Shown: piece after piece, positions 1-64,000 of the stretch | How the letters are laid out: the number at the start of each line of letters is the position of its first letter | How positions within the stretch are numbered: the stretch's first letter is position 1 | Source of the DNA: a virus | Virus record (IMG/VR): IMGVR_UViG_3300008261_000027 | Location: 54,318 to 118,317 of that record | Reading direction: 5' to 3' (one strand) | Length of the DNA: 64,000 nucleotides | The notes under the pieces: generated by a model | Database searches by the model: none | What the model saw: the letters and a program-made list of their open reading frames with translations, nothing else | Told to the model about the DNA's origin: nothing | Program-made: the position numbers and the translations under genes

Positions 1-1799
1 TTTAAATCATATGGGGGAAACCACATAACTCTACCACCATTCGCCCCTCTTTCACAGATTGGTAAATCCTCAACAGTGAAACCAGGCTTATTGGATGTTT
101 TCCAAGAAAGGTTTTCAATAGAAAACATATATTTTTTTGCTTTACCAGTTAATGGATCTGCGGTAATTTGTTCGATATTTGTTGAGTTTTTAAAATCTCT
201 ATCTCCATTAGAAATAGGGGCAATATTTAAATTCCAAGGTGTTGATATTACGCTATCCTTAACACCTCTTATCAATCCAGTTCTTTTCATTGTGTCAGAA
301 TAGTTCATATAAGCCCTATCCTTTGTCCAAACTCTACAATATTCTGTACCGTCTTCTTTTCCTGTTATCTTGTTTACATATTTTATTGCAGAACCTCTTG
401 AAATAAAACTATTACCTTCTTTAAAGATTCTACTAGTTTGGTCAATTACATTTCCAACATGAGATCTTGAAAGCGCACCATCCAATGGCATTGAGTTTAA
501 TAACTCTTGTGTTTTTGCTAAAATAGAATCTTGTCTAAATTCATTTCTAGTTGACACACTTTCTTCGAACTTAGATCTTTCAGATTCAAATTCTAAATTA
601 TGTTCTCCAAGTTTATTTCTTGAATTTTTACTATACCAAGTTAACTTCCCAGATATTTGTCCACCTTCTGAAATATTTTTTTGATTTGAAAATACATCAC
701 TTGCAACTGAATCAAATTTATAAGAAAGATAATATGGGCTTAATACCTTATTATCATTAAAGTCTTGTAAAATATTTAAAACATTTTCACCTCTATCATC
801 TCCAATATACGCATTACCTCTTGGTGCTTCTACACCAACTAAATTTTTTATTCCTTGAGCAATAGCATTTGGAAAATTAAACAATTTACTTGATTGTTGT
901 GATCTAGCAACTGTTGTATAATCTGGTTTATATGTTGAATATGATAAATTATCGTGTAGGATATCCTTTTGTCCGGACCCCATATATTCATACATGATGT
1001 CAGATGGTTTGCTAGATCTCTTTGGTCTTCTTTGTATACCAATTAAAGAACCTATTGCACCAGTAACATCTTGTAAAAATGCTCCAACAGCTGTTTTGGG
1101 TTCTGGTCTATAATTTATTGGATTAGCCGGATCGCTTAAATATTGTCCAGGAATTTCAGAAAATGGAAATTCTACTCCAGCAACAGTTTGAACAAAATCA
1201 ACAATCTTACCTGGAATAGATTTTGCAACAGTTACCTTATAGTTTTTTTCAACTAAATTTTCTTTACCTCTGATGATATTGATTGCTGTTGCAGTATTTC
1301 CATTAATAGCATCTAATACCCTTAGTCTACCTAATGTTGCTGTTTGTAAATTTTGTCTAATTCTAGATTGTACTGGGCCGTCTGGGCTATCTTTCAAATA
1401 TCTATTTGAAAACTGAGCTAATTTTGATTCAAATTCATAATTTTCTGAATTTAATGCCCCAATAAGACTTCTACCTAAAACATCCTGTATTTGAAAATAT
1501 GGGTATAATGCTAAATTACCAATTGCTGGTACTGTCTGAACATCTTCAATTATAACAAATTGTTTGTCGCTTTCTGGACCAAATCTATTGATTGCATATG
1601 TATCTTTTAGTAATGATGCTCTATCATATCTATCATTAACAACAACATCACCATTATTTTTATTGGCTAAATTGTTTAGATTTTGTACTGAATAGGAAGT
1701 TTTACTAAAGGTCTGAGGACCATTAGGTGCTTGTAGTGTTTTAGATATTAAAGCATCTCTAAAACTTTTTGTGCTATCAAAATTTAAATAATTTGGCAT
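1..1799 (-). CDS. large virion structural protein, C-terminus beyond window
   Basis: An open minus-strand frame starts with ATG at 1799 (first residues MPNYLNFDSTKSF) and runs off the left edge without a stop, giving at least 599 residues. I see no enzyme motif or signal peptide. The visible end contains the segment GGRVMWFPPYDL. It is the last visible gene of a run of tail genes read leftwards and has its own TATTTAT element 17 nt upstream, so a late tail or baseplate structural protein is likely. That role is inferred from context; I do not recognise the family with certainty. Confidence 0.75.
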   Translation of the reverse strand, partial: MPNYLNFDSTKSFRDALISKTLQAPNGPQTFSKTSYSVQNLNNLANKNNGDVVVNDRYDRASLLKDTYAINRFGPESDKQFVIIEDVQTVPAIGNLALYPYFQIQDVLGRSLIGALNSENYEFESKLAQFSNRYLKDSPDGPVQSRIRQNLQTATLGRLRVLDAINGNTATAINIIRGKENLVEKNYKVTVAKSIPGKIVDFVQTVAGVEFPFSEIPGQYLSDPANPINYRPEPKTAVGAFLQDVTGAIGSLIGIQRRPKRSSKPSDIMYEYMGSGQKDILHDNLSYSTYKPDYTTVARSQQSSKLFNFPNAIAQGIKNLVGVEAPRGNAYIGDDRGENVLNILQDFNDNKVLSPYYLSYKFDSVASDVFSNQKNISEGGQISGKLTWYSKNSRNKLGEHNLEFESERSKFEESVSTRNEFRQDSILAKTQELLNSMPLDGALSRSHVGNVIDQTSRIFKEGNSFISRGSAIKYVNKITGKEDGTEYCRVWTKDRAYMNYSDTMKRTGLIRGVKDSVISTPWNLNIAPISNGDRDFKNSTNIEQITADPLTGKAKKYMFSIENLSWKTSNKPGFTVEDLPICERGANGGRVMWFPPYDL

Positions 1800-1815
1800 C
1801 CTATTCTTTTACTTA

Positions 1816-1822
1816 ATAAATA
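1816..1822 (-). promoter_or_regulatory. late promoter-like TATTTAT element
   Basis: TATTTAT on the minus strand, 16 nt before the ATG of the leftmost structural gene. It fits the element repeated before most structural genes in the window. Confidence 0.5.
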
Positions 1823-1839
1823 GATAAAATAAAAAAATA

Positions 1840-3789
1840 TTACGCAACAAACTCTTTCTTATTACCGAAAATGCTTTGTGCTAAATCTGATCTTAATCGT
1901 GGATTTTTATTTATTTCTGCAACAAATACCTCAGCCAATTCTGGGCTACTACTATTCAAATCAACTTTTACTGTTATACCCATCTCTCTTAAGAATTCTT
2001 TACCTTTATCTATTAGAGGTTCAGCAATTGGTTGTATTTCTCTTTTTAACCTCTCATACATTTCAGGTAAATTAATTTCATCTGGGGCATTTATAACCTT
2101 TTCTTTCGCATTTTGAAAAAACTCCAACATTTCTGGACTTATGTATTTTTCTATTTCTTTCTGAATTTGATCTGGGCTCATGTTAACTTGTTTTCCAATT
2201 TCATTCGTAAATGTGTTAAACATTTCAGCACCACTTTGAGTTGTTGGATTTAATTTCTCCATAATCTCAGAAGTTCTTTTTAGTCCATCATAGTAAGCTT
2301 GGCCAAGTGGGCCTTTCCTTTGCCCTTCCAATATTTGTAAATAAATTGCTGTAGCAACATTAAGTATTTTTGTTGTTTCATTGAATTGGTTTCTTGCGAT
2401 ATCTATTGGTTTTTCATTATCTGCGCTCTCTTGTAATTTTTGTAATAAAACTACTTGATCATCAGATAAATCACTTAAACTAACAAACCCATCTTGAATA
2501 TTTGTTAACCCCATTTTATCGGTTATATTTTTTGGAATATCAAAACCAACTTTACCGTCCTTAATTGTTGCAATATTTGAAACAAATTCCTTTTGGTCTT
2601 CAGTTAAACTAGGAAACATGTCAAGCTCACTCATTGCTTCAAATTTAGCAGCACCTTTAACCGCCATGTTTGTTAATTCTCCCATTGATATGCCAAGTGC
2701 TTCTGCCATTGCTTTTGCTCTTCTCAAGTTAGCACCAGTAACTTCAAATCTACCTTGTTCTGCGTTATATGTTGCTAAACTTCTAGCGGCCCCAATAATA
2801 CTTGTTTGTAAAGATTCAACGTTATTAGTTGCATCATACATTAGTTTAATGGGATCTGCTAAATCACCAACAGCACCTCCAACAACCTGTAAATTAGCTG
2901 ATAAATTAATAGCTTTATCGGGATCAAATAAATCATCAGCAACTCTAAAAATTTCATCCATATTGATTTTTAAAGATTGCGCTTCTTGAACCATTTTACC
3001 TAACCCTTTTATACCATTTTGGAAACCGTATTTGTTTAAATTACCTATTTGTTTTACTAATTCTTCTGAAGTGGCTTTTGCACTTAATCCTAGAGCTACA
3101 GATCTTGAACCTATTTCTGTTATAGATTTTGCTGCACCATCTAAACCAATACCAACATTTCTAAAATTTTCAACATTTTCTAATATTTTTCCTGAACTTG
3201 TTGTAAACGCTAAAGATGCAACCATGGCATCAGAAATGGTTTGTTGATTATAAATTGACATTCTTTCCGAAGCCTTCATCATAGATTCTGAAGCTTCAAG
3301 AGTTTCATTCGTAGCAACACCATATTGTTGTGCGTCATACATCGCAAGTCTAATCGACTCGCCCATTCCTGTAGCAATAGCCCCAACATATCCACCAGCG
3401 CCCCTAGTTCTTTCAATAAGTTCTTTGTCAATAGTTGCAACATCTTTCAATATTGCCTCAGTACCCCTTAATAAGCCATCAAATATTCCAGAAGCGATTT
3501 TAAGAGGGTTGAGACTTGCACTGTTTTTTATTGCATCTATTATTTTTGTACCAGTATCAGTACTAATTCTACCTATTTTACCAACTTGTTGGTCTATAAA
3601 TCCAGCTCCTAATGCCGCAGCAAGAGAACTTGATGAAGAAGACGAAGAAGATGAAGATGAGGACGTGGCGCTTCTACGAACTTCATTTAATGCTTGTTCA
3701 TATCTATTAGCCGCTTGAGTTGCATCGCCAGGCTCAACACCTAGCGTTCTGGTTAAATAGTCGTAAAATTGTGATTTAGAATCTGCCAT
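1840..3789 (-). CDS. tail tape-measure-like protein
   Basis: 649 residues, slightly longer than T4 gp29 (590). After an N-terminal region with a run of serines (about residues 42-55) the protein is mostly helical and rich in Ala, Gly and Leu. Segments such as SKATSEEL and EALGISMGEL resemble phage tape-measure proteins. The gene sits between gp26-like/gp19 genes and another tail gene, where T4 also groups hub and tape-measure genes. Its presumed role is to set tail-tube length inside the tube. I infer this from composition and position; an internal virion protein is the alternative. Confidence 0.6.
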   Translation of the reverse strand: MADSKSQFYDYLTRTLGVEPGDATQAANRYEQALNEVRRSATSSSSSSSSSSSSSLAAALGAGFIDQQVGKIGRISTDTGTKIIDAIKNSASLNPLKIASGIFDGLLRGTEAILKDVATIDKELIERTRGAGGYVGAIATGMGESIRLAMYDAQQYGVATNETLEASESMMKASERMSIYNQQTISDAMVASLAFTTSSGKILENVENFRNVGIGLDGAAKSITEIGSRSVALGLSAKATSEELVKQIGNLNKYGFQNGIKGLGKMVQEAQSLKINMDEIFRVADDLFDPDKAINLSANLQVVGGAVGDLADPIKLMYDATNNVESLQTSIIGAARSLATYNAEQGRFEVTGANLRRAKAMAEALGISMGELTNMAVKGAAKFEAMSELDMFPSLTEDQKEFVSNIATIKDGKVGFDIPKNITDKMGLTNIQDGFVSLSDLSDDQVVLLQKLQESADNEKPIDIARNQFNETTKILNVATAIYLQILEGQRKGPLGQAYYDGLKRTSEIMEKLNPTTQSGAEMFNTFTNEIGKQVNMSPDQIQKEIEKYISPEMLEFFQNAKEKVINAPDEINLPEMYERLKREIQPIAEPLIDKGKEFLREMGITVKVDLNSSSPELAEVFVAEINKNPRLRSDLAQSIFGNKKEFVA

Positions 3790-3807
3790 TATATAATAGT
3801 ATATCTA

Positions 3808-3814
3808 ATAAATA
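3808..3814 (-). promoter_or_regulatory. late promoter-like TATTTAT element
   Basis: Minus-strand CTATTTATTAG, 18 nt before the ATG at 3789, between the small ORF at 3821-3952 and the tape-measure-like gene. Confidence 0.5.
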
Positions 3815-3820
3815 GCTTTA

Positions 3821-3952
3821 TCAACTATTTTCTATTAAAGCAGTTATAATGTTATTTCTTTCGTGAATTGGTAATATTAAAATATCCCTATATGTAAACC
3901 CCTTACTTAAAAGAAAAAGTATCGCATCTATTTGATGCTTTTTATATACCAT
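3821..3952 (-). CDS. small tail-assembly-type protein (43 aa)
   Basis: ATG at 3952 opens a 43-residue frame (begins MVYKKHQIDAILFLLSKGF) ending in TGA at 3821. It overlaps the last 11 nt of the gp26-like gene in another frame, a typical translationally coupled arrangement. Its pattern of a helix, then Tyr-x-Asp-Ile-Leu and a Pro-Ile-x-Glu-Arg segment, resembles the very short proteins often found beside tape-measure and baseplate genes in T4-like phages. A baseplate-assembly or tape-measure chaperone role is a guess. Confidence 0.6.
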   Translation of the reverse strand: MVYKKHQIDAILFLLSKGFTYRDILILPIHERNNIITALIENS

Positions 3953-4682
3953 AGAAGGGACGAAAAAATTCCACCCCAAAGTCAACCATTACTGGGACTT
4001 TTTCTCCTGACGGGGCGATTACATCAACTATTAGGTCTAAACCTGGTTTATTTTGAGATACAAATTTTTTAAATTCTTGAGAATCTTTAATTGGTAAATT
4101 TTGAATAAACTGATATATCGCCATTTGGTCCCTCTGGCCATCAACAGACTTAATCATCATTTCAAGTCTTTTTGTGTTTATTGGTATAACAGCATTTGTT
4201 CCAGATTCTTTAATACTTTGTAATTCTTTTTCTTGTGTATTTGTTAAAAATTTAAATGTCACATTTTTTTTAGTAATAGGTAACAAAAAAGTATATTCAC
4301 CATTTGAGTCTTTTTCTAACTTGAAGTCTTTAACCTTCAATACAGATAAATCTAATTGGGCATCGAATTGTTTTTTAGTTACTGGATCTGTTAAGCTTAC
4401 AGTATATTCACTACCAAATGCTGTATTTCTTAAAAATATTAAAATAGCTTGCTTATCCTCTTCAACCAAATCATCTAAAGAAATTTCTTTATCTAAGATT
4501 TTTCTTCTTAATAGTTCTTCAATAACTGTTTCAGATTGAATCAAATTTGGAGACATTAAGATATTTTCATCAGCAGCGGTTAGGTACGCTACTCTTAATG
4601 ATTTTTTTCCATTTGAATAATGTATTCCCTGAGAAGGTAGCTGAACGACATCGTATGATATTGTTGGGTCAAAATTGTCCAT
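3942..4682 (-). CDS. gp26-like baseplate hub protein
   Basis: 246 residues. It opens with a segment (residues 13-35) of the form LPSQGIHYSNGKKSLRVAYL followed by TAADE. This is the pattern of the T4 gp26-type baseplate family: a Leu-Pro-Ser-x-Gly start, a strand, then an acidic helix. It ends in FFRPFYGI. In T4 gp26 belongs to the central baseplate hub assembly set, and here the gene lies between tail tube and tape-measure-like genes. The family match is from memory of the pattern, so the exact T4 equivalent is uncertain. Slightly longer than T4 gp26 (208). Confidence 0.55.
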   Translation of the reverse strand: MDNFDPTISYDVVQLPSQGIHYSNGKKSLRVAYLTAADENILMSPNLIQSETVIEELLRRKILDKEISLDDLVEEDKQAILIFLRNTAFGSEYTVSLTDPVTKKQFDAQLDLSVLKVKDFKLEKDSNGEYTFLLPITKKNVTFKFLTNTQEKELQSIKESGTNAVIPINTKRLEMMIKSVDGQRDQMAIYQFIQNLPIKDSQEFKKFVSQNKPGLDLIVDVIAPSGEKVPVMVDFGVEFFRPFYGI

Positions 4683-4740
4683 GTTGTATAATTTGTTTTA
4701 TAAAATATAAGTATAATTTATTTAAAAATCAATAAAACAT

Positions 4741-4757
4741 TGTTCCACGTGGAAACA
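4741..4757. promoter_or_regulatory. parS-like palindrome
   Basis: TGTTCCACGTGGAAACA contains a perfect 12-bp palindrome TTCCACGTGGAA (4743-4754). It differs from ParB-binding parS (TGTTTCACGTGAAACA and relatives such as TGTTCCACGTGGAACA) by one extra A in the right arm. It lies between the gp26-like gene and the tail-tube terminator, in non-coding DNA. Binding by host ParB or a phage regulator is speculative. Confidence 0.35.
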
Positions 4758-4791
4758 TGGTTATAACTAATTGAAAATCAATTAAATAAAA

Positions 4792-4818
4792 AACCCACCT
4801 CTTAGAAAGAGATGGGTT
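4792..4818 (-). terminator. intrinsic terminator after tail tube gene
   Basis: Minus strand reads an AACCCATCTCTT / AAGAGGTGGGTT hairpin followed by TTTTATTTAAT, 24 nt after the stop of the gp19-like gene. Confidence 0.75.
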
Positions 4819-4842
4819 GGTAAAAAATATAAATTTAAAAAA

Positions 4843-5331
4843 TTAATAAACTTGAATACATCTATCCATTCTTAATGAAGCATCAATTGAAGCTAAAGCA
4901 TCTTCAGAATAGTTCAATTCACCAAAGTTTAAGCTACTTAAGAAACAACCTTCTAAAATCCACTTTTCAACCACAACTCCGGTTGGGTCTAACATTTCAA
5001 GTTCTACGTTTTTCTTATATCCAGCTGCATAACCCATTCTACCTGTTACAGATTCAGCATGTAAACGGAACCATTCCATCAATGCTTGCGAAGCAGATGG
5101 ACCAATTGGGTCTTTAAATGTAACTTTGATCTCTTCCCAAGTAAATCTACCAGCAACATAGGTTGACGTGTTTAAAAACGGAATTTCTGTTGCATTGATT
5201 TTAGCACTTGGTCTAGAGGTAGATGTTACATACCACTCATTGATACCCAAAGAAGACGGGAATCTAAGTATAAATCTATTTTTTCTTTTCGGTTCATATG
5301 GAACCGGCATTTTCATTAGTAAATCTGCCAT
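4843..5331 (-). CDS. gp19: tail tube protein gp19-like
   Basis: 162 residues, nearly the length of T4 gp19 (163). It matches the T4-type tail-tube family: an N-terminal strand (KRKNRFILRFPSSLGI), the central EEIKVTFKDPIGPSAS segment, a helix with the MEWFRLHAESVTGRMGYA motif, then VELEMLDPTGVVVEKW. The product stacks as hexamers to form the inner tail tube on which the sheath assembles. It lies directly downstream of the sheath gene, as in T4 (18 then 19), with its own TATTTAT element and a strong terminator, consistent with high late expression. Confidence 0.92.
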   Translation of the reverse strand: MADLLMKMPVPYEPKRKNRFILRFPSSLGINEWYVTSTSRPSAKINATEIPFLNTSTYVAGRFTWEEIKVTFKDPIGPSASQALMEWFRLHAESVTGRMGYAAGYKKNVELEMLDPTGVVVEKWILEGCFLSSLNFGELNYSEDALASIDASLRMDRCIQVY

Positions 5332-5366
5332 TGTATTTGAATTATGTTTTTTCTTTTATTCTCTTT

Positions 5367-5373
5367 ATAAATA
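5367..5373 (-). promoter_or_regulatory. late promoter-like TATTTAT element
   Basis: Minus-strand ATATTTATAAAG, 35 nt before the gp19-like start, so the tube gene can be transcribed separately from the sheath gene. Confidence 0.55.
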
Positions 5374-5440
5374 TTGTCAAATATTTTTTTTAATTATTTG
5401 ACTTTGTCATTTTTTTTCCTTAGCTTTTTGCAAGTAGTAT

Positions 5441-5528
5441 ACTAGTTTACTAAAATACTAAATAACTAATCTACTAAAATACTAAATTTCTAATATACTA
5501 ATTAACTAAGTTCTAATATTCTAATTAC
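5441..5528. repeat. eleven-unit 8-bp direct repeat array
   Basis: Eleven consecutive 8-bp units of the form (A/T)CTAAnnn, for example ACTAAAAT at 5449 and 5473, ACTAAATA at 5457, ACTAATTA at 5497. Each unit keeps CTA at the same phase over exactly 88 bp. It is non-coding on both strands and lies between the sheath gene and the tube gene promoter. Function unknown; possible protein-binding iterons or a recombination-prone spacer. Confidence 0.7.
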
Positions 5529-5541
5529 AAATTTTTATTTT

Positions 5542-5565
5542 GGGTGAGCTGTTTCCAACTCACCC
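5542..5565. terminator. hairpin just after sheath gene
   Basis: GGGTGAG / CTCACCC stem with a 10-nt loop, 7 nt after the sheath stop codon. On the minus strand it is followed by A-rich sequence rather than a clean T tract (the T tract is on the plus side). It may be a partial terminator or an mRNA 3'-end protecting hairpin. Confidence 0.5.
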
Positions 5566-5571
5566 TTTTTA

Positions 5572-8385
5572 TTAAATATTTTCAAAAGAAGCTCCAGTTG
5601 GAGTTATGATAAACTCAACATCAATGAATTCTAATGCTCTTGTTGGTTTAACATAAATCTTACCTCTCAATGTGTTAGCATCGATGTCTTCTGGATCATT
5701 AGATACCGTTACACGGAAATCAAACAAACCTCTTTCTTTCTTTATTGATTCAAGAATTGGATTAACCAATCTTAAGAATTCTTGTCTTACTTGTTCATCG
5801 TTTTGTTCAAACAATAATCTCACAGCAACAGCAGAAATTAACTTTCTTGCTCTCAATAGCAATCTTCTTACGTTGATTCTATCAAGTGCTGATTCTCTAA
5901 CTTGAAGTGTTTTATTACCCCAGATAATTGTACCTGTATCAGAGAATGTTGCAATTGGGTTAATTCTTGCTTTGTAAAGACTATCTCTTTCGTCCAAAGT
6001 AAGTTTCTTTTGTGCTTTGATAGCATTAACTAAACCTCTTGAATAACCTGCTGGAGCGAACCATGGATAAGAAACGTTATCTGTTAATGCGATATTTTTC
6101 AAAACCTCACCTGTTGGTGGTATGAAAAGTTGTGTTGCATTATCAGTATCTCTTACTTGAATCCAAGGCCAGTAAGTTGCTGAGTAGTTAGAATCAAACC
6201 CTAAATCTTCCAAACCTCCGATTGCCTCATCAGCTGTAGTGAAATTAGGAGAGTTGATCACATATAACGAGTCGGCTCTATCATTTTCAATAATATCAAC
6301 TGCTTGTGTTACCAAAGAACTGTTGTTGTACCAATCAATACCTGGTGTTGCAAATAAGTTAATATCAACTGCTTCTGGATTAGCAAATGTTTCAATACCT
6401 GCTAAGTAAGCATAGTAATCTGAATTACCCACCTGTGCATTAAACACACCTGCGTTTACACCGGCAGTGTATGTTGTTTTACCAAAAATATAAGAATCAC
6501 CATATGTTCTTGTATTTCTGTAAATATCCCAACCATCAAATCCGCCAAATACTGGCATTGTAAATTTACGGTTTGCAACTGTGTTCAATTTACCTTTATC
6601 AGTACCTTCTAAATTATATGCTGTTGTTTTATACAAATAGTTACCTGTTGATCCAGTAATTGTTGAAGCATTTGTCGATAAGTGGAATCCAAATGTCGCT
6701 TGTGATGCTCCAGTTCCTTTAAACTTCAACATATCTCTATCATATTCAAAATGATCACTTGTTGAAAAACCTAAAGTTACCTTTCTAACTTTATCACCGT
6801 TTGTTGTTACTGCAGCTCCGCTAGCAGCATAATATAATGTGTCTCCAGCATCATAGTATTTTGTTTTGAAGGTCACACCACCAATATTATTAGTTGTTGT
6901 AAATCCTTTAAAACCAGCAGGAACAGCGTCTGTTGGATGGTCTGAAGCCATAACCAACATAATATGTTTAGATCTTAATTCATATTCTCCATCAGATGTA
7001 CCAACTTTTCTAGCGATATATCCAGGTACATCTGGATTCATTGAACATCTAGTAAATTTCTCTAATACAACTTGATTTTCATCAGTATCATTGAAATCTC
7101 TAACAATAAGATCAAATTCACCAGTTTCCAAATCAATATTTTGAATTGTAACTTTAACATTGAAGTTAGATGCTTCGCCATCTGATATTGTTAAAATATT
7201 AAATAAATCAGAAACAATACCACCTCTAACTTCAGAAACAACTGTTGAAGAAGCCGCAGTATCCCATTGAGTTGTGAAATTATCATCATCGTCAACAACA
7301 ACTTCTGTGGTACTTAAACCTCTAATCAATCCTTGCTCAAATAAGTTTGCAACTAAATTAGGATATGCTTCATGAACATAAACTGGGAAAGCCAATTTAT
7401 CTTTATCAAAAACATCACTACCAATAACTTTTGTTACATATTTTGTTGAGCTTGAATCTAATGAACAATTAAACGTTTTCACATTAGAATCAATATCAGT
7501 TACTGATAATGTAAAATCTGATAGTGGGTTTACATCAATTGATGTACCTGTAATTTGTACAGCTGTACTTCCCGTAACTCTTTGTGTTAAAACCTCAGAA
7601 GCATAAGAGCCTCTTGATCTTAAAGCTAATACAACCTTATCGGCATAATCCTGATTTAAAGATGCACTATATTTGAATCTTGTTACTGTAAATTCTGTAG
7701 TACCGGTTGAATACACAAACAAATATGAGTACACACCATCAATTGTTGAATCAGTTGCGCCTGTTTTTGTAAAATATGTATTGTACCAGTTTTTATTATT
7801 GTTTGATCCGATTGGTGACGAAAGTTGTGTACCCGTTAATGAACTGGTTGAACTGGTTGGAACTTGTCCAATTGTAAACCAGTTATTGTGACTATAGGTT
7901 CTTCCAGATATAAATGATACAACAGAAGTACCTTCTGTAGATGTCTTTCCTGTTAAATCAGAATAGAAATCGCCATTAGCCATATCTGTAGGATCAATTG
8001 TTCCACCTGTTGATGTTGGTGTTGCATTTAAATTTACTGATACCCCACCTAATGTTTTGATTCCATATGTGTTACCGGCCATATAGCCAGTTAAACCAAG
8101 TACTCTTGTTACGAACAATTGATTTGATTCTTGCAAATATGATTTTGCAACATATGGTAATTCATATTTAGGGTTACCAGCACCGTCTTTTGTTGGTGAT
8201 GTACCTCCAAAATATGTTTTAAATTCGTCAAAGTTAGAAATTAGTATAGGTTCAAACGCTGGTCCTTTTAAAGTCTCGCCAACTAAACCAAGTGTCGTAA
8301 CTCCAACACTCTGTGCCACGAATGATAAATCTTTCTCTGATGTATATACACCCGGAGAAACGAAAATTCTGTTTGAATTTGCCAT
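5572..8385 (-). CDS. gp18: tail sheath protein gp18-like
   Basis: 937 residues. The N-terminus (FVSPGVYTSEKDLSFVAQSV, then TTLGLVGETLKGPAFEP) and the C-terminal third (WPWIQVRDTDN, PPTGEVLKNIALTD, YKARINPIATFSDTGTIIWG, ESALDRINVRRLLLRARKLI) are the hallmarks of contractile tail sheath proteins. The protein polymerises around the tube and contracts on infection. It is about 280 residues longer than T4 gp18; the extra Ser/Thr/Gly-rich beta sequence in the middle (roughly residues 100-600) is probably surface-exposed inserted domains. Directly upstream of gp19, as in T4. Confidence 0.95.
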   Translation of the reverse strand: MANSNRIFVSPGVYTSEKDLSFVAQSVGVTTLGLVGETLKGPAFEPILISNFDEFKTYFGGTSPTKDGAGNPKYELPYVAKSYLQESNQLFVTRVLGLTGYMAGNTYGIKTLGGVSVNLNATPTSTGGTIDPTDMANGDFYSDLTGKTSTEGTSVVSFISGRTYSHNNWFTIGQVPTSSTSSLTGTQLSSPIGSNNNKNWYNTYFTKTGATDSTIDGVYSYLFVYSTGTTEFTVTRFKYSASLNQDYADKVVLALRSRGSYASEVLTQRVTGSTAVQITGTSIDVNPLSDFTLSVTDIDSNVKTFNCSLDSSSTKYVTKVIGSDVFDKDKLAFPVYVHEAYPNLVANLFEQGLIRGLSTTEVVVDDDDNFTTQWDTAASSTVVSEVRGGIVSDLFNILTISDGEASNFNVKVTIQNIDLETGEFDLIVRDFNDTDENQVVLEKFTRCSMNPDVPGYIARKVGTSDGEYELRSKHIMLVMASDHPTDAVPAGFKGFTTTNNIGGVTFKTKYYDAGDTLYYAASGAAVTTNGDKVRKVTLGFSTSDHFEYDRDMLKFKGTGASQATFGFHLSTNASTITGSTGNYLYKTTAYNLEGTDKGKLNTVANRKFTMPVFGGFDGWDIYRNTRTYGDSYIFGKTTYTAGVNAGVFNAQVGNSDYYAYLAGIETFANPEAVDINLFATPGIDWYNNSSLVTQAVDIIENDRADSLYVINSPNFTTADEAIGGLEDLGFDSNYSATYWPWIQVRDTDNATQLFIPPTGEVLKNIALTDNVSYPWFAPAGYSRGLVNAIKAQKKLTLDERDSLYKARINPIATFSDTGTIIWGNKTLQVRESALDRINVRRLLLRARKLISAVAVRLLFEQNDEQVRQEFLRLVNPILESIKKERGLFDFRVTVSNDPEDIDANTLRGKIYVKPTRALEFIDVEFIITPTGASFENI

Positions 8386-8422
8386 TGATAAATGTTTGGT
8401 TAAAAATTTTTATTCTTATCAA

Positions 8423-8429
8423 ATAAATA
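8423..8429 (-). promoter_or_regulatory. late promoter-like TATTTAT element
   Basis: Minus-strand ATATTTATTTG, 37 nt before the sheath start codon. Confidence 0.5.
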
Positions 8430-8511
8430 TCTTTGTTTTTAGCAAAGATTTCCTCAATTTTTTGTATTTAGATAGTATTTTATCCTTTTTTATCTTTATT
8501 TATACTTTAGT

Positions 8512-8670
8512 ATGGAAAACAATAACAAAAACATAAAAATCAGTGAAAAACATCATGAAATGTTAAAAAAGCACTGTGAAAAAAACGGATTAAAAATCTA
8601 TAAATTTATTGAGAAGTTGATTGAAGCAAACTGCAAAATCAAAAAAACAGATTTATATGATGAAGATTAA
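8512..8670 (+). CDS. small basic protein, ribbon-helix-helix-like (52 aa)
   Basis: ATG at 8512, TAA at 8668-8670; begins MENNNKNIKISEKHHEMLK. A short polar strand (IKIS) followed by two helices separated by a Gly-Leu-Lys turn resembles small ribbon-helix-helix or MetJ/Arc-type DNA-binding proteins, but it is too short to be sure. It is a lone plus-strand gene between two minus-strand tail genes, and its stop codon overlaps the stop of the gp15-like gene at TTAA (8667-8670). Possible regulator; no function assigned. Confidence 0.6.
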   Translation: MENNNKNIKISEKHHEMLKKHCEKNGLKIYKFIEKLIEANCKIKKTDLYDED

Positions 8671-9877
8671 TATAGGTAAGTCACACCTATTTTAGAGTTT
8701 AATGCTGGTGCTGAAGATAATGTAATTTCCGCTTGACCAGAAACGTTAAACCCAACACCCTCTTCCTCAACAAGACCATTGATATCTAACGAAACAACAC
8801 TATCAATTGCGTTCATCGTTGTAAAAGCAAGAGTTGTCCCATTATAAACAAAGTTTTCTGTTGTAACTTGAACCGGTTTTCCGTAGTTATCTATAAAGAC
8901 GCTATTTCTTCCCTTATAATAAGTTATAGTAATTATATCCCCCTCAAGTGGTGGTGTTGGGAATGTTATTTTTGATGTACCAGCAATATGGAAAAAGTCA
9001 ATATCTCTCTCTTGCAACAAACCATTTATAGAAACATTAAACAAAATACCAATACTTTCACCAACACTAAACTGTGTCTGCATACCATCGGCAGTAAATG
9101 TTGCTACCGTTATATCAATTGTTTTATTAATATATTTTTTTTGATAATTTGTTCCTTTAGCAAACTCATTTAATAGGAAAAATCTACTAACAGCGGGTTT
9201 TACCTCAAATTCTTCCTGATCAATTAAAAATCCTAACATAGTAAACGAATAGTTTTGAGAATAAAATCTACGTCCATCCAATTGATCTATTGGAGAATTA
9301 TCTTCAACCTTATCCATAATAATTGGTACATAATGCCCCTTTACTATTGTGTACGCCTGTCTTGATGCAAATTTCTGAAGTACAATTTTATTAAATCTAT
9401 TTAATTCTCTAAGTTTAGTACAAACTATCGTCACGTCAAATGTAATGTCAACTGGTACAGGTTGTGGTATTTTATATATATCCGCCCCCATTTGTGTTCC
9501 GTTCCATGTTGCGACAGAAGCATAATGAAACTGTAATCTTTCGGGAATAGTTCTAATAATTGATGGATTTGTACCTGGTTGAACATCCGGTCTCCTAATC
9601 ACACCAACAAATGGAACCTGTAAATTACCATCAGAATCTGAAAATTCCCAAGTATTCATTATCTGAGCCCATCTTTGTATTGTCAATATTTTTGGTATTA
9701 TTGGTATTTTATTACCATCAGATACCACAACAAAATTTTTCTTAAATCATCATGCAAAACAGAATCGGGAAGATAGGTATCTGATTTTGTTATTTTTTCT
9801 AACAATTCCTGTCTTCTTTCAGTTAACTGTTTTCCTTTATAGATCTCTATATTGGTTTTTCTTTTAGGTATTGACAT
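8667..9877 (-). CDS. gp15-like tail sheath terminator, interrupted by a -1 frame break
   Basis: Two frames together encode about 403 residues. The first starts at ATG 9877 (MSIPKRKTNIEIYKGKQ) and ends at 9698 after 59 codons. The second is open from about 9741 to 8667. Adding one A to the A5T4 tract at 9732-9740 joins them smoothly as HDDLRKNFVVVSDGNKIPI. Without it the second frame has only a GTG (9728) as start. The core (VDITFDVTIVCTKLREL to GRRFYSQNYSFTMLGF) resembles T4 gp15, which caps sheath and tube. The last 140 residues hold two repeats of a beta domain (FNVSINGLLQERDIDF-type). Position next to the gp14-like and sheath genes supports the call. Confidence 0.6.
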
Positions 9878-10479
9878 TATTTCTTAATATGATTATACAT
9901 TATTTCTGATATATCCGTTATGTCTTTATAATTATTGTGTTTAAGTAGATTAATTATATGACTAATCATGTTTTTAAGGGTACTCAACGGCATATTTTTA
10001 TATGGTTTAACTAAACTGGATGAATTTAATTTTATTTTATCGCCGTATAATGATTGTATTTGTCTGACTTTTCTAATACCAAATTCATCAGCAACATCTT
10101 CAACATCTTTTACAAATTTTGCGGCTTTATCTAGACTAATTTCACCAGTATATATTTTATACATCACATCAATACCATATTTTTTAAATTGATATTGATG
10201 GGCTATTTCATGAAAGAGAACAAATAAAAAAAATGAAAAATCGCTACGAAGTACATTATTATTAATTAACACTCTATCATGTAAAGAAACCCCCGCAGCC
10301 GGGTAATTGAAGTCCCTAAATTCAATTCTCTGGCAATTTGATTTTTTTATAAAATCTGAAATTGTTTCCATCGCATAAACAGAATCGGGATATACCTCAC
10401 TAACCTTACTCATAAAGTCATCGAGACCTACTTGTTCCATCAGTAAATTATATTGATTTTCTTTTACTAATATTTTCAT
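9877..10479 (-). CDS. HExxH metallopeptidase-like protein
   Basis: 200 residues from ATG 10479 (MKILVKENQYNLLMEQ). Upstream in-frame starts would lie inside the preceding gene. The motif FHEIAHQY (about residues 105-112) is the HExxH zinc site of metallopeptidases. A third ligand could be the Glu in DVADEFGIRK downstream. The stop and the next ATG share one base (TAATG). It sits inside the neck/tail operon, where it may process a virion protein or be carried in the particle. Activity is inferred from the motif only; family not recognised. Confidence 0.65.
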   Translation of the reverse strand: MKILVKENQYNLLMEQVGLDDFMSKVSEVYPDSVYAMETISDFIKKSNCQRIEFRDFNYPAAGVSLHDRVLINNNVLRSDFSFFLFVLFHEIAHQYQFKKYGIDVMYKIYTGEISLDKAAKFVKDVEDVADEFGIRKVRQIQSLYGDKIKLNSSSLVKPYKNMPLSTLKNMISHIINLLKHNNYKDITDISEIMYNHIKK

Positions 10480-10480
10480 T

Positions 10481-10993
10481 TTATACCCCTCTAAATTCTT
10501 GATTTTGAGCAATAGCACAAGTTATTGTTCTGTAGTATGGTTTATGGCCAAATAAATTATGTTTATTATCAGACGTAACCTTACCGTCATTAGTTACTGT
10601 ATAGTATCTAACTTTATCCTCAGATTCTGGATATCCAATATAATCACCATAACTTATGTCAATACCTAATTCTTGTAAATGTTTCAAATAAACAGAAAGA
10701 GTTAGATTACCTGGCTCAAGGTATCTTAACATACCGCCCTTATAACCACTATTTTTAGGTTCCTCAATTTTAACCAAAGCATTAAACTCAATTGGTGGGA
10801 AATATTTAATCTCATCTAAGCCAACCTCACCATAAACATCGTCTTTATCGGTCTTTTGTCTATCAACACGATAAAGTACTAGTTTCATATTAATATCACC
10901 ATGAAGGTATTCTTGACCAACATTTATTTGAAAATCAAAGTCTTCCTGAGAGAAAAATTTACTTAATCTACTTATTGGTAGTTTATTATCCAT
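10481..10993 (-). CDS. gp14-like neck protein
   Basis: 170 residues. No enzyme motif. The layout (MKLVLYRVDRQKTDKDDVYGE, then a PPIEFNALVKIEEP strand, a long middle helix, and GDYIGYPESEDKVRYYTV near the end) parallels T4 gp14, where a GDLIYFP segment precedes a beta hairpin. It adjoins the gp15-like gene and faces the gp13-like gene across the helicase, keeping T4 order 13-14-15. gp14 joins head to tail. The call is mainly positional. Confidence 0.45.
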   Translation of the reverse strand: MDNKLPISRLSKFFSQEDFDFQINVGQEYLHGDINMKLVLYRVDRQKTDKDDVYGEVGLDEIKYFPPIEFNALVKIEEPKNSGYKGGMLRYLEPGNLTLSVYLKHLQELGIDISYGDYIGYPESEDKVRYYTVTNDGKVTSDNKHNLFGHKPYYRTITCAIAQNQEFRGV

Positions 10994-10997
10994 AACA

Positions 10998-11004
10998 ATA
11001 AATA
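10998..11004 (-). promoter_or_regulatory. TATTTAT element close to start codon
   Basis: Minus-strand CTATTTATTGTTATGG. Only 4 nt separate the element from the ATG at 10993, so transcription from it would give a leaderless mRNA. Confidence 0.4.
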
Positions 11005-11043
11005 GTTTAATTTATGTTTGGATTTAGTTATATTATAGATAAT

Positions 11044-12795
11044 ATGGAAACTAAAATACCCGAAATAGTTGCGAAAGAAATATTATTTTCATATTCTGGA
11101 TCAAACAATCATTTGCTTGATTTAAAAAGAAAATTATTAGAAAACGACGTTTTTAACCTGACAAGGACTCAGGCTGATTATATTATAAAATATGAAAAAA
11201 CCATTCCTAAAGTAGCTAGGAAACACGTTAAGATATTTGAATCTTTTGCTGAAAAGTTAAGTCAAGAAAAATTCTTACCAAGAATCCCAGAGGAAATTTG
11301 GGTTGAAAAGTTGCTTTGTGAAACAGATAAAGCATATCATATATGGGGTAAAGTTTTAGAACACGAAAAATTGCATTCTTTTTGGATACCAAAAATGGCT
11401 ATTGTACAAGAAGAAAAAAAATTAAATCGCGAAATTGATTATTCTCCATACGATGTTAGACCACCAATGGAACACCAAAAAACGGCAATTGAAAAACTAT
11501 TGGCAAACGATAGATTTATTTTAGCTGATGATATGGGTCTTGGTAAAACTACTGCCGCGGTTATTGCTGCTTTGGAAAGTGGCGCAAAAAAAATATTAAT
11601 TGTATGCCCAGCATCTTTAAAAATAAACTGGGAAAGAGAAATTAAAAACTATACAAATAGAAGGATATTATTAATTGAAGGTAAAAAATGGGGATCAACG
11701 TTCGATTTTTATATCATCAATTATGATATTCTAAAAAACTTTCATACTACAGATAAATCTGAAGATAGTGAGGCATATAAATTAATAACAAATGAAAATT
11801 TTGATTTAGCCATAGTTGATGAAGCTCACTATATATCAAACTCAACCGCTCAAAGAACAAAGTTATTAAACGATATTCTAGATAAAATACCAAAGGTTTG
11901 GTTATTAACCGGAACACCAATGACATCTAGACCAATTAACTATTATAATTTATTGAATATTGTTGGTTCTCCATTGGCATTAAATTGGCAAAGTTATGTT
12001 AGAAGATATTGCGCTGGTTATCAATTTAAAGTAGGTACAAGAAAAGTTTGGAATACGAGTGGCGCATCTAATCTAGATGAATTAAGGGAAAAAACTAAAA
12101 ATCTTGTTTTAAGAAGAATGAAAACGGATATATTAGATTTACCCGAAAAAATCATATCTCCGGTTTATCTTGAGTTAAAAAATACTTTTTATGATGATGA
12201 ATTGGAAGATTTTATGAGGATAACCAAAGAAAACAGGCAAAATGAAAGTATTAGTGTTACTTTAAATAGATTGATGAAAATTAGACAATTAATCGCTATT
12301 GAAAAGGTTCCATACACTTGTGAGTTAATTGACAAATTCATTGAACAAGATAAGAAAGTAATTGTTTTTACTAATTTCACTGCAACGCTTGATGAAATTC
12401 ATCAAAAATATAAAAAGAATTCAGTTGTATTAGATGGTAGAATGAGTAAAGAAAAAAGACAAGAAAGTGTTGACAAGTTTCAAAATAACGATAAAGTAAA
12501 AGTTTTTATTTCAAATATAATTGCAGGTGGTGTCGGAATTACGTTAACTGCAGCAGAAACTGTTATAATGAACGATCTTTCATTCGTCCCGGCCCATCAT
12601 TCCCAAGCCGAAGATAGAGCATATCGTTATGGTCAAAAAAACAGCGTGCTTGTGTATTATCCTGTTTTTGAAAATACTATAGAAATGCAAATTTATAATA
12701 TTTTACAAAAGAAAAAAGGAATTATCGACCAAGTTATGGGGGATGGAGAATTCGGAGATACCTTTGCTAAAGAATTACTGAAAGATTTGTTCTAA
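11044..12795 (+). CDS. SNF2-family (SMARCAL1-like) DNA helicase/translocase
   Basis: 583 residues from ATG 11044; an ATG at 11014 would add ten residues but lies almost against the divergent gene. Helicase motifs are complete: HQKTAIE (Q-like), DDMGLGKTT (Walker A), CPASLKINW (Ia), VDEAH (II), LTGTPM (III), then KVIVFTNF (IV), FISNIIAGGVGITLTAA (V) and QAEDRAYRYGQ (VI). This is the compact SNF2 form related to annealing helicases such as SMARCAL1. In a T4-like phage it may take the place of UvsW-type remodelling at replication forks; that role is inferred. Plus-strand gene between two minus-strand blocks. Confidence 0.9.
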   Translation: METKIPEIVAKEILFSYSGSNNHLLDLKRKLLENDVFNLTRTQADYIIKYEKTIPKVARKHVKIFESFAEKLSQEKFLPRIPEEIWVEKLLCETDKAYHIWGKVLEHEKLHSFWIPKMAIVQEEKKLNREIDYSPYDVRPPMEHQKTAIEKLLANDRFILADDMGLGKTTAAVIAALESGAKKILIVCPASLKINWEREIKNYTNRRILLIEGKKWGSTFDFYIINYDILKNFHTTDKSEDSEAYKLITNENFDLAIVDEAHYISNSTAQRTKLLNDILDKIPKVWLLTGTPMTSRPINYYNLLNIVGSPLALNWQSYVRRYCAGYQFKVGTRKVWNTSGASNLDELREKTKNLVLRRMKTDILDLPEKIISPVYLELKNTFYDDELEDFMRITKENRQNESISVTLNRLMKIRQLIAIEKVPYTCELIDKFIEQDKKVIVFTNFTATLDEIHQKYKKNSVVLDGRMSKEKRQESVDKFQNNDKVKVFISNIIAGGVGITLTAAETVIMNDLSFVPAHHSQAEDRAYRYGQKNSVLVYYPVFENTIEMQIYNILQKKKGIIDQVMGDGEFGDTFAKELLKDLF

Positions 12796-12801
12796 TTTAT
12801 G

Positions 12802-12808
12802 TATTTAT
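12802..12808 (+). promoter_or_regulatory. late promoter-like TATTTAT element
   Basis: GTATTTATTATATAAAG, 18 nt before the gp13-like ATG and just after the helicase stop. Confidence 0.5.
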
Positions 12809-12826
12809 TATATAAAGAAGAATTTA

Positions 12827-13939
12827 ATGAGTACAGTAATTAGTGCTACGGAAAAAGACAAACTATATACCCAAGTTTTACATTTGCTTGGAATGCCCAT
12901 TAGAGGCGTTGAATTGACTGAAGAACAAATGGATTCGTTTGTTGAAATGTCTATTAATGAATACGAACAATTAGTTAATGATTGGTTAATAGAGTCACAA
13001 TGGTCAGCTCTTGTTGGTTTGGATGTAGATACTCAATCTTTAAGTAGGGCTTTTACAACTAGAAGTTTAGATTACGAAACACAATACTCACATGCATATT
13101 CTAAAATCGTTGGTTTACAAGCTGGAGGTAACTGGGAATTAAAAAAGGACTACATAACACTTAGCGGAGGTACTCAAATGTATCAAGTACCCGCTGGAAG
13201 AGAAATAAACGAACTTCTTTGGTTTACTAGAGCTGAATTAACAGACTCTATTGTAGATCCATTTATAGGTGGATTTGGTGGCTTAGGCGGTGTTGGATTT
13301 GGTGGTGTTGGTGGTTTTGCACAGGTCGGTGCTTCCGGCTCATATTTTATGTTACCGGCATTTGACCTTTTATTAAGAATGCAAGATAGAAATATTAAAA
13401 ACCGTTTAATTGGTGGTGATTTAACATATAGAATAACAGCGGGCCCTAACGGAACAAAATACATTCACTTAGCAAATGTTCCTGGTGGTAAATTTGATTT
13501 TGGTTCAATTCAAAGTAATACTAGAGTTTGGTATTGGTACTATGACACAATGGATAGAGATACATGCTTAGATGAAAACAAAGACGTTGTAAAACTACCT
13601 TCTGATGTTATGACAGAACAACTTACTTGGGACGAATTAAATCGACCAGCCCAAAACTGGGTTAGAAAATATTTGACAAGTTACTGTAAAGAAACTCTGG
13701 GTAGAATTTATGGTAAATTCTCTGGTGATTTAAAAGTTCCCGATAGTGATGTTAAATTAGACTATACTTCATTATTAACCGAAGCAAAAGACGAAAGATT
13801 AAAACTGAACGAAGAATTAATGTTACGATTAGAAAGACTTCGTCCAGATAAAATGCTTGAGAGAAAGGGTAGTGAAGCAGAGAATTTAAACAAGGCTCTA
13901 AAATATAGAGCCATGCCAAATCCTTTTAATGTTATTTAA
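12827..13939 (+). CDS. gp13-like neck protein
   Basis: 370 residues (T4 gp13 is 309). The C-terminal part (PAQNWVRKYLTSYCKETLGR, then a long charged helix ending in LRPDKMLERKG) is like phage neck/head-completion proteins of the gp13 group. The middle has a Gly-rich stretch (about 146-170, repeated GFGG). gp13 binds the portal after packaging and receives the tail. It is inverted relative to the gp14/gp15-like genes but next to them. Its stop codon overlaps that of the DNA polymerase gene at TTAA (13936-13939). Confidence 0.6.
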   Translation: MSTVISATEKDKLYTQVLHLLGMPIRGVELTEEQMDSFVEMSINEYEQLVNDWLIESQWSALVGLDVDTQSLSRAFTTRSLDYETQYSHAYSKIVGLQAGGNWELKKDYITLSGGTQMYQVPAGREINELLWFTRAELTDSIVDPFIGGFGGLGGVGFGGVGGFAQVGASGSYFMLPAFDLLLRMQDRNIKNRLIGGDLTYRITAGPNGTKYIHLANVPGGKFDFGSIQSNTRVWYWYYDTMDRDTCLDENKDVVKLPSDVMTEQLTWDELNRPAQNWVRKYLTSYCKETLGRIYGKFSGDLKVPDSDVKLDYTSLLTEAKDERLKLNEELMLRLERLRPDKMLERKGSEAENLNKALKYRAMPNPFNVI

Positions 13940-16845
13940 TCTACCGGTATTGATGCATGAAATGCATAATCGTGTGCATTTCTTTCGATAGTGTCATCAT
14001 CATCCACAGTATCCTTAACACTTTTTTCCTGGAATTTGACAACCTTTCGATTGTATTCAACCCAACTTTGGTCAACATGTTCGATACTGTCTTCAACATA
14101 CATAAAGAACGGATCTTTATTAATTTTATTCCAAAAAATAACCTCACCGTCTGATAATGTCATAACTTCATCTAGGCTATCCTGCCCCTCAGCCTTTAGA
14201 GGATACCCTGAAACCAACTCACATTGTTTTTTTGTGAAATAAACTCTGTCTTTTGGATCTTCAATTAAAATATCTTCTCTAATTTCAGGATTAAAAACAA
14301 CAAGAAGAGGTTCTATTCTTTTATTAAAAATACTAATATATCTAGAAGCATTATAATCTCCAGTCATATTTGGATTATCCATCAATTCTTTTTCAGTAAT
14401 CATAAAAGAATTTATTTGAATGTATCCTGCTGGCATAGGTCTACCATATTCTTCCAAAAACTTCTCGTTTTGTTTTTTTGTTGGCTTTGTTACTTTTTGA
14501 ACATCTCCATCAGTTTTTTTCTCACCATTATTAACATAATAGATTGTTTCGCCAAGTGTTGCTGGATAGTTATTTTTTAAAACCAATTCCATGTGTGCTT
14601 GCCTTGACATAGTCGCCCCAGACTTAGTAGTCTTCTGACAATGTTTTCTATATTCTTCAACACTTTGTTTAACTCTCGCTTTATTTGCTATTTTCTCTAA
14701 TGGCATTTGTTTGTTGTAGATTTTTTCAATCGTATCATAATATAGATTTAGAAATTCTACACCATCACCATTAAGCAAATGAGTTAAACCCTCATCTAAA
14801 AAGTCAACAACATATGATTGTAACTTTTTTGATTTAATTGTATTCCCGGTTAGTTTAATTTTTTCTTTACCCTTTTTTATAAGCTTAATGATATAATTTT
14901 TTCTAGATATGTTAATACATGCGGGTGCTGTATAATCAATATCTAAACCCATCTCATTCCTCATAAAAATATCATTAAACTCTGCCGTATCAGCTTCAAC
15001 ACCAGAATACTCTTTACCAGATTCAACCATTTCATTATTACCAACACCGATATATTTGTGTGTTTCTATATCAGAAGGCATTTCAAAGTTTACGCCGTCC
15101 GTATCCATTACAAGAGGTTTATATCCTTTCTTCATAAAGAACATAATCATCATGCGTAAACATTGTCTTCCGGTACATGTAATGGTTTCGCCCATATTCA
15201 TATCAGCCCATGGAAATACTTGTGGCGCTGATAATGATCCAAAATATGCGTTAATAAAAATCTTAATTGGTAATTGTTTACGATCGTACATTTCAGATTG
15301 TTGTGGATCTTTATCCTTTAACTCACCAGCCAATCTTTTATATAGAATACGAACATTTCTAAAATATTTTAACATTGATTTTTGAACACCCATGATATCA
15401 CAATCTGGAAACACATCATAAACAAGTTGGATTGATGGATATAGTGAAGCGTAGTCAAACTTAACAATGTTTTTAGAGTAACCAACATTTAACAAACGAG
15501 ACAATCCACCAGTTATTGATCTTTTTTCATCCTTTAATGGTATTGCAAGATTATTTTCATAACTCCATGCTAACATTAATACTTTCCAAAGAGTTGCGGT
15601 ACCCATTGTTGCAATTCTTTCATATGTTGTTGGGATAACTTTTGATAACAAAAATGTTGATTGTGAGAAAGAATCATCAACAATCATTGTTTCATACAAG
15701 TCGTCGTCAAGATATTGTTCAACAATTTTTCTACCGGGCCATATTTCAAACTTTCCTGGATACTTTTCTAAAAGACCTTCAGTACCGGGCTCGCCAATTT
15801 TCTTATAGTTACCTGTTTTGGGATTAACGTAGTGACTTTCATTATCAAGATATATTTTTGATATGAACGCACCATCAACATAAACACGATTTGATTTTTC
15901 TTTTTCCAAATATTTTGTAATATACTTCAAACCCCAAGATTTAATCTCAGAGTTAATAGCCTGTGCTCGTCTAACAGCATGAGCAATATCGATAGTGCTA
16001 AATCCCCACATAACATATTGTGTATATGGTTCAACTTCATTAGCTAATTTCAAACTACCTTCTTTTACTTTTATTGGTTGGTTATTAAAAATTTTAGTTA
16101 ATTCCCTAACATCAACACCAAGTATTTCAGCTCTTTTTAAAATAAAAGGTAAGTCAAAAGCAGCTGAGTTATATCCACCAATAATTGTAGGCTTTAGTTC
16201 TTTAATAATCTCAAAAAACTGTATAATACATTCTTTTTCACCATCTTCGCCAAAAGCATTTAAAAGTTTTCTATAACCTCGATTATCTTTAAGACCAATC
16301 AAAATTATTTTTTCTTTTTCTGGGTCTAAACCAGTTGTCTCAATATCATATACCAATCTGTGTATATCTGAATAATCCTCAAAACCTTTAAACAATCTTT
16401 TACCTTTTTGAATCAAGTATTGTTCTGCAATAGATAATATTTGAAACTGAGATTTAAATTTATCACCCCAAGGGTCTATACCACCTTCCTTAAAAAAAGA
16501 AATTAATTCGCGATATCCCTTTATACTCTTAACTAGATATTTTAATCCAGCTTCTAGTCTTTCATTACCACCGGTCTCCAGTTTTACTGAAACTATACCA
16601 TATTCGGTCATTTTCTTTTTTTGTAGAGACTTACTACCGCCATAAAAATTAAAGTCTGTTAAGTCCCCAGCCCACAAAAACGGTACAAATGTATCTTCAA
16701 TAAAATACTTTCCGTGTTCTGGGTCTTGAATAATCTTAAAAATTGTGTTTGATTTGTAATCGTATTCAATACCTACGATATACTTTTCTGGATCTGAACC
16801 ATTTAGGAAGTTTTCTATAACTTCCTGAGAAATAACCTCTTGCAT
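13936..16845 (-). CDS. gp43: family B DNA polymerase (gp43-like)
   Basis: 969 residues, near T4 gp43 (898). 3'-5' exonuclease motifs: DIETTG at about 167 (Exo I) and GGYNSAAFD at 223-231 (Exo II). Polymerase motifs: FDYASLYPS at 463-471 (motif A, Asp464), KIFINAYFGSLSA at 528-540 (motif B), DTDGV at 581-585 (motif C). All catalytic acids are present, so an active replicative polymerase with proofreading is expected. No intein or split is visible, unlike some T4 relatives. The mRNA leader forms a hairpin closing just before the ATG, suggesting translational control as known for T4 gp43. Confidence 0.97.
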   Translation of the reverse strand: MQEVISQEVIENFLNGSDPEKYIVGIEYDYKSNTIFKIIQDPEHGKYFIEDTFVPFLWAGDLTDFNFYGGSKSLQKKKMTEYGIVSVKLETGGNERLEAGLKYLVKSIKGYRELISFFKEGGIDPWGDKFKSQFQILSIAEQYLIQKGKRLFKGFEDYSDIHRLVYDIETTGLDPEKEKIILIGLKDNRGYRKLLNAFGEDGEKECIIQFFEIIKELKPTIIGGYNSAAFDLPFILKRAEILGVDVRELTKIFNNQPIKVKEGSLKLANEVEPYTQYVMWGFSTIDIAHAVRRAQAINSEIKSWGLKYITKYLEKEKSNRVYVDGAFISKIYLDNESHYVNPKTGNYKKIGEPGTEGLLEKYPGKFEIWPGRKIVEQYLDDDLYETMIVDDSFSQSTFLLSKVIPTTYERIATMGTATLWKVLMLAWSYENNLAIPLKDEKRSITGGLSRLLNVGYSKNIVKFDYASLYPSIQLVYDVFPDCDIMGVQKSMLKYFRNVRILYKRLAGELKDKDPQQSEMYDRKQLPIKIFINAYFGSLSAPQVFPWADMNMGETITCTGRQCLRMMIMFFMKKGYKPLVMDTDGVNFEMPSDIETHKYIGVGNNEMVESGKEYSGVEADTAEFNDIFMRNEMGLDIDYTAPACINISRKNYIIKLIKKGKEKIKLTGNTIKSKKLQSYVVDFLDEGLTHLLNGDGVEFLNLYYDTIEKIYNKQMPLEKIANKARVKQSVEEYRKHCQKTTKSGATMSRQAHMELVLKNNYPATLGETIYYVNNGEKKTDGDVQKVTKPTKKQNEKFLEEYGRPMPAGYIQINSFMITEKELMDNPNMTGDYNASRYISIFNKRIEPLLVVFNPEIREDILIEDPKDRVYFTKKQCELVSGYPLKAEGQDSLDEVMTLSDGEVIFWNKINKDPFFMYVEDSIEHVDQSWVEYNRKVVKFQEKSVKDTVDDDDTIERNAHDYAFHASIPVD

Positions 16846-16846
16846 G

Positions 16847-16913
16847 TTTTTACTGTTTAAATTGACACATTAGCTTACCAGCAAGCTGGTAGTTAGCCTT
16901 TACTCAGTAAAAA
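16847..16913 (-). promoter_or_regulatory. structured mRNA leader of DNA polymerase (candidate translational operator)
   Basis: On the minus strand TTTTTACTG (16913-16905) can pair perfectly with CAGTAAAAA (16855-16847), one base before the ATG. Inside it is a 7-bp hairpin TACCAGC-TT-GCTGGTA (16891-16876). The outer stem would bury the ribosome-binding region. T4 gp43 represses its own translation by binding a leader hairpin, so this may be the equivalent; that is inference. Confidence 0.55.
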
Positions 16914-16939
16914 TAAGAAATTTTATGGAAATAAAAAAA

Positions 16940-17308
16940 TTAAATAATATTGATATATAACTTTTCTTTTATTGGTAGAATAAGTTTTGTTGTTGGATTT
17001 GAATTAGTATCTAAAAATTGTACAATAACCTTACCCTCATATTTTCCAGATATTTGAGTTTGAGCCTCAGTAAATCTATATGTTATATAATATTCTAATG
17101 TTGTTTGATCATATTTTTTAGTTCTTGTCGTTAACAAACATTCACCATTTAAAATATGAGGTTCCCCTGTTTTGTGATCATACATTTCAAAGGTTATATC
17201 AGAATTTTCCAATAAATCATTAAACGAGGATTTATCGTTTTTTGCATCATCGATTAATTTCATTTTTAATATTGGGTCTGATGCCCCCTGTCTAATGTAA
17301 AATTCCAT
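16940..17308 (-). CDS. BppU-N-like baseplate/fibre-associated protein
   Basis: 122 residues. Starts MEFYIRQGASDPILKMKLID, then ITFEMYDHKTGEPHI, and ends with a KLILPIKEKLYINII strand. This layout (RQG, early strand, ITF..D..G, GKYEGKVIVQF) resembles the N-terminal beta-sandwich of baseplate upper proteins (BppU/DUF2479) found with receptor-binding complexes. It is downstream of two fibre-like genes. Function is inferred from fold-like pattern and neighbours. Confidence 0.45.
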   Translation of the reverse strand: MEFYIRQGASDPILKMKLIDDAKNDKSSFNDLLENSDITFEMYDHKTGEPHILNGECLLTTRTKKYDQTTLEYYITYRFTEAQTQISGKYEGKVIVQFLDTNSNPTTKLILPIKEKLYINII

Positions 17309-17313
17309 ATTTT

Positions 17314-17320
17314 ATAAATA
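17314..17320 (-). promoter_or_regulatory. TATTTAT element close to start codon
   Basis: Minus-strand ATATTTATAAAATATGG; 5 nt between the element and the ATG at 17308. Confidence 0.4.
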
Positions 17321-18310
17321 TTATGTTAATCTAATCATTACAAAACTACCACTTCTATAAAGACCCTGTAATGGGACACCCGCTGCGGAGGCTTCAATAT
17401 CGTTGTTAAAACTTGACGTCACTTGTGATAATATAGTAAACCCATCTACTTTTAATTCGTCTTGAAGTTTAACACTACCACTAAACTCATATAGATAACC
17501 AGGTGTAACAGAGTTTGTGTTAAAAGAAATTTCACTACCAGTATGAACCGTTATTTGTGGATTCTCCCAACTATTATTTGCAAATAATTTTAATTCAGCT
17601 GGATGAGACGCTCCACCAACAGTTCCAACATATAAATCTTTACCAACATTTAGCAAATACGCATCATTTTCATACCCAACATATCCACCATTGTATGTAC
17701 TTGAGTTAATACCCAGATTAACAAAATGAACAGTTTCATTTCCATTATCGGCTGTAACAACAATGTCACCACTCGCCAAACTACTAGAATTAGTGTTTGT
17801 AATATTAACTTGAGCGTAATATTCGTTATTAGCTTCAAAATGCGCAATATTAAAACTACCTGAATTTTTTACATGTAATTTTGGTGTATTTGGACCATTA
17901 GTTATTACGGGTTCCCCAATAACAACAGATCCAGAAATATACATACCTTCATTATTCCATATTCCATTAGTTATAATACTACCAGATACTCGTAAAGATC
18001 CTGTAAATCCATGGATATCATCTGAACTATTACCAAAATTAGATGAACCACTTATAGTTTCTGTAGTGATATTTGTTATTGATGAACTTAAAATATATTG
18101 TTGTGCCGTAATTGACCCACTAATTGTTAAGTTACCATTTATAACTTGACTTCCTGTGAATACATGTGACCCACTATCAACAAGCTTCTGTCTTAAATTT
18201 GACAAACTATGTTGGTACGTTATTCCTGAATAAACAACGGCTGTTAATCCACTTAAAGGTAAGTTTGATAAGGAACCGCTTGATAATTGTGATATTTTTT
18301 TTCCTGCCAT
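17321..18310 (-). CDS. tail fibre-like structural protein
   Basis: 329 residues rich in Gly, Ser, Asn and Thr. The N-terminal third repeats short segments such as INGNLTISGSITAQ, FTGSLRVSGSIITNG and YISGSVVIGEP, the pattern of beta-helical or triple-stranded fibre shafts. MAGKKISQLSSGSLSNLPLSG is a common start of small fibre proteins, and the end (VPLQGLYRSGSFVMIRL) may be a tip strand. Probably part of the host-recognition apparatus. Homologue not identified. Confidence 0.6.
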   Translation of the reverse strand: MAGKKISQLSSGSLSNLPLSGLTAVVYSGITYQHSLSNLRQKLVDSGSHVFTGSQVINGNLTISGSITAQQYILSSSITNITTETISGSSNFGNSSDDIHGFTGSLRVSGSIITNGIWNNEGMYISGSVVIGEPVITNGPNTPKLHVKNSGSFNIAHFEANNEYYAQVNITNTNSSSLASGDIVVTADNGNETVHFVNLGINSSTYNGGYVGYENDAYLLNVGKDLYVGTVGGASHPAELKLFANNSWENPQITVHTGSEISFNTNSVTPGYLYEFSGSVKLQDELKVDGFTILSQVTSSFNNDIEASAAGVPLQGLYRSGSFVMIRLT

Positions 18311-18314
18311 TTAT

Positions 18315-18321
18315 ATAAATA
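18315..18321 (-). promoter_or_regulatory. TATTTAT element close to start codon
   Basis: Minus-strand ATATTTATATAAATGG; 4 nt before the ATG at 18310. Confidence 0.4.
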
Positions 18322-18324
18322 TTT

Positions 18325-19770
18325 TTAATAAATAATTACGTTATTGTCTTCGGTTAATCCGTATTCACTATCTTCTAATAAAATACCAGTAGAATAATAA
18401 CCTATTAAATCATCCTCACAGTCTTGTCCACATATGAAAAAGTCGTATTGGTTTAGTCTAGTAATGAAATTATGTCTAACATGAACAAAATCTAACGGTT
18501 CTTCATAATATTTTATTGATTTTATATTAAAACAACAAACGCCATTATGTATATTACCCATTAAGCCAGTTCCACCACCCCAAGATTGTATAAATGGTTG
18601 ACTACCTCTTTTAGATGGAACAATTTCTTCCCAATTTTCTAGTTTATATATTGGCCTACCATTTAAGTATATTTTAAGAGTACCAAGTCTTCTACTTTTC
18701 TCATCCGCCCATTTTTTATTTAACTCTTCTATAGTTTCCGAATATGTTACCAGCTGTGTCGATGTAACTGCAGTTATTTCTGTGTCCTGATATGGATTAA
18801 TTTTCCACCCAACTAAATCATTCCAGCCACCATCATTTTCAATATCACAGTCAGTGTACCTCTTGTATCTATCAAATACAATAGTAATATTAAAATCTTT
18901 TGTATCACCAGTAGTACACAATTGTGGTGTCTGACCAGACGCTATATAATATGATTCTCCATATCCTGAATTGGTTTGACAATATCCAGAATAATGATGA
19001 GCAACCCACTTTATTCTTCTATCTGATGTAAATTGAAAAGAAAGGTTATTATCGGCATATTCAGACGCATTCAGACTTCCTCTAGTCCCAAAGTAATAAA
19101 ACACACCACCACTTGACCATGGTAAAGATTCTCTATTGAAAATAAAATCGAGAGTCCATCCTTTTTCAGTTCGCCTAGAAATATGGTTAGTACATCCAGT
19201 TAAAACTGGCTCCATAAACTGATAAGCCCACGGCTTGTTATTAAGTTTATTTGGAAATGGACAACAACTGGTTTCACTACCCAATCTTTCAACGCATTTT
19301 AAAACTTGGGCCGTAAATCCGGTTATTAATTCACTTTCTGAAGACACACCAAAATCAGTATCATAACTTTGGCTCTGATTATACCCCTGAATCGAGAAAT
19401 AATGTGTTTCATCTGTTATTCCCGTATAAAAAAACACATTATCATTTAATATCTTATGTACAAATGTATTTGAAATATGATTAGTAAAATTAGTATAATT
19501 AACAGTTGCGGTTAAACCGGAATATATATAATCCGGATCATCAGCACTATAATCAATTTCATATAAAGTTATGGTATTTCTTCCACACGAAAAGTCTTCT
19601 AAATCTGTGTTTATTTTTAAAGAACTATAGGTTATCGGTGTAGATAAATCCAATACATCCGTATCAAAATCCGTCTCCACCTTTGTTATCTCATAGTCAT
19701 AAAATTCAGACGAATCCAATTTAGCGTCCAATTTTGTACCAAAAAACTTTAAAATGTTCTGTGTATTCAT
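18325..19770 (-). CDS. virion protein with lectin-like (LamG/ConA-type) middle domain
   Basis: 481 residues, cysteine-rich for a phage protein (SCCPFP near 168, CSGQ-type pairs later). The middle part (GWTLDFIFNRESLPWSSGG, NLSFQFTSDRRIKWVAHHY, FNITIVFDRYKR, LGTLKIYLNGRPIYKLENWE) follows the strand pattern of LamG/concanavalin-like carbohydrate-binding jelly rolls. Located in the fibre gene block, so a receptor-binding or structural role is plausible. The fold call is by eye and needs structure prediction. Confidence 0.5.
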   Translation of the reverse strand: MNTQNILKFFGTKLDAKLDSSEFYDYEITKVETDFDTDVLDLSTPITYSSLKINTDLEDFSCGRNTITLYEIDYSADDPDYIYSGLTATVNYTNFTNHISNTFVHKILNDNVFFYTGITDETHYFSIQGYNQSQSYDTDFGVSSESELITGFTAQVLKCVERLGSETSCCPFPNKLNNKPWAYQFMEPVLTGCTNHISRRTEKGWTLDFIFNRESLPWSSGGVFYYFGTRGSLNASEYADNNLSFQFTSDRRIKWVAHHYSGYCQTNSGYGESYYIASGQTPQLCTTGDTKDFNITIVFDRYKRYTDCDIENDGGWNDLVGWKINPYQDTEITAVTSTQLVTYSETIEELNKKWADEKSRRLGTLKIYLNGRPIYKLENWEEIVPSKRGSQPFIQSWGGGTGLMGNIHNGVCCFNIKSIKYYEEPLDFVHVRHNFITRLNQYDFFICGQDCEDDLIGYYSTGILLEDSEYGLTEDNNVIIY

Positions 19771-19776
19771 ATTTCT

Positions 19777-19783
19777 ATAAATA
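19777..19783 (-). promoter_or_regulatory. TATTTAT element close to start codon
   Basis: Minus-strand ATATTTATAGAAATATG; 6 nt before the ATG at 19770. Back-to-back with the plus-strand copy at 19801-19807. Confidence 0.4.
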
Positions 19784-19800
19784 TCTTTCCCTCTGTTTGA

Positions 19801-19807
19801 TATTTAT
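19801..19807 (+). promoter_or_regulatory. late promoter-like TATTTAT element
   Basis: ATATTTATATAAAAAT on the plus strand, 16 nt before the ATG at 19824. With 19777-19783 it forms a divergent promoter pair in a 53-bp gap. Confidence 0.5.
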
Positions 19808-19823
19808 ATAAAAATATGATTCA

Positions 19824-20567
19824 ATGAATAATTTTATTAAACAGGTTATAGAAGAAAAATTCGCATCAAAGGCTCAGCAAAGATATTTCTATGCTCAAGC
19901 TGGAAAAGGTGGTAAAAAGGGTAAAAAGTGGGCTAAATGGGCTAAAGAATTTTCAAGTAAAACCGATTTTGATCAAATACCTGATAAAATTGAAAATGAA
20001 GATGAAATTGAGGAAATTGTCGATGACAAGGGTAATATTAAAAGAGGTGAAATTCCTTTAAACTCAAAAAAATCTTCAATAGGCTCCAAAGAAAGAACTG
20101 AAAAGGTAGTTAAAAGTGGAGCTGGTGCAATGGGTGTACATGGCGTGCACGGAACTCATACAACTTTAAAGTATTGGGCTGAAAGTAAAGAGGTTAAAGA
20201 AATTGCAATGGGCGACTCATTGGGATATGATAAAAGTATGCGTCGAGATTTACCATATAAAAAGGCACTTAAATATTTTACAACTGAACTTGGTTTACCC
20301 GAAGATGAAGCTAAAGAAAGATTAGAAACTATGGGTTATATCCCCGGAGAAGAGGATGTTGTTAGATTAGTTGAAAACCCAAATCAATTTGTTAGTGATT
20401 ATTTAGAAAGCGTTTTAGTTAAAAAGTCCAAAGAAAATGAAATTATGGATAATAAAAATAAAAATGTTAATCCAATAATTTTAAAACAAATACAATCTTT
20501 GAAAAAAAGTGCAGAAAAAAATAATATGTCATTAGATGAAATTATAAATCAATTAAAAGGTGAATAG
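19824..20567 (+). CDS. basic phage protein of unknown function (KAQQRYFYA motif)
   Basis: 247 residues. N-terminus MNNFIKQVIEEKFASKAQQR, then RYFYAQAGKGGKKGKKWAKW (about residues 20-39), a Lys/Gly/Trp motif I recall from many phage structural or internal proteins. The middle has a VHGVHGTHTTLKYW segment and the C-terminal 90 residues are helical. The Ile-x-Glu at 9-11 could be a prohead protease site, which would make it an internal head protein; that is a hypothesis. First gene of a plus-strand operon reaching 23.3 kb. Confidence 0.65.
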   Translation: MNNFIKQVIEEKFASKAQQRYFYAQAGKGGKKGKKWAKWAKEFSSKTDFDQIPDKIENEDEIEEIVDDKGNIKRGEIPLNSKKSSIGSKERTEKVVKSGAGAMGVHGVHGTHTTLKYWAESKEVKEIAMGDSLGYDKSMRRDLPYKKALKYFTTELGLPEDEAKERLETMGYIPGEEDVVRLVENPNQFVSDYLESVLVKKSKENEIMDNKNKNVNPIILKQIQSLKKSAEKNNMSLDEIINQLKGE

Positions 20568-21057
20568 TCAACTTAAAGATAATGTTTACAATGTTCCAAA
20601 TGACATATTAGAGAAAATCAGTTCGACTCTTTCTAATGTGAGTGACGGATCTATGCACGGGGTACAAAGAGCAAAAACATTGTGTTCAGAAAAAAAAGTA
20701 ACATATGGCCAATTAAAAAGAATTATTCACGATATGTCTACTATAGATAAGGATAATGACAAATTAAGATATGAATTATACGGTGGTGAATTAATGGAGA
20801 AATGGGCTAAATCATTTTTAGATCAACAAAGATCTCATTTGAAAAATAAAAAAATGGCTAGCCACAAGATCAATAATAATACCGGGATAAACGGTATAAG
20901 AAAAAATCCTTTTATAAAAAACCACGAAAAAAGGGATACAACCAAAATACCAACCAATTTTTTAAAGAGTAATTCAGATGAAACATCCGTTTCACCAATT
21001 ATGTCTCTAGGAATTTTTGAAGAAATTAAAAGAATAAAAAAAATAATAAATTATTAA
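20560..21057 (+). CDS. conserved phage protein of unknown function
   Basis: 165 residues with a GTG start at 20560 that overlaps the end of the preceding gene (GTGAATAG). The body LKDNVYNVPNDILEKISSTL, GVQRAKTL, VTYGQLKRIIHDMSTID and LRYELYGGELMEKWAKSFL is helical and polar. It resembles proteins I associate with T4-like phages of aquatic bacteria, always in structural operons. No enzymatic motif. The C-terminal 70 residues are basic and low in order. No function assigned. Confidence 0.65.
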   Translation: MNSQLKDNVYNVPNDILEKISSTLSNVSDGSMHGVQRAKTLCSEKKVTYGQLKRIIHDMSTIDKDNDKLRYELYGGELMEKWAKSFLDQQRSHLKNKKMASHKINNNTGINGIRKNPFIKNHEKRDTTKIPTNFLKSNSDETSVSPIMSLGIFEEIKRIKKIINY

Positions 21058-21058
21058 G

Positions 21059-21727
21059 ATGGCAACACAATTAGAATTAATCGCCGAGAAAGAAAGACAA
21101 ATGCATTTAGCTAGAAACTCATATGCATCTGATTCTAGTTACGCAACAACACACCCTAACGCATTATCAGATGGTGATGAAAAGGGTAAGGGTGAAAACG
21201 ATGGAAAGATCGGTTCTTCTGAAGATATACAAGCAAGACTTAATAATCTTGTTAAAAACTCATATTCAACAAAAAATGAATATGGTAACACAAATATTAA
21301 TGCGTTATCAGATGGTGATGAAAAAGGAAAGGGCGAATTAAATAACTCTATTGGGTCAAAAACAGACATTAATACTAGACAAGAATTACTTTCTAAAAAT
21401 TTATATAATAGTAGAAAGGGTTATTCAAGCATTCATCAAAATGCGTTATCAGATGGCGATGAAAGAGGTAAGGGTGAAAACAATAATAAAATTGGATCAG
21501 CCACGGATATTAATATGAGAACAGAACTACTTGCTAAAAACGCATATAGCAATGGTAAAGGATATTCTAGTGGACATCCTAATGCATTATCAGATGGTGA
21601 TGAAAAGGGTAAAGGGGAAAATGATAAAAAAATAGGTTCTTTAACCGACATCAACACAAGAACAGAATCTGTTTCAAGAAATTATTATGGAGAAAATAGA
21701 AGATACCCAGATATAACACAAATATGA
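21059..21727 (+). CDS. tandem-repeat protein, four 47-residue repeats
   Basis: 222 residues, almost entirely four copies of a 47-residue unit built around NALSDGDE(K/R)GKGE, a variable NNKIGS-T-DINTR segment and a helix (ELLAKNAYS). The unit is highly charged and hydrophilic with regularly spaced Tyr-Ser. The ATG is one base after the preceding stop. Repeats are nearly identical in the conserved core but differ between cores, so they are old rather than recent duplications. Likely a structural or scaffold-like protein with repeated binding sites. Function unknown. Confidence 0.7.
   Translation: MATQLELIAEKERQMHLARNSYASDSSYATTHPNALSDGDEKGKGENDGKIGSSEDIQARLNNLVKNSYSTKNEYGNTNINALSDGDEKGKGELNNSIGSKTDINTRQELLSKNLYNSRKGYSSIHQNALSDGDERGKGENNNKIGSATDINMRTELLAKNAYSNGKGYSSGHPNALSDGDEKGKGENDKKIGSLTDINTRTESVSRNYYGENRRYPDITQI
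21161..21700 (+). repeat. four in-frame 141-bp coding repeats
   Basis: The core (GC(A/G)TTATCAGATGG(T/C)GATGA) starts at 21161, 21302, 21443 and 21584, exactly 141 bp apart each time, keeping the reading frame. Confidence 0.9.
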
Positions 21728-22725
21728 AATTAGAAGAAATTATTGAAGAACAAAATCAGGGACTTTTAAAAACAACAAAGAATAAACCATTGGTGGATGC
21801 TATTGTTAATAGACATCCTATTACATTTTATTATAGTGGACCAAGAAAACCAAAAAAGAAAAGTGTAAAAGCTGGTTATAGAGTTAAGGCCGAACCAGTT
21901 GCGCTTGGTGCGCACAAAACCACCGGAAACTTATTAGTTAGAGCGTATATCGATGACCCATCTGTTTCAAAAAGAGGAACTCCGGGTAAAGTCGGTAAAG
22001 AAAAATCTAACTACGGATGGAGAACATTTTTAGCTTCTAGAATGTCAAATGTTCAAGTTGTTAAAGATGAGACGTTCAATACAATCAGAGAAAAATATAA
22101 CGGTGGTGGTGATGATAAATCAATGAGTGTTACTTATGTTAGCACAGATTTTTCACAAACTCCACCAAAACCAAAGATTGGAGATACAAAAAAAGTAGAG
22201 CCAACAGCAAAGCCTTCCGAACCTACAGTTTCAACAAAACCCTCAGAGCCAACAATAACAAAACAAACAAGAGATGTTGATGCTGAACTTAAAAAATTTG
22301 ACACAGAACTAGAACAAATAGAAAAAGATATTAAACAAAGTCTAGAGAACTATAAAAAGTATAAAAATAGTCAAGACGAAATAAAATATGTTAATCAATT
22401 AAAGGACTTAAATAAGAAGAAAGATGAGCTCTTAACAAGAATAGCAAACACCATTAGTGATATTGGTAAAAATGTTGGTTCTGATGATAAATCTAAAATA
22501 AATAAATTTACAAATAGAGTATCAACAAAAAAGAAAGACTTAAATGTAATTGTCCCAACCCCATCAAGTAAGCCACCAAAATCTCCAAGCAAACCAGATG
22601 AACCAGAGGCAAAAGAAACATTACCAAGCGTAAAACCAAAAGAGAAACCAGAAAAAGATGCTGACACATATAATTTAAGTGAAGGCTTTATTAATAGGGT
22701 TAAAAAGCTTATTATTTATAATTAA
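21724..22725 (+). CDS. protein with WYL-like domain and long charged tail
   Basis: 333 residues. Residues 25-125 show a WYL-like pattern: an ITFYYSG strand, a VKAGYRVKAEPVALGAHKTT segment, LLVRAYIDDPS, then GWRTFLASRMSNVQV and F-x-x-x-R-x-KYN. WYL domains bind nucleic acid or ligands. The rest is Pro/Lys-rich linker (SKPSEP repeats) and a coiled coil (about 200-260). Start MKLEEIIEEQ overlaps the previous stop (ATGA). Because it lies in a structural operon, it may be a virion-associated or injected protein rather than a regulator. Confidence 0.55.
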   Translation: MKLEEIIEEQNQGLLKTTKNKPLVDAIVNRHPITFYYSGPRKPKKKSVKAGYRVKAEPVALGAHKTTGNLLVRAYIDDPSVSKRGTPGKVGKEKSNYGWRTFLASRMSNVQVVKDETFNTIREKYNGGGDDKSMSVTYVSTDFSQTPPKPKIGDTKKVEPTAKPSEPTVSTKPSEPTITKQTRDVDAELKKFDTELEQIEKDIKQSLENYKKYKNSQDEIKYVNQLKDLNKKKDELLTRIANTISDIGKNVGSDDKSKINKFTNRVSTKKKDLNVIVPTPSSKPPKSPSKPDEPEAKETLPSVKPKEKPEKDADTYNLSEGFINRVKKLIIYN

Positions 22726-22727
22726 TA

Positions 22728-22734
22728 TATTTAT
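22728..22734 (+). promoter_or_regulatory. TATTTAT element close to start codon
   Basis: ATATTTATCATTATG; 4 nt before the ATG at 22739 and just after the preceding stop codon. Supports the 22739 start over a longer upstream frame. Confidence 0.4.
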
Positions 22735-22738
22735 CATT

Positions 22739-23293
22739 ATGTCACAACTATTAAACGGGCCAATCACCTCAAATGATTTAATGCAAAGATTAGCACAAGC
22801 TAAAAAGGTTATGAATAAAGTTGATTCAGGAAATTATGAGAAAGGTAATGTGAGTGAAAGCGCATTTTTAGTGCCACAAGAACCTGCTGAATACAAAGAG
22901 CAACAAGTTAAGCCTGTTTCTATAGATAAGATACAAAATTCAAAATTACCAGACGCAATAAAAAAAGCTATGATTGACAATCCTATACCTCAGATTTCTT
23001 TGAGCGAGAGTTTAGATATGGATTTTGTTAAAGGTGCTAAAAAACTTATGGAAAGAGAAGGTCTATCAAAACCAACAATTCAACAAAAAAATTCTGGTAC
23101 CGTTACAAATCCAAATATAGATATGAACGCTATTGCAACTTTGATTGAAAATACTGTTCGCAAAGTTATGGATGAGAAACTAAATCAAATACTTACTGCA
23201 CAACAAACAGCAAGTATTAATGAAAATTTAGTTTTAAAAGTAGGTGATTCTATTTTTAAAGGTAAAATAACTGGCGTAAATAAAGCCAAATAA
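22739..23293 (+). CDS. hypothetical structural-operon protein
   Basis: 184 residues from ATG 22739 (MSQLLNGPITSNDLMQRLAQ). A longer frame from 22679 would run through the end of the previous gene and is unlikely. Helical N-terminus, a Pro-rich middle, LPDAIKKAMIDNPIPQ, a helix MNAIATLIENTVRKVMDEKL and a final small beta motif (LVLKVGDSIFKGKITGV). No recognised family. Last gene of the plus-strand structural operon. Possibly a head-decoration or scaffold protein. Confidence 0.6.
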   Translation: MSQLLNGPITSNDLMQRLAQAKKVMNKVDSGNYEKGNVSESAFLVPQEPAEYKEQQVKPVSIDKIQNSKLPDAIKKAMIDNPIPQISLSESLDMDFVKGAKKLMEREGLSKPTIQQKNSGTVTNPNIDMNAIATLIENTVRKVMDEKLNQILTAQQTASINENLVLKVGDSIFKGKITGVNKAK

Positions 23294-23345
23294 CCCTTTC
23301 TATTTAATTATTTTTTTCGTATTATTTTGACATAACATTATAATT

Positions 23346-24587
23346 ATGTCAAAATTAAAAGTTTTAGCTGTACCATCCGACAATCACGGAGTTGGTAAAT
23401 ATAGAATCCTAGATCCATATAAGTTTATTGGTAATCATTTTTCAGAAGATATTCACGTAGATATTGTTTTTACGGTGGAAGATAATGATGAAATCTTCAA
23501 TGATTATGATATCGTTGTTTTTCATAGTTTTATACACAAATTACCTGTTGAAAGAAATTTAGAAAGAATTTCCTGGTTAAGAAATAAAGGTATTAAAGTA
23601 GTGATGGATATTGATGATTATTGGAATGTTGATCAAAGACATCCAATGTTTAGTCAAATAAAAGCAAATAAAGTACCTGAATCAAAAATTAGATTATTAA
23701 AATCTGTTGATTATATTACGTGTACCACTGAATTATTTGCAAAAGAAATTAGAAATAAATTAAACTTAAAGAACGTAATTGTATTTCCAAATGCGGTTGA
23801 TGAAAATGAACCACAATTTAAACCAAATAAAACAGAGTCAGATAGAACCAGATTTGGTTGGTTAGGTGGGTCAAGTCATTTACATGATCTTGAATTATTA
23901 AAATCTGGTATTGACACAACTTTAAATTTATTTAAAGACAAATCACAATTTGTACTTTGTGGATTTGACACCAGGGGAACTATTAATGAAATTAATAAAG
24001 AAACTAAACAAGTTAGACAAAGACCAATCTTACCACATGAAACTGTTTGGGCTATGTATGAAAGAATATTCACATCAAATTATAAATTTGTAAGTGATGA
24101 ATATAAAAATTTTTTATTATCTTATACACCAACAGATTACCCGAATTTAAATTTACCATACGTAAGAAGATGGACTCAAGAAATCAACAAATATGCTTTT
24201 AACTACAACTATTTCGATGTTTCACTAGCCCCGTTGGTGGATAGTTTTTTTAATTCTTGTAAATCAGAATTAAAAGTAATTGAAGCGGGGTTTCATAAAA
24301 AAGCAATAATTGCCAGCGATGTTGAGCCATATAGCAATATATTAATTTCTGCTGTAGACGAGGGGAAATACAATGACAATGGTAATAGTTTGTTGGTTTC
24401 ACCAAGAAAGAACCATAAAGAATGGGCAAAACACATGAAAAGATTAATAGAAAGCCCAGCAATGATTGAGGATTTAGGTAATAGGCTATATGAAACAGTC
24501 AAAGATAAGTATTCTCTAAAAAACGTATCAAAAAACAGAGTCGAGTTCTTAAAATCATTAGTTGATAAGTCAGTTTTGGTTTTTTAA
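23346..24587 (+). CDS. GT-B glycosyltransferase (group 1-like)
   Basis: 413 residues. Two-domain GT-B layout: N-terminal Rossmann half (KVLAVPSDNHGVGKYRILDP, VVMDIDDYWNVDQRHP, DYITCTTE, NVIVFPNAVDE), then the C-terminal half (RFGWLGGSSHLHDLELL, then SLAPLVDSFFNSCKSELKVIEAGFHKKAIIASD). The Ser-Glu-x-Lys-x-x-Glu region corresponds to the donor-binding end of family 1/4 enzymes. It probably transfers a sugar to a phage structural protein, DNA or host glycan; the acceptor cannot be told. No TATTTAT element upstream, so probably not a late gene. Confidence 0.85.
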   Translation: MSKLKVLAVPSDNHGVGKYRILDPYKFIGNHFSEDIHVDIVFTVEDNDEIFNDYDIVVFHSFIHKLPVERNLERISWLRNKGIKVVMDIDDYWNVDQRHPMFSQIKANKVPESKIRLLKSVDYITCTTELFAKEIRNKLNLKNVIVFPNAVDENEPQFKPNKTESDRTRFGWLGGSSHLHDLELLKSGIDTTLNLFKDKSQFVLCGFDTRGTINEINKETKQVRQRPILPHETVWAMYERIFTSNYKFVSDEYKNFLLSYTPTDYPNLNLPYVRRWTQEINKYAFNYNYFDVSLAPLVDSFFNSCKSELKVIEAGFHKKAIIASDVEPYSNILISAVDEGKYNDNGNSLLVSPRKNHKEWAKHMKRLIESPAMIEDLGNRLYETVKDKYSLKNVSKNRVEFLKSLVDKSVLVF

Positions 24588-24606
24588 TTTTATTTCCTTA
24601 TATTAG
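24575..24606 (+). promoter_or_regulatory. Bacteroidetes-type promoter candidate
   Basis: TTTG (24575-24578), 20 nt, then TATATTAG (24599-24606), close to the Bacteroidetes consensus TTTG-N19/20-TAnnTTTG, about 24 nt before the ATG at 24631. Confidence 0.35.
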
Positions 24607-24630
24607 TTGAAACATTAAAATTAAAAAATT

Positions 24631-24861
24631 ATGCACTATCTAGTTACAATTGGTTATGAAACCGAACAAATGGATCGAAACGGAAATCCAAGACTTCAAA
24701 AATTGAAATACATTCTTGAAGCCGAAACCGTTGAAGAAGCAACTATCGTGGCTTCAAAATACAGAGCTGGCGACATTAGAGGTAGCGAAAGCATTTCAGT
24801 TGTTAAAATGCCAATCGAGTGTGTTATTGATAGAAAAAACACACCAGAATATTACAAATAA
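24631..24861 (+). CDS. small DUF4494-like protein
   Basis: 76 residues. Pattern of a strand (HYLVTIGYETEQMD), a polar turn, LKYILEAETVEEATIVAS and a further strand SISVVKMP. This resembles DUF4494, a small family typical of Bacteroidetes and their phages, of unknown function. Followed 3 nt later by the next gene, so part of a short operon with the HD-like and dUTPase genes. Confidence 0.55.
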   Translation: MHYLVTIGYETEQMDRNGNPRLQKLKYILEAETVEEATIVASKYRAGDIRGSESISVVKMPIECVIDRKNTPEYYK

Positions 24862-24864
24862 AAT

Positions 24865-25431
24865 ATGGTTTCATTAGAAAAGCTGGAGAAAAATAAAAAA
24901 AAATTCAAAGAGGTAAACGACGAATATAAAATTTTCACAAATGAATTGGTTACTTTTTTGGGTGAAGAATTTTATGTTTCTCCGGCTTCACCTAGTACAG
25001 ATCTATACGGCTGTTACCCTGGTGGTTTATTGGAACATCTAATTAAAGTTTGTAAGTATTCATTGTTAATAAATGACATTTTACCTGAAAAAATAAAAAT
25101 AAAAAAAGAAAAAATTATTAAAGTGGCTTTTTTGTCACAAATAGGTAAAGTTTTTTTGTTTAAAGAAAACCCAAGCGAATGGCATAGATTAAACCAAGGA
25201 AAACTCTATGTTTATAACACTAAAGATAATGTTGCTTTAAAAGTTGGTGAAAAAAGTGTTTATTATGCTATTAAGCATGGGGTCCAATTAGAAGAAGATG
25301 AATATCAAGCAATTTTAAATATTGATAAAGATTCTGATGATAAAATGGCTAAATGGTATTCATCAATAATAAGTCAAATACTTAAACAAGCATTTGAGCT
25401 AGCATTAATTGAAGAAAAATATGGAAAATAA
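24865..25431 (+). CDS. degenerate HD-domain protein
   Basis: 188 residues. The region CYPGGLLEHLIKVCKYSLLI followed by IIKVAFLSQIGKV has the spacing of an HD phosphohydrolase (first His in GGLLEH; then normally L-H-D-x-G-K). The metal-binding His-Asp pair is replaced by Ser-Gln (SQIGK), so catalysis is unlikely. A later YAIKHGVQLEEDEYQAI segment corresponds to the usual distal helix. Phage HD proteins are usually nucleotidases; this one may be a binding or regulatory relic. It lies next to dUTPase, in keeping with nucleotide metabolism. Confidence 0.65.
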   Translation: MVSLEKLEKNKKKFKEVNDEYKIFTNELVTFLGEEFYVSPASPSTDLYGCYPGGLLEHLIKVCKYSLLINDILPEKIKIKKEKIIKVAFLSQIGKVFLFKENPSEWHRLNQGKLYVYNTKDNVALKVGEKSVYYAIKHGVQLEEDEYQAILNIDKDSDDKMAKWYSSIISQILKQAFELALIEEKYGK

Positions 25432-26032
25432 TTTTGAAGAAATTTTAAAGAAACTTAAACAGTATGAATCATTATTATCAATTGATGATGGTGATGAGAT
25501 TGATGAAAATTTAGCGAACGAAATAAATAAAACACTAGATATATTAAACAACGAAATTAGTGTTGCCCAACAAAAAGAGAGTTCAACTATTAAGATAAAA
25601 TTCATAAATAAGTCAACAAACGAAGACCCTAAATTTGCCTATGAGGGTGATAGTGGATTTGATTTAAGAGCGGATATTGAAGAGTCTTTGGTTTTAAATC
25701 CTGGAGAGCGAGCATTAATACCAACTGGTTTATACTTTGAACTGGTTAAGGGATTAGAATTACAGGTTAGGCCCAGAAGCGGTTTGTCAATTAAAAACGG
25801 TATAACAGTATTAAATAGTCCGGGTACTGTTGATAGCCACTATCGTGGAGAAGTTAAAATACCTTTGATTAATTTAGGACAAGAACCATTTAAAATTGTG
25901 AAGGGTGATAGAATCGCACAAGCTGTTATTGCACCCGTTTATGGTGAAGGTAAAATCAATCTATTGAAAACGGACACAATAAATGAAACATCTAGAGGTT
26001 CGGGTGGGTTTAATTCTAGCGGAATTAAATGA
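25421..26032 (+). CDS. dut: dUTPase with N-terminal helical extension
   Basis: 203 residues from ATG 25421, overlapping the end of the previous gene; a TTG at 25409 is a less likely start. All five trimeric dUTPase motifs are present: DSGFDLRA (1), RPRSGLSIKNGI (2), GTVDSHYRGEVKIPLIN (3), GDRIAQAVIAP (4), RGSGGFNSSG (5). It hydrolyses dUTP to dUMP, keeping uracil out of phage DNA. About 50 extra N-terminal residues (KKLKQYESLLSIDDGDE and a helix) precede motif 1 and are of unknown role. Confidence 0.95.
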   Translation: MENNFEEILKKLKQYESLLSIDDGDEIDENLANEINKTLDILNNEISVAQQKESSTIKIKFINKSTNEDPKFAYEGDSGFDLRADIEESLVLNPGERALIPTGLYFELVKGLELQVRPRSGLSIKNGITVLNSPGTVDSHYRGEVKIPLINLGQEPFKIVKGDRIAQAVIAPVYGEGKINLLKTDTINETSRGSGGFNSSGIK

Positions 26033-26039
26033 TATTTAT
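26033..26039 (+). promoter_or_regulatory. late promoter-like TATTTAT element
   Basis: TATTTATATTAAAA directly after the dut stop codon, 33 nt before the phoH start. Confidence 0.45.
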
Positions 26040-26072
26040 ATTAAAATAAACCAAATTTAAAACTTAAAAAAC

Positions 26073-26786
26073 TTGATAAAATCTAGAGGTAAAGCCGCTG
26101 TAATAGAAGTAAAAAAAACACCACACAAAGAAAGAATTCGTGAATTAATAAAAAAACCAAAAGAAAAATTTTTAACACAATCACAAGAAGAATATTGGAA
26201 AATATTAGGTGAGAACCAAATTACTTTATGTTTTGGTCCAGCTGGTGTCGGTAAGTCTTATATTGCAATGAAAAGAGCAATAGATTTACTTCACGATGAT
26301 GATAATAAGTATGAAAAAATAATCATAGTTAGACCAGCTGTAGAGGCTGAAGAAAAATTAGGTTCTCTTCCGGGGGGGTTAGAAGAAAAATTAGACCCAT
26401 ACATCTATCCATCTTACTATCTTTTAAATAAGATAATTGGTAAAGAGGCTAGAGAAAGAATGAAAGATGAAGGTTATATTGAAGTTGCGGCATTAGCATA
26501 TATGCGTGGATGGAATGTAGATAACACTATTTTGGTTTTTGAAGAAGCACAAAACGCAACTCCAGCTCAAATAAAATTATTACTAACTCGTATTGGTTTC
26601 AATTCTAAATTTTTCTTATCTGGAGATTTAGAGCAATCAGACAAATTTAAAGACAAAACAAAAAGCGGTCTTTATGATGCTAAAAAAAGATTAGAAGGCG
26701 TTCGAGGCGTTGGTATTTTTGAATTTGGTAATCAAGACATTGTTAGAAACCCAATTATTACTGAAATCTTAAAAAGATACGAGTAA
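26073..26786 (+). CDS. phoH: PhoH-family P-loop ATPase
   Basis: 237 residues. An in-frame TAA at 26058-26060 and no ATG before the Walker A motif force a TTG start at 26073 (or another weak codon just beside it). Motifs: CFGPAGVGKSYIA (Walker A), VRPAVEAEEKLGSLPGG (PhoH signature), VFEEAQNATP (Walker B), FLSGDLEQSD. PhoH proteins are common in phages; an RNA-related ATPase or helicase function is suggested in the family, but the phage role is unknown. Confidence 0.93.
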   Translation: MIKSRGKAAVIEVKKTPHKERIRELIKKPKEKFLTQSQEEYWKILGENQITLCFGPAGVGKSYIAMKRAIDLLHDDDNKYEKIIIVRPAVEAEEKLGSLPGGLEEKLDPYIYPSYYLLNKIIGKEARERMKDEGYIEVAALAYMRGWNVDNTILVFEEAQNATPAQIKLLLTRIGFNSKFFLSGDLEQSDKFKDKTKSGLYDAKKRLEGVRGVGIFEFGNQDIVRNPIITEILKRYE

Positions 26787-26798
26787 ACCTATTTACTT

Positions 26799-26805
26799 TA
26801 TTTAT
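26799..26805 (+). promoter_or_regulatory. late promoter-like TATTTAT element
   Basis: TTATTTATTTTAAACC, 21 nt before the ATG at 26827. Confidence 0.4.
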
Positions 26806-26826
26806 TTTAAACCCTATCTTTTGATC

Positions 26827-27450
26827 ATGAGAGTTTACATATCAATAGATGGGGTTTTACGTAATTTTATAAATCGTTATCACTATCACTACGAAAACGC
26901 ATTTATAAATGTTGATGATGAAAATGGTGACACTTTTGAATATCGAGTAACAGAACCGATTACAAACCATAACATATCTGATCATTTTTTATTCCAATCA
27001 AAAGAACAAGAAGAGTATTTTCAATACATTGAATATCCAATGGAATTATATGGTCATGCACCAGTTAGTTACAATAATGTAAATAACGATTTAAATAAAA
27101 TGATATATCATCATAAAGACCATGAATTTTATTTAGTTGGTTTAGACGAATTAGGTAAAGCAAGACCAGCAACATTATTCTTTTTGTCTAGAAATGGGTT
27201 TATGATAGATAATATTAAATTTATCAAAACAGATCAAATAGAAAGCGAATGGAATAATGTTGATTTATGGATAAGTGATTCTCAGAAGATATTAACACAT
27301 AAACCAAATAATAAAGAATTTATCTTGTTTAGAACAAACTATAACGAGCACTTTACTTATGAAAAAATAATTCATAAATTAAGTGATATTAATATTGAAA
27401 ATAATATTATAACAATAAACAATGAAAATCAAAAGTTATTAGATGCGTGA
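26827..27450 (+). CDS. HAD-like protein lacking the catalytic nucleophile
   Basis: 207 residues from ATG 26827 (a TTG lies 6 nt earlier). MRVYISIDGVLRNFINRYHY matches the HAD motif I region (DxDGV), but the nucleophilic first Asp is Ser. Later YLVGLDELGKARPATLFFLS and NNVDLWISDSQKILTHKP fit a C-terminal HAD core with an acidic motif IV. Without the nucleophile phosphatase activity is unlikely. Together with the degenerate HD protein it is one of two enzyme-like proteins with lost active sites in this operon region. Confidence 0.6.
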   Translation: MRVYISIDGVLRNFINRYHYHYENAFINVDDENGDTFEYRVTEPITNHNISDHFLFQSKEQEEYFQYIEYPMELYGHAPVSYNNVNNDLNKMIYHHKDHEFYLVGLDELGKARPATLFFLSRNGFMIDNIKFIKTDQIESEWNNVDLWISDSQKILTHKPNNKEFILFRTNYNEHFTYEKIIHKLSDINIENNIITINNENQKLLDA

Positions 27451-27730
27451 TTTTATAGATAATGAATACTATGTAGATATTGATGGTATCATTGATAAGT
27501 GTAGGACCGGAGATACTATTAAAGATGAAGACGGAAAAGATGTAAATGAAATTAATATTTTTAAATATGAAATTATAAAAATGATGTTAGATCGAGTGCT
27601 AGATGAATTCGATGATGAAGGTGATGATGATGTTTTATCATCTTTAAAAGGTAAAAAAGGCTCAACTTCTTTTAACTTAGCCTTTAATACACTTTTTCAA
27701 TACGGAATAATAAAAGAAGAAAATGATTAA
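27443..27730 (+). CDS. small acidic protein of unknown function
   Basis: 95 residues. Start ATG overlaps the previous gene (ATGCGTGA). Acidic (EFDDEGDDDVLSSLKGKKG) with a helix KYEIIKMMLDRVLDEF and the end FNTLFQYGIIKEEND. No recognised family. It is translationally coupled to both neighbours, so it is probably functional with them. Confidence 0.6.
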   Translation: MRDFIDNEYYVDIDGIIDKCRTGDTIKDEDGKDVNEINIFKYEIIKMMLDRVLDEFDDEGDDDVLSSLKGKKGSTSFNLAFNTLFQYGIIKEEND

Positions 27731-28799
27731 TATGGAAGATAAATTAAAAAACATAGAAAAACTAGAAGAGGCATTATTAAGAATCAATTCAAAAGAGAAT
27801 ATAATTTATTTTCTTTGCTATGACACACGTGGAACCGCAAGAGCGTCGGTGAAACACATTTATGATATGGTATTAACGTTAAATGAAAACGGTTATATCG
27901 CTAAAATATTAGTAGAAGATAAGTCATATAAGGGTGTAAAATCCTGGTTAGGTGAAAAATATGATACAATAGAAATTGTATCGATAAAAGATGACAAAAT
28001 CGAAATGAAAATCGATGATATTTTAGTTGTTCCAGAACAATATGCAAATGTTTTAGAACAAGTAGCAAATATTCGATGCACGAAGGTAATGCTAATACAA
28101 CAAAAAGAATATCTTTTTGATACACTACCTATTGGTAGTAAATTTTCAGATTATGGTTTTGATAAAATAATCACAACCACCAATGCTTCAAAAAAATATA
28201 TTCAAGAATATTTTCCAGAATCATTAGTTTTTGTTATCCCACCAATTATTGAAGATTATTTTTCAAAAAATGATAAATCTTTAAAACCATTTATCGCTAT
28301 AAGCTGCAGAGATAGAATTAAACATAGAAAATTCATATCTGAGTTTTATCTAAAATATCCACAACTAAGATGGATCACATTTAGAGATATGGTTCAAATG
28401 ACAAACGAAGAGTTTGCACAAGGCTTGAAAGAATGTTTTGTTTCTTTTTGGGTTGATGATGATAGTACATTTGGTACATTTCCATTAGAATCTATGAAAT
28501 GTGGTGTTCCAGTAATTGGTAAAATTCCTTTGATGGAACCTGACTGGTTGAATGAAAATGGGTTTTGGACATATGATGAAAGTAAGTTAGTCGAATTACT
28601 TGGAACTTACTGTATAGCTTGGTTAGAAGGTGTTGAATTAAATGATGAGGTTATTTCAAAAATGAAAGAAACTCTATTACCATATGATAAAGAAATAACA
28701 AAAAATAACATTACAAATATTTTTGAATCATTTAATTTAAAAAGAAAAGAAACAATAACTAAAGGTTTAGAAAAATTAAAATTAGAAGAAACAGTATGA
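27723..28799 (+). CDS. GT-B glycosyltransferase-like protein
   Basis: 358 residues (ATG 27723 overlaps the previous stop; an ATG at 27732 is possible). N-terminal half IIYFLCYDTRGTARASVKHI, then DILVVPEQYANVLEQV. C-terminal half FIAISCRDRIKHRKFISEFY, LKECFVSFWVDDDSTFGTFP, LESMKCGVPVIGKIPLMEPD. The E-S-M-K-C-G-V-P-V-I-G segment is the donor-site motif of GT-B enzymes. Acceptor unknown. Forms a pair with the following GT-A gene. Confidence 0.8.
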   Translation: MINMEDKLKNIEKLEEALLRINSKENIIYFLCYDTRGTARASVKHIYDMVLTLNENGYIAKILVEDKSYKGVKSWLGEKYDTIEIVSIKDDKIEMKIDDILVVPEQYANVLEQVANIRCTKVMLIQQKEYLFDTLPIGSKFSDYGFDKIITTTNASKKYIQEYFPESLVFVIPPIIEDYFSKNDKSLKPFIAISCRDRIKHRKFISEFYLKYPQLRWITFRDMVQMTNEEFAQGLKECFVSFWVDDDSTFGTFPLESMKCGVPVIGKIPLMEPDWLNENGFWTYDESKLVELLGTYCIAWLEGVELNDEVISKMKETLLPYDKEITKNNITNIFESFNLKRKETITKGLEKLKLEETV

Positions 28800-29581
28800 A
28801 AAAAATAACAGTAATATTACCTGTTCATAAATTAGAAAATGAATACAATGACATGTTAATTAAGGCGGTAGAGTCTGTTAAAATGTTTTATAATGATGTT
28901 AAATTATTAATTGTTGCGCCAGAAAAACTAAAAAAAGATTTATCTAAAGTAGATTTTGGTCAAAAACTAGAGATTAGTTTAAATTTTCATAATTCCGAAT
29001 CTGATTTTTGTTCACAAATAAATGAAGGGGCAAAAGCCTGTGATACTGAGTGGTTTTCAATTTTGGAAATCGATGATGAATATCAAAAACCATGGTTAAA
29101 AAGCATTAATGAATATATGATCGAAAATCCTGAAGCCGATGCTATTTTACCGATAATCAAAGATGTTAATCCAGAAGGTACATTTACAAATTATACAAAT
29201 GAATCGGTTTGGGCATACGGTTTTTCAGAAAAACAAGGTGTTTTAGATAACGAAGTGTTAATGGAATATCAAAATTACCAAATAAGTGGTGGTTTGTATA
29301 AAACAAAAGTTTTTTTAGATAATGGTGGGTTAAAAAACAATATTAAACTAACATTTGGTTATGAATTTTTATTGAGATTAACACATAATGGGGCAAAAGT
29401 TATTGTTGTACCTAAAATAGGGTATAGACATGTTAACTTAAGAGAAGATTCACTTTTTTGGCTTTATAAAAATGATGAAGAACTTAAATTAAAAGATAAA
29501 GAACCAAAATTTTGGGTAGAGACCGCAAAAAAAGAATTCTTTTTTAATAATAAACGAGATGTAAAATATAATGATGTTTAA
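28796..29581 (+). CDS. GT-A glycosyltransferase (family 2-like)
   Basis: 261 residues, start overlapping the previous stop (ATGA). N-terminus KKITVILPVHKLENEYNDML is the GT2 opening; CDTEWFSILEIDDEYQKPWL contains the DxD-type metal site (E-I-D-D). ISGGLYKTKVFLDNGGLK and GYEFLLRLTHNG fit the acceptor half. Together with the preceding GT-B protein it could build a two-sugar modification. Acceptor unknown. Confidence 0.75.
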   Translation: MKKITVILPVHKLENEYNDMLIKAVESVKMFYNDVKLLIVAPEKLKKDLSKVDFGQKLEISLNFHNSESDFCSQINEGAKACDTEWFSILEIDDEYQKPWLKSINEYMIENPEADAILPIIKDVNPEGTFTNYTNESVWAYGFSEKQGVLDNEVLMEYQNYQISGGLYKTKVFLDNGGLKNNIKLTFGYEFLLRLTHNGAKVIVVPKIGYRHVNLREDSLFWLYKNDEELKLKDKEPKFWVETAKKEFFFNNKRDVKYNDV

Positions 29582-30279
29582 TGCCTAGAAAACGAACCCA
29601 AAAAGTGTATTTTGGGGAAGATCAAGAAAAGGCGGTAGTTAGATACTTAGAAAGTTCAGACGAAGCAGAAAAAAACAAGATATTCAACGAATATTTACGA
29701 GAACCCCTGATTATCATGGTTGAAAGTATTATAAGAAGATACAAATTGTATAGGAAAGACTATGAATTTGAAGATCTTCATACCGACACCATGTCTTTTT
29801 TAATAACAAAAATTAACAAATTCGACCACACAAAAAATCACAAAGCTTATTCCTACTTTGGCACAATATGTAAAAATTACCTCATGGGTGCCATTCAAAA
29901 AGACACAAAAGAAACGAATAGAAGTGTGTCCTATGAGGATATTTCAGAGGATATTGAGAGTAGAGTAGATTATTCATATACAATTGATGCAACCTTTATT
30001 GATTACGGTGATGTTATTGTTCATTTGGTCAATAAACTAGAGAAATTTATAGAAGAAGAAGATTTAACTGAAAATGAGAAAAAACTAGGGTATGCACTAT
30101 TAGAAATTTTTAGCAACTTTGAAAAGATATTCCAAATCGGGGATGGTAATAAATTCAATAAGAATTTGATTCTCTTGTCTTTAAGAGAAATGACCTCATT
30201 ATCAACAAAAGAAATTAGAATTTCTCTTAAAAAGTTTAAAACTCTATACGACGGCGTTTTAGGTGGATTTTTAGATTAA
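29581..30279 (+). CDS. gp55-like late sigma factor
   Basis: 232 residues (T4 gp55 is 185). Start shares its A with the previous stop (TAATG). The region EPLIIMVESIIRRYKLYRKD, YEFEDLHTDTMSFLITKINK, HKAYSYFGTICKNYLMGAIQ is sigma region 2 in the divergent late-phage form, with Phe/Tyr residues for -10 recognition. The C-terminal region 4 is weak. T4 gp55 directs host RNA polymerase to late promoters TATAAATA; here the likely target is the TATTTAT element seen upstream of structural genes. Confidence 0.75.
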   Translation: MPRKRTQKVYFGEDQEKAVVRYLESSDEAEKNKIFNEYLREPLIIMVESIIRRYKLYRKDYEFEDLHTDTMSFLITKINKFDHTKNHKAYSYFGTICKNYLMGAIQKDTKETNRSVSYEDISEDIESRVDYSYTIDATFIDYGDVIVHLVNKLEKFIEEEDLTENEKKLGYALLEIFSNFEKIFQIGDGNKFNKNLILLSLREMTSLSTKEIRISLKKFKTLYDGVLGGFLD

Positions 30280-30282
30280 AAA

Positions 30283-30289
30283 TATTTAT
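30283..30289 (+). promoter_or_regulatory. TATTTAT element close to start codon
   Basis: ATATTTATTAATATG; 4 nt before the ATG at 30294, directly after the sigma gene. Confidence 0.4.
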
Positions 30290-30293
30290 TAAT

Positions 30294-30677
30294 ATGAGAA
30301 CATCTAATAGAAAAAATATAGCTCTAGATACCGACTCTGCATTAGCTTTAATGCAAGAGATCTACAACGATATTGTTGAACAGAAAAATACAGCAACATT
30401 AATTATGAAAAAAATGTTGTCATTTATGAAGGAATCTGAAGATATGTCCGTTATCGGGCCTGTTATCAAGGAACAACAAAAAATATTAAACGAGTGTACA
30501 GAAAAGAAAATTTCTTTAGTAAAAATTCAAAACACATTAATCCAAAAGGGCGGCGCTACCGGAAAATTTGAACCCGGTAAAATGACTTTAACTGATGAAG
30601 ATAGAGATTTATTGGAAAAATTAATGAATAATGAGGATGATAAAGAACAACCAGACGGTAAAAAATATTCATTATAA
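30294..30677 (+). CDS. helical protein of unknown function
   Basis: 127 residues, largely helical (DSALALMQEIYNDIVEQKNT, then a helix ending ECTEKKISLVKIQNTLI), with a C-terminal segment MTLTDEDRDLLEKLMNNEDD. The place right after the sigma gene suggests a late-transcription partner such as T4 gp33, but I see no convincing sequence match. The next gene starts at its stop (TAATG), so it may equally be a virion assembly protein. Confidence 0.55.
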   Translation: MRTSNRKNIALDTDSALALMQEIYNDIVEQKNTATLIMKKMLSFMKESEDMSVIGPVIKEQQKILNECTEKKISLVKIQNTLIQKGGATGKFEPGKMTLTDEDRDLLEKLMNNEDDKEQPDGKKYSL

Positions 30678-32569
30678 TGACAGATTTAAAAGCAAAACAA
30701 AGAGAAATTGGAAACAAATTTAAAGCTATACAACAAGCCAATGAATTAAAAACTGGCGTACTTAGTGCTTTAGATAGTGCAGATAGTGCTGTGGAGAATT
30801 TCCAAGATCAAATAGCATCAACATTAACTTCTTATTCATCTTCATTTAAAAAAAAACTTCCGAATACTGACAATATCTTTGATAAGATAACCAGAGATTT
30901 AAAGAATATATTACCAGAAAAAAAAGAAAATGGTGAATCTTTTATAAGAAAAATCACTAGGGAATCAATAAATGAAACGTCTGATTCAGTAAAACCAATT
31001 TTTTTAGATAATTTAAGAAAATTATTTGCTGCCAGTGACAGTGAGTTAAATTGTGGTTTGGTAACCTCAATTACGGAAGACCAATTAACAATTTCACCAA
31101 AAGAGTTTGATTATTTACATATTTTACAAACAGATCCTCAATCAGGATTAGGTAAAATCATATATGAAGGACAAGTTAATAGGGATAAAATAAAAATGAA
31201 CAAAGTTTTTTTTGAATACTTTGATTCAAGTCCTTACTCTTTTAACACCGCAGATGGAAATACTCTTTTTAGTATGCAATGGGATAGTGCAAACCAGGTA
31301 TATAATCTAAGTGGATTAACAAATAATGGTTTAACTATCGATAAATTTATAACTTCTTATTTTGAAACAATAGAATTTCCTAAAATATCTGATATTTTAA
31401 AAAATACATTATCATTAGTTGTTCCAGTTGGAGGTATTAATTCTTCTAATTCAAATTATGATATTAATTTAAATAAATTAACAAGAGTTATAAATAAATT
31501 ATGTGCAGCATGCGCGGCTCCGTCAAATGATTCGCTAACACAAAATCCAATAGATCAATTTAATGAGAATGATATTGAAGCTGAATTTATTTTTGATTTT
31601 GATGATGTAGAAGGTATTGATTTAGATGATGAAAATTTAAGATATGATAAAGTTCTTAGATTTGTTGATTGTAACAATTATAATTTACCTGTAAATCAAG
31701 ACATTATAGAAGAATTTGGTTTCTTTGCTAGTACAAAAAACGATATAACTAAAGAATTTAATGACGCGTTGGCTAAAATAGCTAAAGACGCATACAACAA
31801 TTCTTCAGATTCAACAATTTCAATTCCAATACCACAATTTCTAGCAAATTTAGATTCACAAACTATAAAAAATTTACCAAAAGCATTATTATCATCAATA
31901 TTTTCACCTAAAATGTTTTTTCCAATAGCTGTTATCTGGAAAATGTTTAAAGCGGCTACAGTTAATACAGTGACATTAATTACAACTTTAATAAGAAATT
32001 TAGTTAAGTTTCTTTATGGGCTATTAAAAGATATTTTTAATAAATTTTTGACTGTTTTTTGGCTAAAAGTTAGACCGCATATTGCAAAAATATTAAAAAG
32101 CTTAGCTACTAAAATATTAAGAAAATCTAAAAAGAGATATCTACTAATTGTAAAGGCTTTAATTGATATATTAACAGCATTAATACCTTTTGTTGGTATA
32201 AAATCATGTGAAGATTTTTATAACGCAATTTTAGCCTTATTGAATTCACTAAAAGTAGGGGTATCACAAAAAATACCAGGACTACTTTTACAATTATCAA
32301 AAAAACTTCCTGGATATAGTGAAGATAGGGCGATTATGAATATTACTGAATATCTAGAGGCAAATGGAATTCAGACTGGAGATATATTCGGTCAAGAAAA
32401 TAATATGGTAAAATTTGTTGCGTCAATAATAAAAGGTCATCAAGATGAAATGGACCAAAATTCGTTTGTACAGGTTAGTTTAGACGCAGGAAGTATTCCT
32501 GTCGCACCTCTTGGTGGAGCAGCAACAATCATTCCGGGATTATTAAAAGCACACGGAAAATTAACATAA
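30677..32569 (+). CDS. large virion protein with C-terminal hydrophobic helices
   Basis: 630 residues. N-terminal half is polar and helical (coiled coil around 1-100), with a beta-rich middle containing Asn/Asp-rich loops (residues 250-380). From about 400 to 530 there are hydrophobic or amphipathic helices (FFPIAVIWKMFKAATVNTVT, LLIVKALIDILTALIPFVGI), then VPLGGAATIIPGLLKAHGKL. Coupled by TAATG to both sides and followed by the gp5-like hub gene, so probably a baseplate or tail-internal protein. Membrane interaction on infection is a possibility. Confidence 0.6.
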   Translation: MTDLKAKQREIGNKFKAIQQANELKTGVLSALDSADSAVENFQDQIASTLTSYSSSFKKKLPNTDNIFDKITRDLKNILPEKKENGESFIRKITRESINETSDSVKPIFLDNLRKLFAASDSELNCGLVTSITEDQLTISPKEFDYLHILQTDPQSGLGKIIYEGQVNRDKIKMNKVFFEYFDSSPYSFNTADGNTLFSMQWDSANQVYNLSGLTNNGLTIDKFITSYFETIEFPKISDILKNTLSLVVPVGGINSSNSNYDINLNKLTRVINKLCAACAAPSNDSLTQNPIDQFNENDIEAEFIFDFDDVEGIDLDDENLRYDKVLRFVDCNNYNLPVNQDIIEEFGFFASTKNDITKEFNDALAKIAKDAYNNSSDSTISIPIPQFLANLDSQTIKNLPKALLSSIFSPKMFFPIAVIWKMFKAATVNTVTLITTLIRNLVKFLYGLLKDIFNKFLTVFWLKVRPHIAKILKSLATKILRKSKKRYLLIVKALIDILTALIPFVGIKSCEDFYNAILALLNSLKVGVSQKIPGLLLQLSKKLPGYSEDRAIMNITEYLEANGIQTGDIFGQENNMVKFVASIIKGHQDEMDQNSFVQVSLDAGSIPVAPLGGAATIIPGLLKAHGKLT

Positions 32570-32766
32570 TGGACAAAAATAAAATTATCGATATCGCTAA
32601 TAATTGCGAAAATACTCCCAATAAAGATCTTGTTGAAGGTAGGGATTTTTTAATTGAGGAATTTGAAAAAACTAAAGTATTAATTATTGATTTAACAAGA
32701 CACCTTGAATCAATCGAACTTTTATATGATAAAATAAATAACGAATTAGAAAAGCGTGTAAAATGA
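32569..32766 (+). CDS. small helical protein (65 aa)
   Basis: 65 residues; start shares the A of the previous stop (TAATG) and its TGA overlaps the next ATG. Almost wholly helical and charged (DLVEGRDFLIEEFEKTKVLI, HLESIELLYDKINNELEKRV), consistent with a coiled-coil chaperone or assembly factor for the neighbouring baseplate proteins. Family not recognised. Confidence 0.65.
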   Translation: MDKNKIIDIANNCENTPNKDLVEGRDFLIEEFEKTKVLIIDLTRHLESIELLYDKINNELEKRVK

Positions 32767-34253
32767 AAATAATAGAAATTGGTAAATGTCTTGATAACAA
32801 AGATCCTAGAGGCTTCGGAAGAATTAGGGCAACCAATATTGATGAGCTAGATACCGAAAGAGCGAACTCCATCCCTAATTGGCAACAATGGTCAAAAGAT
32901 GATCCGTTTGTGTATTCACCATTTCTACCAAATCATATTAATATTGTACCTAAAAAAGATCAAGCGGTTAAAATTATTAGATACGATAGTGATAAAGTAG
33001 GTCAAAACCAAGAATATGTTTCCGGGCCATTTACAACACCACACGACTTTGGTGGACAAATCCATGATCAGCAAATAACTGAAACAACATATGGTCAGAG
33101 AAGTAAAAAAACAGATCCAATAAAGTCTTTTGAAAAAAACATAAAAACATTTAGCGATGGATTTTTAAGGGCAGAGTCTGTTGCCTCAATACCAAAAATA
33201 GAAGATATTGCAATAAGTGGAAATTATGGGTCCGATGTTATTTTAACGGAACATGGTATCGTACTACGCGCAGGTAAACTGGTAGACAAAAACACAGCAA
33301 ACCAAGAAGAAAAAGATGATTTAGCATTGTTTCCAAAATTTTCACCAAAACAATCAAAAATTTCATTAAAAAAATTCCCAGAGACTGTTGAAGTAGCATA
33401 CACCGGATTTACAGATGCTGTTGTAAGTAGAACAGATATAAAGCATCTTGTTGAATATGAATTAGATGATATATCTAGCCCAACAGAAGTTAGGATTTAT
33501 CTTTATTCAATAAAACAATCTTTTGGGGAAAAATATAAAACAGACATATTTGGGCTTAATACTGCTTTAGATAGTAACACATCTAGTTTAATTTATGAAT
33601 ATACAATACCATTAGTTTCTAGTGATAAAATACAGGAATCATATATTTTAATAAGAGATTTTATTGCAAAATTAGATATTGAAAAATTAAATGTTATTGA
33701 TGCTTCGTTAGAAGATCAGTACGCGCACCCATTTTACTTTAGACCAAAAGCTTCCTTTAAAGAACAGCCAAATACTGCTAGTTTTTTAGAAAAAATCGTA
33801 TACGGGCCAAAAAATCGTAAAAGAATTACAAATGGTCTTATTTTCAGTAGAACATCAATCGATGTTCCGGTTATTCCAAATGTAATAAGAATACCATATT
33901 TAAAGAAAATTAGTGATGTTGATCAAACTTTCGCAACAATTACTGCAGATAATATATTTTATTTATCTCAAACAAATCCAGGTGTTGGCGGCAAACAAAT
34001 AGATTTTTCATCATTATCTCAATATGAGTACACTCAGGAAGATTATTTACAAAAAATTTTACCAAATACGTTTGCAACTGTGCGAGGGGAAAAATTAATC
34101 GAAATTTTAGAATTAATGACCCTAATCCTTTTAAACCATAAACACGGAATCCTAACTCCACCCAAATACTTCGAAGAAGCTATTTCCAGCCTAAGAAAAC
34201 TAATAGACAACGCAAAACAAGATATGTTAAATAATTCGATAAGAATAAATTAA
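32763..34253 (+). CDS. gp5-like baseplate hub/spike protein with OB fold
   Basis: 496 residues. The N-terminus (KIIEIGKCLDNKDPRGFGRI, RATNIDE, WSKDDPFVYSPFLPNHINIV, PKKDQAVKIIRYDSD) has the layout of the gp5 N-terminal OB-fold: the P-R-G-x-G-R-I motif and W...DP.....P. I see no lysozyme domain, unlike T4 gp5 (575). A later part has INVIRIPYLKKISDVD-type strands and a helical C-terminus (MTLILLNHKHGILTPP). It is likely the central hub under the tube that carries a spike; the puncturing activity must come from another protein. Confidence 0.6.
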   Translation: MKIIEIGKCLDNKDPRGFGRIRATNIDELDTERANSIPNWQQWSKDDPFVYSPFLPNHINIVPKKDQAVKIIRYDSDKVGQNQEYVSGPFTTPHDFGGQIHDQQITETTYGQRSKKTDPIKSFEKNIKTFSDGFLRAESVASIPKIEDIAISGNYGSDVILTEHGIVLRAGKLVDKNTANQEEKDDLALFPKFSPKQSKISLKKFPETVEVAYTGFTDAVVSRTDIKHLVEYELDDISSPTEVRIYLYSIKQSFGEKYKTDIFGLNTALDSNTSSLIYEYTIPLVSSDKIQESYILIRDFIAKLDIEKLNVIDASLEDQYAHPFYFRPKASFKEQPNTASFLEKIVYGPKNRKRITNGLIFSRTSIDVPVIPNVIRIPYLKKISDVDQTFATITADNIFYLSQTNPGVGGKQIDFSSLSQYEYTQEDYLQKILPNTFATVRGEKLIEILELMTLILLNHKHGILTPPKYFEEAISSLRKLIDNAKQDMLNNSIRIN

Positions 34254-34258
34254 TTTGA

Positions 34259-34265
34259 TATTTAT
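34259..34265 (+). promoter_or_regulatory. late promoter-like TATTTAT element
   Basis: ATATTTATTAAATAAAAAG, 11 nt before the ATG at 34277. Confidence 0.5.
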
Positions 34266-34276
34266 TAAATAAAAAG

Positions 34277-35647
34277 ATGTCATATTTTCGTTCTTATTTT
34301 GAAAAAAACAACACTATCTTAAAGGATTCTCAGGTTAATACAGCCAAAAATCCTAATACCGAACTTATATATGGTTCTACCTTCTCAAAATTTCTTTTTA
34401 AGGTGGATTTTACCGATTTAATTGCAAAAATAGATGATGGTGAATATGTTTTAGATAGTAATACCAAACACTACCTAAAAATGACCAACACCATATTTGG
34501 CGATGAAACATTACTTAGACAAAAGAATGGTAGGGGTAGAGATAGAACATCGTCCTTTGATTTAATTGTTTTTAAAATTACGGAATTTTGGGACGAGGGC
34601 GTTGGCTTTGATTATGAAGATTCCGTTTATGATTTTACAGACGGTAACAACACTTTTGACGAAAGACCATCAAACTGGTTCAATAGAACAACCTTAAATG
34701 AATGGGCAACCCAAGGTGTTTATAGTGATTCCCCACAAATAATAGCCACAATTCATTTTGATAATGGTAACGAAGATTTAGTTGCAGACGTGACAAATTA
34801 TGTCAATGGAATAATATCCGGAGACACAAATCATGGGCTTGGTTTAGCATTTGCTGTTTTATATCAAGATATTGAAAGCGAAGTTGATCAATCGGTAGCT
34901 TTTTTTACAAAATATACACAAACGTTTTTTGAGCCATTTGTTGAATCTGTTTTTGCGGACCGAATAGATGATAATAGACAAAATTTTGTGGAGAAAATGG
35001 ACCAAAATTTATATCTATATGTCACAAAAGGAACAAATTTTTATGATTTGGATTCCGCGCCCACAGTAGACATTAAAGATGCCTCTGGAACGGTCATAAC
35101 TGGTTTAGGTGACATTCAATCCGTTAAAGTTAGAAAAGGTATATACAAGATAACTTTTGGCTTAGATGGGGTTTTATGCGACGGTAAGAGATTCTATTAT
35201 GATTTTTGGAAAGGTCTATCCCTAGACGGAGTATCGATCAGCAGTGTTAGTCAAAAGTTTGTACCAAAACCTTATTCAGCAAAGTTTACTGTTGGGGAAA
35301 ATCAAAAAGAATTAGAAAGATATTCTGTTCAATTTTTTGGTGTTAAACTAAACGAAAAAATTAAAAGAGGTGAACTCAGAAAAATTACTATTAATTTCAG
35401 ATCAATTGATGTTCCAAAATCACAATTATTTGAAGAGGTTTATTATAGAATATATGTTAAAGAAGGTAAAACTAACGTAAATGTGTTTGACTGGACTCAA
35501 TTAGATGTTACTAATGAAAACTCATTCATGCTTGATACTTCTATTTTAATTCCTAGAGAATATTTTCTAGAAATAAAAGGTAAGACACATAGTGAATTTA
35601 TTTACTATAATAATGAAATAAAATTTGAGATTGTCTCAGAAAAATAA
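34277..35647 (+). CDS. virion structural protein (beta-rich)
   Basis: 456 residues, beta-rich. Begins MSYFRSYFEKNNTILKDSQV, with NTELIYGSTFSKFLFKVDF, a segment SSFDLIVFKITEFWDEGVGF and WFNRTTLNEWATQGVYSD. The C-terminal half has SLDGVSISSVSQKFVPKPYS and RYSVQFFGVKLNEKIKRGEL. The early strand-plus-WxxG pattern is similar to DNRLRE-type carbohydrate-associated or fibre-attachment proteins, but I cannot name the family. Located after the hub gene, so a baseplate or fibre connector is plausible. Confidence 0.6.
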   Translation: MSYFRSYFEKNNTILKDSQVNTAKNPNTELIYGSTFSKFLFKVDFTDLIAKIDDGEYVLDSNTKHYLKMTNTIFGDETLLRQKNGRGRDRTSSFDLIVFKITEFWDEGVGFDYEDSVYDFTDGNNTFDERPSNWFNRTTLNEWATQGVYSDSPQIIATIHFDNGNEDLVADVTNYVNGIISGDTNHGLGLAFAVLYQDIESEVDQSVAFFTKYTQTFFEPFVESVFADRIDDNRQNFVEKMDQNLYLYVTKGTNFYDLDSAPTVDIKDASGTVITGLGDIQSVKVRKGIYKITFGLDGVLCDGKRFYYDFWKGLSLDGVSISSVSQKFVPKPYSAKFTVGENQKELERYSVQFFGVKLNEKIKRGELRKITINFRSIDVPKSQLFEEVYYRIYVKEGKTNVNVFDWTQLDVTNENSFMLDTSILIPREYFLEIKGKTHSEFIYYNNEIKFEIVSEK

Positions 35648-35649
35648 AA

Positions 35650-35656
35650 TATTTAT
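35650..35656 (+). promoter_or_regulatory. TATTTAT element close to start codon
   Basis: ATATTTATATATTATG, 5 nt before the ATG at 35662, just after the preceding stop. Confidence 0.4.
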
Positions 35657-35661
35657 ATATT

Positions 35662-36117
35662 ATGAAACTAGAAAACGTGATAAAAAAACACCTCAAAACT
35701 TTGACTGAAAATAAACAAGAAGATTATATTCACGAAAAGGGAACATATATGGTTTTACAAAACCTTGTTCTTATGAAAGAAAATATTGAAAAAATATTGA
35801 GTATGAAAAATCACCCAGATTTTCCTAAGTGTGTAACTGGGGAACATGCTTGGGCTGGTGATCATATCGCCACATCAAAAGATGATATTGAGGAAGTTAC
35901 TGGATTCGTAAGTTCTCGTTGTGGTAGTGATGAACAACTTAACGAAATGGAAGAAATTGATGAAAGTAAAAACTGTCCAACTGACCCAGCAAAATGGGCG
36001 GCATCAAAAGCAGCGGCAAAGTCAAAATTTAAAGTTTATCCGTCAGCTTATGCAAATGGATGGGCTGCAAAGAATTACAAAGAAAAAGGTGGTGGTTGGA
36101 AAAAATGTGAAAAATAA
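35662..36117 (+). CDS. Cys/Lys-rich phage protein with YPSAYAN motif
   Basis: 151 residues. Starts MKLENVIKKHLKTLTENKQ; Leu-Thr-Glu at 14-16 is a possible prohead-protease site. The middle has paired His/Cys residues (HPDFPKCVTGEHAWAGDHIA). The end CPTDPAKWAASKAAAKSKFK then VYPSAYANGWAAKNYKEKGG is a module I recall from many phage proteins. Very basic C-terminus suggests nucleic-acid binding. Probably packaged in the head or neighbouring structure. No known enzyme activity. Confidence 0.6.
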   Translation: MKLENVIKKHLKTLTENKQEDYIHEKGTYMVLQNLVLMKENIEKILSMKNHPDFPKCVTGEHAWAGDHIATSKDDIEEVTGFVSSRCGSDEQLNEMEEIDESKNCPTDPAKWAASKAAAKSKFKVYPSAYANGWAAKNYKEKGGGWKKCEK

Positions 36118-36121
36118 AATT

Positions 36122-37105
36122 ATGAAAATACTTGTAAACGAAGAGGATTTAAAATACATTGAAGAGTCAATCATGACTGGTGAAGTCTTGAAAGAAGATC
36201 TTAGAAGATGGTTTAAAGAAAAATGGGTTGACGTATCTAGAAAGGTTGGTGGAAAACATCCACCATGTGGAAGAAAAGATGCAAACGGAAAAACGTACCC
36301 AAAATGTAGACCATCTAAAAAAGTTTCAAAGGAAACACCAAAAACATCAGGTTCATATAGTAAAAAAGAAAAGAAAGCAATGACAGCACAAAAAAGACGT
36401 GCTGAAAAAAAAGATCCTAAAGTTGGCAAAGGTAATAAACCAACATTTGCTAGATTTGATGAAAACGTTAATAGAGACCAAATAGTAAACCTTATTTTAA
36501 ATTCGATAAATGAGGTTAAAGTCGATAATAGAGGTCCCAGAATCGTCCTTAATGAGTCTAAATCGATAATTTCAGAATCATTAATGTATCATATAAATAA
36601 CAATTTACCTCTAACAGAAAATGTTTACAGAATTTATTCTGATGAATTTTTTAAATTGTATGTAGAGGCTAAAGATTTCATGAATAAAGGTTCAGTAGAA
36701 TTTTTTGGCGATGATCTAGATTTATTACAAACAAATATTGGTGAAGTTGGTATATTTGAAGGGTCTGAAGTTTACTTAGATATTCCATTTATTGATGGAG
36801 AAGAAGAATATCTGGTAGAAGCTAAACACAGAGGTCGAAACGTAAAATTAAATAAACCATTTAGAACCCCTGGTGGGCCTAAAAAATTCGCGGTCTATGT
36901 AAAAACTCCAGGCGGAAATATAAAAAAAGTTACCTTTGGTGACCCAAATCTTCGAGTTAGAAGCTCAAATAAAAAAGCTGCAAAATCCTTTAGAGCTAGA
37001 CATAAATGTGCTCAAAAGAAAGATAGAACAACAGCTGGTTATTGGAGTTGTAACATCTCAAGATATCGTAAAGCATTAGGTATCAAATCATCAAATCCTT
37101 GGTAA
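36122..37105 (+). CDS. modular basic phage protein (DUF5872-like N-terminus)
   Basis: 327 residues from ATG 36122. An open frame extends upstream but only through the preceding gene. N-terminal MKILVNEEDLKYIEESIM is like the start of the HExxH gene. Residues 30-100 (RWFKEKWVDVSRKVGGKHPP, CGRKDANGKTYPKCRP) match DUF5872-type phage motifs. The C-terminus (LNKPFRTPGGPKKFAVYVKT, SFRARHKCAQKKDRTTAGYW, SCNISRYRKALG) is a second Cys/Arg-rich phage module. Likely a DNA-binding internal or structural protein; the exact role is unknown. Confidence 0.65.
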   Translation: MKILVNEEDLKYIEESIMTGEVLKEDLRRWFKEKWVDVSRKVGGKHPPCGRKDANGKTYPKCRPSKKVSKETPKTSGSYSKKEKKAMTAQKRRAEKKDPKVGKGNKPTFARFDENVNRDQIVNLILNSINEVKVDNRGPRIVLNESKSIISESLMYHINNNLPLTENVYRIYSDEFFKLYVEAKDFMNKGSVEFFGDDLDLLQTNIGEVGIFEGSEVYLDIPFIDGEEEYLVEAKHRGRNVKLNKPFRTPGGPKKFAVYVKTPGGNIKKVTFGDPNLRVRSSNKKAAKSFRARHKCAQKKDRTTAGYWSCNISRYRKALGIKSSNPW

Positions 37106-37106
37106 T

Positions 37107-37580
37107 ATGATTAAATTTAGTGAAATATTTGAATCCTATTACGATGATGATGAAGGTGAATACGGATTTAAAGAAAGTAGTTTTGATGATTTAAAAATCC
37201 ATTTTGAATTATTATGTTCAAAACATGAATATTCTTTGGTTAAAGATAAAAAAACAGGAATAAATTATATCACATATACCGACAATATCAACGATTCATA
37301 TCAACAGGGCTATTCGTATAAAAGTGTTGATTATGATGAAGATGGGGGTTATACATATTATGAGTTTAATGATGATACGGCAGAACTTACAGAAGACGGT
37401 ATAGCATTATTTACTCAGGAAGAAGTTAAGAATGACAGAGTAACCGAAGATGTTGAACAATTTGCAAATGGTGGTGTTGATGAAGAGGTCTTGAGAATAA
37501 CTAAAGAAAATCAAGGTTTAATCAATACTCATTTTTTAGATTTAATTAAAGAGTTTTTTAGTGAAAAGTATAGAAAATAA
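37107..37580 (+). CDS. acidic protein of unknown function
   Basis: 157 residues, strongly acidic (YDDDEGEYGF, YDEDGGYTYYEFNDDTAE), with N-terminus MIKFSEIFESYYDDD. One base after the previous stop. The middle alternates Tyr and Asp/Glu; the C-terminus is helical (TKENQGLINTHFLDLIKEFF). No family recognised. DNA-mimic properties are conceivable for such an acidic protein, but nothing shows it directly. Confidence 0.55.
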   Translation: MIKFSEIFESYYDDDEGEYGFKESSFDDLKIHFELLCSKHEYSLVKDKKTGINYITYTDNINDSYQQGYSYKSVDYDEDGGYTYYEFNDDTAELTEDGIALFTQEEVKNDRVTEDVEQFANGGVDEEVLRITKENQGLINTHFLDLIKEFFSEKYRK

Positions 37581-37851
37581 ATTACCGTTTATTGAAGAAA
37601 AGATTGGCTCTTTTTACGAAAGAACATTTTCTAATGAGGTTAATGAGTCGGAATTAAAATGGCATTTTGACCTAGAGGACAGAATTGTTATTTGCGAACA
37701 CGAAACGGATTGGATGCTTCAAATGGACAATCAATTACCATTTAAAATTCAAAAAAATAAACAATATTTTATTTCTGAAGGGGAATATCATCGAATAATA
37801 AAAGGTAATGGAAATCTTACTGTAAAAGTATTTAAATTAACTTCATCTTAG
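37561..37851 (+). CDS. cupin-like small protein
   Basis: 96 residues, GTG start at 37561 overlapping the previous gene by 20 nt. LKWHFDLEDRIVICEHETDW, MLQMDNQLPFKIQKNKQYFI and EGEYHRIIKGNGNLTVKVFK give the strand order and His placement (H-x-D/E ... HR) of a one-domain cupin. A metal site may be formed by His, Asp and the later His. Substrate unknown; the pattern recurs in phages as a hypothetical protein. Confidence 0.6.
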   Translation: MKSIENKLPFIEEKIGSFYERTFSNEVNESELKWHFDLEDRIVICEHETDWMLQMDNQLPFKIQKNKQYFISEGEYHRIIKGNGNLTVKVFKLTSS

Positions 37852-38146
37852 ACCAATACCACACCCTATTATCCGAATATCTACTGAGGCTTTTTGCCTC
37901 TTTTTTTTCCATTAATTTACTAATTTGTGATATATCCGCTTGGTTTCTAATATCTATACCAACATTAAACCCACCATCGGATTTTTCGTGAATAGTTTCC
38001 TTCATTGGTTCCACATACTTACCTTCATCATCTAGTTTAAGCATTTTTACCATCTCATCCTTTTTCATTTTACATTCAATCCCACGTTGGTATACCATTT
38101 TTTCAAGGACGTCTGTTCGGAGCTTGCTGTAATCTGTTTCACCCAT
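37832..38146 (-). CDS. SAP-like small protein
   Basis: 104 residues from ATG 38146 (MGETDYSKLRTDVLEKMVYQ); a longer frame from a TTG at 38182 is less likely. LRTDVLEKMVYQRGIECKMK then KDEMVKMLKLDDEGKY fits the helix-turn-helix of SAP/HeH DNA-binding domains (dLk..L..rGl..k..K.elv..L). It is last in the capsid direction but beyond the capsid terminator, and overlaps the cupin-like gene tail by 20 nt. Possibly a DNA-binding or structural accessory protein. Confidence 0.6.
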   Translation of the reverse strand: MGETDYSKLRTDVLEKMVYQRGIECKMKKDEMVKMLKLDDEGKYVEPMKETIHEKSDGGFNVGIDIRNQADISQISKLMEKKEAKSLSRYSDNRVWYWSKMKLI

Positions 38147-38191
38147 AAATGCAAAAATAAAGAAAATTTTAGAATATTCCAAAAATAAAAA

Positions 38192-38211
38192 ACCCCCGAT
38201 TTCTCGAGGGT
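38192..38211 (-). terminator. terminator of the capsid gene
   Basis: Minus strand ACCCTCGA-GAAA-TCGGGGGT hairpin (GNRA-type loop) followed by TTTATTTTT, 24 nt after the capsid stop codon. One U.G pair strengthens it on this strand only. Confidence 0.85.
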
Positions 38212-38234
38212 TTTTATATTAACCTAACTTAAGA

Positions 38235-39968
38235 TTATCTTAAAGTGTTAAGATCGAAAGTTTGTAAACCACTTACGTTGATGATACCGAAGTAACGGTT
38301 GTTAACCATTTTCTTTGCATATCTTGTCATGATACCTTTGATTGGTGTCATGTTAAATGGATTGTACATTGTTGGAGTTAATTGTAAAGGTACATATGGT
38401 GCGTAGATGTAACCAGCATCCAATAATGATTTACCTTTGTGACCCACAAGGATCTTACCAGCTGGTAAGTATGGATCACGATATACTTGATAACGTCCAG
38501 CCAAAGTACCGATCTTTTCGATACCCATGTTGTACTGATCTTGCTCTGGGCTAGCATTTGATACGTGGAAATACTCTAAATCATCGAATACTGCAGAAAC
38601 TTCTGAAGATACAACGATCCAGTTAGCACCACCTCTCAAAGTTGACTTATGGATTTGAGCAGAAACCTGATTGATCTTAGTGATCAATGTTTGGTTCCAG
38701 TCTTTTTGAGTGTAACCTACAAATGGAGTGTTTCCAGTTGCACCGTATTTCCACTCATTGTAATCCCACTTAGCTGACCAAGCAGCACCTTTTCTAAGGT
38801 CACGTAAAATTTCACGGTCAACCTCAGCAGCAATTTGCTCAGATAATAAAGCTGTTAATTCAGCTTCAGCATCGATGTTATGGAACGCAGATACGTCCTG
38901 AGCAAGTTCTGGAGACCAGCTAGCTCTTAATTTTCTTTCAGTAACAGATACTGTAACTGAAGCAAGATCAAATGATACTTCACCGATATTGTCTTCAAAT
39001 TCCAAAGTCTCATATGTTCTGTAAGTTACTTTGAAGTTAGCCAAAGCTAAATCGTTAGAGCTGAAATCAGCTGCAGCGAAACCAGTAGTGCTGCTATAGC
39101 TTTCCAAATCTACATTCAAATAGATCTTACCTTCTTCGTCGCAGATGTCGTGGAATCTAGAAAGACCAGAACCACCTTTCACACCATACTCAACGATACC
39201 TTTACCATATTTTTGAGTTACAACGTTGAAGTTTTTAACACCATTGTTTGCAGTTGTGTTACCAGTAACTTCAACTTGAAGAGATGCTAAAAATTCTTCA
39301 GTATCCATAAGGTTACCATTAGCACCAACCATTTTACCTTGACCGTCTTTTGTGAAACCAGAAAGAACAATAATCAAGTTAGATACACTAGATCCACTTT
39401 CATTAGCAGTAGTTGTGCTAGCAGTACCGTTTGAGAATGTTACGAAAGCGTGAGGATTGGCTTCAACTGTTGTGAAAGCACCCTTTGAATAATCGAACAA
39501 ACCTTGATCGTTTGCGTCTGAAGACTCATAAAAACGATCGTAAAGGCTCTTCGCGTTGTCACCATAACCAGCAGTAGCTGCGTCAGAGTTACCTGGCATA
39601 CCGAATGGCTGATAGTGTGCACCACTGTTTCTATCTTGAATTTTAGGTACGAAGTAGAACAATTTACCAATTGGTAAGTTCATTGCTTGTACTGATACGA
39701 TGTCGTTTGCTAACAACTTAGAGAAAACACGACGGATAATTGGGAATACCACTGTCTCGAAAGAACCAGAAGCATCAGAAACTGCTGCTTCGTTGATTAA
39801 ATAAGACGCTTGGTTTTCATACAATTGCGCGATGTTATCTTTTTGGTGACCGTCTAATCCGTCAAGGAATCCTAGGTCATCCCATTTTTTGATGGTATCT
39901 TCTTTGATAACACGAAGGTGCTTAAGACCGATGTTACCAACCATACCTGATTCTAATAATGCTCCCAT
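38235..39968 (-). CDS. gp23: major capsid protein gp23-like
   Basis: 577 residues (T4 gp23 521). N-terminal propeptide ends with a run YENQASYLINEAAVSDASG: cleavage after Ile-Asn-Glu60 fits the T4 gp21 rule (I/L-x-E) and would leave Ala61 as first residue, close to Glu65 of T4 gp23. Then FPIIRRVFSKLLANDIVSVQ, a Gly/Thr-rich insertion (about 150-290), and the shell core (LRASWSPELAQDVSAFHNID, LLSEQIAAEVDREILRDLRK, ASPEQDQYNMGIEKIGTLAG). HK97-fold capsid by family. Last gene of the T4-type head operon 20-21-22-23. Confidence 0.95.
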   Translation of the reverse strand: MGALLESGMVGNIGLKHLRVIKEDTIKKWDDLGFLDGLDGHQKDNIAQLYENQASYLINEAAVSDASGSFETVVFPIIRRVFSKLLANDIVSVQAMNLPIGKLFYFVPKIQDRNSGAHYQPFGMPGNSDAATAGYGDNAKSLYDRFYESSDANDQGLFDYSKGAFTTVEANPHAFVTFSNGTASTTTANESGSSVSNLIIVLSGFTKDGQGKMVGANGNLMDTEEFLASLQVEVTGNTTANNGVKNFNVVTQKYGKGIVEYGVKGGSGLSRFHDICDEEGKIYLNVDLESYSSTTGFAAADFSSNDLALANFKVTYRTYETLEFEDNIGEVSFDLASVTVSVTERKLRASWSPELAQDVSAFHNIDAEAELTALLSEQIAAEVDREILRDLRKGAAWSAKWDYNEWKYGATGNTPFVGYTQKDWNQTLITKINQVSAQIHKSTLRGGANWIVVSSEVSAVFDDLEYFHVSNASPEQDQYNMGIEKIGTLAGRYQVYRDPYLPAGKILVGHKGKSLLDAGYIYAPYVPLQLTPTMYNPFNMTPIKGIMTRYAKKMVNNRYFGIINVSGLQTFDLNTLR

Positions 39969-39999
39969 TTTTAAAATATTTGTTTTTTTTTAATTCTTA

Positions 40000-41154
40000 T
40001 TATTTTATTTTACTCATTAAATCTCTCATTCTTCTGAACTGAGGTGCTTCATAGGCTTTTGACTCAGCTAACATCTCTTGTGAAGATGATGTAGAAGGGG
40101 TTGATGTGATTTTATCAACAACAGCTTCGTTTACTGGTTTTTTAGTATCCAATTCTGCTTTGATTGAGTTAAAAAGATTTTTAGACTCACTTATAGTAGA
40201 AACGGAATCAAATCTTTTTAAAATTTCCATTTTCTCCTGTTTTGTTGTTGTATGTTCTGTAAACAATCTTGTTGCGTGAGCAAGGTTTGCATTGAATACA
40301 GCTACTTCATTCAATTTTTCTTTAAACAATACTAAAGCTTTTTTATACTCTTCGTTTTGTTTTTTAAGAGTTTGAACTTCCTCATTGATTTTTTCTGGAC
40401 GTCCAGCTGCGAAAATTTTCTTAGGTAATCCACCTTTTTGGCCAAAAGCCTTTGAGTGAGCAGCTTCACCGACTTCTTCTTCGTGAGCTTCTTCCTCAGA
40501 CTCTTCTTCAGACATTTCTTCTTCAGGCATGTCATCATCGTCGCCTAATTCGATTTCATAAACAGTCTCATCTTCTTCAGCCATTTCTTCTTCGTTCCAT
40601 TCTTCATCAACTGATTCTTCTTCAGACTCATCTAACTTAATGATGTACTCATCATCACCATCTTGTAATTCGATATTTTCGCCGTCTTTTTTAACAATAA
40701 TTCCGTCTTCATCTGACATTGCTTTGAAAACCTTTAATACTTCTTCATCAGAAGCTCCGGTTAAATCTAACATGTCATCAGAATCGTCATCACTTGGCAT
40801 ATCGTTTACTGATGGCATATCACCCATTTCTGGAGATTCGTCATCGATACCTTTTGATGGTTCATCATTTATCGAGGGCATTTCTTCATCATCAGCTTTT
40901 TCAGCATCATCTTCCTCTTCTTCATCGGAAGCTGGCTGTTCTGACATGTCTTTTGATTCCTCTTCTTCAGGATTCATAGCTTCTTCATCAGCAGCTACTT
41001 CTTCCTCTTCTTCCACTTCCTCTGATTCTTTAAGCAATTCGTTTAGTTCTTTTTTCATTACTGAAGAAAGTATACCCTTTGCATTTTGCTTTACTGCTTC
41101 TTCAAGTGTATTAACTTGAAGTAACGCTTGTTCTAAAATGGATTTTTCAGTCAT
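40000..41154 (-). CDS. gp22: prohead core scaffold gp22-like
   Basis: 384 residues (T4 gp22 269), very acidic: residues 45-230 are almost continuous Glu/Asp with short repeats. The N-terminus (LEQALLQVNTLEEAVKQNAK) and the helical C-terminal third (KEKLNEVAVFNANLAHATRL, FTEHTTTKQEKMEILKRFD) keep the gp22 layout. It forms the internal scaffold of the prohead and is digested by gp21. It lies between gp21 and gp23 genes as in T4. Confidence 0.88.
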   Translation of the reverse strand: MTEKSILEQALLQVNTLEEAVKQNAKGILSSVMKKELNELLKESEEVEEEEEVAADEEAMNPEEEESKDMSEQPASDEEEEDDAEKADDEEMPSINDEPSKGIDDESPEMGDMPSVNDMPSDDDSDDMLDLTGASDEEVLKVFKAMSDEDGIIVKKDGENIELQDGDDEYIIKLDESEEESVDEEWNEEEMAEEDETVYEIELGDDDDMPEEEMSEEESEEEAHEEEVGEAAHSKAFGQKGGLPKKIFAAGRPEKINEEVQTLKKQNEEYKKALVLFKEKLNEVAVFNANLAHATRLFTEHTTTKQEKMEILKRFDSVSTISESKNLFNSIKAELDTKKPVNEAVVDKITSTPSTSSSQEMLAESKAYEAPQFRRMRDLMSKIK

Positions 41155-41176
41155 TTTTTTTTATTTAATTTCTTAT

Positions 41177-41183
41177 ATAAATA
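41177..41183 (-). promoter_or_regulatory. late promoter-like TATTTAT element
   Basis: Minus-strand CATATTTATATAAG, 22 nt before the gp22-like ATG, just after the gp21 terminator. It is the only such element before gp22-gp23. Confidence 0.55.
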
Positions 41184-41201
41184 TGTGTATTATTAAAAAA
41201 A

Positions 41202-41227
41202 TCTCATCTCCACATATAGAAATGAGA
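41202..41227 (-). terminator. terminator between gp21 and gp22 genes
   Basis: Minus strand TCTCAT / ATGAGA hairpin with flanking pairs, then TTTTTTT (41200-41194). Confidence 0.65.
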
Positions 41228-41247
41228 CATTTTTTTGTTTTTTTATT

Positions 41248-41937
41248 TTATTTTGTTAAAAAACTATCCAGTTTACCCATTAATTTTTTCATTCTATCGT
41301 CCACAATCGGCTTCTGTTCTACTGTTTCATTGAATTTATCCTTATCAGCAACATCCTGGAAAACATACGCACCGGGTGTAGATGGTGACGATACTAAATC
41401 AAAACAAACTAACTCAAAATCATCTTGAACAATATTTTGACCTTTAACCTCTTTCAACGACCCAACACCCCTTGAAGAAATTCCTAATGTGACACCATTT
41501 ATAAGTAACATAGCAGCTTGGTCACCCTTACAGCTAACAATACCCATTTTTTTAAATCCTGGAGATAACAATAGTTTTATTTTACCCATGAGTGTTTTAC
41601 CATCCCACCACGTTTCTAAAATTGTGTGAGAAACTCTATCTAAATCGATAAGAGATGATGAAGGGTGATTTAATTCATTTAGAGCCGAGCCCTTTTTAAT
41701 AATTTCTTGATATTTGGTATTTTCCCTTTTTAATAACATTTCGGGATAAATTCTACCATTCTTATTTGGGGTATCGAATTTTTGCAAAACGGCATACATA
41801 ATAAAGTCCTGATCGGTATCTTTATTCTGCATTTCCGTAATAATATTTTGATTTTGTAGATCACTAGGTGAAATATGCCCAGCGTCATATTCAATTAAAA
41901 TTCCCCTACCAATTTCATTCGGTCCTAATACTTTCAT
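41248..41937 (-). CDS. gp21: prohead core protease gp21-like
   Basis: 229 residues (T4 gp21 212). Serine-protease layout of the T4 prohead protease family: NGRIYPEMLLKRENTKYQEI, ALNELNHPSSSLIDLDRVSH (catalytic His), TLMGKIKLLLSPGFKKM, and GVTLGISSRGVGSL (nucleophile Ser). Cleaves scaffold and capsid proteins after I/L-x-E during head maturation. Located between portal-side core genes and gp22, as in T4. Confidence 0.92.
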   Translation of the reverse strand: MKVLGPNEIGRGILIEYDAGHISPSDLQNQNIITEMQNKDTDQDFIMYAVLQKFDTPNKNGRIYPEMLLKRENTKYQEIIKKGSALNELNHPSSSLIDLDRVSHTILETWWDGKTLMGKIKLLLSPGFKKMGIVSCKGDQAAMLLINGVTLGISSRGVGSLKEVKGQNIVQDDFELVCFDLVSSPSTPGAYVFQDVADKDKFNETVEQKPIVDDRMKKLMGKLDSFLTK

Positions 41938-41958
41938 TTAGATATATTAATATATTGT

Positions 41959-41965
41959 ATAAATA
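41959..41965 (-). promoter_or_regulatory. late promoter-like TATTTAT element
   Basis: Minus-strand GTATTTATACAATATAT, 21 nt before the gp21-like ATG. Confidence 0.5.
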
Positions 41966-41980
41966 CATCTAAAAATTAAA

Positions 41981-42409
41981 TCAGTCCTTAGTTTTGTTGA
42001 AATTAAATAAAGCTTTATTTGATAAGCAATCGTCTACAACTACTTCAGAAAGAAATTTAATCAAATTTTTCACATTAACAGACTTAACGTCAAAGTGATT
42101 TTCGACAAATAACGTAATTTCTAAGTTCATAAAAGACCTCTTATCTAATTTAATTCCTTTTGTTTTGATGTCTAAATCAACAATAGATTCTTTTTTGAAT
42201 AGATCTTTTAAATCAAACTCTCTAATTAACGCTTTTATTTCTCTTCTAGATTGGGAAATGATTTTATCAAAATTATCATCGCCATCTTTTGGCTTAACCC
42301 ATGAATTTAATTTAATATAAATTGTTTTTAAATTTTTATGGTCTACAGTACCATATCCAATTTTAATTTCCTTGTATTCACCTAAAGGAATAAATTTTCC
42401 GATTTTCAT
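41981..42409 (-). CDS. prohead core-position protein of unknown function
   Basis: 142 residues: KIGKFIPLGEYKEIKIGYGT, IKLNSWVKPKDGDDNFDKII and a C-terminal helix FLSEVVVDDCLSNKALFNFN. It lies between the 42689 gene and gp21, where T4 has gp67/gp68 prohead-core proteins, but it is not acidic-simple like gp67 and the sequence is not recognised. The start is preceded by AT-rich DNA divergent from the bS21 gene. Confidence 0.55.
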   Translation of the reverse strand: MKIGKFIPLGEYKEIKIGYGTVDHKNLKTIYIKLNSWVKPKDGDDNFDKIISQSRREIKALIREFDLKDLFKKESIVDLDIKTKGIKLDKRSFMNLEITLFVENHFDVKSVNVKNLIKFLSEVVVDDCLSNKALFNFNKTKD

Positions 42410-42503
42410 TAATTTTTACATAATTTTACATATATTATGGTGTATATATAATATACGGAATTTTATCCTAATTAAAAAATAAAATAAATAAATTTTAAAT
42501 AAT

Positions 42504-42692
42504 ATGTTAATAGTTGACGTTAAAAAAGATATTGAAATTGCACTGAAGCAATACAAAAACAAAGTACATAAGGTGAAACAGGTTCAACAGCTTAGAGAAA
42601 GACAAGAGTTTGTTAAACCGTCAGTAAAGAAAAGAAATAGTGTTCTTAAAGCTATTTTTGTTCAAAAAACAAAAGATGGTCCTAGAAATTAG
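42504..42692 (+). CDS. rpsU: phage-encoded ribosomal protein bS21
   Basis: 62 residues: MLIVDVKKDIEIALKQYKNK then VHKVKQVQQLRERQEFVKPS and VKKRNSVLKAIFVQK. This is the full bS21 pattern (I-V-x-V-K, E-x-A-L-K-x-x-K, L-R-x-R-x-x-F-x-K-P-S-V-K-K-R, K-A-I-Y-V-Q-K), with Phe52 where I expect Tyr in many homologues. bS21 joins the 30S platform near the mRNA exit. It is the only plus-strand gene within the 37.8-51.6 kb minus-strand block, divergent from the gene at 42409, with its own upstream region but no TATTTAT element. Stop overlaps the next gene's stop (TTAG). Confidence 0.88.
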   Translation: MLIVDVKKDIEIALKQYKNKVHKVKQVQQLRERQEFVKPSVKKRNSVLKAIFVQKTKDGPRN

Positions 42693-43426
42693 TCAAGACC
42701 ATCTTTTAATTGTTTTAATCTAAAATAATTATACTTCGAAATTTCCATTTGTCCCACTTCCGAAACAACTGAATTTAATTTATTTGTTAAATCACTGTCC
42801 TTAGACTCATTTAACATGCTAGTTACTTTGGATAAAATATCTTCTTTTAGTGTTGGTATGTTTTTTTCTAAATCTTCGGTAGATAATGCTAAAATATTTT
42901 TTAATTCTTCTTTTTGATTCTCGTTTAATTTTTCTAAATACAAAGTATTAAAATTATTTGCTAAAACTGAATATAGTAAGTTTTCGTTGATTGTGAATGA
43001 ATTTACTTCATTAGTGGTATTATTTTTCTTTTTTGTTAAATGTTCTACTAGTTTTTTCTTCGCAATTATTTTTTTATCTAAGTTATTAAAATTATCCTCT
43101 TCTAAAAGTTGATCTAAACATGAATATACCTCATTTACTTCACCAGTTACGTCACCTAACTGATTATCTAGTTCCTCACAAAACTTTGATATTTTTTTTG
43201 ATTGAGTCTTTAGCAAACTATTTAATTCCTCAACATATAATTTAGCAGTATCTGAATTATCAAAAAATTTATTTTCAATTTCTTCATAAAACAAATACAT
43301 TTCTTTGAAATCTTTATTTGTAACAATTTTAGATAAAATTTGTTTCATCTCAAATTTCTCACCAGATCCAAAAGATTCTGTTAGTTTTTTTAGAATTTTT
43401 GCTTTAATAACACCTATCTTATTCAT
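42689..43426 (-). CDS. coiled-coil protein at prohead core position
   Basis: 245 residues, helical and Lys/Glu-rich throughout (KFCEELDNQLGDVTGEVNEV, KKIIAKKKLVEHLTKKKNNT, EISKYNYFRLKQLKDGL). It is directly downstream of the portal gene, in the place of T4 gp67/gp68 prohead core components. Helical content suits a scaffold component. Family not recognised. Confidence 0.6.
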   Translation of the reverse strand: MNKIGVIKAKILKKLTESFGSGEKFEMKQILSKIVTNKDFKEMYLFYEEIENKFFDNSDTAKLYVEELNSLLKTQSKKISKFCEELDNQLGDVTGEVNEVYSCLDQLLEEDNFNNLDKKIIAKKKLVEHLTKKKNNTTNEVNSFTINENLLYSVLANNFNTLYLEKLNENQKEELKNILALSTEDLEKNIPTLKEDILSKVTSMLNESKDSDLTNKLNSVVSEVGQMEISKYNYFRLKQLKDGLD

Positions 43427-43428
43427 TT

Positions 43429-45234
43429 TTAATCGTTTAAAATATCTTTTAATTTATTTTCTATTTCATAAATATTCTTCTGTGCCTTTTCTAAATTAAA
43501 AAGATCACTAATATCGTCAACATCACCAAGTACAGCTTTTATTTTACTATACTTTCTTTCACTTAAAGGTTCTGAAGCTTGATCTCCGGCCGCTGGAGAT
43601 GGTGGTGGCCCACCCATAGGCGATTCGCCCCCAGGCATTTCCGCACCCTCAGCACCCTGTGCTTCTAATTTTTGTCTTTCTTCTTCAGATATACCATACT
43701 TACTATCAACCTCGTCAAACACGCCAGATCGTTTAATAACTAATTGCGTATTAGTTAATTCAAATCCCATAGCTCTTTCAAGACGCTGTTGTTGTAAATC
43801 CAAGATAACATCGTTATCACTCATACCTAAAATATTTTTCTTCGCCCAAGTGTGTGATACTGGGAGAATACCAACTTGAGATTGATCCGAAGTGGCGTCT
43901 TTATACAATGTGATTTTTTCTTTCCATTGCTCAATTTTAAGTAAATCGGATTGTGCAGACGGATTTGTTAAACCTAATGTAAAGTTTTCCAATTCATCTT
44001 CTAAACCTAAAAGGTATAAATGAATTAATGCTATTTTATTTAATTCTTGTACCAATGATTTTTGAATTCTATTGATGGTTCTAGCAAAACGAATATCCAT
44101 CAATGCAAGATTCTTACCATCACCAACAACTTCTTCAAATCCTAAATAAGCTTTAGGTATACGAAGTGCCGCCAATAATTTTTTCTGAATATATTCAATA
44201 TCAGCAATTTCACCTAAGTTTTGTGCACCAGCTAAAGTTTCAATTGGACTAGGTGCTGCTGGATCACGAACAGGAATAAAAAAGTCTTGGTCAACCGCCA
44301 TTTGATTGTATCTCATGTCTACATTACCGTTTCTCTGATCAACAACAGTATCTCTTTTAAATTTACTTGCCACACGTTGTACATATGGTTCAATATCCTT
44401 ATCATCCATGTTACCCACAAAAACTTTAAAGACACGTCTTTCAGGTGCCCTTGATGTTCTATAAATTAACATAGCATCTTCAGCAAGAAGTAATTGTTTC
44501 CAGATTCTTCTAATTTTATCCAACATAGAAGTACCATATGGTAGTTTTCTGTCATCACCTAATAATCTAAAGTGAGCCACTTCCCATGATTGGAATTCCA
44601 TGTCTTTATTTTTCCAACTAAATCTTAATTCTCTTACTGGGGCTTTTATATCACCCTGATTTGGTGTTCTGGATTGAGCACCTTCCCATCTTTCTATTTC
44701 AATATTAGGTAGTTGTTGACAACCAATAATACCCTTTTCTGGGTCACTTTTCAAATAAACAAAATTATCACCGTACTTACATAGGTTTCTAGCCCACATT
44801 TGTAAGTTTGTATTAACATCTAACTTATTCTCAAACAAATCTGTTAAAATATTTTTAACTCTTTTTGATTCTGAATAAACTGTTAGAATATCCCCCTTTT
44901 CAGAAACTGTTGTAGATTCCTCAGAATATATGTCTAACGCTGCAGATATTTCTGGAGTAAACTCCATTGATTCATAATCATAATATGCTGCAAGTCTATT
45001 TGGTTCGTAATATACAGATTGATTATATAATGAATTATCCAATTTCGCCCATTTATCATGAAGAAATTGTGATTGTTGAGCCTGTAACTTCGCTTTTTCA
45101 AATTCAACAGGATCATCAGTTTTTAGTAATTCTTCTCTAGAAAAATTAAACGATGGTTGATTAATCGCTTTAGCATTATCAAAACCAAAAATTTTTGTTA
45201 ACCTTTGAAAAATTGTTAAATCGTTATTTGCCAT
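43429..45234 (-). CDS. gp20: portal protein gp20-like
   Basis: 601 residues (T4 gp20 524). Typical gp20 segments: YESMEFTPEISAALDIYSEE, WARNLCKYGDNFVYLKSDPE, SWEVAHFRLLGDDRKLPYGT, MLDKIRRIWKQLLLAEDAML, YRTSRAPERRVFKVFVGNMD, then RIPKAYLGFEEVVGDGKNLA. The protein forms the dodecameric portal for packaging and neck attachment. The C-terminal 90 residues are Pro/Gly/Glu-rich. Followed by the terminase-side gene order 17-20-21-22-23 of T4, apart from a few inserted genes. Confidence 0.95.
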   Translation of the reverse strand: MANNDLTIFQRLTKIFGFDNAKAINQPSFNFSREELLKTDDPVEFEKAKLQAQQSQFLHDKWAKLDNSLYNQSVYYEPNRLAAYYDYESMEFTPEISAALDIYSEESTTVSEKGDILTVYSESKRVKNILTDLFENKLDVNTNLQMWARNLCKYGDNFVYLKSDPEKGIIGCQQLPNIEIERWEGAQSRTPNQGDIKAPVRELRFSWKNKDMEFQSWEVAHFRLLGDDRKLPYGTSMLDKIRRIWKQLLLAEDAMLIYRTSRAPERRVFKVFVGNMDDKDIEPYVQRVASKFKRDTVVDQRNGNVDMRYNQMAVDQDFFIPVRDPAAPSPIETLAGAQNLGEIADIEYIQKKLLAALRIPKAYLGFEEVVGDGKNLALMDIRFARTINRIQKSLVQELNKIALIHLYLLGLEDELENFTLGLTNPSAQSDLLKIEQWKEKITLYKDATSDQSQVGILPVSHTWAKKNILGMSDNDVILDLQQQRLERAMGFELTNTQLVIKRSGVFDEVDSKYGISEEERQKLEAQGAEGAEMPGGESPMGGPPPSPAAGDQASEPLSERKYSKIKAVLGDVDDISDLFNLEKAQKNIYEIENKLKDILND

Positions 45235-45239
45235 ATAAT

Positions 45240-45246
45240 ATAAATA
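45240..45246 (-). promoter_or_regulatory. TATTTAT element close to start codon
   Basis: Minus-strand GTATTTATATTATATGG; 5 nt before the portal ATG at 45234. Confidence 0.4.
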
Positions 45247-45279
45247 CTATTCTAATTAATCTAATTAAAAAATATCAGA

Positions 45280-47058
45280 TTATAAACCCTTTTTATTTGT
45301 ACCAAATAACCATGAATATTGTTGATATTGATTTTTACCTGGGTTTGTTGTTGATGTGCCATTTGGCGACCCGTCTATAGACATTGCGCCAATTTGGTCT
45401 AATGTTCCACCATATGAGTAATGTGTAGTATCTGGTTCGTATGTTCTTTCTGACATGACCCAAGATTCTAACATCGCTTTATTTTGTTGTTCATTTCTTT
45501 TTAACTGTGTAAAAGATATGTCACCAGCGTACATCGCAATAGCAATACTCATAATGGCATCATCATGAGCCCCCTTCATATGATTTGGTTTCCCGTTTAT
45601 ATAAACAAAAGTGTTTAGTTCATTTAAAAGTCTATTTGATCTTACAATAAACCCATGTCTAAGCTGCTCTTCAAAACAAGCCACTATTTGTGTTCTCTTG
45701 TTATTAAAATTTATACCCGGTATTTTTTCTAATGCTTTTTGATTAAACTCCCACACATTTTTGGTGTTAAATCCGTCAATAAATAAATCTTTATAATTCA
45801 TTTCCTGCAACTTTCTCGATGTCGCAACACCCATTCCACCAGTAATATCAATCACAATAAATGCGTTATATAATACACCCCATTTATATGCAACAGAAGC
45901 TAAATCATCCGGTGGCATCTTGCCAAGATATTCCAACACTTGCTCTCTTTCATCAAAATCAATAATATTAATTGCGGAAAAATCATCACTATCACCTCTA
46001 CTAACATCGACCCCCATAATATATCTGTGTCCTTCTATTGGCTCTTTCCATTGCCAAAGTGTACCCTGCATATATTTTTCATTAGGAGTTTTAATCATTG
46101 TTTTAGCAATTCTCTCCATTGCTTCTGCAGGTATAACACTATCCCCTGATCCCAAAAAGTCACACTCCAATTCTTGCGCAATCTTTCTTTTATCATATTT
46201 GAATTTTTTTGACATTGATTCAAACCAACTTGAATATGGTTGATACCCATCATTCATTAATTCTTCGTAATTCTCAATATCAAAATCCCTCAATACGACC
46301 TCATTGTCATCGTACTGTTCTCTATTAAGCATATAATGAACAATATCAGGAACTTTAATCCAAACCAAATCTTTTGTGTATCTTGGATCTTTAAACCACC
46401 TTAAATCGGTTATATGGAAATCATTAATACCTTTAATTGCTTGCTCATAAACACCATAGTAAATTGGATCATAACCATTTGGTGTTGAAATTAATATAAT
46501 CTTACCACCGGTAGATAATGACGCCATAGAAGCCGCCCAAAAGTCTTCCCCAGCCTCAATATAAGCAGCTTCGTCGAATACAAGTATAGTTGGGGTATAA
46601 CCACGTAACGCATCCGCAGAAGTTGCTACGGCTTTAACTTCACAACCATTATTCAAACGATATCTACTTTCAGAGTTTTTATCAGCAGAAAAACCAACAT
46701 TAATCCAATCTGGCCATTGATCTAAAAAGTTTCTAACTTTATTAGCCATTTCAATTGCGGTATCTCTTTTGTTTGCAATGATCAAAACTCTCTCAGGATT
46801 TTCTGGTTTTGCTAGTTGTAATCTTTTTGAAATCCACGCAGCTGTTACTGTTGTAACACCCGCTTGTCTGTATTTTCTGGTTATGTTTTCATTGTATTGT
46901 TCATAATCCTTGAGTAATTGGATTTGATCTGGAAACAATTCTAATGGAACATATTTCTTTTGAGTATTATCATATGTTTGAAGATATGTCTTCAAAGCAT
47001 ATGGAGTATCTTTAATAATACGAGCATACTCTTTTAATTGTTCAATTTTGTTGTTCAT
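45280..47058 (-). CDS. gp17: large terminase subunit gp17-like
   Basis: 592 residues (T4 gp17 610). ATPase: RKYRQAGVTT (61-70), the modified Walker A of gp17 proteins, and LVFDEA (159-164, Walker B), LISTPNG (189-195, motif III). Nuclease: GVDVSRGDSDDFSAI (Asp351), IVIDITGG (Asp404), AHDDAIMSIAI (Asp499/500), the RNase H-like acidic triad. Packs DNA and cuts at headful. No gp16-like small terminase was recognised in the window. Confidence 0.96.
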   Translation of the reverse strand: MNNKIEQLKEYARIIKDTPYALKTYLQTYDNTQKKYVPLELFPDQIQLLKDYEQYNENITRKYRQAGVTTVTAAWISKRLQLAKPENPERVLIIANKRDTAIEMANKVRNFLDQWPDWINVGFSADKNSESRYRLNNGCEVKAVATSADALRGYTPTILVFDEAAYIEAGEDFWAASMASLSTGGKIILISTPNGYDPIYYGVYEQAIKGINDFHITDLRWFKDPRYTKDLVWIKVPDIVHYMLNREQYDDNEVVLRDFDIENYEELMNDGYQPYSSWFESMSKKFKYDKRKIAQELECDFLGSGDSVIPAEAMERIAKTMIKTPNEKYMQGTLWQWKEPIEGHRYIMGVDVSRGDSDDFSAINIIDFDEREQVLEYLGKMPPDDLASVAYKWGVLYNAFIVIDITGGMGVATSRKLQEMNYKDLFIDGFNTKNVWEFNQKALEKIPGINFNNKRTQIVACFEEQLRHGFIVRSNRLLNELNTFVYINGKPNHMKGAHDDAIMSIAIAMYAGDISFTQLKRNEQQNKAMLESWVMSERTYEPDTTHYSYGGTLDQIGAMSIDGSPNGTSTTNPGKNQYQQYSWLFGTNKKGL

Positions 47059-47062
47059 ATAT

Positions 47063-47069
47063 ATAAATA
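47063..47069 (-). promoter_or_regulatory. TATTTAT element close to start codon
   Basis: Minus-strand GTATTTATATATATG; 4 nt before the terminase ATG at 47058. Confidence 0.4.
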
Positions 47070-47118
47070 CAAAAAGTGGTCAAATTTGACCACTTTAAGT
47101 TATCTCTTGTTTTAATTT

Positions 47119-48396
47119 TTATTTAAATGCGTCACTTATGTCAATATCATCCGGATTAATATCATCCTCTTCATCGTCATTGTATTCATCATATTCACGT
47201 TTTAATGTCATAGCTTCTCTCATAACCTCAACAAATTTTGCTTGCGCCAATCTATTTTTTGATTCGTCTGCGCTTACAACATTAGATATTATTTTTAAAA
47301 ATTCTTTTGCGGGTATTTCATATAAAACCTGCTCAAACCAACTAATCAATCCTTTGTTTTCGTCTAAAAACATTTCATCCGGTAATAACATTCGTAATTT
47401 TTCATACAATTCTGGACCCATTCTTAATTGAATTGGTTCATTACTTAACACATCGGTTTGGCCCATTACCTTTTGAGCCATCGTTACGTCTTTTGGTAAA
47501 CCATGTCTAGCAGTCGCTTCTTTTATACCTTTAATTAATTCATGGCACAAAACAGGGAACATAGTTGCTTTAGCAACAATTTTTGTATCCACTGGATGTT
47601 CGTCTTCACCACCTTCATCGCCACCACCATCTGCCTGATCCAAGTAGTTTTGGCCAATAACACCACTACCGGTTTGGCTCATTCTATCTATCATTTCATC
47701 CATAGTGAAATACATGAAATCTGTTATAGACATAACTCTTCTATAAAGTGGATGTAAAGCCGGATCAATTTCATCTAATCTAGCTTTTACTTCTGGCTTT
47801 TCGTATATGTGATGTGCTTTTTTTGCTGCACCCTGAACAATTGCATTAATTATATTTCTTTTATGTTTTTCTAATTCAAGCTGTTCTTGTGGTGTTAAAT
47901 CCTCAATATCAAATGATGGTATTTCTACACCTGTTTGGGAAGTTTCTTGCTCTTCATCATCACTTTCCTCTTCTGGAGAAAATCTAAATTTAGATGTATT
48001 AATATCGTTAGCATTTAAACTAAGTTCAAATTGATACCAATTAGGGTTAATCTCAGTTTCTTCAATACAAGCTTCAAGAGCCAATGCTTTTAAAGCTGGA
48101 ATATGTCTATTCTCAATTTGTACAATTCGTGAAAAACCATTCATCATTTCTCCAAACAACATTTGTTGTACTTGTCCAGAGCTTAAATCTTGAATATTTG
48201 TAACTCTTCTTAAATGATCAACAATTTTTTTAAATCTCTCTCCAATTAAACGTTCTACATCTTGAGGGCCTCTACCCATAGCTGGGTTTGAACCATATAA
48301 ACTATCTGGGCTACCAGCTGTTCTTTCTAAGTTGCGACCCATCCTTTCTGGATAATCACCATAATCGATAGCCTCTTTAATCTTTTTACTTTTCAT
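47119..48396 (-). CDS. conserved virion-associated protein of unknown function
   Basis: 425 residues. N-terminus MKSKKIKEAIDYGDYPERMG (possible protease-type start), then a helical body (RFKKIVDHLRRVTNIQDLSS, FGEMMNGFSRIVQIENRHIP) and a Cys-His rich segment TMFPVLCHELIKGIKEATAR. The end is acidic. Located between terminase and three coupled unknown genes; start overlaps the previous stop by one base. I do not recognise a family; a head or neck assembly protein is the contextual guess. Confidence 0.6.
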   Translation of the reverse strand: MKSKKIKEAIDYGDYPERMGRNLERTAGSPDSLYGSNPAMGRGPQDVERLIGERFKKIVDHLRRVTNIQDLSSGQVQQMLFGEMMNGFSRIVQIENRHIPALKALALEACIEETEINPNWYQFELSLNANDINTSKFRFSPEEESDDEEQETSQTGVEIPSFDIEDLTPQEQLELEKHKRNIINAIVQGAAKKAHHIYEKPEVKARLDEIDPALHPLYRRVMSITDFMYFTMDEMIDRMSQTGSGVIGQNYLDQADGGGDEGGEDEHPVDTKIVAKATMFPVLCHELIKGIKEATARHGLPKDVTMAQKVMGQTDVLSNEPIQLRMGPELYEKLRMLLPDEMFLDENKGLISWFEQVLYEIPAKEFLKIISNVVSADESKNRLAQAKFVEVMREAMTLKREYDEYNDDEEDDINPDDIDISDAFK

Positions 48397-49034
48397 TAGT
48401 TTTCTCTAAAAATTTTATCAATCATACCAATTATTTTAGATTTAGCTTCATCGCCGCTTATCTCTTTTGCGCCTGCTTTTGGTACTGGATCTGGTAATGG
48501 TTTTTTATTTGGATCTTGAGGTCTTTGACCAGGATGTCTTGGTCTTTCTCTTTTTGGTGTATCTGTGTCTGGTTTAGATGGCGCCGGCTTAACATCTGGT
48601 TTAACAGCTGGTTCACCCATTTCAAATTCACTTATCTGTGAAGCACCAATTTTTTCTTTAACCAATTCAGAAATTTCACCTTTTGTTGTTAAACTATGAT
48701 ATTTTTTATCAACAACACTTTCAACAAATTCATTTAATTTTTTAAGATCTAAACGTTTTATTTTGTTTTTACTAGCAATTTCTTTTACGTCCTTTTTGGT
48801 CATTTTCTTAACCTTTGGTTCCATAGTCTCTTCCTCAGGCACTACAGTAACATCCTTATCCTTTAATTTATCCGCTAGAGCCGGATCAGCTTTTAAATCA
48901 TCAGCTTTAACTTTCAATCCCTCACCCAATATTTTATCCGAAAACTTCTTTAATTGATTATCGTTGAATCTAATTAAAGTTTTTTCTGAAAAACCTTCTT
49001 TAACAAGTTTTGTAATTATCTCGTTTCTATTCAT
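48396..49034 (-). CDS. Lys/Pro-rich protein of unknown function
   Basis: 212 residues. Helical N-terminus (NRNEIITKLVKEGFSEKTLI, RFNDNQLKKFSDKILGE) then KKDVKEIASKNKIKRLDLKK, a SAP-like helix pair, and a Pro/Lys-rich linker (KPDVKPAPSKPDTDTPKRER). Ends with a short helix. Coupled at both ends (stops and starts overlap by 1-4 nt). Could be an internal DNA-binding protein; not recognised. Confidence 0.55.
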   Translation of the reverse strand: MNRNEIITKLVKEGFSEKTLIRFNDNQLKKFSDKILGEGLKVKADDLKADPALADKLKDKDVTVVPEEETMEPKVKKMTKKDVKEIASKNKIKRLDLKKLNEFVESVVDKKYHSLTTKGEISELVKEKIGASQISEFEMGEPAVKPDVKPAPSKPDTDTPKRERPRHPGQRPQDPNKKPLPDPVPKAGAKEISGDEAKSKIIGMIDKIFREN

Positions 49035-49432
49035 TTTAATTTAAATTTTATTTCTTCATTAATTAGTCTGAGACCCTTTGTTGCTAATTTTTCAGTCACG
49101 CTATCTAATTCTTCACCAAAATGAAAAGAAATTCTTATTGGTCTCTCTTCAGCATTTATATCAAATGATTCCCACCCTAAAGCAACAATCCCATCTACAG
49201 CGTCTATAACACCAAAATAATCTGAATTTTGAACTAACTCAAGTTTTAAATCTGAATTCTTTAATAAACCTACTAAGTCTATGTCCTCAATTTCCGGTGG
49301 TATCGCTCTTCCTGCAGATGGGATTATGAACCATTCTTCAACCAATGTATCTGGATCATTACCAAAGATAAATTCATATTGTCTTTGGCCTTTATAATCT
49401 TGACCTAATTCATTGATATAAAGAAGATACAT
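49031..49432 (-). CDS. conserved T4-like phage protein of unknown function
   Basis: 133 residues. MYLLYINELGQDYKGQRQYE, FIFGNDPDTLVEEWFIIPSA and SDYFGVIDAVDGIVALGWES form a compact alpha/beta domain that I recall as widespread in T4-like phages without an assigned function. Stop overlaps the next start by 4 nt. Its steady position near terminase suggests a role in head or packaging, but that is only inference. Confidence 0.6.
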   Translation of the reverse strand: MYLLYINELGQDYKGQRQYEFIFGNDPDTLVEEWFIIPSAGRAIPPEIEDIDLVGLLKNSDLKLELVQNSDYFGVIDAVDGIVALGWESFDINAEERPIRISFHFGEELDSVTEKLATKGLRLINEEIKFKLK

Positions 49433-50545
49433 TTATTCAAAATATTTGCTTAAAGTTGTATTAATACTTTCATTTATATCATCTAGTTCTGGAGTAATCG
49501 CGATATCTTCTTCATCTTCATCATCATACATGCGAGGCGGCTTGTTATCTATTTGATAATCATCCATCGGATCATAATCTAAATGCGTTTTATCTTCATA
49601 AGCTGAATCAACATCTGGGAAATAATCGTCATATTCCGTTAAATCTTTTTCTTCTTCAGAATAAAATTTTGTGTTGATCAATTCTTCTAATTTTGAAATT
49701 CTCTCAGCCAAATCATCTTCCGGAGCGGCTTTAGTCTTTTCATCTGAATCATCTTCTTCTGGTGCCGGTTCCATTTCTGGTTCTGGTTCTCCAGCAGCCT
49801 CGGGCTCTGAAGCCATTTCCTCGTCTCTTTCAAACTTTTTACCAATCTCTTCGATATCATCATCTTCCAATTTATCTAAATCAACTGCAGATATAATCAT
49901 GTTTAAAACATACTTAATATCATCGCTTTCCATTTTTGGTTGTTGATCCCTCAATTCTTGACCTAATTTACCCGCAAATTTTTGAACTTCAGCCATGTAA
50001 TCAGAACGCTTACCCTCTTCTGATGAAGGCGACATTCCCGAATCATCAATTGATGGCTCTGGTGATGCGTCCTGAGGTACAGAATCTGTTGGAGCAGCCA
50101 TAGGCTCTGGGCTAGGCTCAGAACTATCTGCTGGAGGTAATGCCGGAGGCATTGCATCAACAGAATCCTGAGGAAGTGATGCCTCTTGTTTAGATTTATT
50201 TTGTTTTAAAACATATTTTGTCACATCTTCATTAATCTCTTGAGATTTTAATAATTCAAGTCTTTTTAATGCTTCAGCATATGAATTAAATCTGTTTTTA
50301 TTTTTCATAAAAAGACCACCGATGTAATCCAAGGTACCTTCATTTAGTCCCTTCTTTACATAGTATCCGTCCTTTTCTCTTACAATACCATAAACGCCAT
50401 TAGAGCTTTCCTTAATTAATTCTGCTTTCTTAGTGGTATTATTTTCGTTTACCGTATTTTGTTTGTAGTAGGTTAATTCAAGGATTCTTTTGATTTTATC
50501 ATCACCTTGAAGTTTTTCGCTACCGATAGGTTTTAAATCTCCCAT
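49433..50545 (-). CDS. acidic Pro/Glu-rich protein, scaffold-like
   Basis: 370 residues from ATG 50545 (MGDLKPIGSEKLQGDDKIKR). An upstream frame from 50650 would cross the TATTTAT element and the neighbouring gene and is rejected. N-terminal ordered part (YGIVREKDGYYVKKGLNEGT, FMKNKNRFNSYAEALKRLEL) followed by a long acidic Pro/Ser/Glu-rich region (120-340). Composition recalls scaffold or internal core proteins. Directly abuts the 49031 gene. Confidence 0.6.
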   Translation of the reverse strand: MGDLKPIGSEKLQGDDKIKRILELTYYKQNTVNENNTTKKAELIKESSNGVYGIVREKDGYYVKKGLNEGTLDYIGGLFMKNKNRFNSYAEALKRLELLKSQEINEDVTKYVLKQNKSKQEASLPQDSVDAMPPALPPADSSEPSPEPMAAPTDSVPQDASPEPSIDDSGMSPSSEEGKRSDYMAEVQKFAGKLGQELRDQQPKMESDDIKYVLNMIISAVDLDKLEDDDIEEIGKKFERDEEMASEPEAAGEPEPEMEPAPEEDDSDEKTKAAPEDDLAERISKLEELINTKFYSEEEKDLTEYDDYFPDVDSAYEDKTHLDYDPMDDYQIDNKPPRMYDDEDEEDIAITPELDDINESINTTLSKYFE

Positions 50546-50580
50546 TGTTTTTAAGTTAAAAATAAGATTATTCTTATTGT

Positions 50581-50587
50581 ATAAATA
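50581..50587 (-). promoter_or_regulatory. late promoter-like TATTTAT element
   Basis: Minus-strand CTATTTATACAATAAG, 35 nt before the ATG at 50545, in the gap after the nucleotidyltransferase gene. Confidence 0.5.
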
Positions 50588-50618
50588 GTGTAGAAAAGAA
50601 AAAAAATACAGTTTGCAA

Positions 50619-51404
50619 TTATGATAGAGATAATTTCTTATCAGAAACATCTTTTTTCAAATTCATCAATTTTTCGATGTACCCATTTCTTCTTAATAAT
50701 TTAAATGTAAGGTTTTCATATGAATACTCACCACCTCGAGTTAAGCCACTTTTTCTAAATTTTTTAAGTTTATCTTTCACATCATTAATGGAGTTAGAAA
50801 CATCTTCTCCAGCTTCATATTGACTAACTAATTTATCTATATGCTTTGCAAAATATTCACCCTTTTCTAAGATTTTTTTTGTGTCTATTTCTTCTTTTTT
50901 ATTCGATGGTTTTGATATCCATTCATTGTTTAATATGGAATAAACCCCAGAAGAGGTATATTCATCGTCTATGTCCTGAACGTATATTTCAACATCAAAC
51001 CCCTTTATCTTTATATCATGTTTCTCATTCCACAAACCCTTTTTGGCATCAAAAAACTCTCTCACAATATCAATTAACGCAGTAGATGGTTTATCACCCT
51101 CATTTAATTCATCCATGTCAACCAATATGTGTAAATCAACATCCGAATACTCTGACCAATTGTAATTGGCTAAAGACCCCATTAAAACAACATCATGAAT
51201 AAAAAAGTCAACTCCAGCAAAATCGATAAAATCATCTGTTATTTCCAACAATCTAGTAACTATTTCATTTTTCATTGTATAGTTTGTTTCCCCTCCGTCA
51301 AATATTTCGGGACACAAACGATCCTTCATTTCAAATGTTTTGATAATTTTTTTATCGGTATCAGGGTCAGATAATTCTAAAAGTTCATCTACTAAATTGT
51401 CCAT
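50619..51404 (-). CDS. nucleotidyltransferase-fold protein
   Basis: 261 residues. LMGSLANYNWSEYSDVDLHI (about 85-104) is the pol-beta-type nucleotidyltransferase signature GS..N-W-S-x-x-S-D-x-D, and DVEIYVQDIDDEY supplies the third acid. The helical C-terminal half (KKILEKGEYFAKHIDKLVSQ) may form a substrate domain. Such phage proteins could be tRNA- or small-molecule nucleotidyltransferases, or toxin-antitoxin-like; substrate unknown. Active-site residues look intact. Confidence 0.75.
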   Translation of the reverse strand: MDNLVDELLELSDPDTDKKIIKTFEMKDRLCPEIFDGGETNYTMKNEIVTRLLEITDDFIDFAGVDFFIHDVVLMGSLANYNWSEYSDVDLHILVDMDELNEGDKPSTALIDIVREFFDAKKGLWNEKHDIKIKGFDVEIYVQDIDDEYTSSGVYSILNNEWISKPSNKKEEIDTKKILEKGEYFAKHIDKLVSQYEAGEDVSNSINDVKDKLKKFRKSGLTRGGEYSYENLTFKLLRRNGYIEKLMNLKKDVSDKKLSLS

Positions 51405-51649
51405 TAATTAAATTTTTTAAAACTATATTTGTTTTTAATATTAGCATTTAAAAACGCGCCCTGGGAATCAGCCATTCTAAATTTTGTAAAAAGCTCCCAC
51501 GGAACATTCTCGTATTCATAAATACTTCCATTATTAAACACAATTGTCAATAATGATGTTTCTGTGTTATATGTCGCGGATTTGATATTTGATGATTTAA
51601 TATCAACGTGGATTAATTTACCTTCAATTCTTTCGGATATAATAGCCAT
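51404..51649 (-). CDS. KTSC-domain protein
   Basis: 81 residues: SSNIKSATYNTETSLLTIVF, NNGSIYEYENVPWELFTKFR, and AFLNANIKNKYSFKKF. This is the KTSC domain pattern (short beta-rich domain with a Y-x-Y-x-x-V-P/W core), here covering the whole protein. The domain is often fused or adjacent to RNA/tRNA-related enzymes; function unknown. Stop overlaps the nucleotidyltransferase start, so the two are translationally coupled. Confidence 0.8.
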   Translation of the reverse strand: MAIISERIEGKLIHVDIKSSNIKSATYNTETSLLTIVFNNGSIYEYENVPWELFTKFRMADSQGAFLNANIKNKYSFKKFN

Positions 51650-51667
51650 AATAGTTTTTTATAAAAT

Positions 51668-51674
51668 ATAAATA
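51668..51674 (-). promoter_or_regulatory. late promoter-like TATTTAT element
   Basis: Minus-strand TTATTTATATTTTAT, 18 nt before the KTSC gene start, just after the hsp20 terminator. Confidence 0.45.
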
Positions 51675-51690
51675 ATTTTTGTAAAAAAAT

Positions 51691-51712
51691 AAAGCCCCGA
51701 TTTCGGGGCTTT
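51691..51712 (-). terminator. terminator of the small heat-shock gene
   Basis: AAAGCCCCG / CGGGGCTTT hairpin followed on the minus strand by ATTTTTTTAC, right after the stop at 51716. Confidence 0.85.
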
Positions 51713-51715
51713 TAT

Positions 51716-52078
51716 TTAATTTAAACTAATCAATCTTTCTAAAGTCTTCTTTTTACTTATCGGTAGATTGATTGTTAAAAGACCATTTTCGACTTTACCA
51801 GAAATCTCTTTTTCATTCACATCGTCTGGTATATCGTAAGATTTATTAAAAATTGGAACAAAGTGGTTTGTTTCAGATTTTTGATCTCCATCAAAAGATA
51901 TCTTTAAAACACCTTCTTTGGTCATGATTTTTAAATCATCTTTTGTTAAACCAGGAACAGCTATCATGATTAGGTAGCTATCATCTGTTTTATTAATTTT
52001 TGTTTTTGGTCCGAGATGGTCGATTGTTGCGAACTCATCTAAAATGTTAAAAAACGGGTCTTTAAATAACTTAATCAT
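51716..52078 (-). CDS. small heat-shock protein (Hsp20/alpha-crystallin)
   Basis: 120 residues. Short N-terminus (MIKLFKDPFFNILDEF) then a full alpha-crystallin domain: KTKINKTDDSYLIMIAVPGL, TKDDLKIMTKEGVLKISFDG, VNEKEISGKVENGLLTINLP (ending with the family A-x-x-x-G-L-L-x-I-x-x-P pattern). Holds unfolded proteins for refolding. Divergent from the ClpC-like gene across a 175-bp control region. T4-like phages often carry such a gene. Confidence 0.92.
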   Translation of the reverse strand: MIKLFKDPFFNILDEFATIDHLGPKTKINKTDDSYLIMIAVPGLTKDDLKIMTKEGVLKISFDGDQKSETNHFVPIFNKSYDIPDDVNEKEISGKVENGLLTINLPISKKKTLERLISLN

Positions 52079-52152
52079 AGTTTTATTTTTTTATTTATTT
52101 TATTATTACTACCTTATAAACAAAAATAAAACCAAACGATTGATAATGACAT

Positions 52153-52184
52153 TTAGACATTAGTTAGACATTTTTTTAGACATT
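52153..52184. promoter_or_regulatory. phased direct repeats in the chaperone divergent promoter region
   Basis: TTAGACATT occurs at 52153, 52164 and 52176 (11 and 12 bp apart, one helical turn), with a partial copy GACATT at 52148. It sits 70 bp before the clp gene and 75 bp before the Hsp20 gene. Regular phasing suggests a protein-binding operator array. Confidence 0.55.
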
Positions 52185-52253
52185 TTGTCAGAACATATCT
52201 TTTGTTTTTAAAAAAATAATCATTATTATTGCAATATAAACAAATAATAAATT

Positions 52254-54272
52254 ATGTCGGTAGATTTCAGTTACGAGGATTCCCCAAAACAAAACACCAA
52301 AAACAGAAGAAGTGCAACTAATACACCGGTATTAGACAACTTCTCTAGAGATCTTAACAGATTAGCCAAAGAAGGTAAAATTGATCCTGTGGTTGGTAGA
52401 GATAAGGAAGTTAAAAGAATTGCTCAAATTCTTTCTAGGAAAAAAAAGAATAACGCTGTTATTGTTGGTGAAGCTGGTGTTGGTAAGTCAGCATTGGTTG
52501 AGAAGCTAGCTCTATTAATAACAAATGGCGATTGCCCATCAAATTTAATAGATAAAAGAATTGTTTCACTAGATCTCACTTCATTAGTAGCTGGTACAAA
52601 ATATCGAGGTCAATTTGAAGAAAGAATCAAGGCAATATTACATGAGTTACAGGAAAATACTGATGTAATTGTCTTTATCGATGAATTACACACAATGGTT
52701 GGTGCCGGAAATGCCAGTGGATCAATGGATGCTGCAAACATTTTAAAACCAGCATTGGCTAGAGGTGAAATTCAATGCATTGGAGCAACAACTTTTGATG
52801 AATTTAAAAAACATATTGAAAAAGATGGTGCATTGGTAAGAAGATTTCAAAAAATAATCTTGAATGAACCCACGGAAGCCGAAACTGTTGAAATTCTAAA
52901 TAATCTTAAACAGTCTTATCAATTTTATCATAAAGTGAATTATGAACCAGGGGTTATTGAGACAATAGTTAAGTTATGTTCAAGATATATAACAGATAGA
53001 CAATTTCCCGATAAAGCAATTGATATTTTAGATGAATTAGGATCGGAGAAAAGAGTCATTACTAAAGTACCTGATTCAATAGAAAAACTAAATAATGAGG
53101 TCTCCGAATTAAAGTTAAAAAAGATTGAGGTTGTTAAAAAACAAAACTACGAAATAGCCGCAAAAATAAGAGATGAAGAAAAAAGGGTTGAGAAAAAATT
53201 AGAAGAGGAAAAAGCAAAATGGTTAGACAAGCAAAAAAATAATTTGATTCCGGTTACAATAGAAGATGTTTATACCATGATATCATCAACAACCGGTATT
53301 CCAATCAATAAGATCGATAGTAAAGAGGTTTCAAATTTATTAAATCTGGAATCTATTTTATCTGAAAAAATTATTGGGCAAGACAAAGCAATATCAACAA
53401 TATCTAAAGCGATACGCAGAAATAGAGTTGGTATTAAAGACGGTGCAAAGCCAATAGGATCATTTATATTCCTTGGTTCCACAGGTGTGGGGAAGACATA
53501 CTTAGCTAAAACATTGGCTGAACAAATCTTCGGTTCTCAGGATAAAGTTGTTAGAGTCGATATGAGTGAGTTCATGGAGAAGCATGCCGTGTCTAGATTG
53601 ATTGGCTCACCTCCAGGTTATGTTGGATATGATGAAGGTGGTCAATTAACTGAAAAAATAAAAAATAATCCTTTTTCAGTAATACTATTTGACGAGATTG
53701 AAAAAGCCCATAAAGATGTGTTTAATATTTTGTTACAAATATTAGATGAGGGTCATTTAACAGATTCATTTGGTAGAAAAGTAAACTTTACAAATACCCT
53801 AATTATAATGACATCAAATGTTGGTGCTAAGAAAGTTTCTGAATTTGGTGGTGGTGTCGGATTTGCAACAAATGGTAGCGATCTCCAAAAGGACATTGTT
53901 AAGAAAACCATGATTCAAAAAGCGTTGAAACAACAATTCAATCCTGAGTTCTTGAATAGAATTGATGATATCATTTTATTTGACCCATTAGAAAGCGACA
54001 CATTGAAAAAGATTGTCAAACTAGAGTTAGATAAATTGGTTAAAAGATTAAAAGAAAAAAATTATATTATTTCTTTTGATCAAAGTGTTGTAAATGAAAT
54101 TTTAAACATGAACACTGAAAAAGAATTCGGTGCAAGACCAATAAAAAGAATAATCCAGAATTTATGTGAAGATTTTATTAGCGACGAGATCTTAAAAGGT
54201 AATATTTTAGAAGATAGTCTGGTAAAACTCACTTTTAAAGATGGTTTACAGATAAAAACGAAAATAATATAA
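52254..54272 (+). CDS. ClpC-like AAA+ unfoldase lacking the N-domain
   Basis: 672 residues with two AAA+ modules. Module 1: VVGRDKEVKRI, GEAGVGKSA (72-80), VIVFIDELH. A UVR-like coiled segment around 282-315 (LKLKKIEVVKKQNYEIAAKI). Module 2: GSTGVGKTYLAKT (408-420), YVGYDEGGQLTE, VILFDEIEKAH, MTSNVGAKKV. The folded N-domain of ClpC/ClpA is missing, and MecA-type input is therefore unlikely. The VGF tripeptide (535-537) sits in the loop that in ClpC docks on ClpP. It may redirect host ClpP or act alone as a disaggregase. No ClpP gene in the window. Confidence 0.9.
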   Translation: MSVDFSYEDSPKQNTKNRRSATNTPVLDNFSRDLNRLAKEGKIDPVVGRDKEVKRIAQILSRKKKNNAVIVGEAGVGKSALVEKLALLITNGDCPSNLIDKRIVSLDLTSLVAGTKYRGQFEERIKAILHELQENTDVIVFIDELHTMVGAGNASGSMDAANILKPALARGEIQCIGATTFDEFKKHIEKDGALVRRFQKIILNEPTEAETVEILNNLKQSYQFYHKVNYEPGVIETIVKLCSRYITDRQFPDKAIDILDELGSEKRVITKVPDSIEKLNNEVSELKLKKIEVVKKQNYEIAAKIRDEEKRVEKKLEEEKAKWLDKQKNNLIPVTIEDVYTMISSTTGIPINKIDSKEVSNLLNLESILSEKIIGQDKAISTISKAIRRNRVGIKDGAKPIGSFIFLGSTGVGKTYLAKTLAEQIFGSQDKVVRVDMSEFMEKHAVSRLIGSPPGYVGYDEGGQLTEKIKNNPFSVILFDEIEKAHKDVFNILLQILDEGHLTDSFGRKVNFTNTLIIMTSNVGAKKVSEFGGGVGFATNGSDLQKDIVKKTMIQKALKQQFNPEFLNRIDDIILFDPLESDTLKKIVKLELDKLVKRLKEKNYIISFDQSVVNEILNMNTEKEFGARPIKRIIQNLCEDFISDEILKGNILEDSLVKLTFKDGLQIKTKII

Positions 54273-54275
54273 TTT

Positions 54276-54307
54276 TTTTTGGTAAATACTTTACTTTTTA
54301 CCAAAAA
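54276..54307 (+). terminator. AT-rich hairpin after clp gene
   Basis: TTTTTGGTAAA / TTTACCAAAAA, 11 bp, four bases after the clp stop codon. It lacks a following T tract, so termination strength is uncertain. Confidence 0.5.
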
Positions 54308-54332
54308 CACATATATTTATATGTCTATAGGT

Positions 54333-54424
54333 TATCTTTGCCGAAAAACCTTTTCGTTTTAAAAGTAAGCGGGGTTGAACCCGCCGAAAGACCTAAACCC
54401 CGACATCCTGTTGGGGTTTTTTTT
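54333..54424 (+). ncRNA. small structured RNA or attenuator
   Basis: TATCTTTG (54333-54340) is an exact Bacteroidetes -7 element (TAnnTTTG), though no -33 TTTG is seen. About 75 nt follow with three hairpins: CTTTT/AAAAG, GCGGG/CCCGC (54369-54384) and AACCCC/GGGGTT (54396-54418) with a T tract. CGGGGTT (54370-54376) can instead pair with AACCCCG (54396-54402), destroying the terminator. So it may be a stand-alone small RNA or a terminator/antiterminator switch before the lipoprotein gene. Confidence 0.5.
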
Positions 54425-54432
54425 TACCATAT

Positions 54433-54463
54433 TTTGTTGTTTGGATATTTTTGTTTATATTTA
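54433..54463 (+). promoter_or_regulatory. Bacteroidetes-type promoter candidate
   Basis: TTTG (54433-54436), 19 nt, TATATTTA (54456-54463); one base from the TTTG-N19-TAnnTTTG consensus. The start point would lie almost at the ATG (54471), so the mRNA would be nearly leaderless. Confidence 0.4.
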
Positions 54464-54470
54464 CAATAGT

Positions 54471-54641
54471 ATGAAAAAATATACATTCATTTTGGCCATT
54501 GGTGCTGCATTAGCATTAACGGCGTGTGGTTCAGGATCTTCCACAAACGAAGCAACAGATTCTACTGCTGCACAAGTTGATACAGCTGCTGTTCCAAGCG
54601 CTGACACGACAAGTGTTGTAGACACTTTGGCTGTAAAATAA
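54471..54641 (+). CDS. small lipoprotein
   Basis: 56 residues from ATG 54471. An in-frame start at 54375 would add 32 hydrophobic residues through the RNA element and is rejected. Signal peptide MKKYTFILAIGAALALTACG with lipobox Leu-Thr-Ala-Cys, then a 36-residue Ser/Thr/Ala-rich acidic tail (STNEATDSTAAQVDTAAVPS). Short, disordered lipoproteins are common near Bacteroidetes genes. May sit in the outer or inner membrane. A strong terminator follows. Confidence 0.8.
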   Translation: MKKYTFILAIGAALALTACGSGSSTNEATDSTAAQVDTAAVPSADTTSVVDTLAVK

Positions 54642-54661
54642 GCTAAATGTTGTGAAATTAG

Positions 54662-54691
54662 ATGGGGGTTTAGGCCCCCATTTTTGTTTTT
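54662..54691 (+). terminator. terminator of the small lipoprotein gene
   Basis: ATGGGGG-TTTAGG-CCCCCAT hairpin (54662-54681) followed by TTTTTGTTTT. Confidence 0.9.
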
Positions 54692-54714
54692 CTAAAAAAA
54701 AATTCTTATCTTTA
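54683..54714 (+). promoter_or_regulatory. Bacteroidetes-type promoter candidate
   Basis: TTTG (54683-54686), 20 nt, TATCTTTA (54707-54714), about 16 nt before the ATG at 54731. Confidence 0.45.
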
Positions 54715-54730
54715 ATTAATCTTAAGTTGT

Positions 54731-54874
54731 ATGAAAAAAGAAACATATACAATATCGTTATTTATAATAACAATGGTAATGCTTTGCATGGTTTTTTTTA
54801 TTGCAAAACATTATAAAAATGAAGTAGCGAATCTGGATAAGAGAATTAAAAAATTAGAAACATTAATAAAGTAA
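54731..54874 (+). CDS. small single-pass membrane protein (47 aa)
   Basis: ATG 54731, TAA 54872-54874. MKKETYTISLFIITMVMLCM followed by VFFIAKHYKNEVANLDKRIK: one transmembrane helix (about 7-25) then a charged coiled-coil helix. Two bases before the kinase start, so co-transcribed. Could be an anchor, a phage lysis-type peptide or an inhibitor; function unknown. Confidence 0.65.
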   Translation: MKKETYTISLFIITMVMLCMVFFIAKHYKNEVANLDKRIKKLETLIK

Positions 54875-54875
54875 A

Positions 54876-55298
54876 ATGGACAAAGAATTTACGGGTGATT
54901 TAATTTTATTACGAGGGGTTCCTGGATCAGGTAAAACAACCTTGGGTGAAATTATTTTAAACTGTCCCCAACCATCTGGTACCAAAGTATTATCAGCTGA
55001 TGATTTTTTTATTGATCAAGAAGGTAACTACAACTTTGATCCAAGTAAATTAAAGGAAGCTCATAACCTATGTCAGCAAAAATGCGCTGAAAACATGAGA
55101 AACGGCATTTATAAAATAGTGGTGGCAAACACTTTTACACAAGAATGGGAAATGGAAACATATTTTAAAATGGCGGAAAGGTACAGCTATAGAGTACATA
55201 GTGTTATTGTTGAAAACAGGCATGGTAGTCAAAATATTCATGACGTACCTGACGAAAAGATTCTTCAAATGAAAAATAGATTTGAAGTCAAAATCTGA
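54876..55298 (+). CDS. P-loop kinase (polynucleotide kinase-like)
   Basis: 140 residues: LILLRGVPGSGKTTLGEII (Walker A), VLSADDFFIDQEGNYNFDPS, CAENMRNGIYKIVVANTFTQ. This is the N4BP2/T4 Pnk-type kinase domain, with SADDFF and N-T-x-T-x-x-W-E-M near the base and phosphate sites. Probably phosphorylates RNA or DNA 5' ends. No phosphatase domain. Adjacent to the RNA ligase, as pnk and rnlA act together in T4. Confidence 0.75.
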   Translation: MDKEFTGDLILLRGVPGSGKTTLGEIILNCPQPSGTKVLSADDFFIDQEGNYNFDPSKLKEAHNLCQQKCAENMRNGIYKIVVANTFTQEWEMETYFKMAERYSYRVHSVIVENRHGSQNIHDVPDEKILQMKNRFEVKI

Positions 55299-55310
55299 TG
55301 AGCAAGTTTA

Positions 55311-56429
55311 TTGTTTCATTTACAAAAATTACTAATCCACCACAAACCCCAACAAAAATTGGAATTTTTAAATACATTAGAAAAATATTATCAAGATGGT
55401 TTGTTGTTAAAACAAAAACACCCAAAATTTGATTTAACCATCTGGAATTATTCTCCAAGAGTTCAATATGAAAGATTGTGGGATGATATAACTTTACAAT
55501 GTCGCGGATTAGTTACCAATTCAAAAGGTAATATTGTTGCAAGACCATTTAAGAAGTTTTTTAACTATGAAGAGCATAAGCCAGAAGATATACCAAATGA
55601 AAATTACGTTGTTTATGAAAAACTAGACGGTTCGTTAGGAATTCTTTTTAATTATGAAAACGAATGGATATTGGCCACTCGTGGGTCATTTACATCACCA
55701 CAAGCAATTAAAGGTCGCCAATTGCTTGAAAAATATAATTATAATAGATTAGTATCTGGTTATACATATTTGTTTGAAATAATTTATCCGGAAAATAGAA
55801 TTGTGTGTGAATACGATTTTGAAGATTTAATTTTATTAGGTATGATTAAGACTGAAACTGGCGATGAAATCGATATTCATAACGATAATAATGAAGATAT
55901 TAGATTAAAAAATCTAATAAAAAATTTAAATCTAAAAATTGTATTATTATATAAAACTTGGGGTGAGTCTTATGATTTACTTAAAGAAGAAATTAGTAAG
56001 GATAAAGAGGGATATGTGATTCGTTTTAAAAATGGTTTTCGCATGAAAATCAAGGGCGAAGAATATAAGAGACTACATAGAATACTAACAAACGTTTCTA
56101 ATAGAGATATTTGGATGTATCTTAAAAATGGTGATCCTTTTGATGATTTACTCCATAAAGTACCTGATGAATTTTATAATTGGGTTTCAAATACCGCAGA
56201 CAATCTAGTAAAAGGATATGCTGAAATTGAAAAAAAATCCTTTTTAGATTTTGCCAAAATTAAAAAAAGCTGTAATATTGAAGATAGAAAAAGTTTTGCA
56301 TTAGAAGCATTAAAATGCGATAATCCATCCATTTTATTTTCAATGTTAGACAATAAAGATTATAGAGATATAATCTGGAAGATTATTTATCCATCCTACA
56401 CAAAACCATTTAAAAATGACGAAAATTAA
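55311..56429 (+). CDS. rnlA: RNA ligase 1-like protein
   Basis: 372 residues, like T4 Rnl1 (374). Motif I is EKLDGSLGIL (KxDG, adenylated Lys). Then ILATRGSFTS (III), YLFEIIYPENRIV (IIIa), EGYVIRFKNGFRMKIKGEEY (IV and V). C-terminal helices match the Rnl1 extra domain. A TGA at 55299-55301 is in frame, so only TTG 55311 or a nearby weak codon can start it. The start overlaps a short ORF in another frame. Seals RNA, for example tRNA cut by host defence nucleases. Confidence 0.9.
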   Translation: MFHLQKLLIHHKPQQKLEFLNTLEKYYQDGLLLKQKHPKFDLTIWNYSPRVQYERLWDDITLQCRGLVTNSKGNIVARPFKKFFNYEEHKPEDIPNENYVVYEKLDGSLGILFNYENEWILATRGSFTSPQAIKGRQLLEKYNYNRLVSGYTYLFEIIYPENRIVCEYDFEDLILLGMIKTETGDEIDIHNDNNEDIRLKNLIKNLNLKIVLLYKTWGESYDLLKEEISKDKEGYVIRFKNGFRMKIKGEEYKRLHRILTNVSNRDIWMYLKNGDPFDDLLHKVPDEFYNWVSNTADNLVKGYAEIEKKSFLDFAKIKKSCNIEDRKSFALEALKCDNPSILFSMLDNKDYRDIIWKIIYPSYTKPFKNDEN

Positions 56430-56778
56430 AATCCCAAGAGAATTTGTTGTTAACATTGTTGGGGAATATACTGACTATGAAGATTTTTTTGAAAAAAATA
56501 AAACAAAAATCTATACCGGAATTGTCCAATGTTTCATATTACTAAGTAATAGTAATAGAAAAACAATAAAATATATTGTATCCGCATCAACAAAAAGTAA
56601 ACGAAATGGTATTATTGAATTTAATACCGAATTTTTATTTCGTAAAGACGAATGCGATTTATTGGTTGATTACATTTTAGAACACTTTGAAGAAATTGAA
56701 GAATATGAAAAATGTAAAGACATAATTATTTTATACAATAGCTTGACTAATTCAAAAAAAGAAACTATATTTAAATAA
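56416..56778 (+). CDS. unknown protein in RNA-repair operon
   Basis: 120 residues; start overlaps the ligase gene by 14 nt. IKIPREFVVNIVGEYTDYED, IYTGIVQCFILLSNSNRKTI and LVDYILEHFEEIEEYEKCKD. Mixed alpha/beta, no known motif. Coupling to the ligase suggests a shared role in RNA repair or its control. A shared terminator ends the operon. Confidence 0.6.
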   Translation: MTKIKIPREFVVNIVGEYTDYEDFFEKNKTKIYTGIVQCFILLSNSNRKTIKYIVSASTKSKRNGIIEFNTEFLFRKDECDLLVDYILEHFEEIEEYEKCKDIIILYNSLTNSKKETIFK

Positions 56779-56818
56779 CTAACGTTTAGAGACACGTTTA
56801 GTTATTTCTTGCCAAATT

Positions 56819-56849
56819 TACCCCATATTTTTATATGGGGTATTTTTTT
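56819..56849 (+). terminator. terminator between convergent operons
   Basis: TACCCCATAT-TTTT-ATATGGGGTA hairpin (56819-56842) with TTTTTTTAT on the plus strand. It closes the RNA-repair operon. On the minus side the following T tract is weak. Confidence 0.85.
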
Positions 56850-58299
56850 ATAACATCATTCTAGATCCTACTAAAAAATTGTGTAATATCGGCGTTCCAG
56901 GGGTTGTATTTAAATTGGCTTTATAATTTATACTTAGCCCGAAACGCTTACTTATTTTATAATCAAAACTACTACCCAATAAAAAACCAAAATTACGGTT
57001 AACAGTTGTTTGCCCAGTGACCGTATTATATGCGATTGGTGATGACATAGCAAATACTTGTGGTGATAATGTTATCTTCTTACTATATTGATATGGTTTG
57101 GTCCAGAAAACAACCATTGAAGATGATAATGACACATCATACCTCTTCTCAACATTTTTTGTAAACAAAGAAATTAAACCCACGTTATATCCATAGGTAC
57201 CTCTTTTAATATCTGGTTTAACCCAAGTATACCCCATTAAATTCATTAATGTTCCATTAAGATATGCAAATGTTGATGAATAACTATTAATTGCGTTTAA
57301 TTTTCCATTTTTAAAATCCATTTTTGTCATTCCGCCAGACAATGCAAATTGATTTAAAGAAGACCAAATCATTGCATTTGCGCTATATGATTTATCACCC
57401 ATTAAAGATGATTTACTTAAACCAAGTGATAATATAACATCAAATTTACCATCGATATTTTGTGCCGTGGTTAAATCAGACGCCAATAATAATGGATTTG
57501 TATTCTGTTGTTTTTTCTTTTCCTCTTTTTTCTCTTCTTTCTTTTCTTCTTTCTTTTCTTCTGATTTAGATTCTTCTTTTTTCTCTTCTTTCTTTTCTTC
57601 GGACTTGCTTTCAGATTTTGATTCCTCTTTAGATTCTGATTTACTCTCTGATTTACTTTCTGATTTAGTTTCACTTTTTTGTTCAGAAGAAGATGACCCA
57701 CCACCACTTTTATTTTCCGATGATGATGATGATGATGATGAACTAGAAGAGTTATTTGATGAACTACCACTTGCTGGTGGAGCCGAAGATGTTGATCCTG
57801 CCGAAGCTCCACTGCTTGCTGCAGACGAACTTGCAGAACTACTTGCTGCTGATGATGCTGATGAGCTTGCAGCAGTACTAGCAGAAGAAGACGCGGCATT
57901 ACTCGCAGCCGATGATGCTGCCGATGATGCTGCTGAAGATGCTGCCGCACTGGCAGCTTGAGATGCTGCTTGTGAAGCCGCCTGAGATGCTGCCTGTGAA
58001 ACAGCTTGTGTTACCGTTTGTTGAACAACAATATTTGTTGGGCAAGCCCTGGAGCTGTATGATAGATAAGTTGCCTGCAGCCAAGTATTCATAGCACCAC
58101 TTTGTACTTCTAGTTGTGTAAAAGTTTTAACTTGATCATAAAATGACACTATTGCATTTCCATTAACATATGTTGTAGTTGCAACTTTTATTTCACCGGT
58201 ACACTTATCAACAAATGTTTGTGTAAAAGTCTGACCATTAACTTTTAACGAAAAAAGTATTAAAAAAAATGTTAAATAAAATAATTTATTTTTTTTCAA
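56848..58299 (-). CDS. outer-membrane barrel-like protein with low-complexity linker
   Basis: 483 residues. Signal peptide MKKNKLFYLTFFLILFSLKV, cut before Gln (VNG/QTFT). N-domain with two Cys (about 30-88), then a long linker: Ala/Ser repeats (95-170), a Ser run, then Ser-Glu-Lys repeats (SESKSESK, EEKKEEKK; about 200-265). The C-terminal 210 residues are a beta barrel-like domain (DVILSLGLSKSSLMGDKSYS, KITLSPQVFAMSSPIAYN, FDYKISKRFGLSINYKANLN). That domain is paralogous to the protein at 62203. Probably an outer-membrane protein with a surface or periplasmic arm. Confidence 0.7.
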   Translation of the reverse strand: MKKNKLFYLTFFLILFSLKVNGQTFTQTFVDKCTGEIKVATTTYVNGNAIVSFYDQVKTFTQLEVQSGAMNTWLQATYLSYSSRACPTNIVVQQTVTQAVSQAASQAASQAASQAASAAASSAASSAASSAASNAASSSASTAASSSASSAASSSASSSAASSGASAGSTSSAPPASGSSSNNSSSSSSSSSSSENKSGGGSSSSEQKSETKSESKSESKSESKEESKSESKSEEKKEEKKEESKSEEKKEEKKEEKKEEKKKQQNTNPLLLASDLTTAQNIDGKFDVILSLGLSKSSLMGDKSYSANAMIWSSLNQFALSGGMTKMDFKNGKLNAINSYSSTFAYLNGTLMNLMGYTWVKPDIKRGTYGYNVGLISLFTKNVEKRYDVSLSSSMVVFWTKPYQYSKKITLSPQVFAMSSPIAYNTVTGQTTVNRNFGFLLGSSFDYKISKRFGLSINYKANLNTTPGTPILHNFLVGSRMML

Positions 58300-58304
58300 T
58301 TAAT

Positions 58305-59123
58305 TTAAAAATTAACTCCCAAACCAAATGTTGTGTTTGTTTGAATTGGGTCATAATCAACTTTTATTGTCATATTCTTAAAATCGTGTAGAGCGCCAAC
58401 TTTAACTGTTGTAAAACGATTTGAATATTTTGGGAATGTTATATAACCATCGGCATCTTTTCCACGGTATCTCACAATCTCGTTAATACTACCCACCATA
58501 AAATGGACTCCAGTTCTCTTAACCCTTTTTCCCAAGCCAACATAAAATGAGTTTAATTTAATCAAATCATTAACAAGTGGAAAATCAATAAGGTCTAATC
58601 TTCCATATGGGTAAAAAGTTGATTTATCAGGTGTGAAATTATATTCAGTAATAAAATATCCTTTATTTCCTATTGTGAAAAAACCACCTATTTGATTATC
58701 TGTTGATTTTTGTAAACCGAAACTAATTACAGGTTTTTTCCCTCTAATTGTATCGCGTTTACCATCATCATATACATAAATTCTTGCTGGTTGTCTATAC
58801 CCCCAATCATTCCAATAAAAAGAAGGTGACCAAAAATTCCAACCAAACGTTGGAGCACCCCACATATTCCATCTATTCCAACCCCAACCCCAATCATTCC
58901 ACAACCAAGGATTGTTATTAATTATTATATTTGATCCTGGTTTCGTTTGTTTTGGTCTGTTAAATTCTCTTGGTCCATCATTTCTCCACATACTAATATC
59001 ACTTCTTTGTCCCTGAATCGATGGTATAGATCTTGATGGTGACGGCGGATTAGTTCTCCATGAACTTGTTTGACCAATTGTCAACAATGGCATTAAAAGT
59101 AGAGCAAATAAAATCTTTTTCAT
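58305..59123 (-). CDS. secreted beta-barrel-like protein, Trp/Asn-rich
   Basis: 272 residues. Signal peptide MKKILFALLLMPLLTIG then Gln (Bacteroidetes pattern). A Pro/Arg-rich stretch is followed by a Trp/Asn-rich region (NNNPWLWNDWGWGWNRWNMW, about 70-105). From residue 130 on are alternating strands (ISFGLQKSTDNQIGGFFTIG, LNSFYVGLGKRVKRTGVHFM) ending in an aromatic C-terminus (TFGLGVNF), typical of outer-membrane barrels. It has its own TATTTAT element after a terminator, so it is expressed as a late unit. Confidence 0.65.
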   Translation of the reverse strand: MKKILFALLLMPLLTIGQTSSWRTNPPSPSRSIPSIQGQRSDISMWRNDGPREFNRPKQTKPGSNIIINNNPWLWNDWGWGWNRWNMWGAPTFGWNFWSPSFYWNDWGYRQPARIYVYDDGKRDTIRGKKPVISFGLQKSTDNQIGGFFTIGNKGYFITEYNFTPDKSTFYPYGRLDLIDFPLVNDLIKLNSFYVGLGKRVKRTGVHFMVGSINEIVRYRGKDADGYITFPKYSNRFTTVKVGALHDFKNMTIKVDYDPIQTNTTFGLGVNF

Positions 59124-59144
59124 AGCTTTAATGTTTTATATAAT

Positions 59145-59151
59145 ATAAATA
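59145..59151 (-). promoter_or_regulatory. late promoter-like TATTTAT element
   Basis: Minus-strand ATATTTATATTATATAA, 21 nt before the ATG at 59123, directly after the terminator at 59156-59180. Confidence 0.5.
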
Positions 59152-59155
59152 TTAA

Positions 59156-59180
59156 AAAAGGGGATCTTAGACCCCCTTTT
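59156..59180 (-). terminator. terminator after CsgG-like gene
   Basis: AAAAGGGG / CCCCTTTT hairpin followed on the minus strand by TTTTTTAAT. Confidence 0.8.
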
Positions 59181-59206
59181 ATTTTTTATTGATATTTTCT
59201 TTTTAA

Positions 59207-59923
59207 TTATTTTGTGAATATTCCCTTTTTAATCATTCTATCTAATATTCTGGCACAAGCAATATCTAATGCTTTTTTTGTTGCGATAGAAATAGTTGAT
59301 TGATTGAATTTAACCTCATCAACTGTCGCATCTGATAATAATGTTAATTCTCTAGTTGTTTTTGCCTCACCTAAACCAGATCCAGAAAAAACAACACCAG
59401 TTTCCGCATCAGTAAATCTAACCTGTAAACCGATTCGAGTTACCATAAGATTTTTAACACCATCTTTAAGATTTACCGTTTCATCTTCAGATACGGAATA
59501 ATCATAGCATTCAATTGTTACGAAATATTTCGCTAAGTTAATTTTTCCTCTACCATCTAATTTATTTTCGGAAATACCAGCTTGCGATGCTTGGAATTGC
59601 TTAACCATTCTATTCTTAATTTCCGTTTTATCTTCGGTAAATTTGAAACGATTAAGGTTTTCCAAATATTCCATTGAGATATTTGCTACACCAAGACCTA
59701 CTCTCTTTTCTTTCAATTCAGGATACATCTCATACATCTCATCCGAAATACCTGCTTTAAGTATTTGGATAGGAATTTGAGGTCCTTCATAATCTAAAAA
59801 TTGAGAAATATCAATAGCAGTTTCGAATGATGCTTTATATTGTTCTGTCTTTGTGCTTCCCACAGTTTGGGCAGCGGCACTCATACTCAAACATATTCCT
59901 AATAATACTAATAGCTTTTTCAT
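59207..59923 (-). CDS. CsgG-like outer-membrane secretion protein
   Basis: 238 residues from ATG 59923 (one base after the previous stop). Signal peptide MKKLLVLLGICLSMSAAA then Gln; no lipobox Cys, unlike E. coli CsgG. Core: ISQFLDYEGPQIPIQILKAG, INLAKYFVTIECYDYSVSED, TRIGLQVRFTDAETGVVFSG, ISIATKKALDIACARILDRM. The RIGLQVRFTDAETG strand and the final helix fit the CsgG/HfaB fold, whose ring forms an outer-membrane channel. It could secrete surface fibres or act as a pore. Assignment by pattern; moderate. Confidence 0.55.
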   Translation of the reverse strand: MKKLLVLLGICLSMSAAAQTVGSTKTEQYKASFETAIDISQFLDYEGPQIPIQILKAGISDEMYEMYPELKEKRVGLGVANISMEYLENLNRFKFTEDKTEIKNRMVKQFQASQAGISENKLDGRGKINLAKYFVTIECYDYSVSEDETVNLKDGVKNLMVTRIGLQVRFTDAETGVVFSGSGLGEAKTTRELTLLSDATVDEVKFNQSTISIATKKALDIACARILDRMIKKGIFTK

Positions 59924-59924
59924 A

Positions 59925-60146
59925 TTATTTTCCCTTATAAAACATATTTTTAGGATTATCACTAAATCTACCATCCAATCTTATTGTCATTTCATGAGAA
60001 ATTTTTGTCAACACTTCTTGTTGATCTGTGAATTCTAAAACAACACAATAAACTTGGAAAGCTAACGCAATTAAAACCCATCCTAATGATAACATCACCA
60101 TTGTGGATAATATGGTATTTTTTATTTTTTCTAAACTAATTGTCAT
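59925..60146 (-). CDS. single-pass membrane protein (73 aa)
   Basis: 73 residues. One strong transmembrane helix (TMVMLSLGWVLIALAFQVYC, about 15-34), then polar ELTDQQEVLTKISHEM and a positive tail. Followed one base later by the CsgG-like gene. Could be a small holin or an assembly factor for the channel. Function unknown. Confidence 0.6.
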   Translation of the reverse strand: MTISLEKIKNTILSTMVMLSLGWVLIALAFQVYCVVLEFTDQQEVLTKISHEMTIRLDGRFSDNPKNMFYKGK

Positions 60147-60149
60147 AAT

Positions 60150-60416
60150 TTAACCCTCCATAGCATCGGCGCTATCTTCTTGTTTGTTATGTTTATTATT
60201 GATGTATTTGTCAACAGACGCAATACCAAATGCACCCAAAGTGATAACCAAAAATCCATCAAAAATAAATTCATTGATTAACAATTCTTTACCTAACCAT
60301 CCAGTTACTAAATCAACAACTAGTGCTAATACCATGCATACAAATGATGCAAATCCTACAACAGATTTTTCATTAATCGTGTTGTTGTCGTTAAATAATT
60401 CTTTTAAAAATCCCAT
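60150..60416 (-). CDS. holin-like two-transmembrane protein (88 aa)
   Basis: 88 residues: two hydrophobic segments (SVVGFASFVCMVLALVVDLV and FIFDGFLVITLGAFGIASVD) around a short loop, with an acidic N-terminus and a charged C-terminal tail (KYINNKHNKQEDSADAMEG). Size and topology fit phage holins. It is next to the CsgG-like and other envelope genes, so a lysis or envelope-channel role is inferred from layout only. Confidence 0.55.
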   Translation of the reverse strand: MGFLKELFNDNNTINEKSVVGFASFVCMVLALVVDLVTGWLGKELLINEFIFDGFLVITLGAFGIASVDKYINNKHNKQEDSADAMEG

Positions 60417-60449
60417 AATTCTTGCCTTTTTTTTATTTTATTTTTATTA

Positions 60450-61106
60450 TTAACCTAGATCACTATCTGGATCTAAATCTTTTATTTTACCGCACTTTAA
60501 GCATTCTTCATCGCCATCACCATCCGAATCACCCCAAACGTGCTCACACTGTCTATGTGCAAAGTAAACATCAATTTTGCCATCGCCATCAAAGTCTATT
60601 CCATCCATTTGACCATCACCATCTTCATCAACCTCTACACCTGTTCTAGGTTGAGATTTTTGTACTTCAACAGATGGAACTTGTTCAAACATATCATTTA
60701 CCTTTGGCTGGGATTGTACTTCCTCAATTGCCCTACTAAACGCTTCCGGAACGATTGGTGAATATTCTTTTGGCGCAGAATCTTTCATATCTGCGGTATT
60801 AGAAAGTGAAACACCATCTTCTTCATCCATTTTCTGAACTAACATTTTATCCTTATCGGTATCACTAAACCAATAGTCGATGATTTTACCATAAGAACCG
60901 ATGAAAGCACCTAACATTAATAATAATAACTCTTTCCACTCTTGGCCAACTGTGGTATTCATATGAATTGATGCAACAATCCCTACTGTTAATAATAAAA
61001 ATGTGAAAAGAACAATGGCCGTAATTAACCACCTTCTCATCATCATCGCATTTAATAAATCTTTAAAACCACCACTCACAGGTTGTCCTTCCTTTAATTC
61101 TGACAT
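60450..61106 (-). CDS. two-transmembrane protein with DxDGDG and Cys motifs
   Basis: 218 residues from ATG 61106 (MSELKEGQPVSGGFKDLLNA); ATG 61154 would add 16 residues beginning inside the previous gene. Two helices (RRWLITAIVLFTFLLLTVGI; ELLLLMLGAFIGSYGKII). C-terminal part has calcium-loop-like repeats (VDEDGDGQMDGIDFDGDGKI) and a Cys-His segment (HRQCEHVW, ECLKCGKIK), resembling a zinc or calcium site. Seems a membrane-anchored protein facing a metal-rich compartment; role unknown. Confidence 0.6.
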   Translation of the reverse strand: MSELKEGQPVSGGFKDLLNAMMMRRWLITAIVLFTFLLLTVGIVASIHMNTTVGQEWKELLLLMLGAFIGSYGKIIDYWFSDTDKDKMLVQKMDEEDGVSLSNTADMKDSAPKEYSPIVPEAFSRAIEEVQSQPKVNDMFEQVPSVEVQKSQPRTGVEVDEDGDGQMDGIDFDGDGKIDVYFAHRQCEHVWGDSDGDGDEECLKCGKIKDLDPDSDLG

Positions 61107-61147
61107 ATCTTTACTTTTACAATCGTTTTTTATTTTATTACACTCAA

Positions 61148-61465
61148 TTACCATTTAGGGGCTTCTTCTTTAAATTCATCACCCTCTTTTTTCTTAACCG
61201 GTGCTGGTTTTTCTTTAATTGTTTCTTTTTCTTTAATTACAACTGTCTTACCACCACCTGACGCTTGTTGTGCCTGTTGGTTTGAGTTTGTAATGTTAAT
61301 TACAGGTGCTGCCTGTTGTACTGGTGCAGGTTCATCACCACCACCTGTTATTTGTGTTACACCCCAGGTACCCAATCCCATTACCGCTGTTGTTACAACA
61401 CCGATAACAGTTTTCTTTAAACCTGATAAGGTACCATCATTTGAGCTTTCTACTTCTTCTGACAT
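61148..61465 (-). CDS. single-pass membrane protein, Lys/Pro-rich tail (105 aa)
   Basis: 105 residues. One transmembrane helix (TVIGVVTTAVMGLGTWGVTQ, about 19-38), then GGGDEPAPVQQAAPVINITN, a Gln-rich section and KEKETIKEKPAPVKKKEGD. The hydrophilic part resembles TonB-like or spanin-like Pro/Lys linkers but has no known domain. A short intergenic gap separates it from the lipoprotein genes. Function unknown. Confidence 0.6.
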   Translation of the reverse strand: MSEEVESSNDGTLSGLKKTVIGVVTTAVMGLGTWGVTQITGGGDEPAPVQQAAPVINITNSNQQAQQASGGGKTVVIKEKETIKEKPAPVKKKEGDEFKEEAPKW

Positions 61466-61480
61466 ATTTTTTGTTTTTTG

Positions 61481-61849
61481 TTATAGTTTATTAAAATCTG
61501 TAATTCCAATTAAGTTGTTACCAGAATCGTATAATGCGATTCTATATGCCGATTTAGGCAAAGCCCTGGTATAAACTTTTAAAATATTATCACCAGCGTT
61601 TATTTGCATAGTTTCTTTTGAAACAACTTTATTAGTAATATCCAGTATTTTTACACTAACTGTACCTGAAGACTCCATTTTCACGTTCATACTCACCTCA
61701 TCGGTAACAAATGTTGTGGCCAATTTAATTCCAGAGGCTTTGTTAATCTGCAAATCCTGTGAAACAATTTCCGAAACCGGCAAAAGATCCTCTTTATAAC
61801 AAGAAGAGACTAACATTGCAATCAATATTACGGCAGTTATTTTTTTCAT
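61481..61849 (-). CDS. lipoprotein, paralogue 1 (122 aa)
   Basis: 122 residues. Signal peptide with lipobox Val-Ser-Ser-Cys, then YKEDLLP. Its beta domain (VSVKILDITNKVVSKETMQI, NILKVYTRALPKSAYRIALY) matches the one in the next lipoprotein. The strand order resembles a small Ig-like or T9SS C-terminal domain. Acidic residues just after Cys (YKED) fit the Bacteroidetes surface-lipoprotein export signal. Start overlaps the previous stop (ATGA). Likely surface-exposed lipoprotein. Confidence 0.7.
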   Translation of the reverse strand: MKKITAVILIAMLVSSCYKEDLLPVSEIVSQDLQINKASGIKLATTFVTDEVSMNVKMESSGTVSVKILDITNKVVSKETMQINAGDNILKVYTRALPKSAYRIALYDSGNNLIGITDFNKL

Positions 61850-62199
61850 TTTACTATTAATGTAGTTTTACTTATTTCTTTTTTATTATTACCCTCAAGT
61901 ACTAGATATAAATACTTTGATTCTAGGCTTTTGGTATAAATCTTCAAATTATTTGCCCCAGATTTGCCTAAAATTTTTTCTTTACTCAGCACCTGGCCAC
62001 TAGCCTTATCAACCAGTTTTACTATAAATGTGCTACTCGAATCTAACTTAAACATTATTTCCTCTCCATCAGAAACGGACGTTTCCGACTGAGTAAAAAT
62101 GTCAACCGCTGGTTTTGGCTGTGGAATCGGCTCAATTTCTTCTTTGTAACATGAGGTTAACCATACACAGGATAATATTATAATTTTATACCATTTCAT
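61846..62199 (-). CDS. lipoprotein, paralogue 2 (117 aa)
   Basis: 117 residues. Lipobox Leu-Thr-Ser-Cys at residues 14-17 followed by YKEEIEP, same as paralogue 1. Domain FIVKLVDKASGQVLSKEKIL, NLKIYTKSLESKYLYLVLEG aligns with VSVKILDITNKVVSKE / ILKVYTRALPKSAYRIAL of the downstream copy. The pair probably arose by tandem duplication. Starts 3 nt after the barrel protein stop. Presumed outer-membrane, surface-facing. Confidence 0.7.
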   Translation of the reverse strand: MKWYKIIILSCVWLTSCYKEEIEPIPQPKPAVDIFTQSETSVSDGEEIMFKLDSSSTFIVKLVDKASGQVLSKEKILGKSGANNLKIYTKSLESKYLYLVLEGNNKKEISKTTLIVK

Positions 62200-62202
62200 A
62201 TA

Positions 62203-63096
62203 TTAAAATTGAAAGTTTGTTCCTACCATAAACATTATTGGATTTTCTTTTTTATAGCCCGCAGATTCAACCAACCAATCCCAAGTTGTATTATATCTTA
62301 TATTAGTATTCAACACAAATCTTTTAGTTATTTTCCAATCTAAAGATGTACCATAATAAAGATCTATATTGAAATTTTTTACATAACCAAAATTATAATC
62401 AATCCCATCTTTATATTTTGTGTAGGCATCACTCATGGCAAATATTTGTGGAGAGATATTAACTCTTTTCGTTCTAATTGTATAAGTGTACATCAACATA
62501 CCCCTTAAAGTAAGTTCGTTTGATGCGGGTATTGTTGGGTAAATTAAATCTAAAAAATCACCATTTTCATCAACGGTGTACTCACCTTCCCATTCACCCT
62601 GATAAGAGTTCCAAAATGTTTTAGATACAATAAAACTATATCCGAATGTTCCCCACTTTTTTGTTCGATGAACATCTATTAGTGAAATATTAATATCCTT
62701 TTGAAAGTTAAAATCGGTTGAATAAAATGTTTGTAAGGTAGTAGTTCTGTTTTCGGTATTTCTTGATAAACCATAACCGGCACCATAATATTTCCATGCA
62801 GGATTTATTGATACTGCAAATGAATGACCCCATCTACCATTTAAAGATGATTTACTATATCCTAAATTTAATGTTGTGGATATTTGCCTACCAATTATAC
62901 CGACAGAAAGATTTGATGATGATAATATATCTTTTGAGAAATCAATATATGATTCCAAAATACCTAAATCGTTCCAATCATCAGTTTCTTCAAACAACTC
63001 TCTGTTTGTTAATTCCAACGTGTCAGGTGTTGATATTTGTGCAGTTGAAACAAAACTGATAGAAAGTAGTGATAATATGATTATTATTTTTTTCAC
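62203..63096 (-). CDS. outer-membrane barrel-like protein
   Basis: 297 residues, GTG start right after the upstream stop (TAAGTG). Signal peptide MKKIIIILSLLSISFVSTA then Gln. The barrel part (ISTTLNLGYSKSSLNGRWGH, KRVNISPQIFAMSDAYTK, DLYYGTSLDWKITKRFVLNT) is paralogous to the C-terminal domain of the 56848 gene and ends in an aromatic Phe (VGTNFQF), the beta-signal for BAM insertion. It lacks the long linker. Presumed outer-membrane receptor, channel or adhesin anchor. Confidence 0.7.
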   Translation of the reverse strand: MKKIIIILSLLSISFVSTAQISTPDTLELTNRELFEETDDWNDLGILESYIDFSKDILSSSNLSVGIIGRQISTTLNLGYSKSSLNGRWGHSFAVSINPAWKYYGAGYGLSRNTENRTTTLQTFYSTDFNFQKDINISLIDVHRTKKWGTFGYSFIVSKTFWNSYQGEWEGEYTVDENGDFLDLIYPTIPASNELTLRGMLMYTYTIRTKRVNISPQIFAMSDAYTKYKDGIDYNFGYVKNFNIDLYYGTSLDWKITKRFVLNTNIRYNTTWDWLVESAGYKKENPIMFMVGTNFQF

Positions 63097-64000
63097 TTAT
63101 AGAACTTTTACATTTATTTTATTCAATGATGTATTAAGTGTTTCTACACTCTTTACCGAAATCAACCCCAATATGTTTGTTATGTTAGTTTTTGGTTTGA
63201 ATACTACTTTGTATCCCACATTTGATATTGAACCACCCGATGTACTCAATGAACCCAAACTAATAAACGAACCATTATTTCTACCAAAGTTTGTGGATTG
63301 AGTATTGTTAAATTCAACTTTAGAAAATTCTATTTTTGAATTATCAAAATAAACATCAAATTGAGTTGCTCCTATTTGATTACCATTTGGATTTAATACA
63401 ATAGTTGCAACGATATTGTCATCTATTTTTTCCATCATAATATCAGCTTCGACATCACCAACTGAATTAGTTGACACCGCCATTGATTTAATTTGAGACA
63501 CATCACTATTATTTGCTGATGGTACATATCCTGTTGGTTGGGAAGAATGTGAAAGGTTTACATCCCCCTTCCAAGTTACATCTAACCCATAAGAATTAAG
63601 TGTACCATTTGTAAATGTGAATGGGTATCTATATCTCGTAATTCCGGTGTAAGTGTTCCAATTTTGTTTTGTGATGTTATCATATGCAGATGAGTTCACA
63701 ATTTTCATAATATCACCTAATGCCGGTGGGTTTGGCCATAAAGAAGTTGTACCCTGTAAATGTGTTAGTAATGCGTAACAATCTCTTTCATCAAACATTC
63801 CATCATCATTTACATCTGCATTATGAAATTGAATACCCGATGTAAAATACTTGCTTTCATTTCCTAATATTCCTTTATCCGCAAATTCTTTAAATGCTAA
63901 ATAAACATCACCAACAGTAACTGCACTTCCTAACAATGTAAGTAAATCACTTTGTTGAATATCCATAGAAATTTTATGGTATTTAAACATTGTGTTTTGT
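63097..64000 (-). CDS. cohesin/dockerin-like surface protein, N-terminus beyond window
   Basis: At least 301 codons; the frame stays open to 64000, so the ATG at 63990 is probably internal. Residues 50-75 (NADVNDDGMFDERDCYALLT) form a dockerin-type calcium loop, with DVNLSHS later as a possible second. The C-terminal 150 residues (IVATIVLNPNGNQIGATQFD, VYFDNSKIEFSKVEFNNT, VGYKVVFKPKTNITNILGLI) follow the cohesin beta-sandwich pattern. This suggests a large secreted adhesin or glycan-binding protein, first visible gene of the envelope operon. Dockerin and cohesin calls are by eye. Confidence 0.6.
   Translation of the reverse strand, partial: QNTMFKYHKISMDIQQSDLLTLLGSAVTVGDVYLAFKEFADKGILGNESKYFTSGIQFHNADVNDDGMFDERDCYALLTHLQGTTSLWPNPPALGDIMKIVNSSAYDNITKQNWNTYTGITRYRYPFTFTNGTLNSYGLDVTWKGDVNLSHSSQPTGYVPSANNSDVSQIKSMAVSTNSVGDVEADIMMEKIDDNIVATIVLNPNGNQIGATQFDVYFDNSKIEFSKVEFNNTQSTNFGRNNGSFISLGSLSTSGGSISNVGYKVVFKPKTNITNILGLISVKSVETLNTSLNKINVKVL

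Follow-up and report, generated by a model that had tools for sequence, protein, structure and literature searches.

Ribosomes of Bacteroidota hide the anti-Shine-Dalgarno (anti-SD) sequence with the help of ribosomal protein bS21, and the ring at the position of Tyr54 stacks on A1534 of the 16S tail (PMC9976891). In Flavobacterium johnsoniae, the bS21 gene rpsU has an extended Shine-Dalgarno (SD) sequence and is translated best by ribosomes lacking bS21, which leads to autoregulation; bS21-replete ribosomes translate rpsU poorly, and ribosomes lacking bS21 initiate poorly on SD-less mRNA (PMC9976891). The same work showed that in many Flavobacteriales hardly any gene other than that of host bS21 has a strong SD. 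Phages also carry bS21 genes. Chen et al. (2022, PMC9723584) described large Bacteroidetes myophages (clades a-e) in which bS21 lies opposite the flanking hypothetical proteins inside a block of terminase, portal, protease and capsid genes; all 61 phage bS21s were aromatic at the Tyr54 position, with Phe reported in one case, and in related phages the bS21 and capsid genes were highly transcribed together in the late phase. Replacement of host bS21 by phage bS21 has already been proposed (PMC9723584, PMC9976891). A further phage-encoded bS21 is that of Pelagibacter phage HTVC008M (PMC6375957), whose host belongs to another phylum; both PMC9723584 and PMC9976891 cite a report that this bS21 enters E. 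coli 70S ribosomes.

We analyzed a stretch of 64,000 nucleotides (the window), corresponding to positions 54,318 to 118,317 of IMG/VR virus record IMGVR_UViG_3300008261_000027. The bS21 gene and its neighbors are as follows:

38235-39968, minus strand, gp23-like major capsid protein (PF07068, E=4e-74)
41248-41937, minus strand, gp21-like prohead protease (PF03420, E=8e-23)
41981-42409, minus strand, divergent neighbor of 142 aa with a confident beta-beta-beta-alpha-beta-beta-alpha model
42504-42692, plus strand, phage bS21 gene, 62 aa (PF01165, match to 7JIL bS21, 186 related loci)
42689-43426, minus strand, convergent neighbor of 245 aa with an all-helical model, between the portal and protease genes
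43429-45234, minus strand, gp20-like portal (PF07230, E=8e-75)

The product of 42504-42692 (plus strand), MLIVDVKKDIEIALKQYKNKVHKVKQVQQLRERQEFVKPSVKKRNSVLKAIFVQKTKDGPRN, matched Pfam PF01165 (S21) with an E-value of 1.1e-8 and 35.1 bits, above the cut-off of 27, as well as the phage family phrog_21469 'ribosomal protein S21'. Its best solved relative was F. johnsoniae bS21 (7JIL, chain 7jil_z), which was matched over residues 1-59 with an E-value of 1.1e-10 and shares its length class and 47% identity. Because of these three matches, the ORF is not a chance reading frame, and a preliminary description of it as a full-length bS21 of 62 residues was borne out. That description had named the lack of a family match in an alignment with host bS21s as the outcome that would count against it; the alignment was run, and a bS21 family match was found. 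The phage-encoded bS21 is thereby confirmed, and it is the only S21 copy in the whole virus record of 118,317 bp.

The gene lies on the plus strand amid T4-like head genes that are all on the minus strand, as had been described. The order of the block is terminase, gp20 portal, 245-aa ORF, bS21, 142-aa ORF, gp21 protease, 384-aa ORF and gp23, with the 384-aa ORF occupying the scaffold position between the protease and gp23. Contrary to the earlier statement, it is not part of a head operon: it runs opposite to its neighbors and converges with the 245-aa ORF, with an overlap of 4 bp. A fold search with the 142-aa neighbor gave no useful known-fold match, and the structure matches of the 245-aa neighbor were uninformative. 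The presence of bS21 among capsid genes is an already published arrangement (PMC9723584): in the window, as in the myophages of Chen et al., bS21 is on the strand opposite to the flanking hypothetical proteins within the TerL, portal, protease and capsid block and has an aromatic residue at position 54, a likeness judged from the published description, and the window copy differs in having Phe.

Other phages carry bS21 genes as well. By portal protein, the best match among isolates was Microcystis phage Mel-JY01, in which an RpsU is annotated. This RpsU (L296 10599-10826) is also inside the head block; however, its neighbors are encoded on the same strand, and its position relative to the protease is reversed. 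The bS21s of huge phages (LR756501, LR756502 and LR745206) showed 44-54% identity, and no match to the window head genes was found beside them. Farther along the window, 50619-56429 contains a cluster of a nucleotidyltransferase-like ORF, KTSC, HSP20, a ClpA/C-like AAA+ unfoldase, a kinase-like AAA_33 protein and a T4 RNA-ligase-1-like protein; the ClpA/ClpC-like AAA+, HSP20, KTSC protein and RNA ligase with its kinase-like neighbor lie at 51.4-56.4 kb. In a speculation by McNutt et al. (PMC9976891), a protease carried by phages might serve to remove host bS21.

The residue at the Tyr54 position was identified by alignment and a column tally:

42657-42659, plus strand, codon of Phe52, equivalent to the F. 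johnsoniae Tyr54 position

Among 97 distinct phage bS21s, this column contained 94 Tyr, 2 Phe and 1 His, so that it was aromatic in 97/97, and 57 sampled cellular bS21s had 51 Tyr, 3 Phe and 3 His. The window copy thus has the aromatic residue of Bacteroidia-type bS21, with Phe52 in place of Tyr itself. The same Phe was found in L001 and L002, contigs from two different metagenome datasets, and is therefore unlikely to be a sequencing error. In the preliminary description, Phe52 was placed next to the anti-SD contact residue, but it aligns exactly with Tyr54. We rejected the proposal that Phe52 may alter this contact as unsupported, because the exchange of Tyr for Phe keeps the ring and loses the hydroxyl alone, and because Phe (3/57) and His also occur at this column in cellular bS21s.

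To place the gene among its relatives, we compared related IMG/VR loci, whose TerL identity to the window averaged 79%. The bS21 gene was present in 186 of 202 loci, almost all of which shared the gene order of the window, and several of the loci without it were short fragments. Four loci (L137, L196, L201 and L202) kept both bS21 neighbors, separated by a gap of 102-151 bp, and bS21 was absent; no bS21 was found elsewhere on these four contigs. These loci are natural comparison cases for the effect of the bS21 gene. The host set was obtained by a family search in Flavobacteriales and Flavobacterium, and a profile search of genome contigs with the phage bS21 alignment gave one cellular relative only. 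In a tree of the 97 distinct phage bS21s and 77 Flavobacteriales host sequences, phage and host copies split cleanly with a support of 0.90 and no misplaced leaf, which fits an old phage lineage and not a recent pick-up. The median pairwise dN/dS of phage bS21 was 0.135 (1884 pairs) with no pair above 1, a sign of purifying selection.

Phage and host bS21s differed chiefly in the N-terminal helix and loop, and a similar divergence was reported for the phage bS21s of Chen et al. (PMC9723584). In particular, most phage copies have other residues in place of host R14, R18, R21, F23, G27 and T28. The phage family has V (96/97), K (93/97) and Q (95/97) at host positions 23, 27 and 28, respectively. 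Additionally, the constant G9-E10 of host bS21 is missing in the phage family, and the window bS21 is two residues shorter than the host proteins near host position 9.

The leaders of the phage and host genes differed strongly. Pairing stronger than -13 kcal/mol with the 16S tail was taken as the mark of the extended SD of autoregulated Bacteroidota rpsU. The Flavobacterium rpsU leaders had an extended SD in 29/29 cases, with values of -18.8 to -20.6 kcal/mol, whereas neither the window bS21 nor any of the phage leaders of the 97 distinct proteins had one (best -6.5, median +0.7 kcal/mol). We found no published report of this contrast between 29/29 Flavobacterium rpsU and 0/97 phage copies. 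The scan was able to detect a phage SD, because the bS21 of the 735-kb phage LR756501 (L293 8001-8168), unlike the window family, carries a clear SD, AAAGGAGGAT, which scored -12.1 kcal/mol. The absence of an SD on phage bS21 is firm, and its meaning depends on the host: in a wider Flavobacteriales draw, the rpsU leaders were below -13 kcal/mol in only 7/59 loci, and for a host without an SD on rpsU the argument for uncoupling loses force. Within the window, 2/69 genes had SD pairing of -7 kcal/mol or stronger, equal to the mock window, in agreement with the earlier view that the phage mRNAs mostly lack SD motifs. The accompanying suggestion that this would shift initiation toward phage mRNAs is insufficient by itself, because Flavobacteriales hosts are SD-less too (PMC9976891), and SD-lessness alone cannot steer ribosomes from host to phage mRNA.

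The region upstream of bS21 contains the following features:

42410-42503, no strand assigned, divergent intergenic region of 94 bp between bS21 and the 142-aa ORF, with no SD before bS21 and no sense-strand TAYTTAT
42435-42443, minus strand, ACACCATAA, belonging to a motif that is conserved across the family upstream of the 142-aa ORF

The preliminary description had given bS21 its own divergent promoter region without a late TATTTAT; the divergent region is present, and no such element was found upstream on the sense strand. In the window, many start codons are preceded by TATTTAT at a distance of 11-13 nt or 23-29 nt. Among the relatives, TA[TC]TTAT was found within 35 nt of the bS21 ATG in 54/83 distinct family upstream regions, mostly at -12; the window bS21 differs from most of them, and the missing element is a trait of its bS21 sub-clade. 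TAYTTATA also preceded the portal (79/84 upstream regions) and terminase (48/55) genes of the relatives, mostly 11-12 nt from the ATG; for the protease and the 384-aa ORF, the distance was 21-34 nt. Sites of this type are present before the portal and terminase genes of the window at 45240-45246 and 47063-47069. If the element is a T4-type late promoter, then by the geometry of T4 late promoters a position at -11/-12 would make transcription begin at the ATG or directly beside it, and the late mRNAs of portal and terminase would be leaderless or nearly so. Of 89 distinct intergenic regions of relatives, 83 contained the motif TTATGGTG. In front of the 142-aa ORF, TTATGGTG(T) and, after it, an A-rich box (minus strand ACACCATAA) are both retained in loci without bS21. 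The best plus-strand match to a sigma-70-type promoter, at 42425-42452, was discounted, as the scan gave 44 sites against 53 expected. An Rfam search of the head block gave no match.

At the other end of the gene, the convergent stop codons lie within a hairpin:

42671-42707, no strand assigned, inverted repeat spanning the two stop codons (arms 42671-42681 and 42697-42707), identified by folding and in relatives

This segment folded far better than shuffled sequences on either strand (z -4.0 and -5.8), a T-rich stretch follows it on the minus strand, and three stem pairs were changed on both sides across relatives. A stem of at least 9 bp was present in 60/63 distinct loci with a bS21 ending KNGL- or KDG-like versus 0/22 others, an association that follows a few clades, does not represent that many independent events, and is to be read with the fact that one arm itself encodes the bS21 C-terminal residues. 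The 245-aa protein ends in LKNGLD or LKNGLN in most loci, and through the repeat bS21 and this protein share KNGLD/N ends in most relatives. The repeat is probably a terminator acting in both directions, and its arms form part of the coding sequence of both genes. Chen et al. linked the C-terminal conservation of bS21 to ribosome substitution (PMC9723584); the terminator-like hairpin may offer an alternative reason for the conserved C-terminus (KNGLD), and it cautions against taking this C-terminus as a ribosome-binding feature. We found no published report of the overlap of the conserved C-terminus with a hairpin common to the convergent neighbor.

The Bacteroidota-type bS21 and the SD-less genes of the phage fit a Bacteroidota host, and the phage, a member of the T4-like myophage group, probably infects a Flavobacterium-like Bacteroidota. 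In such a host, replacement of host bS21 by the phage copy is plausible. We favor a model in which bS21 is supplied late and independently of host feedback, so that ribosomes stay replete for SD-less mRNAs, and assign this reading a probability of about 0.5. The phage would produce bS21 in the late phase from an mRNA without an SD, and because it is SD-less this mRNA would be translatable by bS21-replete ribosomes, in which the anti-SD is hidden. The host loop depends on the extended SD, through which rpsU is best translated when ribosomes have no bS21; the phage gene would stand outside this loop. Its product would presumably take the place of host bS21 in the 30S subunit, where the aromatic residue at the Tyr54 position would keep the 16S 3' tail folded away and the ribosomes would stay competent for SD-less phage mRNAs. 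With ribosomes kept replete, host rpsU translation would probably be held down. A further possibility, on which we are more doubtful, is an override in which an SD-less late bS21, by keeping the anti-SD hidden, is made by the very replete ribosomes that repress rpsU, locking the pool in the phage-bS21 form. The late supply of bS21 is supported by its identity, the gene order, the absence of an SD in 97/97, the SD-less genes of the phage, the conserved aromatic residue, the single phage clade and purifying selection, together with the autoregulation and poor SD-less initiation without bS21 (PMC9976891) and the late expression (PMC9723584) reported by others. We infer late timing for the window bS21, where the TAYTTAT of most relatives is missing.

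Several points speak against this late supply: rpsU leaders below -13 kcal/mol were in the minority in the wider Flavobacteriales draw, the window copy lacks the TAYTTAT of most relatives, SD-lessness is the default for genes of these phages, and the divergent N-terminal helix and loop may reflect an altered function rather than plain substitution. The main rival is the altered mRNA choice of Chen et al., in which the changed N-terminal helix, located at the mRNA path, would produce specialized ribosomes that prefer phage mRNA. The clustering of phage-specific residues in the N-terminal helix and loop, the loss of host arginines 14, 18 and 21, and late co-expression in relatives (PMC9723584) agree with it; however, no start-region feature was found that separates the window genes from the SD-less, A-rich genes of the host (PMC9976891), and we regard this rival as a tentative proposal. 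A job outside the ribosome, as an RNA-binding morphogenesis or virion protein or a regulator tied to the adjoining head genes, would suit the fixed place among head genes and the long co-inheritance, and packaging into virions was raised by Chen et al. (PMC9723584). We consider it improbable, as the 16S-contact residue and core S21 motif are kept, which such a role would not need, and some relatives manage without the gene. The four loci without bS21 would also be expected of a passenger, a host gene captured long ago and retained without benefit, but purifying selection (median dN/dS well below 1 and no pair above it) and the retention of bS21 in 186 of 202 loci, with short fragments among the rest, make this explanation hardly credible.

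Being free of the rpsU feedback signal, the phage could make bS21 when the host would hold back. A phage bS21 without the SD of the host gene thus suggests a simple and testable viral bypass of a ribosomal feedback loop.

Follow-up and report, generated by a model that had tools for sequence, protein, structure and literature searches.

A ClpC-like open reading frame at positions 52254‒54272 (+ strand) of the window, the 64,000-nucleotide stretch analyzed here (positions 54318‒118317 of the 118,317-bp virus record IMGVR_UViG_3300008261_000027), encodes a 672-residue Hsp100 unfoldase that lacks the N-domain and retains a ClpP-docking loop, and the same record encodes a complete ClpP outside the window. 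We consider it probable, at roughly 60%, that the phage owns an ATP-dependent protease of the ClpCP type and that this protein is its unfoldase component. Gene content, domain composition, intact catalytic and docking motifs, conservation, and co-occurrence with ClpP are direct results of sequence comparison, and from them we infer the assembly, docking partner, regulation, and substrates of the complex.

A ClpC-type unfoldase without the N-domain

The clpC gene starts with ATG, a single in-frame codon separates this ATG from the upstream stop, and the gene is essentially the longest reading of its frame. Pfam matches cover AAA (residues 69‒203), AAA_lid_9 (208‒308), AAA_2 (399‒573, E = 8e-68), and ClpB_D2-small (579‒657). 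A UVR motif (residues 281‒314, E = 3.8e-6) lies in a UVR-type M-domain coiled coil assigned by Pfam, alignment, and model to residues 272‒335 (53067‒53258, +). The family alignment places the D1 Walker A motif GEAGVGKS at residues 72‒79 (52467‒52490, +) and Walker B VIVFIDE at 138‒144 (52665‒52685, +); in D2, Walker A GSTGVGKT is at 408‒415 (53475‒53498, +), Walker B SVILFDE at 475‒481 (53676‒53696, +), and the sensor-2 motif GARP at 626‒629 (54129‒54140, +). Thus, both the two full AAA+ modules and the UVR-like coil of the preliminary description, which was made from this sequence alone, were confirmed. In an alignment of 60 non-redundant phage orthologues, mostly 74‒85% identical and three at 46‒54%, the Walker motifs of both modules, the Arg fingers, and the sensors are kept, as are the pore-loop tyrosines Y117 (60/60) and Y456 (52/60).

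Among solved sequences, S. aureus ClpC scores highest (730 bits), followed by B. subtilis ClpC (715 bits). ClpA identity was ruled out by the presence of the M-domain and a TIGR02639 equivalog score of 708.6 bits, below the cut-off of 993. ClpB identity was ruled out by the short M-domain, the presence of the GF loop, and an equivalog score of 799.4 bits, below the cut-off of 1232.1. In the tree, the phage ClpCs fall inside a 20-row group (SH-aLRT 99) with all sampled Bacteroidota ClpCs and two unclassified bacterial ones; a single phage clade within this group is unsupported. Since the window also holds terminase, portal, and major head protein genes, the phage nature of the record is supported, and the earlier assignment of a ClpC-type protein to a phage holds. 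Many records labeled as phage that match ClpC (human fecal and Listeria sets) look bacterial and were excluded as evidence.

The absence of an N-terminal repeat domain, also part of the preliminary description, was confirmed, as Clp_N was not found by Pfam, by alignment, or in the upstream frame. Since the alignment to solved ClpCs begins at ClpC residue 144‒154, the whole N-domain is missing. A short leader (residues 1‒25; 52254‒52328, +), defined by the family alignment, replaces the approximately 145-residue domain, and its residues V3, D4, F5, and E8 (V-D-F..E pattern) are conserved in 54‒57 of 60 relatives. Among the best 80 bacterial matches, no N-domain-less ClpC was found, each having at least 121 in-frame upstream residues. 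A search of 17 related records and 6 huge-phage genomes gave no stand-alone Clp_N, and no ClpS adaptor was found on the 12 phage records searched. Judged by sequence, the 672-residue protein is one that works like or derives from ClpC (Hsp100 class I), and it is an N-domain-less variant rather than a canonical ClpC because Clp_N is absent while the AAA+ modules, M-domain, and loop are all present.

Conservation of the ClpP-docking loop

The tripeptide VGF at residues 535‒537 (53856‒53864, +), proposed earlier as the ClpP-docking element, is aligned to identical letters in the docking loop of B. subtilis ClpC. [VIM]GF occurs in all 60 non-redundant phage orthologues, with G and F invariant. Our bacterial comparison set comprised 80 relatives: 63 complete ClpC-type proteins (M-domain of 63‒65 residues), 16 ClpB-type proteins (recognized by an M-domain of 122‒129 residues), and one truncated ClpC unscorable at the loop. 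At the loop position, G is found in 63/63 and F in 62/63 of the complete ClpC-type proteins, and all 16 ClpB-type proteins have a gap. In the AlphaFold2 model of the phage ClpC (mean pLDDT 79), helices 525‒531 and 543‒561 of D2 flank a loop (residues 533‒538) that is modeled with low confidence and is probably flexible, so that VGF does lie in the docking loop, as the preliminary description required. The top Foldseek matches of the model are ClpC chains from ClpC-ClpP and MecA-ClpC-ClpP complexes.

Pairwise dN/dS of the phage clpC against four orthologues is 0.06‒0.09, with dS near saturation; a comparison with a further orthologue (L058) was left out because indels broke the codon register. 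These ratios point to strong purifying selection. Taken together, the Walker motifs, pore loops, loop conservation, and low dN/dS indicate that selection maintains clpC for unfoldase activity and for a docking loop of the ClpP type. In a near-identical contig (IMGVR_UViG_3300021599_002162, locus 9990‒11935), approximately 70 bp are gone exactly across the VGF loop, together with a frameshift, and the ORF ends at 529 residues; this may be an assembly error or a loss variant. This deletion is the kind of observation expected if clpC were a functionless passenger gene or an assembly artefact, an explanation to which we give almost no weight in view of the purifying selection, the 281 viral candidate relatives, and their conserved synteny; conservation already contradicts the passenger reading.

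A ClpP encoded on the same record

The phage clpP gene (224 residues; PF00574, 190 bits; E = 1.5e-57) lies at positions 2435‒3106 on the − strand of the record (G000:C1), outside the window and approximately 104 kb from clpC. The Ser-His-Asp triad is intact in 81/81 phage ClpPs. The best PHROGs matches of the protein are all head-protease families, the sole competing ClpP-proper family there being phrog_1827. A head-maturation protease was nevertheless ruled out by family scores, with 236.7 bits for the true ClpP model NF011091 (below its cut-off of 361) and 62.4 bits for a ClpP-related head protease model, and by the location of clpP, approximately 89‒99 kb away from the genes for capsid, portal, and terminase.

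Among 11 relative contigs of at least 200 kb, chosen for carrying one of the two genes, nine encode a single ClpC and a single ClpP, with the two genes 105‒165 kb apart and in every case on opposite strands. The other two, which may be fragments, encode ClpP without ClpC. No ClpX-type (other D2-small) protein was found on these 11 contigs. The preliminary description had proposed that the phage routes proteins to host ClpP. The conserved docking loop agrees with this proposal, but the phage ClpP was invisible from the window. Since ClpP is encoded on the record and in nine of the 11 long relatives, a phage-encoded ClpCP is likelier than sole reliance on host ClpP. It counts against a phage-owned ClpCP that clpC and clpP do not share an operon and that two long contigs have ClpP without ClpC. 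Alternatively, host ClpP would be the main docking partner of the phage ClpC, which would thereby redirect the host peptidase, and the phage ClpP would have another function. Such docking would be in line with a VGF loop whose tripeptide type matches that of Bacteroidota ClpC, with the branching of the phage ClpC among these proteins, with the presence of ClpP in all 61 sampled Bacteroidota genomes, and with the alteration of the phage ClpP pocket at Y62. However, a ClpP co-encoded in nearly all long relatives would be redundant if host ClpP were used, and we regard this alternative as unlikely.

Several huge phages carry further combinations of these genes. The Mahaphages LR745206 and LR756502 encode ClpC and two full-length ClpPs each (LR745206.1 at 75 kb and 124 kb; LR756502.1 at 59 kb and 112 kb; loci L181, L177, L174, and L179), and the 75-kb copy of LR745206 is 61% identical to the ClpP of our record. 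One ClpP of LR745206 has His62 and the other Tyr62, which recalls the ClpP1/ClpP2 division of labor. A third, shorter ClpP-like gene is present in LR756502 and LR756504. The Lak phages MK250020 and MK250016 (loci L171 and L172) encode ClpP and a weak D2-small match, possibly ClpX-like, with no Clp_N domain, and a second ClpP-like frame with an in-frame TAA.

Histidine at the pocket and gate position of ClpP

At the docking-pocket and gate position of E. coli Tyr62 (S. aureus Y63), His is found in 81/81 phage ClpPs, while Tyr is found in 35/35 sampled Bacteroidota ClpPs. By our own matching of the numbering, we take a tyrosine of M. smegmatis ClpP to be the equivalent of E. coli Y62. The M. smegmatis study called its tyrosine conserved in all ClpP sequences (PMC6889138). 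B. subtilis ClpP Y62 mutants showed greatly diminished caseinolysis (PMC11005422), and S. aureus ClpP Y63A and E. coli ClpP Y76A are activated variants at the same position (PMC9035409, PMC6853987). His in the phage pocket could weaken docking, which counts against a phage-owned ClpCP. W30 and M48 of the phage ClpP are also fixed and phage-specific within the sample. Positions 60, 92, and 112 were dropped as phage-specific changes because Bacteroidota ClpPs vary there too. Since the AlphaFold2 model of the phage ClpP, built on a shallow alignment, reached a mean pLDDT of only 35, we make no structural statement on this protein.

The activated Ala variants and the fixation of His throughout the phage ClpPs, against none of the 35 from Bacteroidota, would also fit a peptidase that is pocket-altered or constitutively open and that dysregulates host ClpP by mixing with it, with ClpC as an accessory. 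However, His is not Ala and may differ from it in effect, and the other pocket positions (60, 82, 92, and 112) are within or near the Bacteroidota range. We consider this explanation distinctly improbable.

M-domain tip and adaptor independence

Residues Y299, R306, and D307 at the M-domain tip (53148‒53174, +) correspond by alignment to S. aureus ClpC F436, R443, and D444, which form head-to-head repression contacts in the M-domain (PMC5699869). They are present in 59/60, 60/60, and 60/60 phage ClpCs, respectively. S. aureus ΔN-ClpC with an intact M-domain shows no proteolysis, and additional F436A, R443A, or ΔM changes give full-rate GFP-SsrA degradation (PMC5699869, PMC12583610). The adaptor independence proposed in the preliminary description therefore stands only in part: classical N-domain adaptors have no docking site on the phage ClpC, but the repressing tip is kept. 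Because the tip is kept and S. aureus ΔN-ClpC is inactive, a ClpC without the N-domain cannot be assumed to run unrestrained. The phage ClpC may need an activator, and none was found, which counts against a phage-owned ClpCP. By analogy with S. aureus ClpC, we infer that repression is either weakened by Tyr at position 436 together with other changes or countered by a phage factor acting on the M-domain.

The divergent hsp20 gene and the shared intergenic region

A 120-residue Hsp20 is encoded divergently upstream of clpC (51716‒52078, −), as identified from the ORF list, Pfam, and synteny. This arrangement is conserved in 58 of the 79 relatives with enough upstream sequence, and the remaining 21 have no hsp20 match. 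Beside hsp20 lie genes for a KTSC-domain protein (51404‒51649, −) and a nucleotidyltransferase-like protein (50619‒51404, −), and the window also encodes a 483-residue protein (56848‒58299, −) whose start resembles a signal peptide and which contains long low-complexity repeats of Ser/Ala and Lys/Glu/Ser.

The region between hsp20 and clpC (52079‒52253) contains a putative promoter element, TTTG-N19-TATTATTG (52201‒52231, +), with one mismatch to TANNTTTG. The full pattern TTTG-N19/20-TANNTTTG, the Bacteroidota housekeeping promoter form, occurs upstream of clpC in 35 of 53 unique relative regions against 0.4 expected. Such an element would fit host transcription. An operator-like element of three TTAGACATT repeats and a palindrome GACAnnnTGTC lies at 52153‒52189, and both repeats and palindromes are conserved in the corresponding regions of relatives. 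A further GACAnnnTGTC palindrome is found at 29785.

The preliminary description also raised the possibility of a disaggregase formed with Hsp20. The conserved neighbor agrees with this part of the proposal, but with the ClpP loop present in 60/60 phage ClpCs, the protein is less likely to act purely as a disaggregase. As a full alternative, ClpC and Hsp20 would form a ClpP-independent chaperone or disaggregase protecting phage protein assembly, which would account for the adjacency of hsp20 and the shared repeat-bearing intergenic region. The long ClpB-type M-domain is the contact for DnaK, and the phage M-domain is of the short ClpC type. The ClpP loop, invariant in the 60 phage orthologues, is missing from all 16 ClpB-type relatives, and 21 of the 79 loci have no hsp20 match. 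Although moraphages also encode DnaK/DnaJ (PMC12619734), we judge this alternative to be rather improbable.

Proposed mechanism and significance

In the favored phage-owned ClpCP, hexamers of the N-domain-less ClpC would recruit substrates either by direct capture at the D1 pore or via an M-domain-binding phage factor. ATP hydrolysis in D1 and D2 would thread them through ClpC, and they would pass via the VGF-docked D2 face into the ClpP chamber. The chamber would most likely be the phage's own ClpP, and docking to host ClpP or mixed rings are also possible. Loss of the N-domain would uncouple the phage ClpC from host N-domain adaptors, while the conserved M-domain tip would still permit a repressed state. 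Host defense proteins, suggested earlier as targets, are a speculative choice of substrate. We tentatively extend this model to an insulated, dedicated protease, a possibility that we hold to be somewhat doubtful, in which a natural N-domain-less ClpC ignores host adaptors and a His-fixed ClpP differs from characterized ClpPs in gate opening and partner choice, as a peptidase accepting its own partner only, as an open-gated peptidase, or in mixed rings with host ClpP.

The large freshwater phage family carrying ClpC and ClpP probably infects Bacteroidota and, to judge from its genes, may operate a degradation machine of its own instead of just borrowing host ClpP. This suggests that widespread freshwater phages supply every part of an ATP-dependent protease, whose role during infection is presumably to reshape the host or phage proteome. 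The pair offers natural test cases for the role of a ClpC without the N-domain but with a repressing M-domain, and for the need for the near-universal pocket and gate tyrosine of ClpP.

Comparison with known systems

Bacterial ClpCs of B. subtilis and S. aureus share with the phage ClpC two AAA+ modules, a short UVR-type M-domain, a (V/L/I)GF loop, approximately 50% identity, and R443/D444 with an aromatic residue at 436. They differ in having the N-domain, the site for MecA and phosphoarginine substrates; in the phage proteins, the E435 position is mostly N, and F436 is replaced by Y in 59/60. The S. aureus ΔN-ClpC constructs (PMC5699869, PMC12583610) have nearly the same domain content as the phage ClpC. 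However, they are laboratory deletions, inactive unless the M-domain is mutated, while the phage ClpC is natural and conserved and has a short conserved leader. The ClpB/ClpL disaggregases have the Hsp100 fold in common with the phage ClpC, and an Hsp20 partnership is known for ClpB; unlike the phage ClpC, the ClpB-type relatives in our alignment have no GF loop and a long M-domain.

Like the phage described here, moraphages (PMC12619734) and Mahaphages (PMC7162821) are freshwater or huge phages linked to Bacteroidota. Moraphages, freshwater Bacteroidota phages that reach 307 kb, have a near-core 'ClpA' (VOG02072) and no RNA polymerase of their own, and some encode HSP20 (PMC12619734). They are likely the lineage of our record, on the circumstantial basis of relatives of up to 310 kb, the Bacteroidota-type ClpC, and hsp20. 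Glutamine synthetase was found in 5 of the 12 related records searched and is not in the record holding the window. The main texts on moraphages and Mahaphages (PMC12619734, PMC7162821) are silent on a ClpP partner, on the lack of the N-domain, and on the altered pocket residue, and the open literature that we searched holds no description of an N-domain-less, M-domain-bearing ClpC with a His62 ClpP.

ClpA and ClpP together have been reported in jumbo phages, with seven Clp proteins in Atu_ph07 (PMC6102473), and single Clp components occur across jumbo phages (PMC7824862). In Proteobacteria jumbo phages (Atu_ph07, RaK2, GAP32, CBB, slurp01/PBECO4, PA5oct, and Phosso), ClpA and ClpP are both encoded and unlinked, as here, and most of these ClpAs have an IG(F/M)-type loop resembling that of the phage ClpC. 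The clpA genes of Xanthomonas XaC1, RaK2, CBB, GAP32, and slurp01 (loci L363, L357, L360, L358, and L361) lie between the same two oppositely oriented neighbors, annotated as virion structural proteins in RaK2, CBB, and XaC1, which hints at a virion-assembly role in those phages. A full-length ClpP was found in 8 of 10 Proteobacteria jumbo-phage records searched, and these eight main ClpPs have Tyr, or Phe in CBB, at position 62, in contrast to His here. Nine jumbo-phage ClpAs have 146‒191 residues before D1 (with a Clp_N match in 5/9) and no M-domain, the opposite of the phage ClpC on both counts. Since the jumbo-phage ClpAs are extended and have no M-domain, the phage ClpC, which lacks the N-domain, has the M-domain, and is co-encoded with a His62 ClpP, represents a distinct variant.
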